Shown here: piece after piece, positions 1 to 37,053 of the stretch
Layout of the letters: every line of letters begins with the position of its first letter
How positions within the stretch are numbered: the first letter of the stretch is position 1
Made by a program: the position numbers and the translations under genes
Notes under the pieces: generated by a model
What the model was told of the DNA's origin: nothing
The model's database searches: none
Seen by the model: the letters and a program-made list of their open reading frames with translations, nothing else
DNA from: Spirochaetota bacterium
GTDB taxonomy: Bacteria > Spirochaetota > UBA12135 > COTS27 > JAFLEE01
Direction: 5' to 3'
DNA: 37,053 nt
Assembly: GCA_017302015.1 (NCBI GenBank)
Contig: JAFLEE010000054.1
Coordinates: 1 to 37,053 of the forward strand

Positions 1-692
1 AACGTATTCGTCGTCCCCAAAATCCCCACATTACTCACAAAGCCGATCCCGTTGGTGACGTAGATGAAATTACTCACATCCCCGATGTAATTACTCCCCG
101 AATCGTAACCGGCCAGGTAGATTCGGCTATTGGTTTGCCCGGCGGCCACCGAAATAGTCGACACCACCCCGCCGGCGCCCGAACTGGCCGTGCGGGGGAG
201 CACGTAGGAGAGGGCGTTACTGGCCGCGGCCAGGGTGAAATAGGGCGAGTAGGTGGGCGCGTCGACCTGATCGCCGAAGGCATCCCGCGTTTGAATGAGG
301 ACCCGGTAAGCTCCCGCCGCCGGGGCATTCGTCACCCCGCTCAGTTCTATAGAAACGAGGCAATTGGGGGCGAGGTCCGTCAGGGCGGCGTTGGATACCC
401 GGTAGGTCACTTGCTGACCGAAAAACACCAGCGAGGCCCCATTGGTGATATTGGTCACCGAGGCGATCGTGGCGCCCTGCACCTCGAAACCGGCAGGGTA
501 GAGGATGTCGATGAACCTAAGATTGGTCTGGACGAGATTGGAGAACGAAAGGGTGTGGGAGGAGGAAGCCCCCGCCGTCTGGTTGGATACGGCGATGTCC
601 ACGAATGACAGGGCCGCCGAGAGGGGCGTCGCGGCCAGGAACCCCCAGAGGAGTAAACGGGCAGGAAGAGTGCTGAGCCAATTTCGTGCCAC
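1..692 (-). CDS. Exported protein with beta-rich repeats, C-terminus cut by window edge
   Basis: The reading frame is open from a GTG at 690-692 to the first base of the window, so at least 230 codons are present and the C-terminus is missing. The N-terminus (MARNWLSTLPARLLLWGFLAATPLS, split at about residue 25 after LSA) looks like a Sec signal peptide: basic residues, a hydrophobic LLLWGFLAA core, then small residues. The mature part is rich in Ser, Thr, Asn, Val and Gly, with recurrent short V-T-N / S-N motifs, typical of extracellular beta-sandwich or adhesin-like proteins. An in-frame TAG lies 14 codons upstream and no ATG occurs between, so GTG is the only plausible start; I see no clear ribosome binding site. 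The family is not recognised. It sits downstream of the STAS gene on the same strand, separated by a terminator hairpin, so it probably has its own promoter. Confidence 0.72.
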   Translation of the reverse strand, partial: MARNWLSTLPARLLLWGFLAATPLSAALSFVDIAVSNQTAGASSSHTLSFSNLVQTNLRFIDILYPAGFEVQGATIASVTNITNGASLVFFGQQVTYRVSNAALTDLAPNCLVSIELSGVTNAPAAGAYRVLIQTRDAFGDQVDAPTYSPYFTLAAASNALSYVLPRTASSGAGGVVSTISVAAGQTNSRIYLAGYDSGSNYIGDVSNFIYVTNGIGFVSNVGILGTTNT

Positions 693-782
693 GTTGCTAA
701 AAGATGAGGAAAACTTCGGTTTGATGGAACGGCTCTAGGTATTTAAACCTCTCTTCGGCACGTACCATGAAAGAAAATTGCT

Positions 783-802
783 AAAAACCGCCCACTTGGC
801 GG
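783..802 (-). terminator. Rho-independent terminator after the STAS gene
   Basis: Read on the minus strand this is CCGCC-AAGTG-GGCGG followed by TTTTT: a 5-bp GC stem with a 5-base loop and a U-tract, 15 bases past the STAS stop codon. It separates the STAS gene from the exported-protein gene downstream. Confidence 0.75.
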
Positions 803-816
803 ATGGCCCGCCTAAT

Positions 817-1320
817 TCAGCGTTTAAAGCCGAAAAATGACTTTTTTTGCTTCTCATCCTTGGCCGCGGGAGCGTTGGCGGCCGGGGCGGCCTTGGCGCC
901 GGGGGAAAGGGGCTGCCCCCCCTTCTGCATACCCTTGGAAGGGTCTAGTAAATTGGCATCTTGGGGCCCTTTGACGCCGAAATTCGAGAACGCGTCGTTG
1001 AGGCTATCAAAAGACTTCAGGATCGAGGAGAATTCCATGAGTTCGTACACATCGTAGACCTCGGGGGCCATCCCCGTGAGCACCAAATCGCCCTGCTTGG
1101 CCCGGATATCCTTGATTTCGCTGACAAAAACGCCCCAGCCCGCGCTGGAAACGTAGTTGACGAGGCCGAGATCGACCACCATCTGAAAGATGCCCTTTTG
1201 GATGGATTCCTGGATGCGCTTCTCGATGAGGGGCACCGTCACGCTGTCGATGAAACCCTCGCAGCGCATGAGCGTCACTTTGTTTTCAACGTAATCAATG
1301 TTAATTTTTAGATCATCCAT
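817..1320 (-). CDS. STAS-domain protein (anti-sigma factor antagonist type) with Pro/Ala tail
   Basis: 167 residues. Residues 1-108 fit the STAS fold of SpoIIAA/RsbV-type antagonists: a beta strand pair, then a DLGLVNYVSSAGWG segment (about 50-63) matching the conserved D-x5-SSG phospho-acceptor loop, with Ser58/Ser59 as the likely phosphorylated residue. The tail (about 109-167) is low-complexity Pro/Ala/Gly/Lys and ends in a basic-aromatic KKSFFGFKR, unusual for free antagonists and possibly a docking or membrane-contact segment. Known family members bind GHKL-type serine kinases; a GHKL-like gene is divergently encoded at 1527, so a kinase-antagonist pair is a reasonable inference. The start ATG has only a weak GGGTGA-like site. 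Expression is from the strong promoter at 1355-1383. Confidence 0.82.
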   Translation of the reverse strand: MDDLKINIDYVENKVTLMRCEGFIDSVTVPLIEKRIQESIQKGIFQMVVDLGLVNYVSSAGWGVFVSEIKDIRAKQGDLVLTGMAPEVYDVYELMEFSSILKSFDSLNDAFSNFGVKGPQDANLLDPSKGMQKGGQPLSPGAKAAPAANAPAAKDEKQKKSFFGFKR

Positions 1321-1354
1321 GGGTCACCCATTGCTACCGGAGCCGGTACAATAT

Positions 1355-1383
1355 ACTATATCTCCGATTGCCCGGCGTGTCAA
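1355..1383 (-). promoter_or_regulatory. Sigma-70-like promoter of the STAS gene
   Basis: On the minus strand: TTGACA (1383-1378), 17-base spacer, TATAGT (1360-1355). This is a perfect -35 and a five-of-six -10 at ideal spacing. The predicted start of transcription near 1348 leaves a leader of about 28 bases. It shows that a consensus housekeeping promoter works in this genome. Confidence 0.75.
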
Positions 1384-1503
1384 AATAGGTTGCCATGCGG
1401 AAAATACCTGAATTTTTGCCGATAAATGTAAGATCGATGGGAAAGACCCCGATCGGCGCTACCGGGATTCCTCGGGGCCCGACCTAGCCTCCGTCCCCAT
1501 CCA

Positions 1504-1514
1504 CCCCCCCCCCC
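1504..1514. repeat. C11 homopolymer tract upstream of the GHKL gene
   Basis: Eleven consecutive C residues end 12 bases before the ATG at 1527. An AATAAT hexamer (1517-1522) follows directly. The tract occupies the place where a ribosome binding site or promoter spacer would be. Such tracts can change length by slipped-strand mispairing. Confidence 0.6.
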
Positions 1515-1526
1515 AAAATAATCAGC

Positions 1527-2363
1527 ATGGCCCAAGCCGAAACAGCGCGTATCGAGCACATTTCCCTCATCGCCCCCGATGACGAAATCGTGCGGCTCAT
1601 CCAGAACTCCAGCCAGTTCCGCTGCGACCTGCTCGAACTCAATACCCGGGGCAAGAAGAAGCTCCGCTTCCTCATCAGCGCGGTGATGGGGAGCGTCGGC
1701 AAGCCCGAGTACGCCGACGAGCTCGCGGCCAGCGTCCTGGAACTCGCGTTCAACGCCCTCAAGGCGAACTACGCCCACGCCATCGTGCTCGATTTCATGA
1801 AGCCGCTCTTCGACGACCGCTCCGAAAAATTCATGGACCAGAACGCCTTCTTCAGCGACCGGGTCCTCCAGCGCACCTATATGGGCCTGGTCAATTCCAA
1901 GAACGTCATCGACAAGGTCCGGGAAGTGCTGCGCCTCGAAAAGAAGGTGTTCGACATCCACGAGAAGGCCGGGAAACAGGGGCGGGAGATCACCGAGGCC
2001 GAGAAGGAGGCCATCGAAGGCCACCTCCTCGCCTTCGCCGGCATCATCAAGGTGAAGGTACGCAGCACGCTTCGCTTCGTGAAGGTCCCGTCGAAGGTGG
2101 TGATCGACGTCATCAACGACGCCCCCATCAGCGAGACGGGCATGGAGCGCATCCGCCAGAAGCGCCTCAATTTCAGGAAGTACTACGACGAGAACCGGGT
2201 GGAGGATTTCTACACCGAGAACCTCGACGAATCCGAGAGCGCGGGCTTCGGCAGCGCCATGATCGACTCCCGCCTCCTCCAATGGGGCTACAAGCCCGAA
2301 CAGCATTTCAAGGTCTTGAGCCTCAATAATAAGACCTGCGCCTCCCTGACGCTGACTTTCTAG
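1527..2363 (+). CDS. GHKL/HATPase-like ATP-binding protein, possible serine kinase of the STAS protein
   Basis: 278 residues. Two parts resemble the histidine-kinase-type ATPase (HATPase_c) fold: an N-box-like ELAFNALKAN around residues 72-81 (E-x3-N-x3-N) and a C-terminal GFGSAMIDSRLLQWG ... KTCASLTLTF (about 241-278) like the G2 box plus closing beta strands. Between them lies a long predominantly helical insert (about 120-220, K/E/R-rich) that canonical kinases lack, and there is no obvious H-box, so autophosphorylation on His is not expected. The assignment is by motif only. There is no Shine-Dalgarno sequence; the C11 tract and AATAAT precede the ATG closely, so the mRNA could be nearly leaderless. 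Divergent to the STAS gene, 206 bases apart. Function not proven. Confidence 0.6.
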   Translation: MAQAETARIEHISLIAPDDEIVRLIQNSSQFRCDLLELNTRGKKKLRFLISAVMGSVGKPEYADELAASVLELAFNALKANYAHAIVLDFMKPLFDDRSEKFMDQNAFFSDRVLQRTYMGLVNSKNVIDKVREVLRLEKKVFDIHEKAGKQGREITEAEKEAIEGHLLAFAGIIKVKVRSTLRFVKVPSKVVIDVINDAPISETGMERIRQKRLNFRKYYDENRVEDFYTENLDESESAGFGSAMIDSRLLQWGYKPEQHFKVLSLNNKTCASLTLTF

Positions 2364-2430
2364 AACCACCCGCCCCCGATCACCGGAGGGGAACCCCCCG
2401 AAAACGCCGCGGGGATAGTATATTCCCGCC

Positions 2431-3309
2431 ATGGGGAAACTCCGCCGGACCCGTTCCATCCTCCTGGCTTGGGAAGGGCGCTGGCCCAACGCCCAGCAGC
2501 ACGCCGTGCGCTTCATCCACGGGGCCGTGGCCTCCGCGGGGATGCTCCCCGGCCGCAACGTGATCTACCCGGCGGAAGTCGACTTCCTCGCCCACCACCT
2601 GAAGGAACTCCCGCAGCTTTTTCCGGGCCTCGCGGGGGTGATCGTCCACCGCCATCCCGAGATCTGCCGCCAACTCGTCTCCGTCCTCCCCCGCCGCGTT
2701 CCCGTCCTCCTCTACGGCTCCTCCTGCTATCGGGGCCTGGGCGGCACCCCGCACCAACTGACCACCGACGAAGACGAGGTGGTGCGCCGCGCCCTGGAGC
2801 ACCTGTGGAAGCGCGGCCACCGCCACATCGGCTTCCTGTCGCGGCCGCTGCCGGCCCAGCGCCGCCGCGAGGAGGCCTGGCGCGGCTGGCTCACCCAACG
2901 CGGCGTTCCCTGCGGCCCCGACCGCGTCCTCGAGGTCTCCCACCTCGACCCACTGGCCGCCTTCCAGCCCGCCGCCCGCCTGCGGAAATTCCTGCGCCCC
3001 CTGACCGCCGTGTTCGCCGCGGTCGACGTCGACCTCCCTCCCCTGCTCCAGGCGGCGACCAAATTGGGCCTGCGCCTTCCCCGAGACTTAAGCGTCGCCG
3101 GCGTCGACGATTCCGATTTCTGCGAGTGGACCCATCCCCGCCTCTCTTCCGTCAGGCTCCCCCAGGAGAAGGACGGCGCCCTCGCCGCCGAGGCCATGCT
3201 GCGCCTCCTCGATGGCGCCCCCGGCCCGATCCGGGAAACGGGGCGCGTGGAATGGGTGCTCCGCGAAAGCGTGGCGCGGCCGCGGAAAACGCCGATCGGG
3301 CGGGCCTGA
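2431..3309 (+). CDS. LacI/XylR-type ligand-binding domain protein without DNA-binding domain
   Basis: 292 residues. The sequence follows the type-1 periplasmic-binding fold used as sensor by LacI/GalR and XylR regulators: RRTRSILLAWEG at the start, LWKRGHRHIGFLSRP (about 124-138), then RDLSVAGVDDSDFCEWTHPRLSSVRLP (split at VDD, about 230-256) and a helix EGAMLRLLDG-like near 263-272. A LacI helix-turn-helix would need about 60 residues before the first strand, and a XylR-type AraC domain about 100 after the last; neither exists here, and upstream frames show none. So this is a stand-alone sensor or a split/decayed regulator. The ATG has no Shine-Dalgarno sequence, but TATATT lies six bases upstream (2419-2424), consistent with a leaderless mRNA. 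Ligand unknown, presumably a sugar. Convergent to the glycerate kinase gene. Confidence 0.7.
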   Translation: MGKLRRTRSILLAWEGRWPNAQQHAVRFIHGAVASAGMLPGRNVIYPAEVDFLAHHLKELPQLFPGLAGVIVHRHPEICRQLVSVLPRRVPVLLYGSSCYRGLGGTPHQLTTDEDEVVRRALEHLWKRGHRHIGFLSRPLPAQRRREEAWRGWLTQRGVPCGPDRVLEVSHLDPLAAFQPAARLRKFLRPLTAVFAAVDVDLPPLLQAATKLGLRLPRDLSVAGVDDSDFCEWTHPRLSSVRLPQEKDGALAAEAMLRLLDGAPGPIRETGRVEWVLRESVARPRKTPIGRA

Positions 3310-3335
3310 TTTAAGCCACTATTTTAGAATAAATT

Positions 3336-3394
3336 AAAAAAAGGGCGTTCCCGGTTCCCGGGGGAAGGCATCCGCCCCGGAAGGCCCGCGCCCT
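3336..3394 (-). terminator. Terminator of the gyrA-glycerate kinase unit
   Basis: On the minus strand, directly at the glycerate kinase stop codon: AGGGCG, an inner GC-rich hairpin (TTCCGGGG paired with CCCCGGGAA with one bulge), then CGCCCT and seven T residues (3342-3336). The A-rich stretch 3320-3342 on the plus strand could serve the convergent gene at 2431-3309. Confidence 0.6.
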
Positions 3395-4535
3395 AGCCGG
3401 GGTGCCGGCCGGCCCAAAGTCTCACCGCGTGCTCCGCGCTGTCGGAGAGCCAAGCGCCGCCGTTTTTCATGGAGTCTGAGAGGGTGCAGGGTCCGGGGGC
3501 CACGGCGAAGACCGAGGTGACGCCCATCTCGTGGAGCCGGGAGAGGTCGCCGCGGACGTTGCCGGTGAGGAGCACGCAGGGCTTGCCGTGGCGCTTGGCC
3601 AGGACGGCCACGCCGGAGGGCGCCTTGCCCTCCGCCGTCTGCCCGTCGACGGCGCCCTCGCCGGTGAGGACGAGGTCGGCGCGCTTGACCGCCTCTTCGA
3701 CGCCCGCGGCCTCGAAGACCAGGTCGACCCCGCGCACGAGGTGGGCCCCGAAGAAGGCCACGAGGCCCGCGCCCAACCCGCCGGCGGCGCCGCCGCCCTC
3801 GAGGCGGTCGAGCGTCACGCCCAGATCGCGGCGCACGACGCGGGAAAAATGGCGCAGGCCGCGGTCGAGGGCGTCGACCATATGGCCGACGGCGCCCTTC
3901 TGGGCGGCGAAGACATGGGCCGCGCCGCGGGGGCCGTAGAGCGGGTTCACCACGTCGCAGGCCACGCGGATCTCGATCTTGGAGAGGTCGAACTCGGGCC
4001 GGGCGGGGCGCTCGATGCGCGCGAGGTCGAGGAGCCCGCCGCCGCTGGGCTTCACGGGTTCCCCGGCGCGGTCGTAGAATTTCCAGCCGAGGGCCGCCGC
4101 GAGGCCCATGCCGGCGTCGTTGGTCGCGCTGCCGCCGATCCCGAGGAGGATCTTCTGCGCCCCGTTCTTCACGGCGTAGCGCAATAGGAGCCCCGTGCCG
4201 TAGGTGGAGGTATGGAGGGGATTGCGCTCCTCGGGGGCGAGGAGGGCGAGGCCGCTGGCGCGGGCCATCTCGATGACGGCGGTCTTCCCGCCGTCGACGT
4301 AGCCCAAGAGCGCGCGCATGGGGCGGCCGAGGGGGTCGACCGTGCGCACGCGGGCGGTGAAACCGCCGAGGCCCTCGACGAGGGCTTCGAGGGTGCCGTC
4401 GCCGCCGTCGGCCACGGGCACCGAGGCGAGTTCGGCCTTGGGGAAGGCGCGGGCCACCCCCTTGAGCGCCGCGGCGTTGGCGCGGGCGGAACTGAGGCTC
4501 CCTTTCCAGGCGTTGAAGGCGGCGAGGACGTGCAT
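3393..4535 (-). CDS. glxK: Glycerate kinase (GlxK/GarK family)
   Basis: 380 residues from the ATG at 4535. Phosphorylates D-glycerate with ATP (to 2-phosphoglycerate in the GlxK/GarK family), a cytosolic route from glyoxylate/serine into glycolysis. Family signatures: AFNAWKGSLSS at the N-terminus, PVADGGDGTLEALV (about 40-53), GIGGSATNDAGMGLAAALG (about 133-151), GLVAFFGAHLVRGVDLVFE, and VLTGEGAVDGQTAEGK (about 286-301). Length is normal. An in-frame TTG three codons upstream (4544) lies only one base after the GGAGG, so the ATG, ten bases after GGAGG, is preferred. That site is inside the last codons of gyrA, so translation is coupled. Two TIM-barrel isomerases at 12213 and 13453 could feed related sugar acids, but that is only a guess. 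Confidence 0.93.
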   Translation of the reverse strand: MHVLAAFNAWKGSLSSARANAAALKGVARAFPKAELASVPVADGGDGTLEALVEGLGGFTARVRTVDPLGRPMRALLGYVDGGKTAVIEMARASGLALLAPEERNPLHTSTYGTGLLLRYAVKNGAQKILLGIGGSATNDAGMGLAAALGWKFYDRAGEPVKPSGGGLLDLARIERPARPEFDLSKIEIRVACDVVNPLYGPRGAAHVFAAQKGAVGHMVDALDRGLRHFSRVVRRDLGVTLDRLEGGGAAGGLGAGLVAFFGAHLVRGVDLVFEAAGVEEAVKRADLVLTGEGAVDGQTAEGKAPSGVAVLAKRHGKPCVLLTGNVRGDLSRLHEMGVTSVFAVAPGPCTLSDSMKNGGAWLSDSAEHAVRLWAGRHPG

Positions 4536-4540
4536 GGGGA

Positions 4541-6970
4541 TCAATCCTCCGGGAGGGGACGGATCACGGCCGCGTCCACCACCATGTCGGGTTCCTGGAC
4601 GGCGACGAGGCGCACGCCCTGGGCCGGGCGGCCCAATTCCTTCACATCCTCCCCGGAGAGGCGGATGATGTTACCGGCGGAGGTGATGACGAGCACGCTC
4701 TCGTCGCCCTTGACGCTCCGGATGGCGGCGATCTCGCCTGTCTTGTCGCTGGTCTTCATGTAGATCTGGCCCTTGCCGCCGCGGTGGTGCTGGCCGAACT
4801 CGGCGAGGTCGATCTTCTTGCCGTAGCCCTTCTCGCTCACCACGAGGAGTTTGGTGCCCTCTTCCACGGCGTCGACGCCGATGATCTCGTCGCCGGTCTC
4901 GAGGGTCATGGCGCGCACGCCGCCGGCGCCCCGGCCCATCTCGCGGAATTGGGTCTCGGAGGTGCGCAGGGCCTGCCCGCGGCGGGTGGTGACGATGACG
5001 TCCTGGCCGTCCTTCACCTCGACGCAGCCGACGAGGGTGTCGCCGTCTTTCAAGTGGATGGCGACGACGCCCCGGCGCTTGGCGTTGATGAAGTCGCCCA
5101 CCGAGGACTTTTTGCCGATGCCGCCCCGCGTGACCATGAGGAAGTTCTTGGCCTCTTCGAAGTTGGCGAAGGCGAAGAAAGATTGGATGTCTTCGCCCGG
5201 CCCGAAGCCGAGCAGGTTCTTGATGTGGGTGCCCTTGGCCGTGCGGCTGGCCTCGGGGAGTTCGTGGGCCTTGAGGTAATAGGCCTTGCCCTTGTTCGTC
5301 ACGAAGAGGATGAGGTCGTGGGTGGTGCAGGTGAAGAGCATGCTCACGACGTCTTCGTCGGTGGCCCCGGCGGCGCCCTTCACCCCGACGCCGCCGCGGC
5401 CCTGCTGGCGGAAGACGTTGGCGGGGGTGCGCTTGATGTAGCCCGACTTGGTGACGGCGACGACGACGTTGGCCTTCTGGATGTAGGCCTCGGCCTCGAG
5501 GGCCTCGACGCGGCTGGCGACGATCTCGGTGCGCCGGTCGTCGCCGTAGGCCTTGGCGATCTCGGTGAGCTCGTCCTTGATGAGTTGATAGATCTTGGGG
5601 GGATTGGCGAGGAGGTCCTTGCACTCGGCGATGAACTTCTGGAGTTCGGCGAATTCGGCCTCGAGTTTTTGGATCTCCAACGCGACGAGGCGCGAGAGGC
5701 GCATATCGAGGATGGCCTTGGCCTGGATCTCGCTGAAGGCGAACCGCGCGATGAGCTTGTCCTTCGCCTCGTCGACCGATTCGCTGCCGCGGATGATGCG
5801 CACCACCTCGTCGATGTTGAGGACGGCCTTGATGAGGCCCTCGAGGATATGGGCGCGCTCCTCGGCGCGGGCGAGGTCGAACTGGATGCGCCGGGTCTGC
5901 ACCTCGAAGCGGTGCTCGATGAAGTAGTGGATGAGCTCCTTGAGGTTGAGCGTCTTCGGGCTCTTGGCGACGAGGGCCACCTGGTTGATGGAGAAGCTGT
6001 CCTCCAGCGGGGTGTGCTTGTAGAGCTGGTTGAGGATGGTCTGGGTGTGGGCGTCGCGCTTGAGCTCGATGACGACGCGGATGCCGTCCTTGTCGGACTC
6101 GTCGCGGATCTCGCCGATGCCGACGATGGTGCCCTCTTTCACGAGGTTGGCCATCTTGACGATCATGTCGGCCTTGTTCACCATGTAGGGGATCTCGGTG
6201 ATGATGAGGGCCTCGCGGCCCTTCCCCATGTCCTCCACCGATACGCGGCCGCGCACCTTGAACATGCCGCGGCCCGTCTCGTAGGCTTCGCGCACGCCCT
6301 CGATGCCGTGGATGATGCCCCGCGTGGGGAAATCGGGCCCCTTGACGAATTGCATGAGGTCTTTCACCGTGCAGTCGCGGTGGTCGATGCAGTAGATGGT
6401 CGCGGCGACGACCTCGCGCAGGTTGTGCGGCGCCATGTTGGTCGCCATGCCCACCGCGATGCCCGAGACCCCGTTGACGAGCAGGTTGGGGAAGGCCGCC
6501 GGCATCACGTCGGGTTCCTTCAGCGAGTCGTCGAAGTTGGGCTTCCAGTCGATGGTCTCTTTGTCGATGTCTTTCAGCAGTTCGTCGGAGATGCGCTCGA
6601 GGCGGCACTCGGTGTAGCGCATGGCCGCCGGGGTATCGCCGTCGATGCTGCCGAAGTTCCCCTGGCCCTGGATGAGCAGGTAGCGCAGGGAGAAGGACTG
6701 CGCGAGGCGCACGAGGGTCTCGTAGATCGCCTGGTCGCCGTGGGGGTGGTACTTGCCGAGCACCTCGCCGACGACCGTCGCTGATTTCTTGTAGGGCTTG
6801 CTATGGGCCATGCCGAGCCGGTGCATGGCGTAGAGGATGCGCCGGTGCACGGGCTTGAGGCCATCGCGCACGTCGGGCAGGGCCCGCGAGACGATGACGC
6901 TCATGGCGTAGTTGAGGTAGGAGACCTTCATCTCCTCTTCGATAAAGCGTTCGATGATCTTTTCGGCCAT
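4541..6970 (-). CDS. gyrA: DNA gyrase subunit A
   Basis: 809 residues, the breakage-reunion subunit of gyrase (A2B2), introducing negative supercoils. The catalytic tyrosine is Tyr119 in AAMRYTE; the winged-helix region [12 protein letters not shown] is at 38-49. The C-terminal pinwheel begins near 495 and a GyrA-box-like QGRGGVG is at about 523-529, which argues for GyrA over ParC. The quinolone pocket reads GDQAIYE: Gln80 replaces the Ser83 of E. coli and Glu84 replaces Asp87. The tail is shorter than in E. coli (875 residues) and ends RPLPED. The ATG at 6970 has no clear Shine-Dalgarno sequence; an A/T-rich TATTAT lies 17 bases upstream. gyrB is not in the window. Glycerate kinase follows in the same transcript. 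Confidence 0.97.
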
Positions 6971-7072
6971 GGGATTGCTTTTATTCTATAATATGTTGAA
7001 ATGAAGGCCAAATTTGCCTTTGGGAGGCGCGCCATATTACCCTTTTTCACCCTCCGAGTGACAGAGTCTCGA
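6971..7072. promoter_or_regulatory. Divergent promoter region gyrA / fecR operon
   Basis: A 102-base A/T-rich gap between divergent genes. TATAAT on the plus strand at 6987-6992 is a perfect -10, without a good -35 at the expected position; its complement ATATTATA may serve gyrA. An interrupted palindrome AAGGC-CAAATTT-GCCTT (7004-7020) could be an operator. Confidence 0.35.
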
Positions 7073-8026
7073 ATGCGCGCCGCGATCCTCCTGTTGGCCC
7101 TCTCCCCATGCCTCCCCGGGGCCGAGCTCGTCTCGGCGAGGGGCGAGGTCGGCGTGCGCCGCGGCGGGGCCGCGGTGGTCCCGATCAAGGCGGGCCAACG
7201 CCTCGGCGGCGGAGATCTCCTGGTCACCGGAGAGGGCGGCTTCGCGCGCATCCGGCTGCGGGATGAGAGCGTGGCCTCCGTCGGCGCCAATAGCCGCTAC
7301 CTCCTCAGCGAAGACAGCGACCCCTCCGACCGCTCCGGCACCAAGACCATGCTCGTTTCGGGAAGCGTCCAGATGGACCTCTCGCGGATCAAGAAACTCT
7401 ACGCGGGCAAGTCCGAATCCCACAAATTCTACACGCCCACCGCCATCTGCGGCGTGCGGGGCACCCAGTTCGCGGTCTATTCCGACAAGAACGGCCGGAC
7501 CCGCACCCGCGTCACCGAGGGCGAAATCGCCGTCAGCGGGGATGTACTGGGCGATGACGCCCGGGTCTCCGCCGGAAAGCCCGTGGCCAAGGGGGGGGGC
7601 TTCGCCAGCGACAAGGGCGGCGCCCTCAGCACCGCGGCCCCCAAACTCCCCGGGGAAAGGGAAGCCGCCAAGAGCCTCTCGGGAAAACCGAAACCCGATG
7701 GCGAGTACGAAGCCTTCTATATTAGCCTGGTCCAAGACCTCTCCGATCGCATCACGGGGCTCAAGGAGCGCTTCGATGGGCTCCAGGCCGAGGTGGGGCG
7801 CCTCTCTAAAACGGGCGAAGACTTGGTGCGCGCCGGAAAGGCGCGGGAGGCCGCCGCCCCCGCCGAAGAGGCCCGCCTGAGGGGCCTCGAGAGTTTCGTC
7901 GTGCGCAAAGAGATCGTGCACCGCGCCCATCAATTCCGCGGCTATCTGGCGCTCCTGGAAAACAGCGGGCTCAACCTGCCCCAGGCCGAACGCATCCAAA
8001 AGATCTATCTCGACATCACCCGCTGA
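7073..8026 (+). CDS. Exported FecR-domain protein
   Basis: 317 residues from the ATG at 7073. MRAAILLLALSPCLPGAE is a short signal peptide; an upstream in-frame extension of 24 residues (from 7001) would place charged sequence before it and is unlikely. Residues about 20-150 fit a FecR domain: a repeated beta-strand pattern with TAICGVRGTQFAVY (about 125-138), the family hallmark. No N-terminal anti-sigma region or transmembrane helix is visible and no ECF sigma factor is nearby, so it is not a classical FecI/FecR regulator; such secreted FecR proteins are common in spirochaetes and candidate phyla as envelope scaffolds. The second half is Ala/Glu/Lys-rich, with a likely coiled coil around 215-260 (QDLSDRITGLKERFDGLQAE). 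A G9 run at 7591-7599 lies in the frame. First gene of a six-gene operon. Confidence 0.78.
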   Translation: MRAAILLLALSPCLPGAELVSARGEVGVRRGGAAVVPIKAGQRLGGGDLLVTGEGGFARIRLRDESVASVGANSRYLLSEDSDPSDRSGTKTMLVSGSVQMDLSRIKKLYAGKSESHKFYTPTAICGVRGTQFAVYSDKNGRTRTRVTEGEIAVSGDVLGDDARVSAGKPVAKGGGFASDKGGALSTAAPKLPGEREAAKSLSGKPKPDGEYEAFYISLVQDLSDRITGLKERFDGLQAEVGRLSKTGEDLVRAGKAREAAAPAEEARLRGLESFVVRKEIVHRAHQFRGYLALLENSGLNLPQAERIQKIYLDITR

Positions 8027-8050
8027 AGCCGTTTTCCGAAGGAGAAAACC

Positions 8051-8548
8051 ATGTTGAAACGCATCCTGCCCCTCGCCCTGGCCTTCGCCGCCTTCTGGTC
8101 GTGCTCCTCGCGCAGCACCGCCATCCCCACGGCGCTCACCGATCTCTCCACCGCCCTCAATACGAGAGACCAGGCCGCCTTCAAGAAACTCATCTGGACC
8201 GGCGCCGCCGACTATACGGCCATCCAAAACGACACCATCACCGTCTCCAACCTGGTGACGGCTGGCTCGTACCGCTACAAGTACTACTTCAGCAACGCCT
8301 CCTACCCGGCAGCGGGCAATAGCCCGGTGACGGCGCGCGTGGAGTGCACGGTGGAAAGCTATGTCGGCGATGCCCTCATCGCCTCCCAAACCTATCCCGC
8401 CAGCGATACCGGCAGCGCCAAATTCGAGTTCGCCAACGGCTCCACCCTCTTCTTCATGGAGGACTGGAAATTCAGTAAGATCTGGCTCCCCCGATACGGC
8501 GACCCCCTCGTGAAAATGCCCGGCTTCATCCAGTTCGTGAAGCCCTGA
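8051..8548 (+). CDS. Small putative lipoprotein of unknown function
   Basis: 165 residues. The N-terminus MLKRILPLALAFAAFWSCSS is a signal peptide ending in a cysteine at residue 18; FWSC is a loose lipobox (Trp at -2 is unusual), acceptable under the relaxed rules known for spirochaetes but uncertain elsewhere. The mature part is a small alpha-plus-beta domain with Tyr/Phe-rich strands (SYRYKYYFSNASYPA) and resembles NTF2/DUF4878-like exported proteins only in size and pattern; I do not recognise a family. A good ribosome site GAAGGAG lies seven bases before the ATG. It is 24 bases after the FecR gene and two bases before the protease gene, so it is probably part of the same envelope operon. 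Confidence 0.72.
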   Translation: MLKRILPLALAFAAFWSCSSRSTAIPTALTDLSTALNTRDQAAFKKLIWTGAADYTAIQNDTITVSNLVTAGSYRYKYYFSNASYPAAGNSPVTARVECTVESYVGDALIASQTYPASDTGSAKFEFANGSTLFFMEDWKFSKIWLPRYGDPLVKMPGFIQFVKP

Positions 8549-8550
8549 AG

Positions 8551-10482
8551 ATGACCCACCCCCCCATTCCCGCCCGCGGGCCAAGCCACCGGCGGGCCGG
8601 GAAGGCGGGGCGTCGCGCAGTCCTTCTTGCGGCGGCCCTTGCTGGGATTCTTTCCTGGGCCCTCGGCATGCCGCCCCCCCTTCTCGATCCCCGGGAAGGC
8701 GTCGATCCCGCGGACCCTTCCGCGGCCATCGCTCAGGCGCGACGGCGCCAGCCGAAGCCCCTACCCACCCCGACCGAGATGGCCCGGCAACAACTATGGA
8801 AGATCGGCCCGAAGAAGGTCGCGCCCTACGGCACGTTCGACGAAAAGATGCTCCCGGTCTCCAACCTGCTCAATCTCATCGTGGTTCCGGTGGAATATGG
8901 GGACACCAACCTCTCCATCACGAGCAACGAGTTGGTCCAATTATTCCAGGGGCCGGCCTACTCGACCGTCTCGAACTATTACGCGATCCAATCGATGGGG
9001 AAACTCGCCCTCACCGCCTGGGTGACCGACAAGGTCCACTTGCCCAACCCCCGCGTCACCTACAACGACTCCAACGTCTGCGTGAGTTTCCTCCAGAACG
9101 TCGGCACCAACCTCATGGCCCAGTTCAGCGGTTGGAGCGCCGCCCAATTGTCGAACACGTTCGACGCCAACGGCGATGGGTTCGTCGACGCCATCCTCTT
9201 TATCCACGCCGGAGAAGGGGGGGAGTCGACCTCCTCCAGCGAACGCGGCACCAACATCTGGTCCCACCAATGGTCCTTCTATTTCCACGCCACCGGCGGC
9301 TACACGGGCACCCTGGGCACCGCGGCGGCCGGGTACAAATTGGGCCCGCTCTTCTTCGGGCGCTACCTCATCGTGGCGGAGATCCTCAACCGGAAGGCCA
9401 CCAATGTCTTCCAGCGCTCCACCATCGGCACGATCTCCCATGAGTTCGGCCACATCCTGGGCCTCTCCGACCTCTATAACACCGGCAGCGCGGCGGATCC
9501 CGAGCCGTATTTCCTTTATGACGGCGAACTCATGACGGGGGGGAGCTATAACGCCGCCCCGACGAATGTGGAATCCTACCTCTACGGCCCCGGGACCAAT
9601 CTCACCGTCAGCGGCAAGTACCCGGCCCCCCTCTCCTCGTACCATAAAAAGATGCTCGGTTGGCTTTCCCCCGCGGAACTCTACCGCGTCCCGGTGACGA
9701 ACGTCCCCGTCTCGAACCATTCGGCCACCGGCGCACCGACGACCGGCCGGTCCTTCCGGGCACGCAGCGTCAGCGAGGGCGAATATTGGCTCGTGGAGAA
9801 CCGTTATTTCGACCCCGCGGCGGCTTTCTCCTTCGACGCGGGCCTCGGGGGACGCGGCCTCCTCCTCTGGCGCGTTCAGGAAGATGTCATCGGCCCCCCC
9901 GACTCCCATTACTTCTGCGATAATGGGATGAACAATAACCCCAAACGCCGCGGGCTGCGCCTCGAGGTCATGCAACCGAAGCCCTACAGCAATACGTGGG
10001 CGAACACCCAATACGCCTTCTGGACGAATAGCGTTCGCGGATTCGGCATTTCCACGACCCCGTCCTCCACCTATGAGGGCACCGGCAAAACATCGGGGGT
10101 GACGGTCTCCAATATCTCCGCGGCGGGCCCGGTCATGACCTTCGCCTTCCGCAGCATCGACTTCGACGCCATGGCGGGGGCGACCTTCACCTCCTTCCCG
10201 TCTCCCTTCTCGGTCACCGGAACGCCGGTCACCCTCGTGGTGACCCTCCCCACCGCGGGGTTGAAGGCCCTGTGGGTGGTGACGGACGATGGCCGCCTCG
10301 TGAAGGACCTCTCCACCGAGGCCCTCGCCAGCGCCCGCGGCGTGGCGGAGAAAACCCAGTATGCCTGCTCCTGGAACGGCGTCGATGTGCACGGGAAAAC
10401 GGCCAATCCCGGGATGCTCTTCGTGCGCCTCCAAACCGAGGCGGGCACCTCCACGGCCGGCCGCTTCTACGTGAGGCCCTGA
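8551..10482 (+). CDS. Secreted M6-type metalloprotease with FlgD-like C-terminal domain
   Basis: 643 residues. The zinc site is HEFGHILGLSD at about 297-307, i.e. HExxHxxGxxD, the metzincin-like signature of the M6 (immune inhibitor A-like) family, with His297, His301 and Asp307 as ligands and Glu298 as base. A signal anchor (RAVLLAAALAGILSWALG, about 22-39) follows a long basic N-terminus. The segment DANGDGFVDAILFIHAG (about 203-219) is a calcium-loop plus strand usual in this family. The C-terminal 90 residues (LKALWVVTDDG ... CSWNGVDVHG ... NPGMLFVRL) match FlgD-type Ig-like domains, which often sit at the end of secreted proteins in spirochaetes and Fibrobacter-like groups. It probably degrades extracellular protein; the substrate is unknown. 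It is translated two bases after the lipoprotein stop. Confidence 0.85.
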   Translation: MTHPPIPARGPSHRRAGKAGRRAVLLAAALAGILSWALGMPPPLLDPREGVDPADPSAAIAQARRRQPKPLPTPTEMARQQLWKIGPKKVAPYGTFDEKMLPVSNLLNLIVVPVEYGDTNLSITSNELVQLFQGPAYSTVSNYYAIQSMGKLALTAWVTDKVHLPNPRVTYNDSNVCVSFLQNVGTNLMAQFSGWSAAQLSNTFDANGDGFVDAILFIHAGEGGESTSSSERGTNIWSHQWSFYFHATGGYTGTLGTAAAGYKLGPLFFGRYLIVAEILNRKATNVFQRSTIGTISHEFGHILGLSDLYNTGSAADPEPYFLYDGELMTGGSYNAAPTNVESYLYGPGTNLTVSGKYPAPLSSYHKKMLGWLSPAELYRVPVTNVPVSNHSATGAPTTGRSFRARSVSEGEYWLVENRYFDPAAAFSFDAGLGGRGLLLWRVQEDVIGPPDSHYFCDNGMNNNPKRRGLRLEVMQPKPYSNTWANTQYAFWTNSVRGFGISTTPSSTYEGTGKTSGVTVSNISAAGPVMTFAFRSIDFDAMAGATFTSFPSPFSVTGTPVTLVVTLPTAGLKALWVVTDDGRLVKDLSTEALASARGVAEKTQYACSWNGVDVHGKTANPGMLFVRLQTEAGTSTAGRFYVRP

Positions 10483-11555
10483 TGCCCGCCGCCTTGCGCC
10501 CTCCCCTCGCCCTGGTTTCGTCGCTGCTCCTTGCGTTCTCGCCGCTCCATGGCGGGGTCGAAAGCCTGCTCTACGGCGCCCCGACCGCCCTCTCGATGCC
10601 GGGCGCCCAGGGCTTCGCCCTGCTGCTCCCCGGCGCCACCGGGGCTTTCGGCGTCTTCCCCGCCCTCGCGGCCCCCGATGGATGGGCCGAGGCGGGCTAC
10701 CGGCAATTCTTCCGCAATAATCTCGCGGCCACGCCGCTCAACGGGCAGCAGGGAAACGGCACCCTCACCGTCGAGGTGCCCCTCGAGCGCTCCGCCTGGG
10801 GCCTCGGATTCCAATGGCAATTCAATAGTTTCGCCGACGACGCGCGGGATGTCATCGCCCTCACGACGGGCGATTTCAAGGCATTCGATTCCCTCATCAC
10901 CATGAGCCTGCGGCGTTCCTTCCCATTGACGCGCCAGGCCAAAGCGTCCGCGGTGGGTTCCCCGCGCGCCGAGGGGCCCGTCCTCGACGCGGGCGTCAGC
11001 TTCAAACTGCTGCTTTCCGATTGGGGGCAGAAGGTCGCGGGCATCTCCACGGGCGACACGAAGGTGCTCGCGGCCCTCATCGACGGGGGCCTCGCCTTCA
11101 CCTTGGGGAGACTCCTGCGCACGGCGGTGAGCGTGCGCCATTTCGGGCTGCCGCTTTCGCTGTCGAACCTCGCGTTCAACGTCCCCCTCGACCTCAACGT
11201 CGGGGCCGTGCTCGCGCTCCCCACCGGGAACCTGGAGACCGATGTGGGGGTGGGATGGCAGAGCACCTTCGGGGATCGCCAGGAACTCTCACTCGGGGGC
11301 GCGCTCTTCCTTCCGCTGGGCGCCAAGCCCGACCGCTTCTCCTGGCGCCGGCTGGGGGCCACCGCCCAGGCCCGCCTCGACTTCGAGGCGCCGGAGCGCG
11401 GCTTCGGGTTCGGGGGGGGGCTCGAGGCGGAGGCGGGAAGCCAAGACGTCCGCTTGCGCATCGGCTGGGGCCTCGCCACCCACCTCAGCGCGGGGATCCA
11501 GCAGAGTTTCTCCCTCTCGGTCGTTTGGAATGAAAAACTCGCCCCCGTTCACTGA
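10482..11555 (+). CDS. Outer membrane beta-barrel protein, PorV/UPF0164-like
   Basis: 357 residues; the ATG overlaps the protease stop by one base (TGATG), so translation is coupled. Signal peptide MPAALRPPLALVSSLLLAFSP, then GAPTALSMPGAQGFALLLPGAT, similar to the start of PorV/UPF0164 barrels (predicted mature Gly/Ala-rich N-terminus with the first strand and turn). Alternating hydrophobic strands with Gly turns run to the end, and the last strand SFSLSVVWNEKL is amphipathic as in barrel proteins. The family match is by pattern, not by diagnostic motif. PorV-type proteins shuttle secreted cargo in type IX secretion; no other type IX gene is visible here and the protease carries no obvious type IX signal. 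A G9 run inside the frame (11412-11420) would shift the frame if it slipped. Confidence 0.7.
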   Translation: MPAALRPPLALVSSLLLAFSPLHGGVESLLYGAPTALSMPGAQGFALLLPGATGAFGVFPALAAPDGWAEAGYRQFFRNNLAATPLNGQQGNGTLTVEVPLERSAWGLGFQWQFNSFADDARDVIALTTGDFKAFDSLITMSLRRSFPLTRQAKASAVGSPRAEGPVLDAGVSFKLLLSDWGQKVAGISTGDTKVLAALIDGGLAFTLGRLLRTAVSVRHFGLPLSLSNLAFNVPLDLNVGAVLALPTGNLETDVGVGWQSTFGDRQELSLGGALFLPLGAKPDRFSWRRLGATAQARLDFEAPERGFGFGGGLEAEAGSQDVRLRIGWGLATHLSAGIQQSFSLSVVWNEKLAPVH

Positions 11556-12216
11556 GGCGGTATCCGCGGAGCTCGTGGCCGTCGGGCGCGCTTGCCCGAC
11601 CGCCCTTCCCGTGGATGCGTTCCCCCCGCGCCGGCTCCTGTGGGCCGATTTATGCGCCCGCCTGTGCGAGACGCTCCCGATCCCGACGGGCCCCATGTCG
11701 CATTTGGCCTTCATCGCCGAGGCGGTGCACGCGACCCTCGAGATCCACACCCAGGTGACGGAGCGGTCCATCGGGGAGGGTACTTCCGTCGATCCATTGG
11801 CGATCCTCTCGGGAGACTACCTCTACACCTGCGCCCTCGAACGCATCCCCGAACTCGACCGGGAAGACCTGGAAAACGAGGCCCACGACCGCATCCTCGC
11901 GTCGTGCCGGGGGAAACTCCTCGGGTCCATCGACCGGCGCATCGGGCATTGGTGGTGGGCCCTGCGCCGGGGCGCACGCAGCGAGATGAATCCGGGGGCC
12001 CTGGCGGGACTGTGCCTCGTGGCCCCGGCGATCCTCCTGGGGCTCCCGAGGTCCCGGCGCGACGAACTCGACCGGCTCGCCCGTAGGTGGGCGAGGGCCC
12101 TCGAGCGCGGGGCCCCGTTCCGCCCGCGCGTTCGGGCCGAATTGGAGGGCTTCGCCGTGGCGATCCGCGCGGTCCACCCGTTTCCCGCCTCGACCGGACA
12201 AGGAGCCACCCCATGA
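11530..12216 (+). CDS. Prenyl-diphosphate-synthase-like protein lacking the Asp-rich motif (HEPPP component 1-like)
   Basis: 228 residues from an ATG 26 bases inside the barrel gene. Residues 59-106 (FIAEAVHATLEIHTQVTE, then DPLAILSGDYLYTCALERI) follow the pattern of trans-prenyl synthases: E-x-VHLATLLHDDVLD followed by AILAGDYLLARALE. Here the first DDxxD becomes IHTQVTE, with no Asp pair, and I see no second DDxxD. Component 1 of heptaprenyl diphosphate synthase (HepS/HEPPP_synt_1) has the same losses (IH-x-x-VT and L-GDY) and acts as a non-catalytic chain-length partner of HepT; this protein may do likewise. No catalytic partner is in the window. The rest is helical with an Arg-rich middle (IDRRIGHWWWALRRGARS). 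A pseudo-enzyme is an alternative. It overlaps the epimerase start by four bases (ATGA). Confidence 0.55.
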   Translation: MKNSPPFTEAVSAELVAVGRACPTALPVDAFPPRRLLWADLCARLCETLPIPTGPMSHLAFIAEAVHATLEIHTQVTERSIGEGTSVDPLAILSGDYLYTCALERIPELDREDLENEAHDRILASCRGKLLGSIDRRIGHWWWALRRGARSEMNPGALAGLCLVAPAILLGLPRSRRDELDRLARRWARALERGAPFRPRVRAELEGFAVAIRAVHPFPASTGQGATP

Positions 12217-13061
12217 AACTCGGCATCCACGCCTACGCCTGGTGTTCCCGCTGGACCGACGAGACGCTCCCGCTCATCGACCGCGTCCGTTCCCTGGGCC
12301 TCGACTTCATCGAGATCCCCCTCATGTCCCTGGAGACGCTCCATGCCGACCAGGCCCGCTCGCGCCTCGCGGCGAACGGCATCGGGGCCGTCACCTCCAC
12401 GGTGCTCCTCGGCGACACCGACATCACGAGCGAAGACCCGGCCATCCGGCGGCGGGGCGTGGATTACCTCCTCGCGTGCGCCCGGGCCACCCGCGATCTC
12501 GGGGCCTCCCAATTCTCGGGCGTGATCTATAGCCAGCACATCCGCGTGCTCCCCCACCGGCCGCGGGAACTCGAGTGGGAGCGGAGCGCGGAGGCCCTGC
12601 GCTCCGTGGCCCGCGCCGCCGCGGACGTCGGGGTCACCCTCGCGCTGGAGCCGGTGAACCGCTACGAGACCTTCCTCGTGAACACCTGCGCCCAGGCGCG
12701 GAGCCTCGTGGAGCGCATCGGGGAACCCAACGTGAAGATCCACCTGGATACCTACCACATGAACATCGAGGAGAAATCCTTCGCCGACGCGGCGGCCCTC
12801 GCCGGCGGGGACCTCGTGCACCTGCACCTGTGCGAGAACGACCGGGGCGTGCCCGGCACGGGCCTGGTGGATTGGGACGGCCTTTTCGCCGCCCTCGGGC
12901 GCATGGGCTACCGCGGCCACGCCGCCCTGGAATCGTTCGTCGACGTGACCGACAACATGAACACCTGGGTTTGGCGGCAACTCGCCCCGAGCGGCGACGA
13001 TCTGGTGCGGGAAGGCCTCGCCTTCATCCGCGCCATGGCGAAGAAGCACGGCGTTCCCTAG
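12213..13061 (+). CDS. Sugar phosphate isomerase/epimerase, D-tagatose/D-psicose 3-epimerase-like
   Basis: 282 residues, a TIM barrel of the AP-endonuclease-2 family. Predicted metal and catalytic residues: Glu146 (LALEPVNRYE), Asp179 and His182 (HLDTYHMN), His205 (HLHLCEND) and Glu240 (ALESF). These are the E-D-H-E set of ketose 3-epimerases, which convert D-tagatose/D-psicose or related ketohexoses by metal-aided proton exchange. Length (about 280-290) is typical. The start is fixed by AAGGAG seven bases upstream and the ATGA overlap with the previous gene. It ends the six-gene operon, separate in function from the envelope proteins before it; L-ribulose or hydroxypyruvate-type substrates cannot be excluded. 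Confidence 0.83.
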   Translation: MKLGIHAYAWCSRWTDETLPLIDRVRSLGLDFIEIPLMSLETLHADQARSRLAANGIGAVTSTVLLGDTDITSEDPAIRRRGVDYLLACARATRDLGASQFSGVIYSQHIRVLPHRPRELEWERSAEALRSVARAAADVGVTLALEPVNRYETFLVNTCAQARSLVERIGEPNVKIHLDTYHMNIEEKSFADAAALAGGDLVHLHLCENDRGVPGTGLVDWDGLFAALGRMGYRGHAALESFVDVTDNMNTWVWRQLAPSGDDLVREGLAFIRAMAKKHGVP

Positions 13062-13110
13062 GCCGCCGAATCGCGCGCGGCACGCCCCCGCGCCGGGGGC
13101 CCGTCGGCCT
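13060..13110. terminator. GC-rich hairpin between convergent genes
   Basis: AGGCCG (13060-13065) pairs with CGGCCT (13105-13110) and encloses a perfect stem GCCCCCG-CGC-CGGGGGC (13084-13100). There is no T-tract on either strand, so it is a candidate bidirectional terminator only. Confidence 0.4.
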
Positions 13111-13463
13111 CAGGAGCCCGTGAAGCCCACCTCATCGAGGAGCCTAGCGAGAAGGGTCCGGTTGACCAGGCTCTTGTCTAGGAACTCGAAGCCCACGTCG
13201 CGGTAGCCGGGGGTGACGCTGGGCCCGTTCCAGCGGCAGACGAGATCGAGGGCCAGGGGGCTCCACGTCTCGAACCCGGGGGGGAGATCGAGGAGGATGG
13301 CGAGGCGGTCGCCGGGAGAAGCGGCCTGCTCCATCATGAGCATGAGGCCGCTATCGGTCAGGTTGACGAGGTGCCCCGCGATGCCGCTCCCGTCGGCCCG
13401 GGCGGCCTTCAGATAGTAGAAGAGCCCGCGCCGCAGACCGCGACGCTTGTTTTCATTCGCCAT
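13110..13463 (-). CDS. PilZ-domain protein (probable cyclic di-GMP receptor)
   Basis: 117 residues, almost only a PilZ domain. RRGLRRGLFYYLKA at residues 7-20 carries the RxxxR motif, and HLVNLTDSGLMLMM (about 31-44) the D/NxSxxG motif, here N-L-T-D-S-G with Thr in place of the usual Ser. The C-terminus has YRDVGFEFLDKS, a typical closing strand. Such free PilZ proteins link cyclic di-GMP to motility or surface functions; no cyclase or motility gene lies nearby. The start ATG follows GGGAG by six bases and overlaps the end of the upstream isomerase gene by 11 bases, so the two are co-transcribed and translationally coupled. Confidence 0.85.
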   Translation of the reverse strand: MANENKRRGLRRGLFYYLKAARADGSGIAGHLVNLTDSGLMLMMEQAASPGDRLAILLDLPPGFETWSPLALDLVCRWNGPSVTPGYRDVGFEFLDKSLVNRTLLARLLDEVGFTGS

Positions 13464-14256
13464 GTTTCGCTCCCTGGACGTTTCCGGTCGCTCCCAAGAA
13501 TCTTATCAAGGATGCCGCCTCTTGGCCCAAAGCGTCTAGGCGGTCGTGGGGGATGAACTCGAGGAGGGCCCACGCGGCCCCGGGGGCGCGGGAAGCCGCC
13601 GCCAGATAGGCCTTCCAAGAAGCGGCCCCCGCTTCCAAAGGGAGGCGCTCCGCCACCGAGCGCCAATGGTAGACATGGAGCCCCGCGAGGCGGGGGAGGA
13701 CCCGCTCCAAGGTCTGGAGGGCTTCGGCGTGGGAAAGACCCACGGCGGGCTGCCAATAGGTCCGCAGGAAGGGATGGGGGGCCGCATCGAGGAGCGCGAG
13801 ACAAGAATCGATATCGTCGGTGAGGGTGCCCCCGTGGTACTCGGTGGCGACGGTGATGCCGTCGTGCCCCGCGTCGTCGGCGAGGCGGAGCAGATCGTCG
13901 CGAACGAGGGTCCGGTAACCGGCATCGGCGTCTTTCGAGGCCCGCCCGCCGGCCCAGACCCGGAGCACGCGGGTGCCCAACGCGCGGGCGCACCCCAGGG
14001 CCTGCTGGGCGGTGGGCGAAGCCTCGCCCGCCCGGTAATAGGAGCCGTAGGCGGCGCATGCCAACCCGGCGCTTTCGGTGAGGCGGCGGACTTCGCCGGC
14101 GCGGGCGAGGTCGCCGTGGGGGACGTGGACATCCCCCCCCCATTCGATGCCCAGGAGCCCGCAGGCGCGGGCCGCGTCGACGAGGTCGGCCGGGGAAAGT
14201 TTCCGAAAACTGATGGACACCAGGCCGGGCCGGATCATGTTCCAATGATACCACAT
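13453..14256 (-). CDS. TIM-barrel sugar isomerase/epimerase (AP-endonuclease-2 family)
   Basis: 267 residues, MWYHWNMIRPGLVSISFRK at the start. Barrel features: PADLVDAARACGLLGIEWGGDVHVP (split around residue 34; strand-2 Glu38), TVATEYHGGTLTDD with metal Glu139, LAGLHVYHW with His194/His197, and WALLEF with Glu233. The strand-6 residue is TYWQP (Trp168), where an Asp or His is usual, so the metal site is atypical. The start at 14256 is chosen because AAGGAG lies six bases before it; a second ATG (14238) has only TTGGA. That ribosome site lies inside the first codons of the opposite gene. Substrate unknown. It overlaps the downstream PilZ gene and is a paralogue, in the broad sense, of the epimerase at 12213. 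Confidence 0.75.
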   Translation of the reverse strand: MWYHWNMIRPGLVSISFRKLSPADLVDAARACGLLGIEWGGDVHVPHGDLARAGEVRRLTESAGLACAAYGSYYRAGEASPTAQQALGCARALGTRVLRVWAGGRASKDADAGYRTLVRDDLLRLADDAGHDGITVATEYHGGTLTDDIDSCLALLDAAPHPFLRTYWQPAVGLSHAEALQTLERVLPRLAGLHVYHWRSVAERLPLEAGAASWKAYLAAASRAPGAAWALLEFIPHDRLDALGQEAASLIRFLGATGNVQGAKHGE

Positions 14257-15808
14257 GATCCACTCCTTCGAACTCTCCGTCCTCCCTGACGCCCTCCACG
14301 ACCGGGAAGTACTACGAGCCATGGCCGCGGACCACCTCATGATGGACGCCGCCGAGATCCGCGCCGTGCTTCCCCGCAAACGGTCCCTCGACGCCAGGCA
14401 ACGGCACATCTTCTGGCGCGTGAACGTCGACGTCTTCGTCGGGGAGGATCCCCCGGCCGCCCTCCCGCCCGTGGCCTGGAAGGAGGCCCGCCCAGGGCGC
14501 GCCGTGGTGATCATCGGCATGGGCCCGGCGGGCCTCTTCGCCGCCTTGCGCCTCCTTGAGGAGGGGGTGAAGCCCGTGATCCTGGAACGCGGGAAGGACC
14601 ACCGGGCCCGCCGGCGCGACATCAAGGCCATCTTCCAGGAGCACCGCGTTGACCCCGACTCCAATTTCGGCTTCGGGGAAGGCGGCGCGGGCACCTTCAG
14701 CGACGGGAAACTCTATACCCGCGCGGGCAAGCGCGGCGACCCCGCGCGCATCCTGCGCATCCTCGTCCAGCACGGCGCCGACGCGGATATCCTCGTCGAC
14801 GCCCATCCCCACGTGGGCAGCGATCGGCTATGGCGCACGGTCCAGTCCATGCGGGAGACCATCCTCGCGCGCGGGGGAGAGATCCATTTCGGCGCTCGCG
14901 TCGACGGCTTCGAGATCGAGGCGGGCCGGCTCCTTGGCGTGCGGGCGGGGGGAAAAGAGCATCGGGGGGACGCGGTGCTCCTCGCCGCGGGGCACTCGGC
15001 GCGCGATCTGTTCGAAGAACTCCACCGCCGGGGGATCCCCCTCGAGGCGAAGCCGTTCGCCCTGGGCGTGCGCATCGAGCATCCCCAGGCCCTCATCAAC
15101 CGCTTCCAATACCGGGACGAGGCGAAGAACCCGGCGCTCCCGGCCGCGGCCTACCACGCGGCGTGCCAAGCCGAGGGGCGCGGCGTCTATTCCTTCTGCA
15201 TGTGCCCCGGGGGCCTCATGGTCCCCGCGGCCACGGCGATGGGCGAGATCGTCATCAACGGCATGAGCATGGCCAAACGCAATTCCTACTGGGCCAACGC
15301 GGGGTTCGTGGCCTCGGTGGACGCGAACGATTGGGCGCCCTGGGCCGCGGAGGGCCCGCTCGCGGGGATGCGCCTGCAGGCCGAAGTCGAAAAAAACATG
15401 GCCGCCGCCGCCGGGGGAACCCAACGCGCGCCGGCCCAGAGGGCCCAGGATTTCCTCAAGGGTCGCCCATCCCCCACCCTCCCCAAGACGTCCTATATCC
15501 CCGGCCACGTGAACGCGCCGCTCCACGAGATCCTTCCCGGTTGGCTCGTGAAAGCGCTCCAAGAAGGCCTGCGCCAATTCGAAAAAAAAATGTCCGGCTT
15601 CGCGGGGACCGACGCCGTCATGGTCGCGCCCGAAAGCCGCACCTCTTCCCCGGTGCGGATCCCGAGGGACCCCCAAACCCTCATGCATCCCCAATGCGCG
15701 GGTCTCTTCCCTTGCGGCGAAGGCGCGGGCTTCGCGGGAGGCATCGTGAGCGCTGCCATTGACGGGGAAAAATCGGCCGAGGGAATCCTTCGTTATTTGG
15801 GTGTTTGA
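14255..15808 (+). CDS. FAD-dependent protein of the COG2509 family
   Basis: 517 residues. N-terminal THUMP-like or MTTase-type leader (about 1-65, MIHSFELSVLPD ... SLDARQRHIFWRVNVDV) is the characteristic front of COG2509 proteins, followed by a Rossmann FAD site VVIIGMGPAGLFAALRL (84-100), and FGFGEGGAGTFSDGKLYTR (about 130-148). C-terminal AGLFPCGEGAGFAGGIVSAAIDGEK is the second FAD contact. Substrate and reaction are unknown for the whole family. The ATG is placed by the family N-terminus; no Shine-Dalgarno sequence precedes it. The first two bases overlap the start of the divergent isomerase. An A9 run at 15582-15590 lies in the frame. It is followed by a low-GC gap. Confidence 0.88.
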   Translation: MIHSFELSVLPDALHDREVLRAMAADHLMMDAAEIRAVLPRKRSLDARQRHIFWRVNVDVFVGEDPPAALPPVAWKEARPGRAVVIIGMGPAGLFAALRLLEEGVKPVILERGKDHRARRRDIKAIFQEHRVDPDSNFGFGEGGAGTFSDGKLYTRAGKRGDPARILRILVQHGADADILVDAHPHVGSDRLWRTVQSMRETILARGGEIHFGARVDGFEIEAGRLLGVRAGGKEHRGDAVLLAAGHSARDLFEELHRRGIPLEAKPFALGVRIEHPQALINRFQYRDEAKNPALPAAAYHAACQAEGRGVYSFCMCPGGLMVPAATAMGEIVINGMSMAKRNSYWANAGFVASVDANDWAPWAAEGPLAGMRLQAEVEKNMAAAAGGTQRAPAQRAQDFLKGRPSPTLPKTSYIPGHVNAPLHEILPGWLVKALQEGLRQFEKKMSGFAGTDAVMVAPESRTSSPVRIPRDPQTLMHPQCAGLFPCGEGAGFAGGIVSAAIDGEKSAEGILRYLGV

Positions 15809-16434
15809 TAAAGCGGAACGGTCCCCCAGTGTGAGCGAACAAGCGTAAGGGATCTATTTATATGAGAATCATGACATTATATATCCTATTTATTTTGTTA
15901 TGTATCCTGTTTCCGTCGTTTTCGTGAGTATTTTGGAAGATGAAAGGTACCTCGGATGGATCAATTTTCAGAGAATGTGCTTGAAAAACTCTGATTTTTG
16001 ATTTTTGTCTTTCGCTCAACCTGAAAACACGCGCTCAGGCGGGAAAACCTATGATTTTCGACCGAACAAGTGTCCTCCAATCCCGGTGGGTCCTTGAAAT
16101 CCCCCCATGGTTTTATTGGCGAAAAAACGAGCGAAAAGTGGAAATGCTTCGTTTTTCACCAAAAACTTCCTTCGGAAGATTATAATTCAGCAGAAATCGA
16201 AGAGCCGTCGATTTCCAACGATTCGTCAACCTGCCGATCCAAATGTTCTCAAACCTTTCAAGTCCAAAGACGATTGGCCCCGATCCACTGGATCGGTCTC
16301 GTGCATCGGCCCGCGACACCAACTTTCGAATTTCGACCGGCTTCAAGTTTTTTCGAGTCCGAACCCTCTTATTTGTATCTTCTTTATCCCTGATCACTTG
16401 GCCGAACAGCCCGGTGCCGGATGCGTTGGCGCCC
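15809..16434. other. Low-GC gap without convincing gene
   Basis: 626 bases of strikingly A/T-rich sequence between two GC-rich genes; lines counted by eye gave 25% GC (15841-15900) and 35% (16141-16200). I found no RNA gene. Structures seen: imperfect hairpin 16121-16157 (GAAAAAACGAGC with GCTTCGTTTTTC), AAATCGA/TCGATTT flanking about 16196-16216, and a perfect CCGATCC-ACT-GGATCGG (16280-16296). Frames on both strands here are short, without ribosome sites or recognisable domains. The 3' part, in frame with the carbonic anhydrase, encodes a hydrophobic stretch (about 16365-16410) that might be a hidden signal peptide. Confidence 0.6.
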
Positions 16435-17094
16435 ATGCGCCTGTCCAAGATGAAGGCGGCGGTCGCGCCAGCGTCCTCCCATGGCGGCGCGCACCACGCG
16501 AGCGCCATCGCCCCCGAAGAAGCCCTCGCCCGCTTGCTCGCGGGCAACGCGCGCTTCTGTGCGGGAAAGACGATCCATCCGCACCAGACACTCGCGCGGC
16601 GAAAATCCCTCAGCAGGGCGCAGGCCCCCCACACGATCGTGGTCTGCTGCAGCGACTCCCGGGTCCCCCCGGAACTCCTCTTCGATCAAGGCCTGGGCGA
16701 TCTCTTTGTCGTGCGGGTGGCGGGGAACGTGGTGGATGAGGCGGCGCTGGGATCCATCGAGTACGCCGCCGAGCACCTCGGCACCCGCGCCCTCCTGGTC
16801 CTCGGCCATTCGAAATGCGGCGCGGTGAAGGCCACCGTCGACGCGTGGAAGAAGGGCGCCTTCCCCGAGGGCCACGTCTACCGGGTGGCCTCGCTCATCC
16901 TGCCCGCCGTCAGCGACGCGCGCCGCCTGAAGGGCGACCTCGTCGCGAACGCCGTGACCGCCAATGTCCGCCGCGTCGCGTCGGGGCTGCGGGCCAGCCG
17001 GCCCGTGCTAGCTCCCCGCCTCTCCCGCGGAATCCTGAAGATTTACGGGGCCGTCTACGACCTCGATACGGGCCGCGTTTCGCGGCTTTTTTAA
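16435..17094 (+). CDS. Beta-class carbonic anhydrase
   Basis: 219 residues from the ATG at 16435. Interconverts CO2 and bicarbonate. Zinc ligands of the beta class are Cys72, His125 and Cys128 (CCSDSR and GHSKCG), with the Asp74/Arg76 dyad. The leader GGAHHASAIAPEEALARLLAGN is like the start of exported homologues, which carry signal peptides. Translating the low-GC sequence in frame upstream gives a hydrophobic VRTLLFVSSLSLITW before this ATG, but the only upstream ATG (16243) would add 64 residues and no ribosome site is present at either, so location (cytosol or periplasm) is open. The last seven codons contain the terminator. Lies before ackA; it could supply bicarbonate to carboxylases. 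Confidence 0.88.
   Translation: MRLSKMKAAVAPASSHGGAHHASAIAPEEALARLLAGNARFCAGKTIHPHQTLARRKSLSRAQAPHTIVVCCSDSRVPPELLFDQGLGDLFVVRVAGNVVDEAALGSIEYAAEHLGTRALLVLGHSKCGAVKATVDAWKKGAFPEGHVYRVASLILPAVSDARRLKGDLVANAVTANVRRVASGLRASRPVLAPRLSRGILKIYGAVYDLDTGRVSRLF
17072..17092 (+). terminator. Terminator embedded in the carbonic anhydrase 3' end
   Basis: GCCGCG-TTT-CGCGGC (17072-17086), a perfect 6-bp stem, followed by six T (17087-17092), of which the last belongs to the TAA stop (17092-17094). The hairpin is coding (G-R-V-S-R-L-F) and isolates the gene from ackA. Confidence 0.75.
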
Positions 17095-17124
17095 TTTCAT
17101 CCACACTTTCCAGAAGGATAGGCC

Positions 17125-18309
17125 ATGAAGATTCTCGTCCTCAATTGCGGTTCCTCCTCCGCCAAGTTCGCGGTCATCGACCCGGAGAGCGGCGAGGAGT
17201 TCATCTCCGGCATCGCCCAGCGCCTCGGTTCGCCCCAGGCCTCCCTCGATTGGAAATTCGGGGGCAAGAAGGAAACCAAGGAACTTCCCGGCGCCGACCA
17301 TGACCAGGCGCTTCGCGAGGTGGTGGCGCTCCTCCACGAAACGAAACTCGCCGACGGCCTGCGCGGTGTCGGCCACCGGGTGCTGCATGCCGGCACGAAG
17401 TTCTCGGGCTCCCGGCTCGCCACGCCCGATGTGATCGCCAAAACCGAGGAGTGCATCCCCCTCGGGCCGCTCCACAATCCCCCCAACCTCCTGGGCATCA
17501 AGATCGCCGAACAGCTCTTCCCGGGCCTCAAGAACGTCGCCGTCTTCGACACGGCGTTCCACCAGACCATGCCGCCCCGCGCCTACCGCTACGCGGTGCC
17601 CGCCGAATGGCACGACAAGTTCATGGTGCGCCGCTACGGCTTCCACGGCACTTCCCACCGCTTCGTCGCGGGGCAGACGATCAAGCAGTTCGGCCTCGAC
17701 CCGAACAACAGCGCCGTCATCACCGTGCACCTCGGCAACGGCTGCTCCTGCGCCGCGGTCCAGAACGGGAAATGCGTCGACACCACCATGGGGCTGACCC
17801 CCCTGGAGGGGGTGGTCATGGGCACCCGCTGCGGATCGGTCGACCCGGCCCTTGTCGGCTACATGTCCAAGAACCTCGGCAAGAGCGCCGAGGAGATCGT
17901 GGATTTCATGAACAAGAAGTGCGGCCTCCTCGGCCTCTCCGGCCTCTCCAACGACATGCGCACCCTGGTGGAGGCCAAGGATAAGGGCCACGAGGGCGCC
18001 CGCCTTGCCATCGAGGTCTTCTGCTACGTCCTCGCCAAGCACATCGCCGGGCTCGCCGTGCCCCTCGGGCGCGTCGATGTCATGGCCTTCACCGGCGGCA
18101 TCGGCGAGAACTCCTGGCCCATCCGGGCCCAACTCATGGGCCACCTCGCTTTCCTGGGCCTCAGCCTCGACGAGGCCGCCAACCGCGCCAACGGCAAGGA
18201 CACCGGGGGCCGCATCTCCCGGGAGACCAAGCCCCAAGCCGTCATCGTCCCCACCAACGAAGAACTCATGATCGCCCGCGATACCGCCGAGATCGTCGGC
18301 GCATCCTGA
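17125..18309 (+). CDS. ackA: Acetate kinase
   Basis: 394 residues, ATP + acetate to acetyl phosphate and reverse, cytosolic. Family motifs: LNCGSSSAKF (about 6-15), GHRVLHAG (about 84-91), AVFDTAFHQTMP, FHGTSHRFV, and HLGNGCSCAAVQNGK ... TPLEGVVMGTRCGSVDP, then FTGGIGENS near the C-terminus. The GTRCGSVDP segment (TRSGDLDP in most) and NGCSC (NGSSI) carry extra cysteines. The start ATG has AAGGA nine bases upstream. It precedes pta by 20 bases in the same orientation, the usual acetate pathway order. With acetyl-CoA-forming or succinyl-CoA enzymes nearby it can yield ATP from acetyl-CoA or assimilate acetate. Confidence 0.96.
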   Translation: MKILVLNCGSSSAKFAVIDPESGEEFISGIAQRLGSPQASLDWKFGGKKETKELPGADHDQALREVVALLHETKLADGLRGVGHRVLHAGTKFSGSRLATPDVIAKTEECIPLGPLHNPPNLLGIKIAEQLFPGLKNVAVFDTAFHQTMPPRAYRYAVPAEWHDKFMVRRYGFHGTSHRFVAGQTIKQFGLDPNNSAVITVHLGNGCSCAAVQNGKCVDTTMGLTPLEGVVMGTRCGSVDPALVGYMSKNLGKSAEEIVDFMNKKCGLLGLSGLSNDMRTLVEAKDKGHEGARLAIEVFCYVLAKHIAGLAVPLGRVDVMAFTGGIGENSWPIRAQLMGHLAFLGLSLDEAANRANGKDTGGRISRETKPQAVIVPTNEELMIARDTAEIVGAS

Positions 18310-18329
18310 TCCCGCCAAGCGAGTAAGCC

Positions 18330-20549
18330 ATGCCGCGAACCATCCTCGTCGCCCCCGCCGGCCATCAGGTCGGCCTCACCACCATCTGCCTCGGGCTCGT
18401 GCGGGCCCTCGACCGCCAAGGCGTGCGCGTCGCCTTCCTCAAGCCCATCGCCGACCGCGGCGTGGAGCGCTCCATCACGATCCTGCGCGGCGCGGCGCAC
18501 CTGAACCCGCCCGAACCGATCCCCCGGATGCAGGTGGAGGAACTCCTCTCCCACGGCGACGACCAGACCCTCATGGAGAAGGTCGTAGCGGTCTTCGACA
18601 AGGCCGCCCAGGGTGCCGATGTCGTGGTGGTCGAGGGGATGGTGCCCGAGCCCGGCATCGTGTATTCCTCCCGCCTCAACGCCCTCATGCTCAAGGCCCT
18701 CGACGCCGAACTCGTCGTCGTGGCGAGCCCGCGGGGGCATTCGCCGGCCCAGGTCGCCGACTCCATCGCCATCGCCGCCCGGGGCCTCGGCGCCAATACC
18801 GAGGGGCAGAAGGTCGCCGCGGTGGTCAACCGCGTCGCCGCGAGCCCCGAGGAGATCACCGCCACCAAGGAAAAGCCCGCCTGCTACGGCGAGAACAAGG
18901 GCAGTTGCCGGCGCACCCTTTCCGCCGAACTCACCGAGCGCACCCTCGGCCTCACATGCGGCTTTTGCGTGGGGAATGCCGTGGATGAGGGGCGCGTCGC
19001 GAGCTTCGTGGAGGCCCTCGAGAAGGAGAACCTTTTCCCCCTCGGGATCGTCCCGTTCCGCAACGACATGTCCTCCCCCCGGGTGAAGGACCTCGCCCAA
19101 TCCATCCACGCCAAGGTCATCCGCCAAGGCGATTGGGAGAAGCGGCGCGTGACGAGCATCACGCTCTGCGCCATGACCGTCCCCAACGCCCTCAAATCGT
19201 TCAAGCCGGGGACCCTGCTGGTCACCCCCGGCGACCGCCACGACATCATCCTCGCCGCGGCCCTCGCCGTGCTCGGCGGCATGCCGATCGCCGGCCTCCT
19301 CCTCACCGGCGGCATCCCGGCGGAGGAGAACGTGCTCCATCTCTGCGACCAGGCGCTGTCCATGGGCCTGCCGGTCCTCAGCGTAGAGGACGGCAGTTTC
19401 GCCGCCGCCACCGAACTCGCCTCCCTCAACCTCGAGATCCCCGCCGACGATCTCGAGCGCGTCGAGGGCGTGATGAACGCCGTCGCCGACCGCATCGACA
19501 CCGCCTGGGTGAAGGCCGCCGGTTCCGCCGTGCGGGAGCCGCGCTTAAGCCCCCCCGCCTTCCGCCACCACCTCATCGAGCAGGCCCGCGCCGCCAACAA
19601 GCGCATCGTCCTCCCCGAGGGGGACGAGCCGCGCACCGTGCAGGCCGCCGCCATCGTCGCCGAACGGGGGATCGCCCGGCCCGTGCTCCTGGGGGATCCC
19701 AATAAGATCCAGGAGACCGCCAAGAAACTCGGGGTCACGCTCCCGGGGAGCGTGGAGATCATCGACTCATCCAAGGCCATGGACCGCTACGTCGCCTCCC
19801 TCGTGGAGCGCCGCAAGAACAAGGGGATGACCGAGGCCGTGGCCCGCAACGAACTGGGCGACCCCATCATGGTCGGCACGATGATGATGGCCTTAGACGA
19901 GGTGGACGGCCTCGTCAGCGGCGCCGTCCACACCACCGCCCATACCATCCGCCCCGCCCTCCAGATCATCAAAACCTCGCCGGGGTGCAACCTCGTCTCG
20001 AGCGTGTTCTTCATGTGCCTCCCCGACCAGGTCCTGGTCTTCGGCGATTGCGCCGTGAACCCGACCCCCACCGCCGAGCAATTGGCCGACATCGCCATCC
20101 AGAGCGCCGCCTCGGCCCTCGCCTTCGGCATCCCCGCGCGCGTTGCCATGCTCAGCTACTCCACGGGGATGAGCGGCGCCGGCGCCGACGTGGAGAAGGT
20201 GAAGATCGCGACCGAACTCGCCCAGAAACTCCGCCCCGACCTCCTCATCGACGGCCCCCTCCAGTACGACGCCGCCATCATGCCCGACGTGGCCCGCCAG
20301 AAGGCCCCCAAATCGCCGGTGGCCGGCAAGGCGACGGTCTTCATCTTCCCCGACCTCAACACGGGGAACGTGACCTATAAGGCCGTGCAGCGCGCCGCCA
20401 ACGTGGTGAGCATGGGGCCCATGCTCCAGGGCCTGGCGAAACCGGTCAACGACCTCTCCCGCGGCTGCCTCGTGGAGGACATCGTCTTCACCATCGCGCT
20501 CACGGCGATCCAGGCGCAGCAGGCGGGGGCTCGCGCCGGGGCGAAGTAG
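18330..20549 (+). CDS. pta: Phosphate acetyltransferase, long form with N-terminal P-loop-like and DRTGG domains
   Basis: 739 residues. Converts acetyl-CoA and phosphate to acetyl phosphate. Residues 1-265 form the BioD-like domain (APAGHQVGLTT, which lacks the Lys of a true P-loop), about 270-385 the DRTGG domain, and about 407-735 the PTA_PTB catalytic domain (IVLPEGDEPRTVQAA, LPDQVLVFGDCAVNP, SYSTGMSGAG). An insert near 180-215 has four cysteines (Cys185, Cys193, Cys210, Cys213; the last two as CGFC), not usual in the family. The start has a weak site. It ends one base before the first folded repeat. Regulatory N-terminal domains in long Ptas respond to NADH and pyruvate in E. coli; the cysteine insert might add redox or metal control. 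Confidence 0.94.
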   Translation: MPRTILVAPAGHQVGLTTICLGLVRALDRQGVRVAFLKPIADRGVERSITILRGAAHLNPPEPIPRMQVEELLSHGDDQTLMEKVVAVFDKAAQGADVVVVEGMVPEPGIVYSSRLNALMLKALDAELVVVASPRGHSPAQVADSIAIAARGLGANTEGQKVAAVVNRVAASPEEITATKEKPACYGENKGSCRRTLSAELTERTLGLTCGFCVGNAVDEGRVASFVEALEKENLFPLGIVPFRNDMSSPRVKDLAQSIHAKVIRQGDWEKRRVTSITLCAMTVPNALKSFKPGTLLVTPGDRHDIILAAALAVLGGMPIAGLLLTGGIPAEENVLHLCDQALSMGLPVLSVEDGSFAAATELASLNLEIPADDLERVEGVMNAVADRIDTAWVKAAGSAVREPRLSPPAFRHHLIEQARAANKRIVLPEGDEPRTVQAAAIVAERGIARPVLLGDPNKIQETAKKLGVTLPGSVEIIDSSKAMDRYVASLVERRKNKGMTEAVARNELGDPIMVGTMMMALDEVDGLVSGAVHTTAHTIRPALQIIKTSPGCNLVSSVFFMCLPDQVLVFGDCAVNPTPTAEQLADIAIQSAASALAFGIPARVAMLSYSTGMSGAGADVEKVKIATELAQKLRPDLLIDGPLQYDAAIMPDVARQKAPKSPVAGKATVFIFPDLNTGNVTYKAVQRAANVVSMGPMLQGLAKPVNDLSRGCLVEDIVFTIALTAIQAQQAGARAGAK

Positions 20550-20761
20550 GGGGTCTATCCCCGGTCTGGTTGCTTTGCGGACCGGTTTTGATCCCCTGAC
20601 TCTCCGCACCGCTTCGCTCGTCGGCCATCCTGGCCTCCTCGCCCGATTGGCGCAAGCGCGCCATCCGGGCGCGCGTGCGCCAATCGGGCGGCGCTCCGGT
20701 CAGGGGACCAAAACCTCCAAGCAAAATCACCCAGACCATCACCCTTTGTCAAAAGGGTGAT
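20550..20761. repeat. Folded repeat, copy A
   Basis: A 212-base imperfect palindrome beginning right after the pta stop. Nested arms: GGGG-TCTAT-CCCC (20550-20562); GGTCTGG (20563-20569) with CCAGACC (20731-20737); 20584-20600 with 20699-20715 (16 of 17 pairs); 20640-20654 with 20676-20690 (15 of 15); and a perfect outer hairpin ATCACCCTTT-GTCA-AAAGGGTGAT (20738-20761). A one-sided core at 20615-20641 matches copy B, on the opposite strand, at 26 of 27 positions. Confidence 0.8.
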
Positions 20762-20845
20762 GGGGGCGTGGAGAGATTTCCCTCTTCGCTTTTGTCTTTC
20801 TTTACGCCCGCCTGGTCGAATTCTCCGATCGAAAAATCGTTTACG

Positions 20846-21301
20846 TTAAGATTCATCAAATCTTTTGACGAAGGCTGTTTTTTCTTTGGCGGTGAAGCCG
20901 CAATTCTCGTAAAAACCATGAGTGCTTTCCTTCTTGGATCCCGTCATCAGCATGATCTTATACGCGCCCGCGCGGAAGGCGATCTGGCTTGCATGGGACA
21001 TCAACGCCGTGGCATAGCCACGCCCGCGATGGTCCGAGTGGGTCACGACGTTTTCGATCAGGGCATAGGGCTTCATCCCATGGGTGAGGTTCGGAATCAA
21101 AATTAAAGTGACCGAACTCCAGACGCTTCCATCGACTTCCAACACAAGCAGATGGTAATTTTCATTCTGCCGAACCGTTTCAAGGAAAGCCCGCCATAAC
21201 GTGATATCCGTATTCGTGGTCGGGGGCGTTTTCGCCAAGTGCCCGGCATACAATTCCTGAAGCGCTTCTACATCTTTCTCCTCCGCATCCCTAATCAGCA
21301 T
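20846..21301 (-). CDS. GNAT-family N-acetyltransferase
   Basis: 151 residues from the ATG at 21301. Acetyl-CoA binding motif A is VVTHSDHRGRGYATALM (about 79-95; R-G-R-G-Y-A), with motif B HGFYENCGFTAKEKTAF near 127-143. Substrate unknown; small cytosolic enzymes of this kind acetylate amines, antibiotics or proteins. The reading frame continues upstream to a TTG at 21343 but the ATG with GGAAGGTGGGAG directly before it fits the family length. GC is about 45% in the lines I counted, against 63-78% in adjacent genes, which suggests acquisition from elsewhere. It stands alone, flanked by the two inverted folded repeats. Confidence 0.88.
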   Translation of the reverse strand: MLIRDAEEKDVEALQELYAGHLAKTPPTTNTDITLWRAFLETVRQNENYHLLVLEVDGSVWSSVTLILIPNLTHGMKPYALIENVVTHSDHRGRGYATALMSHASQIAFRAGAYKIMLMTGSKKESTHGFYENCGFTAKEKTAFVKRFDES

Positions 21302-21385
21302 GCTCCCACCTTCCAAAACCTTTCCGCAAGTGGAATTATTCAATCTTCTTGAAATGATTGTTATGCCCAGATCCTAACACCCCTT

Positions 21386-21596
21386 TCACCCTTCAGATGA
21401 AGGGTGATGGTCCGGCCGGCTTTGCCTGGGCTTACCGGGTTGGTGACCGGAGCCCCACCCCTTGGTGGCACGCGCCCCAGGAGGGGGCGCTTGCCACCAA
21501 GGGAGCGAGGAGGCCAGGAAGGCCGACGAGCGGAGTGGGGCGGAGCGTTACCAACCCGGTAAGCCCCGCAAGCCGGCCGGACCGGGGTTTGACCCC
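21386..21596. repeat. Folded repeat, copy B (inverted relative to A)
   Basis: A 211-base palindromic element. Arms: hairpin TCACCCTTC-AGAT-GAAGGGTGA (21386-21407); 21409-21422 with 21570-21583 (14 of 14); 21428-21444 with 21550-21566 (17 of 17); 21459-21470 with 21492-21503 (12 of 12); GCGCCCC (21472-21478) with GGGGCGC (21484-21490); and GGGG-TTTGA-CCCC (21584-21596). The core at 21506-21532 is the complement of the copy A core. The arms differ in sequence from copy A but keep the same layout. Confidence 0.8.
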
Positions 21597-21597
21597 G

Positions 21598-21673
21598 CCT
21601 AGTGTCGCCAGGCGCACGCCGATCGCGGCATCCTGCCGCCGCGTGCTTGTCGGCGACCTAGTGTCGCCAGGCG
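21598..21673. repeat. 17-base direct repeat around a hairpin at the sucD end
   Basis: CCTAGTGTCGCCAGGCG occurs at 21598-21614 and again at 21657-21673; the second copy contains the sucD stop codon and its last codons. The 42 bases between fold imperfectly, with GCGGCA-TCC-TGCCGC at the tip and GTCGCC/GGCGAC outer arms. It may be the sucD terminator fold, or a duplication made when the neighbouring repeat element arrived. Confidence 0.55.
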
Positions 21674-22530
21674 GCCAGCAGCGTTTTGCCCATTTCGGCG
21701 GGGCTGCGGGCGACCTTGATGCCGGCGGCCTCGAGGCAGTCGATTTTTTCCTGGGCGGTGCCCTTGCCGCCGCTGATGATGGCGCCGGCATGGCCCATGC
21801 GTTTGCCCTTGGGGGCGGCCTGGCCGGCGATGAACGCGGCGACCGGCTTCTTCATTTCGCGCTTCACGAACGCGGCGGCTTCCTCTTCCGCCGAGCCGCC
21901 GATCTCGCCGATCATGATCACGGCTTCCGTCGCCGCATCCCGGTTGAAGGCGTCGAGGACGTCGATGAAATTGGTGCCGTTGATGGGGTCGCCGCCGATG
22001 CCGACGCAGGTCGTCTGCCCGACGCCTGCCTGGGTGAGTTGGAAGACAGCCTCGTAGGTGAGCGTGCCCGAACGGGAGATGACCCCGATGGGGCCCTTCT
22101 TATGGATGGGGCCGGGCATGATGCCGATCTTGCATTCGCCGGGGGTGATGATGCCGGGGCAATTGGGGCCGATGAGTCGCGTTTTCTTGCCCGCCAGCGC
22201 GGCCTTCACCCGGAGCATATCCAGCACGGGGATGCCCTCGGTGATGCAGGCGACGAGTTCGATGCCCGCCTCGACCGCCTCGAGGATGGCGTCGGCCGCG
22301 AAGGGCGGCGGCACGAAGATCATGGAGGCGTTGCAGCCGGTCTTCTCCCGCGCCTCGCGCACGCTGTCGAAGACGGGGAAGCCCTCGTGGACCAGGCCTC
22401 CGCGGCCGGGGGTGACCCCGCCGACGACTTGGGTTCCGTAGTCGCGGCAGCCCTTAGAGTGGAAGGTGCCCTGGCTCCCGGTGAGCCCCTGGCAGATGAG
22501 TTTGGTGCTTTTGTCGATCCAGATGGACAT
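21658..22530 (-). CDS. sucD: Succinyl-CoA synthetase alpha subunit
   Basis: 290 residues. Binds CoA and carries the phosphohistidine: His247 in [12 protein letters not shown] is the active-site residue; the N-terminal Rossmann part has [19 protein letters not shown] (about 15-33) and [17 protein letters not shown] (about 120-136). With SucC it makes succinate, CoA and NTP from succinyl-CoA, or the reverse. Length is as usual (about 290). It begins one base after the sucC stop codon, so translation is coupled. The last codons and stop are repeated 59 bases downstream. Confidence 0.96.
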
Positions 22531-22531
22531 G

Positions 22532-23698
22532 TCAGTTCCCCTTCGCCGCGGCGACGGCCTTCTTCGCGGCGTCGGCGAGATCGTCCGCGGCCGTGAGGGT
22601 CAGGCCGGATTCTCCGAGCATCTTCTTGCCCTGCTCCACGTTCGTCCCCTCCAGGCGCACGATGAGGGGCACCTTGAGGTCGACCTCCTTCGCGGCGGCG
22701 ATGACGCCCTCGGCGATGATGTCGCAGCGCATGATGCCGCCGAAGATGTTCACCAGGATGGCCTTCACCTTCGGGTCCTTGAGGATCAGCTTGAAGGCCG
22801 TGGCCACGCGCGCCTTGTCGGCCCCGCCCCCCACGTCGAGGAAATTGGCCGGGGACCCGCCGTGGAGTTTGATGATGTCGAGGGTCGCCATGGCGAGGCC
22901 GGCCCCGTTGACCATACAGCCGATATTGCCGTTGAGGCTGATGTAGGAGATCTCGTGCTTGGCCGCCTCGAGTTCCACCGGGTTCTCCTCGGCGGGGTCG
23001 CGCAGGGCAGCCACGTCGGGATGGCGGCCGAGGGCGTTATCGTCGAAATTGAGTTTGGCGTCGAGGGCCACGAGCTCGTCGCTCTGGGTGAGGACGAGGG
23101 GGTTGATCTCGCACAGGCTGCAATCGAGGGCCATGAAGGCCTTATAGAGGGCGCCGAAGAAGGCGGCGGATTTGGCCAACCCCTCTTTCGGGAGGCCGAG
23201 GGCGAGGGCGAGGCGGCGCCCGTGGTGGGGTTGGTAGCCGGACACCGGATCGATGGAGACCTGGACGATCTTCTCGGGCGTCTCGGCGGCGACCTTCTCG
23301 ATATCCATGCCGCCCTCGCTGGAGCCCATGAGCACGACGCGGCTGGTGGCCCGGTCGACCAGCAGCGCGCAATAGAACTCCTTCTTGATGGCGCAGCCCT
23401 GCTCCACGAAGATCCGGCGGACCCGCTTGCCCTCGGGGCCCGTCTGGGGCGTCACGAGGTCCATCCCCAGGATCTTCCCGGCGTGGGCGCGGACTTCCTC
23501 GAGGCTCTTGGCGACCTTCACGCCGCCGCCCTTGCCCCGCCCGCCCGCGTGGATCTGGGCCTTCACGACCCAAACGCCGCCGCCGAGTTCTCCCGCGGCC
23601 TTGACGGCGCCCTCGACCGAGTCGGCCATGGCGCCCTTGAGGAGCGAAACGCCGAAGGGCCTCAGGAGGTCCTTGGCCTGGTATTCATGTACGTTCAA
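22532..23698 (-). CDS. sucC: Succinyl-CoA synthetase beta subunit
   Basis: 388 residues. ATP-grasp subunit that binds nucleotide and succinate. The family start [12 protein letters not shown] fixes the initiation codon as TTG at 23698, nine bases after GAGG (CGAGGATCCCCCA-TTG). Other landmarks: [18 protein letters not shown] (about 45-62), [14 protein letters not shown] (about 317-330), and [14 protein letters not shown] near the C-terminus. The 16 bases that end in the first T of the start codon are identical to those upstream of korB (32567-32582). It follows icd by 55 bases and precedes sucD by one, forming an icd-sucC-sucD operon. Confidence 0.95.
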
Positions 23699-23753
23699 TG
23701 GGGGATCCTCGGTGTTGGATTTGACGGATGGGAAAGGGGGCGCGCGGGGAGCC

Positions 23754-25022
<1,269 letters not shown>

Positions 25023-25332
25023 AGAGCACTACCTGAGGCTTGATTCCGGGTTTTGCATCCCGGTCGCGGTGGAGGATAACATTCTGCGGTGAATTATCTA
25101 CTGTCCCCGCCCCGCTTGTCTCCCCGCGGTCGAAAGCTTTGTTTTTCGGCCATCCCCCAAAAAACGCAATCATTCATTTTCCGCCCCCGTTCGTCCGAAA
25201 TCTCCGCGGCGGACAGGGGGGGGGTGCAAAATACGGATGCTATGATGGGCGAACCGGGCCTACTCGGGCTTTCCCGCCGTCGAAAACACGTCTCGATCTG
25301 ATGCCATCCGGCCATCCAGGGAGTCGCCAACC
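25023..25332. promoter_or_regulatory. Divergent regulatory region icd / sdh
   Basis: 310 bases with no credible gene. On the plus strand an extended -10 TGC-TATGAT (25238-25246) would start the sdhC transcript near 25253, with a leader of about 80 bases. A G9 run (25216-25224) covers the position of a -35 for this promoter, so no consensus -35 exists. A/T-rich stretches at about 25130-25175 may hold the icd promoter; I see no sharp consensus there. No clear terminator was found. Confidence 0.5.
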
Positions 25333-26016
25333 GTGAACACGTTTTTCTCGTTCTTCACCAGCAGCATCGGAAAGAAACTCGTCGTCGGCCTCAGCGCCAT
25401 TTGCCTCCTCGGGTTCCTTTCCTTCCATCTATATGCCAACCTGCACCTCTACCTGGGGCGGGAGGCCTTCAATGAGACCGCCCACCTCATCCACCGCCAG
25501 CTCATCATCCCGCTCTTCAGCGTCGGGCTACTGGGCATCATCGCCTTCCATGCCTTCCTCACCATGGCCCTGTGGATCCAGAACCGCCGGGCCAAGGGGC
25601 CGGGCTACCGCGTCGAGCGCCTCTCCGAGAACCGCCCGGTGTGGACGATGGCCCTCACGGGCATGCTCATCGCCTGCTTCATCGTGCTCCACGTCATGCG
25701 CTTCAAATACAACGTGGGGGTCGAGGTCCAACTCGCGGGCGGGCTGCGCGACATGTACGGCCTGACGCTGGCCGCTTTCGCCCAGAAGCCCTACGCGATC
25801 TTCTATATTATTAGCACGCTCCTCCTGGGTTGGCACCTGCTCCACGGCACCCAGAGTTTCTTCCGGACCTTCGGCCTCTACACGCCCCGCACCGCCGGCG
25901 CCATCAAAGCCCTCGGCGTGGTGATCGCGCTGGCCTTCGGCCTCGGCTTCATGAGTTTCCCCATCTGGTTCGGCTTCGTGGCCCCCGGCGGCGTCTGCTG
26001 CCAGGCCCATCCCTGA
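25333..26016 (+). CDS. sdhC: Succinate dehydrogenase cytochrome b subunit (B-type, five helices)
   Basis: 227 residues with GTG start, GGGAG nine bases upstream. Five predicted membrane helices at about 15-38, 58-82, 101-120, 147-168 and 186-208. Candidate heme-b ligands are His residues in helices: SFHLYANLH, RQLIIPLF with its preceding His, FHAFLT, IVLHVMRF and GWHLLHG. The fold and length fit B-type SdhC/FrdC (Bacillus-, Bacteroides-like) that bind two hemes and work with menaquinone and without SdhD. Anchors SdhAB in the inner membrane. First gene of the sdhCAB run; a 16-base gap leads to sdhA. Confidence 0.93.
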   Translation: MNTFFSFFTSSIGKKLVVGLSAICLLGFLSFHLYANLHLYLGREAFNETAHLIHRQLIIPLFSVGLLGIIAFHAFLTMALWIQNRRAKGPGYRVERLSENRPVWTMALTGMLIACFIVLHVMRFKYNVGVEVQLAGGLRDMYGLTLAAFAQKPYAIFYIISTLLLGWHLLHGTQSFFRTFGLYTPRTAGAIKALGVVIALAFGLGFMSFPIWFGFVAPGGVCCQAHP

Positions 26017-26032
26017 TCCTTAAGGAGCCCCC

Positions 26033-27945
<1,913 letters not shown>

Positions 27946-27949
<4 letters not shown>

Positions 27950-28701
27950 GCGCGACCATGAACGTGACGCTGCGCATCTGGCGGCAGAAAAACCGCCACA
28001 CCAAGGGCCGCTTCGTCGACTACCCCCTGTCGGACGTATCCCCCGAGCAGTCCTTCCTCGAGACCCTCGACGTGCTCAACAACCAGCTCGAGGCCCGGGG
28101 CGAAGATCCCGTCGCCTTCGACAGCGATTGCCGCGAGGGGATCTGCGGCACCTGCTCGCTTCACATCAGCGGCACGCCCCACGGGCCGATGAAGCTCACC
28201 ACGACCTGCCAACTCCATATGCGGTCGTTCCGTTCCGGCGCGACAATCACCGTGGAGCCCTGGAGGGCCCGCGCCTTCCCCATCGTCAAGGACCTCATCG
28301 TCGACCGCAGCGCCTTCGACCGCATCGTCCAATCCGGCGGCTTCGTCTCGGTGAAGACCGGGAGCGCGCCCGATGCCAATAGCCTCCCCGTCCCCAAGGC
28401 CAACGCCGAACTCGCCATGGACGCCGCCCAGTGCATCGGATGCGGGGCCTGCGTCGCGGCCTGCAAGAACGCCTCGGCCATGCTGTTCGTGGCCGCTAAG
28501 GTGAGCCACCTCGCCCTGCTGCCCCAGGGCCACGCCGAGCGCAAGGAGCGCGTGGTCAAGATGATCGCGCGCATGGACCAGGAGGGCTTCGGCTCGTGCA
28601 CCAACCTCTCGGCGTGCGAAGCGGTCTGCCCCAAGGGCATCTCGGTGAATTTCATCGCCCGGATGAACCGCGAATACCTGCGCGCCGGGCTGACCGGCTG
28701 A
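27946..28701 (+). CDS. sdhB: Succinate dehydrogenase iron-sulfur subunit
   Basis: 251 residues. [2Fe-2S] ligands Cys62, Cys67, Cys70 and Cys88 (CREGICGTC); the C-terminal dicluster region has [11 protein letters not shown] (163, 166, 169, 173) and [13 protein letters not shown] (218, 224, 228), enough for one [4Fe-4S] and one [3Fe-4S]. Passes electrons from FAD to the heme and quinone sites of SdhC. Normal length. Follows sdhA with ATGA overlap and precedes gltA by 185 bases. Confidence 0.95.
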
Positions 28702-28886
28702 ATCGGGACAAGCGCGGGGCCGACGCCCGCGAGAACCCCATGGATTCCAATGCATCCATGTTGGTCATTTCCTATCCGGAATGGGTTAATGATACGCCAG
28801 GAACCCGATTGAAATGTTTCGTAAACTCGATCGTTTTCGTTTACTATTCATAAAACTGGGATAAATTGATTATCCGGGAGCAGAAC
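28702..28886 (+). promoter_or_regulatory. Leader/promoter region of gltA
   Basis: 185 bases, much lower GC than neighbours. Seen: hairpin ATGGAT-loop-ATCCAT (28740-28759), and inverted repeat GTAAAC (28821-28826) / GTTTAC (28839-28844), operator-like with 12 bases between. No consensus -35/-10 pair with 17-base spacing was found. An internal promoter for gltA-korAB is likely from composition and gap size. The ribosome site GGGAG is six bases before the ATG. Confidence 0.4.
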
Positions 28887-30170
28887 ATGGCTGAAACTGC
28901 GAAACTTGTCATCGACGGAAAAACCTTCGAATTCCCCGTCATCGTCGGCACCGAGGGAGAGAAGGCCATCGATATCCGCAAGCTCCGCGACGAGACCGGA
29001 TACATCACCCTCGACGACGGCTACGGCAACACGGGCTCCTGCCAGAGCAAGATCACCTTCATCGACGGCGATAAGGGCATCCTGCGGCACCGGGGCTACA
29101 GCATCGAGGACCTCGCCGAGCATTCCACCTTCATCGAGACCGCCTGGCTCGTCATCCACGGGGAACTCCCCACGCCCGAGCAGTCCAAGAAGTTCTCGGT
29201 CATGCTCACCGAGCAGGCGATGCTCCATACCGACACGCTCCATCACTTCGAGGGGTTCGGCGAGCACGCGCCGCCCATGGCGATCCTCTCGGCCATGCTG
29301 AACGTGATGGCCTGCCAGCACCCCGAACTCCTCAAGATCGAGAACGAGGACCAGCTGCTCCTCGGCTCAGCCAAGATCATCTCGAAGGTGCGCACCATCG
29401 CCGCGTTCGCCTACCGCCGCTCGCAGGGGCTCCCCTTCAATTATCCCCACCCCGACTACCGCTACTGCCATAATTTCCTCCACATGATGTTCAGTATGCC
29501 GTTCAAGCCCTACGAGGTCCACCCCGACGTGGAACGCGCGCTCAACCTCTTCCTCATCCTCCACGCGGACCACGAGCAGAACTGCTCCACCTCCACCGTG
29601 CGCATCGTCGGCAGCGCGCGCACCAACCTCTTCACCTCGGTGTCCGCCGGCGTGTGCGCGCTGTGGGGTTCCCTCCACGGGGGCGCCAACGTCGAGGTGG
29701 TGCAGATGCTCGAGGACATCCACCGCACCGGCAAGAGCCCGAAGGAGTTCATCGAGCGCGCGAAAGACAAGAACTCCGGCCACAAACTCTTCGGGTTCGG
29801 CCACCGCGTCTACAAGAACTTCGACCCGCGCGCCAAGATCCTCAAGAACAGCGTGGATAAGGTGCTCAAGGTCGTGGGCGTGAACGACCGCCTGCTCGAG
29901 ATCGCCCTCCAGATGGAGGAGATCGCCCTGAAAGACCCCTACTTCATCGAGCGCAAACTCTACCCGAACATCGACTTCTACAGCGGGATCCTGCTGCGCG
30001 CCCTCGGCCTGCCGCTGGACATGTTCACCGTCATGTTCTCCATCGGCCGCATGCCGGGATGGATCGCCAACTGGAAGGAACTCGTGGAGACCGCCAGCCG
30101 CATCAACCGCCCGCGGCAGATCTACACCGGGGCCAACCTGCGCCCCTACGTCGCCCGGGACAAGCGCTGA
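28887..30170 (+). CDS. gltA: Citrate synthase (type II)
   Basis: 427 residues. Condenses oxaloacetate and acetyl-CoA. Catalytic His264 (GSLHGGAN), His306 (FGFGHRVYKNFDPR) and Asp363 (NIDFYSG) match E. coli 264/305/362. The N-terminal domain with GILRHRGYSIEDLAEHS and the length are those of the hexameric Gram-negative form, usually NADH-sensitive. A frame extension to a TTG at 28866 is rejected because GGGAG sits six bases before the ATG at 28887. Next gene is the CBS protein, 61 bases on. It is the entry enzyme of the TCA cycle in this island. Confidence 0.97.
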   Translation: MAETAKLVIDGKTFEFPVIVGTEGEKAIDIRKLRDETGYITLDDGYGNTGSCQSKITFIDGDKGILRHRGYSIEDLAEHSTFIETAWLVIHGELPTPEQSKKFSVMLTEQAMLHTDTLHHFEGFGEHAPPMAILSAMLNVMACQHPELLKIENEDQLLLGSAKIISKVRTIAAFAYRRSQGLPFNYPHPDYRYCHNFLHMMFSMPFKPYEVHPDVERALNLFLILHADHEQNCSTSTVRIVGSARTNLFTSVSAGVCALWGSLHGGANVEVVQMLEDIHRTGKSPKEFIERAKDKNSGHKLFGFGHRVYKNFDPRAKILKNSVDKVLKVVGVNDRLLEIALQMEEIALKDPYFIERKLYPNIDFYSGILLRALGLPLDMFTVMFSIGRMPGWIANWKELVETASRINRPRQIYTGANLRPYVARDKR

Positions 30171-30231
30171 AGGCGCCGAAGGGCCTGATCGAACATCCAA
30201 CGTCGATGCGCGTCGCCGCGAGGAGCACCCC

Positions 30232-30705
30232 GTGACCCCCCAAGAAAATTTCTGGACCCGAACCGTGGTGGAACTCAAACTCCACCTCCACCTGCCCGTC
30301 ACCGTGGAAACCACCATCGCCGAGACCATCCGGGGCATGCAAGAGGAGAAAACGGGCGCCGCCCTCGTCTTCGACAAGGTGGGGGGCAACTTGGTCGGCA
30401 TCGTCACCACCGGCGACATCATGCACTCCTTCATCGCCACGACCCTCAAGGGGGACAAGACGGTGGAGGCCATCATGACCCGCAACCCGATGACCATCCC
30501 CCACACGACCACGATCCTCGAGGTCTTTCGGACCTTCTACAAGGGCCGCTTCCGCCACGTGCCCGTCACCGGCGAGGACGGCAAGGTCGTCGGGCTCCTC
30601 AGCGTGCGGCGCCTCATGCGCTACCTCGCGGAGCAGTTCCCCGCCGAGGTGCTCAACCAGCCCCCCGACCGCACCCTCATCCCCGAACACAAGCACGGAG
30701 GCTGA
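30232..30705 (+). CDS. Stand-alone CBS-domain-pair protein in the kor operon
   Basis: 157 residues, essentially one Bateman module. CBS 1 about 18-72 (LPVTVETTIAETIRGM ... GNLVGIVTTGDIM), CBS 2 about 80-136 (VEAIMTRNPMTIPHTTTILE ... RHVPVTGEDGKVVGLLSVRRLM). Such pairs bind AMP, ATP or S-adenosylmethionine and transmit adenylate status. The GTG start has GAGGAG six bases upstream. Two bases separate it from korA, hence coupled synthesis with the enzyme. The adjacent KorB has a second CBS pair, so this free protein may pair with or modulate it. Ligand and target are inferred from context only. Confidence 0.85.
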   Translation: MTPQENFWTRTVVELKLHLHLPVTVETTIAETIRGMQEEKTGAALVFDKVGGNLVGIVTTGDIMHSFIATTLKGDKTVEAIMTRNPMTIPHTTTILEVFRTFYKGRFRHVPVTGEDGKVVGLLSVRRLMRYLAEQFPAEVLNQPPDRTLIPEHKHGG

Positions 30706-30707
30706 CC

Positions 30708-32567
30708 ATGGCATCCCCCAAGAAATCCACCGCGACCCCCGACCTCGACGCCTCCCAGCGCACCAACGCCGTCGTGCGCTTCGCCGGCGATTCCGGCGAC
30801 GGCATGCAGGTCATCGGCGACCTCTTCTGCGACGAGAGCGCCATGATGGGCCTCGGCATCTGCACCTTCCCCGACTACCCCGCGGAGATCCGCGCCCCCA
30901 AGGGCACGCTCTCGGGCGTCTCGGGCTACCAAGTGCACTTCGGCGCCACCGTGGAGACCCCGGGCGATATCGTCGACGCCCTGGTCGTCATGAACCCGGC
31001 CGCCCTCAAGGTGAACCTCGACAGCCTCGACCGCCAGGGGCTCCTGATCGCCGACCTCGGGGCCTTCACCCCCGACAACCTCAAGAAGGCGGGCTACGAG
31101 ACGAACCCCCTCGACGACCCCGGGCTCCAGGAGCGCTACAAGATCCTGAAGTACGACTTCACGGAACTCACCAAGGAGACCCTGAAGGATTTCACGACCA
31201 TCAAGACCACCGACAAGCTGCGCAGCAAGAACTTCTTCACGCTGGGCCTCGTCTGCTGGATCTACTCCTACAAGCTCGACGCCACCATCGAATGGATCGA
31301 GGGCAAATGGGCCGGGAAGGGCGAACTCGCCCCGGCCAACGTGGCGACGCTCAAGGCCGGCTACAACCTCGGACTCACCGCCGAACTGACCATGCCGCGC
31401 TACACCGTCACGCGCTCCATGAACGAGAACGGCGTCTACCGGAAGATCAACGGCAACGACGCCATCTGCCTCGGGCTCATCGCCGCGTCCCAGAACTGCT
31501 TCCGCGACATCGTCATCGGCGGCTACCCCATCACCCCGGCGACCTCCATCCTCGAATTCCTCTCCGCCCAGAAGAACTTCAACGTGAAGGCGGTGCAGGC
31601 CGAGGACGAGATCGCCGCCATCGGCGTGGCCCTGGGCGCCTCCTACGCCGGCAGCCTGGGCGTGACCGCCACCAGCGGCCCGGGCGTCTGCCTCAAATCC
31701 GAGATCCTCAACCTCGCGGTGATGACCGAATTGCCCCTCATTCTCATCGACGTGCAGCGCGCGGGCCCCTCCACGGGGCTCCCCACGAAGACCGAGCAGA
31801 CCGACCTCCTGCAGGCGATGTACGGCCGTAACGGCGAATCCCCCATCCCGATCCTCGCCCCCGCCTCCCCCAGCGACTGCTTCGATATCGCCGTCGAGGC
31901 CGTGCGCATCGCCATCAAATGGCGCACGCCGGTGTTCATCCTCTCCGACGGCTTCACCGCCCATAGCTCCGAGGTCTGGAAAATCCCCCGGGTCGAGGAC
32001 ATCCCCGACCTCTCCGTCGAGCCCATCCGCCACGGCGAGAAGTACGTCCCCTACCAGCGCGACCCCGTGACCCTGGCCCGGCGCATCGCGATCCCCGGCC
32101 GCCCGGGCTTCGAGCACCGCATCGGCGGCCTGGAGAAGAACGAAGAGGGCAAGGTCGATTACCACGGCCCCAACCACGAGAAAATGGTCCACCTGCGGCG
32201 GAACAAGATCGAGACCATCGCCGATACCCTCCCGCCGCTGACCGTCGAGGGCGCCCAAGAGGGCGACCTCCTCGTCCTCGGCTGGGGCAGCACCCGCGGG
32301 GCCATCCACCTCGCCGCCAAGCGCGTGATGGCGGAAGGCAAGTCCCTCGGGGTCGCCCACCTGCGCCACATGAACCCGCTGCCGAAGAACGTGGGCGAGG
32401 TGCTGCGCCGCTACAAGAAGGTGCTGCTGCCCGAACTCAACCTGGGCCAATTGGCCCTCCTGCTGCGCGCGAAGTACCTCGTCGACATCCAGACCTTCAG
32501 CAGCATGCAGGGGCGCAACTTCACCGTCAGCGAAGTCGAGCAGAAGATCCGGGAAATGCTCCCGTAA
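30708..32567 (+). CDS. korA: 2-oxoglutarate:ferredoxin oxidoreductase, fused gamma-alpha subunit
   Basis: 619 residues, two domains fused. About 20-200 is the gamma/POR domain (RFAGDSGDGMQVIGDLF, FPDYPAEIRAP), followed by the alpha/pyrimidine-binding domain from about 255 (GGYPITPATSILEFL at about 271-285, VQAEDEIAAIGVALG, TSGPGVCLKSE). The C-terminal part (about 500-619) is domain II. Decarboxylates 2-oxoglutarate to succinyl-CoA with reduced ferredoxin, or carboxylates in reverse. 2-oxoglutarate specificity versus pyruvate is inferred from similarity to the two-subunit KorAB type and from neighbours (sucCD, sdh, gltA). Starts at ATG with GGAGG six bases upstream. No ferredoxin-like delta subunit exists here. 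Confidence 0.93.
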   Translation: MASPKKSTATPDLDASQRTNAVVRFAGDSGDGMQVIGDLFCDESAMMGLGICTFPDYPAEIRAPKGTLSGVSGYQVHFGATVETPGDIVDALVVMNPAALKVNLDSLDRQGLLIADLGAFTPDNLKKAGYETNPLDDPGLQERYKILKYDFTELTKETLKDFTTIKTTDKLRSKNFFTLGLVCWIYSYKLDATIEWIEGKWAGKGELAPANVATLKAGYNLGLTAELTMPRYTVTRSMNENGVYRKINGNDAICLGLIAASQNCFRDIVIGGYPITPATSILEFLSAQKNFNVKAVQAEDEIAAIGVALGASYAGSLGVTATSGPGVCLKSEILNLAVMTELPLILIDVQRAGPSTGLPTKTEQTDLLQAMYGRNGESPIPILAPASPSDCFDIAVEAVRIAIKWRTPVFILSDGFTAHSSEVWKIPRVEDIPDLSVEPIRHGEKYVPYQRDPVTLARRIAIPGRPGFEHRIGGLEKNEEGKVDYHGPNHEKMVHLRRNKIETIADTLPPLTVEGAQEGDLLVLGWGSTRGAIHLAAKRVMAEGKSLGVAHLRHMNPLPKNVGEVLRRYKKVLLPELNLGQLALLLRAKYLVDIQTFSSMQGRNFTVSEVEQKIREMLP

Positions 32568-32580
32568 CCGAGGATCCCCC

Positions 32581-34215
32581 ATGGAAAGCACCGCCCTCCC
32601 CGCCACCAAGCCCGCCGAACTCACCCGCAAAGACTTCGTCAGCAGCGCCGAGGTGCGCTGGTGCCCCGGCTGCGGGGACTACGCCATCCTCAACTCCATC
32701 CAGAGCGTGCTCCCGGAACTCGGGGTGCCCAAGGAGAAGATCGTCTTCGTCAGCGGCATCGGCTGCTCCAGCCGCTTCCCCTATTACCTCGAGACCTACG
32801 GGTTCCACTCCGTCCACGGCCGCGCGCCCACCCTGGCCACGGGCATCAAGGTCGCCAACCCCGAGCTCTCGGTCTGGGTCATCACCGGCGACGGCGACGC
32901 GCTGTCCATCGGCGGCAACCACTTCATGCACGTGATGCGGCGCAACCTCAACCTCAACATCATCCTCTTCAACAACAAGATCTACGGCCTCACCAAGGGC
33001 CAATTCAGCCCGACCTCGGTGCTGGGCCAGGTCACCAAGACCAGCCCCTACGGCACCATCGAGCAGCCCGTGAACCCGGTGACCCTGGCCATCGCCTCCC
33101 AGGCGACCTTCGTGGCGCGCACCGTCGACACCCAGCCCGCCCACATGAAGCAGGTCTTCCTGGCCGCGGCCAAGCACCCCGGCGTCTCCTTCGTGGAGGT
33201 CTTCCAGAATTGCGTGATCTTCAACGACAACGCCTGGAAGGACGTCTCCGCCCCCGAAGTGCGCAGCGACCGCCTCATCAACCTGGAGGCGGGCAAGCCC
33301 CTCATCTTCGGCGCGAAATCCAATAAGGGCGTGCGCGCCTCGAAGGACGGCCGCTACGAGGTCGTCACCCTCGGCGAGCACGGGGTGGAGGAGAAGGACC
33401 TCGTCGTCCACGACCCCGCCCGCGAGGACGCCACCCACGCCTGGCTGCTGTCGCAGATGAATTACCCCGAGATGCCGACGCCCATCGGCGTTTTCCGCTC
33501 GGTGAAGCGGCCGGTGTACGACGTCGAACTCGAGGAGCAGATCAAGCGCACCACGGCCAAACAGGGCCGGCGCAACCTGCACAGCCTGCTCCGCGGCGGG
33601 AGCTTCTGGGAGGTCGCCGAGGGCGGCCAAGACATCAAGATGACCCAGGGCGGCAAGAACCGCCTCGACGACGAGGAGTCCATCGCCGACGAGCGCACCC
33701 GCGAGGCGCTGCGCGACCGCAATAACCCGCTCAACCTCGCCCTGCGCGAGCCCATCGGCCGGGTCTTCTACGAGTACGGCTACCAGCGCAGCGTCACCAT
33801 CGCCCCGACGGATTCCATCAACACGGCCATCAGCCTCTTCAAGGCCCAGAAGGTCGAGACGATCATGGTGATGATGAACGGCAAGCCCGTGGGCACCATC
33901 AGCCAGCGCGAGATCATCATGAACGTGGCGCTCTCCACCATGGACCGCGACTACACGGCGGTCTCCACGGTGATGCGACCGAGCTTCGATCTCCTCGACG
34001 ACACCAGCACGGTGGCCGACGCGATCAACGTGCTCTCGATCAGCAGCCAGTACAGCATTCCCCTGAAGCTCGCCAAGGGCGGCTACGGCGTGGTCAACTT
34101 CAACCAGATCCTGAGCTTCATCCACGAGAAGATGGTCGACCTCGTCGCGGCCAGCCACACGAAGCCGGGCGAGAAGGCCGCGGAGGGCGCCGGGAGCAAG
34201 CCCGGGGAAACCTGA
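32581..34215 (+). CDS. korB: 2-oxoglutarate:ferredoxin oxidoreductase beta subunit fused to a CBS-domain pair
   Basis: 544 residues, roughly 200 longer than usual KorB (about 280-350). About 20-305 is the thiamine-diphosphate subunit: [4Fe-4S] ligands Cys28, Cys31, Cys62 and Cys211 (WCPGCGDY, GIGCSSR, FQNCVIF), TPP motif GDGDALSIGGNH (103-114) to NN (131-132). About 310-385 is a charged linker. Residues about 390-520 form a CBS pair: SVTIAPTDSINTAIS ... KPVGTISQREII, then STVMRPSFDLLDD ... GYGVVNFNQILSF. The tail is low-complexity. The CBS repeats should sense adenylates and gate activity or oligomer state; I know of no standard KorB with this extension. Ribosome site GAGG, 7 bases before ATG, matches that of sucC. 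Confidence 0.9.
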   Translation: MESTALPATKPAELTRKDFVSSAEVRWCPGCGDYAILNSIQSVLPELGVPKEKIVFVSGIGCSSRFPYYLETYGFHSVHGRAPTLATGIKVANPELSVWVITGDGDALSIGGNHFMHVMRRNLNLNIILFNNKIYGLTKGQFSPTSVLGQVTKTSPYGTIEQPVNPVTLAIASQATFVARTVDTQPAHMKQVFLAAAKHPGVSFVEVFQNCVIFNDNAWKDVSAPEVRSDRLINLEAGKPLIFGAKSNKGVRASKDGRYEVVTLGEHGVEEKDLVVHDPAREDATHAWLLSQMNYPEMPTPIGVFRSVKRPVYDVELEEQIKRTTAKQGRRNLHSLLRGGSFWEVAEGGQDIKMTQGGKNRLDDEESIADERTREALRDRNNPLNLALREPIGRVFYEYGYQRSVTIAPTDSINTAISLFKAQKVETIMVMMNGKPVGTISQREIIMNVALSTMDRDYTAVSTVMRPSFDLLDDTSTVADAINVLSISSQYSIPLKLAKGGYGVVNFNQILSFIHEKMVDLVAASHTKPGEKAAEGAGSKPGET

Positions 34216-34235
34216 GCCTCCCGCCTCTTCGGCGT

Positions 34236-34598
34236 TTGGCCCTGCAGGCCGCCGGGTGGCTCTCCCTCGCCCTCGGGGTCCTCGGGATCTTCCTGCCGCT
34301 GCTTCCCACGACGCCGTTCCTGCTGCTGACCGCCTTCTGCTGGGCCCGCAGTTCGCCGCGCTTCCACCGTTGGCTCATGACCAACCGGTTCTTCGGGGGT
34401 AGCCTCAGCGATTACCTCGCCGGCAAGGGCGTCCCCCTGTGGCAGAAGCTCGCGACCCTCGCGGTGCTCTGGATTTCCCTGGGCGTCTCCGCGCGCCTGC
34501 TTTCCCGGCCATGGGTGAGCCTCCTCCTGCTCGCGGTGGCCATCGGGGTCACCCTCCATGTGTTGCTTTTCCAGAAGACCCGGCGCGCCGGGGACTAG
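34236..34598 (+). CDS. DUF454/YbaN-family inner membrane protein
   Basis: 120 residues from a TTG at 34236. AAGWLSLALGVLGIFLPLLPTTPFLLLTAFCWARSSPRFHRWLM is split by its motif: G-x-LG-IFLPLLPTTPF is the family hallmark. Two to three helices: about 4-32, 68-84 and 90-108. The start is uncertain: no ATG or GTG lies in frame between the korB stop and the motif, and no ribosome site is seen, so TTG or an upstream CTG (34212) is possible, coupled to korB termination at 34215. Function unknown for the family. It ends 12 bases from the convergent DAHP synthase gene. Confidence 0.75.
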   Translation: MALQAAGWLSLALGVLGIFLPLLPTTPFLLLTAFCWARSSPRFHRWLMTNRFFGGSLSDYLAGKGVPLWQKLATLAVLWISLGVSARLLSRPWVSLLLLAVAIGVTLHVLLFQKTRRAGD

Positions 34599-34610
34599 GC
34601 CCGCGGCCCG

Positions 34611-35972
34611 CTAGCCGCCCTTCTTCTTACGGCCGTTGGATTTGAGTCGGCGCGCCACTAGGAGCGCCATCTCCAGGGCCTGCTCGACGTTAAGCCGCGG
34701 GTCGACCTGGCTCTCGTAGCGTGCGGTGAGCCCATCTTCGGTGAGGCCGCGAGCGCCGCCGGTGCACTCGGTGACGTTCTCCCCCGTGAGCTCGAAGTGG
34801 ATGCCGCCCAGGAGGGAGCCCGCGGCGTGGTGGATGTCGAAGGCCTGCTCGATCTCCGACCGGATATCCTCGAAGCGCCGGGTCTTGATCCCCGAGGCCG
34901 TGGTGAGCGTGTTGCCGTGCATGGGGTCGCAGACCCAGAGCACCTTCTTCCCGGCGCGCCGGACCGCCTCCACCAGGGGGGGCAGGCCCGCGGCGATGCG
35001 GCCGGCGCCGAAGCGGTGGATGAGGGTGAGCCGGCCCTCCTCGTCGCGGGGGTTGAGGCGGGCGATGAGTTCGAGGAGTTCGTCGGACCCGAGGCCGCTG
35101 CCGATCTTCACGCCGAGCGGGTTGGCGATGCCGCGGAAGAACTCCACGTGGGCGCCCCCGGGGTCGCGGGTGCGGTTGCCGATCCAGGGGAAATGGGTGC
35201 TGAGATCGTACCAGCCGGTCCGCCGCGGCACGCGCCGGGTGAGGGCCTGCTCGTAGTCGAGGCTCAGGCCCTCGTGGCAGGTGAAGAAATCGAGGCGGCG
35301 CACCTCCTCGAGGCGGCGCCCGGTCACGGTCTCCAGGAGCGCCAGCGAATCCTTGATGCGCTCGACGATGCCGAGGTAGTCCCCCGACAGCGGGGCCTCC
35401 GCGGCGAAATCGAGGTTCCACCATTCGGCGTGGTGCATGTCGGCGAACCCGCCGCTGACGAGCCCCCGGACGAAATTGAGGGTGAGGGCCGCGCGCTCGT
35501 AGCCGGTGAGGAGCCGGCGCGGATCGGGGGTGCGCGCCTCGGGGGAAAAATCGGTCTGGTTGATGAGGTCGCCCCGGTACGCCGGCAGCGAGAGCCCGCC
35601 GCGCGTCTCGGTGTCGGAGGACCTCGGTTTGGCGTACTGGCCCGCGAGGCGCCCCATGCGGATGACGCGGCGCCCCGTTCCGTAGGAGAGCACCATGCTC
35701 GCCTGCAGGAGGATCTTGAGTTTCGCCACGATGGGCTCGGCCCGGCAATCGGCGAACCGCTCCGCGCAATCGCCCCCCTGGAGGAGGAAGAGTTCGCCCC
35801 TCTGGGCGGCGGCGAGCTGGTCGCGCAGGGCCTCGATCTCCCAACTCGTGACCAGGGTCGGCAGGACGCTCATGGCGTCGAAGACGGCGCGCAGCGCCGC
35901 ATCATCGGGGTAGCGCGCCGCCTGCGCCAGGGGCCGTTCGCGCCACGAGGTGGGGGTCCAATCCTCCATCAT
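34611..35972 (-). CDS. 3-deoxy-D-arabino-heptulosonate 7-phosphate synthase, class II
   Basis: 453 residues from the ATG at 35972 (Met-Met-Glu-Asp; the next ATG at 35969 is equally possible, seven bases after AAGGA). Makes DAHP from phosphoenolpyruvate and erythrose 4-phosphate, the first shikimate step. Class II signatures: LLQGGDCAERF (metal Cys), RMGRLAGQYAKPRS, LTLNFVRGL, HEGLSLDYEQ, KIGSGLGSDELLELI, CDPMHGNT and ECTGGARGLTEDGL. The upstream in-frame extension of 17 residues (to 36023) is Arg/Pro-rich and unlikely. Other aromatic genes are absent. Class II forms occur in Actinobacteria, plants and scattered Gram-negatives and may be allosteric. It is 83 bases downstream of the AraC gene, same strand. 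Confidence 0.93.
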   Translation of the reverse strand: MMEDWTPTSWRERPLAQAARYPDDAALRAVFDAMSVLPTLVTSWEIEALRDQLAAAQRGELFLLQGGDCAERFADCRAEPIVAKLKILLQASMVLSYGTGRRVIRMGRLAGQYAKPRSSDTETRGGLSLPAYRGDLINQTDFSPEARTPDPRRLLTGYERAALTLNFVRGLVSGGFADMHHAEWWNLDFAAEAPLSGDYLGIVERIKDSLALLETVTGRRLEEVRRLDFFTCHEGLSLDYEQALTRRVPRRTGWYDLSTHFPWIGNRTRDPGGAHVEFFRGIANPLGVKIGSGLGSDELLELIARLNPRDEEGRLTLIHRFGAGRIAAGLPPLVEAVRRAGKKVLWVCDPMHGNTLTTASGIKTRRFEDIRSEIEQAFDIHHAAGSLLGGIHFELTGENVTECTGGARGLTEDGLTARYESQVDPRLNVEQALEMALLVARRLKSNGRKKKGG

Positions 35973-36055
35973 CACGTCCTTGCGGTCGGACCGGGCCCGG
36001 GGCCGCGGCCTTCCATCCCCCATCTTACCCTCGGGTCAGGGAGCGGCGCTTCGCC

Positions 36056-37024
36056 TCAATGGCCGGGTTTGCGTTTGCCGGTTTCCCGCGGGGTGACGCC
36101 CCGGTAGCGCCGGTAGATGCGGTGGAAAAAACTCAGGTCGTTGAAGCCGACCTCGTGGCAGACGTCGGTGACGGTCATCCCCCCCGCGGCGAGGAGTTCG
36201 GCCGCGCGCTCGACCCGCCTGCGATGGAGGGCCTCGAGGATCGGCCGACCCCGCTCCGCCTTATAGCGCTTCCCCAGGCGGTCCTTGGAGAGACCGACCT
36301 GGGCCGCGAGCACGTCCAGGTGCAGGGGCTGGTCGTAATGGCGCTCGATCAGGCCGTCGATGTAATCGGCGAGGCGGTGGCGGATGGAACGGGTGAGCTG
36401 CTTGTAGCCGACGCGGCTCAGCCGCACCAACATCTCGAGGAGCCGATGGCGCACCACGGTATGCCAAAGCGGCGCCTTCTTGCGCGCCTCCGATTCGAGG
36501 AACTCGGCGTCGCGCAGGAACTCGCGGGAGCCCTTGTCGAAGACGAAGAGATTATCGCGCTCCTCCGGCGGCAGGGAAGACGGAGGGAGCGACGGGCCGC
36601 GCCCGCCCCGGGCCTTCGCGGAGGGATCGAAACGGCGGTCGAAGAAGCAGAAGAAGGCGTAGTGGTCGGAGAGGCGGTCCAATTCCCCGTTGAAGAGTTC
36701 CGGGAGGAACAGGAGGTTGTAGACGACGAGTTCGTCGCTGGCGATGCGGTAACTCGTCCAGTCGTGGGGATGGACGAGAAAAACGCTCCCGGGCCCCAGG
36801 GGATATTCGCGTTCATTCACCAGGGCCTTGCCGCTGCCTTCCAGGATGAGGGTGAGTTTCCAGAACTCGCGCTGGCGCTTGGACTCATCCTCGAATTGGC
36901 CCCGCTTCAGGCGCACCCGCGTGATGGCGAAGGGGAAATCTGGGGAAAAGAACTCGGCGGAGCGGAACACCCGCTGGTCGGGGGGGAAGGGGTGGGGGGC
37001 CGCTTGGGGCCGGGATCGGGGCAT
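36056..37024 (-). CDS. AraC-family transcriptional regulator with cupin sensor domain
   Basis: 322 residues. N-terminal 20-130 is an AraC-type cupin (REFWKLTLILEGSGKALVNEREYPLGPGSVFLVHP), then a variable helical middle with a Gly/Pro/Ser-rich insert (about 137-153). The C-terminal 100 residues hold the double helix-turn-helix: HLDVLAAQVGLSKDRLGKRYKAERG and GMTVTDVCHEVGFNDLSFFHRIYRRYRGVTPRE (each split within the motif). Typical for sugar-responsive activators. Target unknown; the nearest gene downstream is the DAHP synthase, which seems an unlikely target, so it may control genes beyond the window edge. ATG at 37024 has no upstream sequence long enough to judge a promoter. Confidence 0.9.
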   Translation of the reverse strand: MPRSRPQAAPHPFPPDQRVFRSAEFFSPDFPFAITRVRLKRGQFEDESKRQREFWKLTLILEGSGKALVNEREYPLGPGSVFLVHPHDWTSYRIASDELVVYNLLFLPELFNGELDRLSDHYAFFCFFDRRFDPSAKARGGRGPSLPPSSLPPEERDNLFVFDKGSREFLRDAEFLESEARKKAPLWHTVVRHRLLEMLVRLSRVGYKQLTRSIRHRLADYIDGLIERHYDQPLHLDVLAAQVGLSKDRLGKRYKAERGRPILEALHRRRVERAAELLAAGGMTVTDVCHEVGFNDLSFFHRIYRRYRGVTPRETGKRKPGH

Positions 37025-37053
37025 GCCACCGCAGTGTACCTTGGCCCGGGATT

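Follow-up and report, generated by a model that had tools for sequence, protein, structure and literature searches.

A narrowly distributed palindromic repeat family, conserved in shape and found at stop codons in a Spirochaetota genome

Introduction

In a 37,053-nt contig from a Spirochaetota bacterium (JAFLEE010000054.1, assembly GCA_017302015.1), the whole of which we refer to as the window, two folded sequences lie in opposite orientations on either side of a lone acetyltransferase gene. An initial annotation of this DNA took the arrangement for a mobile cassette or for a structured RNA or single-stranded DNA element. The locus thus raises the question of whether the two copies, called A and B here, are the paired ends of a unit that carries the gene between them, or whether each has its own reason to be where it is. 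We consider it probable, at roughly 60%, that A and B are members of a dispersed family of palindromic repeats of ~215 nt, of the REP/BIME/MITE kind. As a whole, our findings are best read as a new variety of such repeats: a narrowly distributed, structure-conserved, REP/MITE-like palindromic family, seen in one bacterial genome.

Results

Two copies of one repeat at the pta-sucD locus

Copy A (20550..20766, plus strand) starts directly after the stop codon TAG (20547-20549) of pta, the phosphate acetyltransferase gene upstream of it (18330..20549, plus strand). Its conserved core (20615..20641, plus strand), CGCTCGTCGGCC-ATCCT-GGCCTCCTCG, forms a side hairpin in a junction. It also contains a long apical hairpin (20640..20690, plus strand) with 23-bp arms, the conserved tip CAAGCGC...GCGCGTG and an A-G mismatch common to all copies, and a 3' hairpin (20736..20763, plus strand; ATCACCCTTTGTCAAAAGGGTGAT) with no T-run after it. 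Copy B (21380..21596, minus strand) lies 3' of sucD, the succinyl-CoA ligase alpha subunit gene (21658..22530, minus strand), and its conserved 3' end, GTTAGGATC, reaches 21370. The corresponding parts of copy B, all on the minus strand, are the conserved core CGCTCGTCGGCC-TTCCT-GGCCTCCTCG (21505..21531), the long apical hairpin with 20-bp arms (21459..21503) and the 3' hairpin TCACCCTTCATCTGAAGGGTGA (21387..21408). The opposite orientations given in the initial annotation are thus correct, and its 27-base core with 26 identical positions is the best ungapped 27-mer between A and B (26/27), compared with 16-20 identities in 20 random pairs of segments from the window.

Copy B is separated from the sucD stop codon by a 59-bp duplication: the interval 21598..21673 (minus strand) contains CCTAGTGTCGCCAGGCG as two perfect 17-bp copies at a distance of 59 bp, placed round a small GC-rich hairpin with the loop AGGAT. 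The sequence enclosed by this direct repeat is single-copy in the genome. The arrangement has the look of a duplication, or of an insertion, by which copy B was moved off the stop codon, and we infer that the 17-bp sequence adjoining copy B marks the older sucD-B junction.

Further copies in the same genome

A and B do not stand alone: searched as DNA, their own genome gave additional copies on contig C133 (copies C and D, in tandem) and on contig C24 (copy E), and a matching 3' end on contig C26 (F). A covariance model of the central part of the repeat, a search that the initial annotation had recommended for this genome and its relatives, added a full copy, G, on contig C53 and a diverged copy, H, on contig C81. 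Copy G lacks the primary-sequence core, with a core stem GGCGACC...GGTCGCC in place of GGCC...GGCC; that a model of sequence plus shape finds a copy missed by the sequence search supports conservation of the shape. Two low-scoring matches of the same model were set aside on examination: there is no such element at the one on C97, and the one on C121 is a 60-bp array.

The genome thus holds a minimum of five intact copies (A, B, C, E and G), together with two that are partial and one that has diverged. This total of about eight is low, and is a lower bound, because the genome is a 93%-complete draft in 165 contigs, some of which end in the repeat. It excludes the possibility, raised in the initial annotation, that no other copies exist. 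C and D form a near-identical tandem pair with a shared AT-rich spacer at the end of C133 (L017:1-445), and F occupies the end of C26 (L019:1-100); the tandem and the F end show local amplification at a contig break, probably at one locus.

Beyond this genome, the core pattern had no match in 392 other sampled genomes of the phylum, and the covariance model had none in the 59 of these on which it was run. A distant blastn search of plasmids and phages gave no match to the repeat, and patterns for the apical tip and the array unit gave 0 matches in viral contigs. The core pattern matched viral contigs four times, twice in apparent coding sequence and twice in repeats resembling CGTC-tagged REPs, none of them a full element. 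The literature, searched with strings of the repeat sequence, returned unrelated papers only.

The fold is conserved while the stems vary

The shape common to A and B consists of a base, CCCC/GGGG; a long arm, GGTC.../...GACC; an asymmetric junction bearing the side hairpin CGTC-GGCC-N5-GGCC-TCCTCGC; an apical hairpin; and a separate 3' hairpin, TCACCCTT...AAGGGTGA. The apical tip reads CAAGCGC(G/C)CC-NTCCK-GG(C/G)GCGCGTG, with the A-G mismatch present in 5/5 copies. The ACCCTT/AAGGGT hairpin and the tips described initially are indeed the same in all copies, but the real ends of the repeat lie just outside those first given, at GTCWAACCCC and GGGG(GTTRGGRATC). On the 3' side, GGGG is followed by GTTRGGRATC in B, C, F and G, and partly so in E, which gives the element short, imperfect inverted ends, AACCCC/GGGGTT.

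Against dinucleotide shuffles, the fold has z scores of -9.0 for A and -12.3 for B, and the five intact copies range from -7.5 to -12.3, far beyond chance. Among A, B, C and E, changes on both sides that keep the pairing are found at 27 of 65 pairs; with G included they reach 41 of 80, a number that none of 500 shuffles attained (mean 16.9). When the partner is slid by one base, the paired cells of the five-copy alignment fall from 91% to 50-54%; since this alignment was built by sequence and the structure was derived from it, the paired percentage is somewhat favored, and the count of both-side changes is the safer measure. Identity across the five copies is 0.31 in the lower stem of the apical hairpin (H3) and 0.51 in the stems of the long arm, as opposed to 0.77 in the junction and core, 0.83 in the 3' terminal hairpin, 0.90 in the apical tip and 0.94 in the base. 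The earlier proposal that the fold, and not the sequence of the stems, is what is kept is therefore well borne out, with about half of the pairs changed on both sides and stems at 31-51% identity against 77-94% in tips, junction and ends.

Could such covariation arise without any selection on the fold? Template switching that corrects quasi-palindromes would keep drifting arms complementary by copying one from the other, and the almost purely Watson-Crick nature of the pairs is what one would expect of arms made in this way. This process would, however, not account for the 77-94% conservation of tips, loops, junction and ends where the stems are not conserved, nor for the recurrence of the same mismatch and junction positions in all copies. 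The conservation of these parts beside variable stems implies that the shape is still under the influence of some function or recognition, and we regard template switching as a decidedly improbable explanation for the whole pattern.

Placement at stop codons and the gene between A and B

All five intact copies are on the same strand as their upstream gene and start at its stop codon, within -4 to +7 nt, where the start is taken as the GTC of the 5' end GTCWAACCCC and copy B is measured as it stood before the 59-bp duplication. By this measure, copy A starts at +3 relative to the pta stop codon and copy B at +5 relative to that of sucD; copy C starts at -4 relative to the stop of a Gfo/Idh dehydrogenase gene, whose TAA lies within the element; copy E, at -1, provides the last base of the TAG of an ABC permease gene; and copy G starts at +7 after a GH43-like gene. 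Supposing that elements could land at any position in a gap of ~150 nt and on both strands alike, the chance that all five fall within 10 nt and in sense would, by a rough estimate, be of the order of 10^-6 or below. This strict sense placement is more regular than a randomly inserting element would give and would fit an RNA function too; to that extent it counts against the REP/MITE reading.

Because intact copies each start at the stop of a same-strand upstream gene, A and B are to be seen as the 3' trailers of two convergent genes, pta and sucD. The alternative raised by the initial annotation is a composite cassette in which A and B are the inverted ends that move the enclosed gene as a unit. 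The gene (20846..21301, minus strand; 151 aa from ATG, with a possible TTG start at 21343) encodes an ordinary GNAT acetyltransferase (PF00583, E 1e-15). Its GC content, first put at about 45%, is 50.4%, compared with 69% for pta and 67% for sucD, and the AT-richer stretch, which takes in the gene with its flanks at 40-50% GC, runs from the 3' end of A to that of B, as a cassette would have it. Homologues are patchy in the phylum, being present in 6 of 99 other genomes tested and in none of three order or class relatives, so that a recent acquisition of the gene is plausible, which would suit a cassette as well. However, nothing connects the gene with the repeats: each copy goes with the gene upstream of it, A and B with housekeeping genes, and lone low-GC genes, which the initial annotation had suggested looking for, are not flanked by any other copy. 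In addition, most of the stem sequence is different in A and B, which are thus no recent sister ends. We therefore find the cassette very improbable. With no second gene of this sort flanked by copies, the GNAT gene probably came to lie between A and B through an insertion of its own. Order-level relative G002, the only one at this level found with sucD, has sucCD, with a sucD of 58% identity, and no pta, GNAT gene or repeat beside it.

RNA-level explanations

A different account would have the repeat selected as RNA, as a cis-acting 3'-UTR element that arose, or was copied, at the ends of operons and would serve there as a non-canonical transcription end or as a processing or decay barrier. 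The sense orientation of 5/5 intact copies and their starts at stop codons are what this account predicts, and the strong and kept fold, with its conserved tips and an A-G mismatch in 5/5 copies, would be natural in a functional RNA. On the other side, G-U pairs are scarce, with 2.2% in sense and 2.4% in antisense and hence no difference between the strands; four of the five copies also have the better fold in antisense. Nothing here thus points to a sense RNA; three tRNA controls are equally low in G-U, which makes this count a weak test of RNA versus DNA. The few, strand-equal G-U pairs together with the better antisense fold lean towards selection at the DNA level rather than on RNA, with the low tRNA controls kept in mind. 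Nor does the repeat match an Rfam family at gathering threshold: Rfam 15 gave nothing in the window at gathering score, and at a relaxed threshold the loci of copies A, E and G gave only matches far below gathering scores.

The initial annotation had also allowed that the arms might be independent terminators. In its canonical form, that of a GC-rich hairpin followed by a T-run, this is not supported: no copy has a U-tract after the terminal hairpin, all of them instead going on G-rich, and a terminator scanner returned 9 terminator-like sites versus 8.6 in shuffles. The missing U-tract weighs against the wider 3'-UTR account as well. Taken together, we judge a 3'-UTR RNA element to be unlikely. 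Separately, the loops AGGAT, AGGAG and CGGAA on one strand led us to consider CsrA-type GGA-loop sites; we dropped the idea, as the strand concerned runs antisense to the genes and the core-hairpin loops of C and D are ACGAA and ATGAA.

A second structured repeat

The genome also contains a second, more abundant structured repeat, arranged head to tail in units of ~60 bp, GACAGGATGACAGGAAGTCATTAATCGGTCGCC-GCGCCAGGAGGGCGC-AATCAGGCGACC, with 44 matches. Arrays of these units (L193-L222) are found on contigs C4, C34, C77, C81, C100, C107, C119, C128, C133, C146, C148, C149 and C163. Their stems covary as well (TCGGTCGCC/GGCGACCGA, TCGGACGGC/GCCGTCCGA) while the loops stay ANGAN, and the inner hairpin of the unit resembles the apical tip of the ~215-nt repeat. 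On C34, at about 8030-8180 (L207), units of 20 codons seem to lie in frame inside a glutamine-amidotransferase-like gene, and elsewhere units seem to start at the stop codons of a dapL-like gene (C149, L211) and of genes on C4 (L195) and C119 (L213), all gene names here being assigned by eye. The in-frame units on C34 recall the in-frame palindromic elements of Rickettsia. Diverged copy H of the ~215-nt repeat (C81, L175:2600-2860) is fused to a unit of the 60-bp array; it lies upstream of a pgi-like gene, in an intergenic region of the divergent type. The ~215-nt family and the 60-bp arrays may recombine with each other.

Discussion

Under the reading that we favor, that of a REP/MITE-like repeat family, the following scenario might be considered. 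The family would spread as a non-autonomous DNA element, with the hairpin tips, the junction and the ends recognized by an enzyme, perhaps on single-stranded or extruded DNA. Insertion at or beside a stop codon would be either tolerated or targeted, and insertions at stop codons might survive because they are harmless there. Once transcribed, the repeat would give a very stable 3'-UTR structure. At the locus in the window, A and B would then trail the convergent pta and sucD, the GNAT gene having come in between separately. We infer mobility as such from the dispersal of the copies. The observation in the initial annotation that no transposase is visible is correct, and a search of the 93%-complete genome for Y1_Tnp/RAYT (PF01797) gave 0 matches, where 5 of 14 control genomes were positive, and a gene of this kind could lie in the missing part. 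No consistent target-site duplication was found at the ends of the elements.

A more specific form of this scenario would have a candidate recombinase or transposase recognize the element by its shape and put it, in sense, exactly at stop codons. We hold this to be quite unlikely. If it were true, the repeat would join integron attC sites as a second kind of system that recombines by way of folded single-stranded DNA with variable stems, in this case to disperse 3'-UTR elements in a lineage where no RAYT was detected. Irrespective of these details, a family that combines the core hairpin of CGTC REPs, a kept shape and starts at stop codons narrows the recognition targets of such an enzyme (tips, junction and ends) as well as its site. 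The locus also calls for some caution in general, since inverted folded copies round a low-GC gene can be independent 3' trailers of convergent genes and not a cassette.

The comparison with attC sites deserves to be made in full. These are recombination sites recognized as folded single strands, positioned in sense at the ends of genes, with consensus ends RYYYAAC...GTTRRRY. The repeat resembles them in that its fold is conserved, its stems vary and it stands in sense at stop codons; its ends read AAC...GTT, and copy C begins with GTCTAAC, which fits RYYYAAC. However, this fit is confined to copy C, as the 5' ends of A, B, E and G depart from RYYYAAC, and the 3' ends, GTTAGGA and GTTGGGG, do not fit GTTRRRY. 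The interior of the repeat is strongly conserved, unlike that of attC, and the genes upstream are housekeeping genes. That the repeats are divergent integron-type attC sites is thus extremely unlikely.

Known REP families offer closer parallels to the repeat family. CGTC-tagged REPs, which include Neisseria dRS3 and Rickettsia RPE-4/RPE-6 (Di Nocera et al., 2013, PMC3733652), are found in many phyla without a known transposase and are defined by an unpaired CGTC tag at one end, a stem of 8-9 bp starting with AT pairs, a CCA tail and a length of 20-40 bp (PMC3733652). Known REPs lie <20 bp from the 3' ends of genes and may provide stop codons (PMC3733652), and REPs of E. coli at <=15 nt from the stop codon affect translation (PMC12306157). 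The core of our repeat, TCGTC-GGCC-loop-GGCC-TCCTCGC, matches the inner arm, GATTGCTTCGTCGGCC...GGCCTCCTCGCAATGAC, of CGTC-REP-like repeats, and both kinds of repeat are near gene 3' ends and without a known transposase. The core alone (TCGTCGG...CCTCCTCGC) is present in >119 GTDB contigs of many phyla, and 88 of 127 core matches have the CGTC-REP-like setting GATTGCT-TCGTCGGCC...GGCCTCCTCGC-AATGAC, which we take for the interior arm of CGTC-tagged REPs. The core is likely to be homologous to this arm, convergence on a stable hairpin being possible. Several nearby copies of CCGCTCGTCGGCC(N)GGGCCTCCTCGC are present in other genomes (L143, L146) in contexts unlike those of CGTC REPs, followed by tcacggg or taccgagttgttcggc; these may be additional families based on this core hairpin.

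Unlike CGTC REPs, our repeat is ~215 nt long instead of 20-40, low in copy number and seen in one genome. It ends in GTCWAACCCC...GGGG, with no terminal CGTC, AT-starting stem or CCA tail; its only CGTC is internal, in the core beside the GGCC stem. With the GTAG REPs and REPINs, which are mobilized by RAYT, it has in common that it is palindromic, near stop codons and able to provide a stop codon, but it has no consistent GTAG tag, as GTAG precedes only A and E, where TAG is the stop codon of the gene, and is missing from B, C and G, and no Y1_Tnp/RAYT gene was found in its own genome. Typical REP families have >100 copies. The ~8 copies here differ from this and count against the REP/MITE reading.

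Bacterial MITEs such as ERIC, NEMIS, RUP and RU-1/2/3 measure 70-300 bp (PMC3733652, PMC2229807, PMC2759123), and our repeat is like them in its size of ~215 nt, its lack of coding capacity, its presence in several copies (at least five of them intact) and its transcribable hairpin near coding sequences. It differs in that its stem sequence changes between copies while the shape is kept, and no target duplication or parental IS was seen. MITEs are also expected to have terminal inverted repeats of 15-30 bp, whereas the inverted ends here, AACCCC/GGGGTT, are only 6-10 bp and imperfect. In sum, the repeat works like a REP or MITE, stands outside the definitions of both GTAG and CGTC REPs, and agrees in part with that of MITEs.
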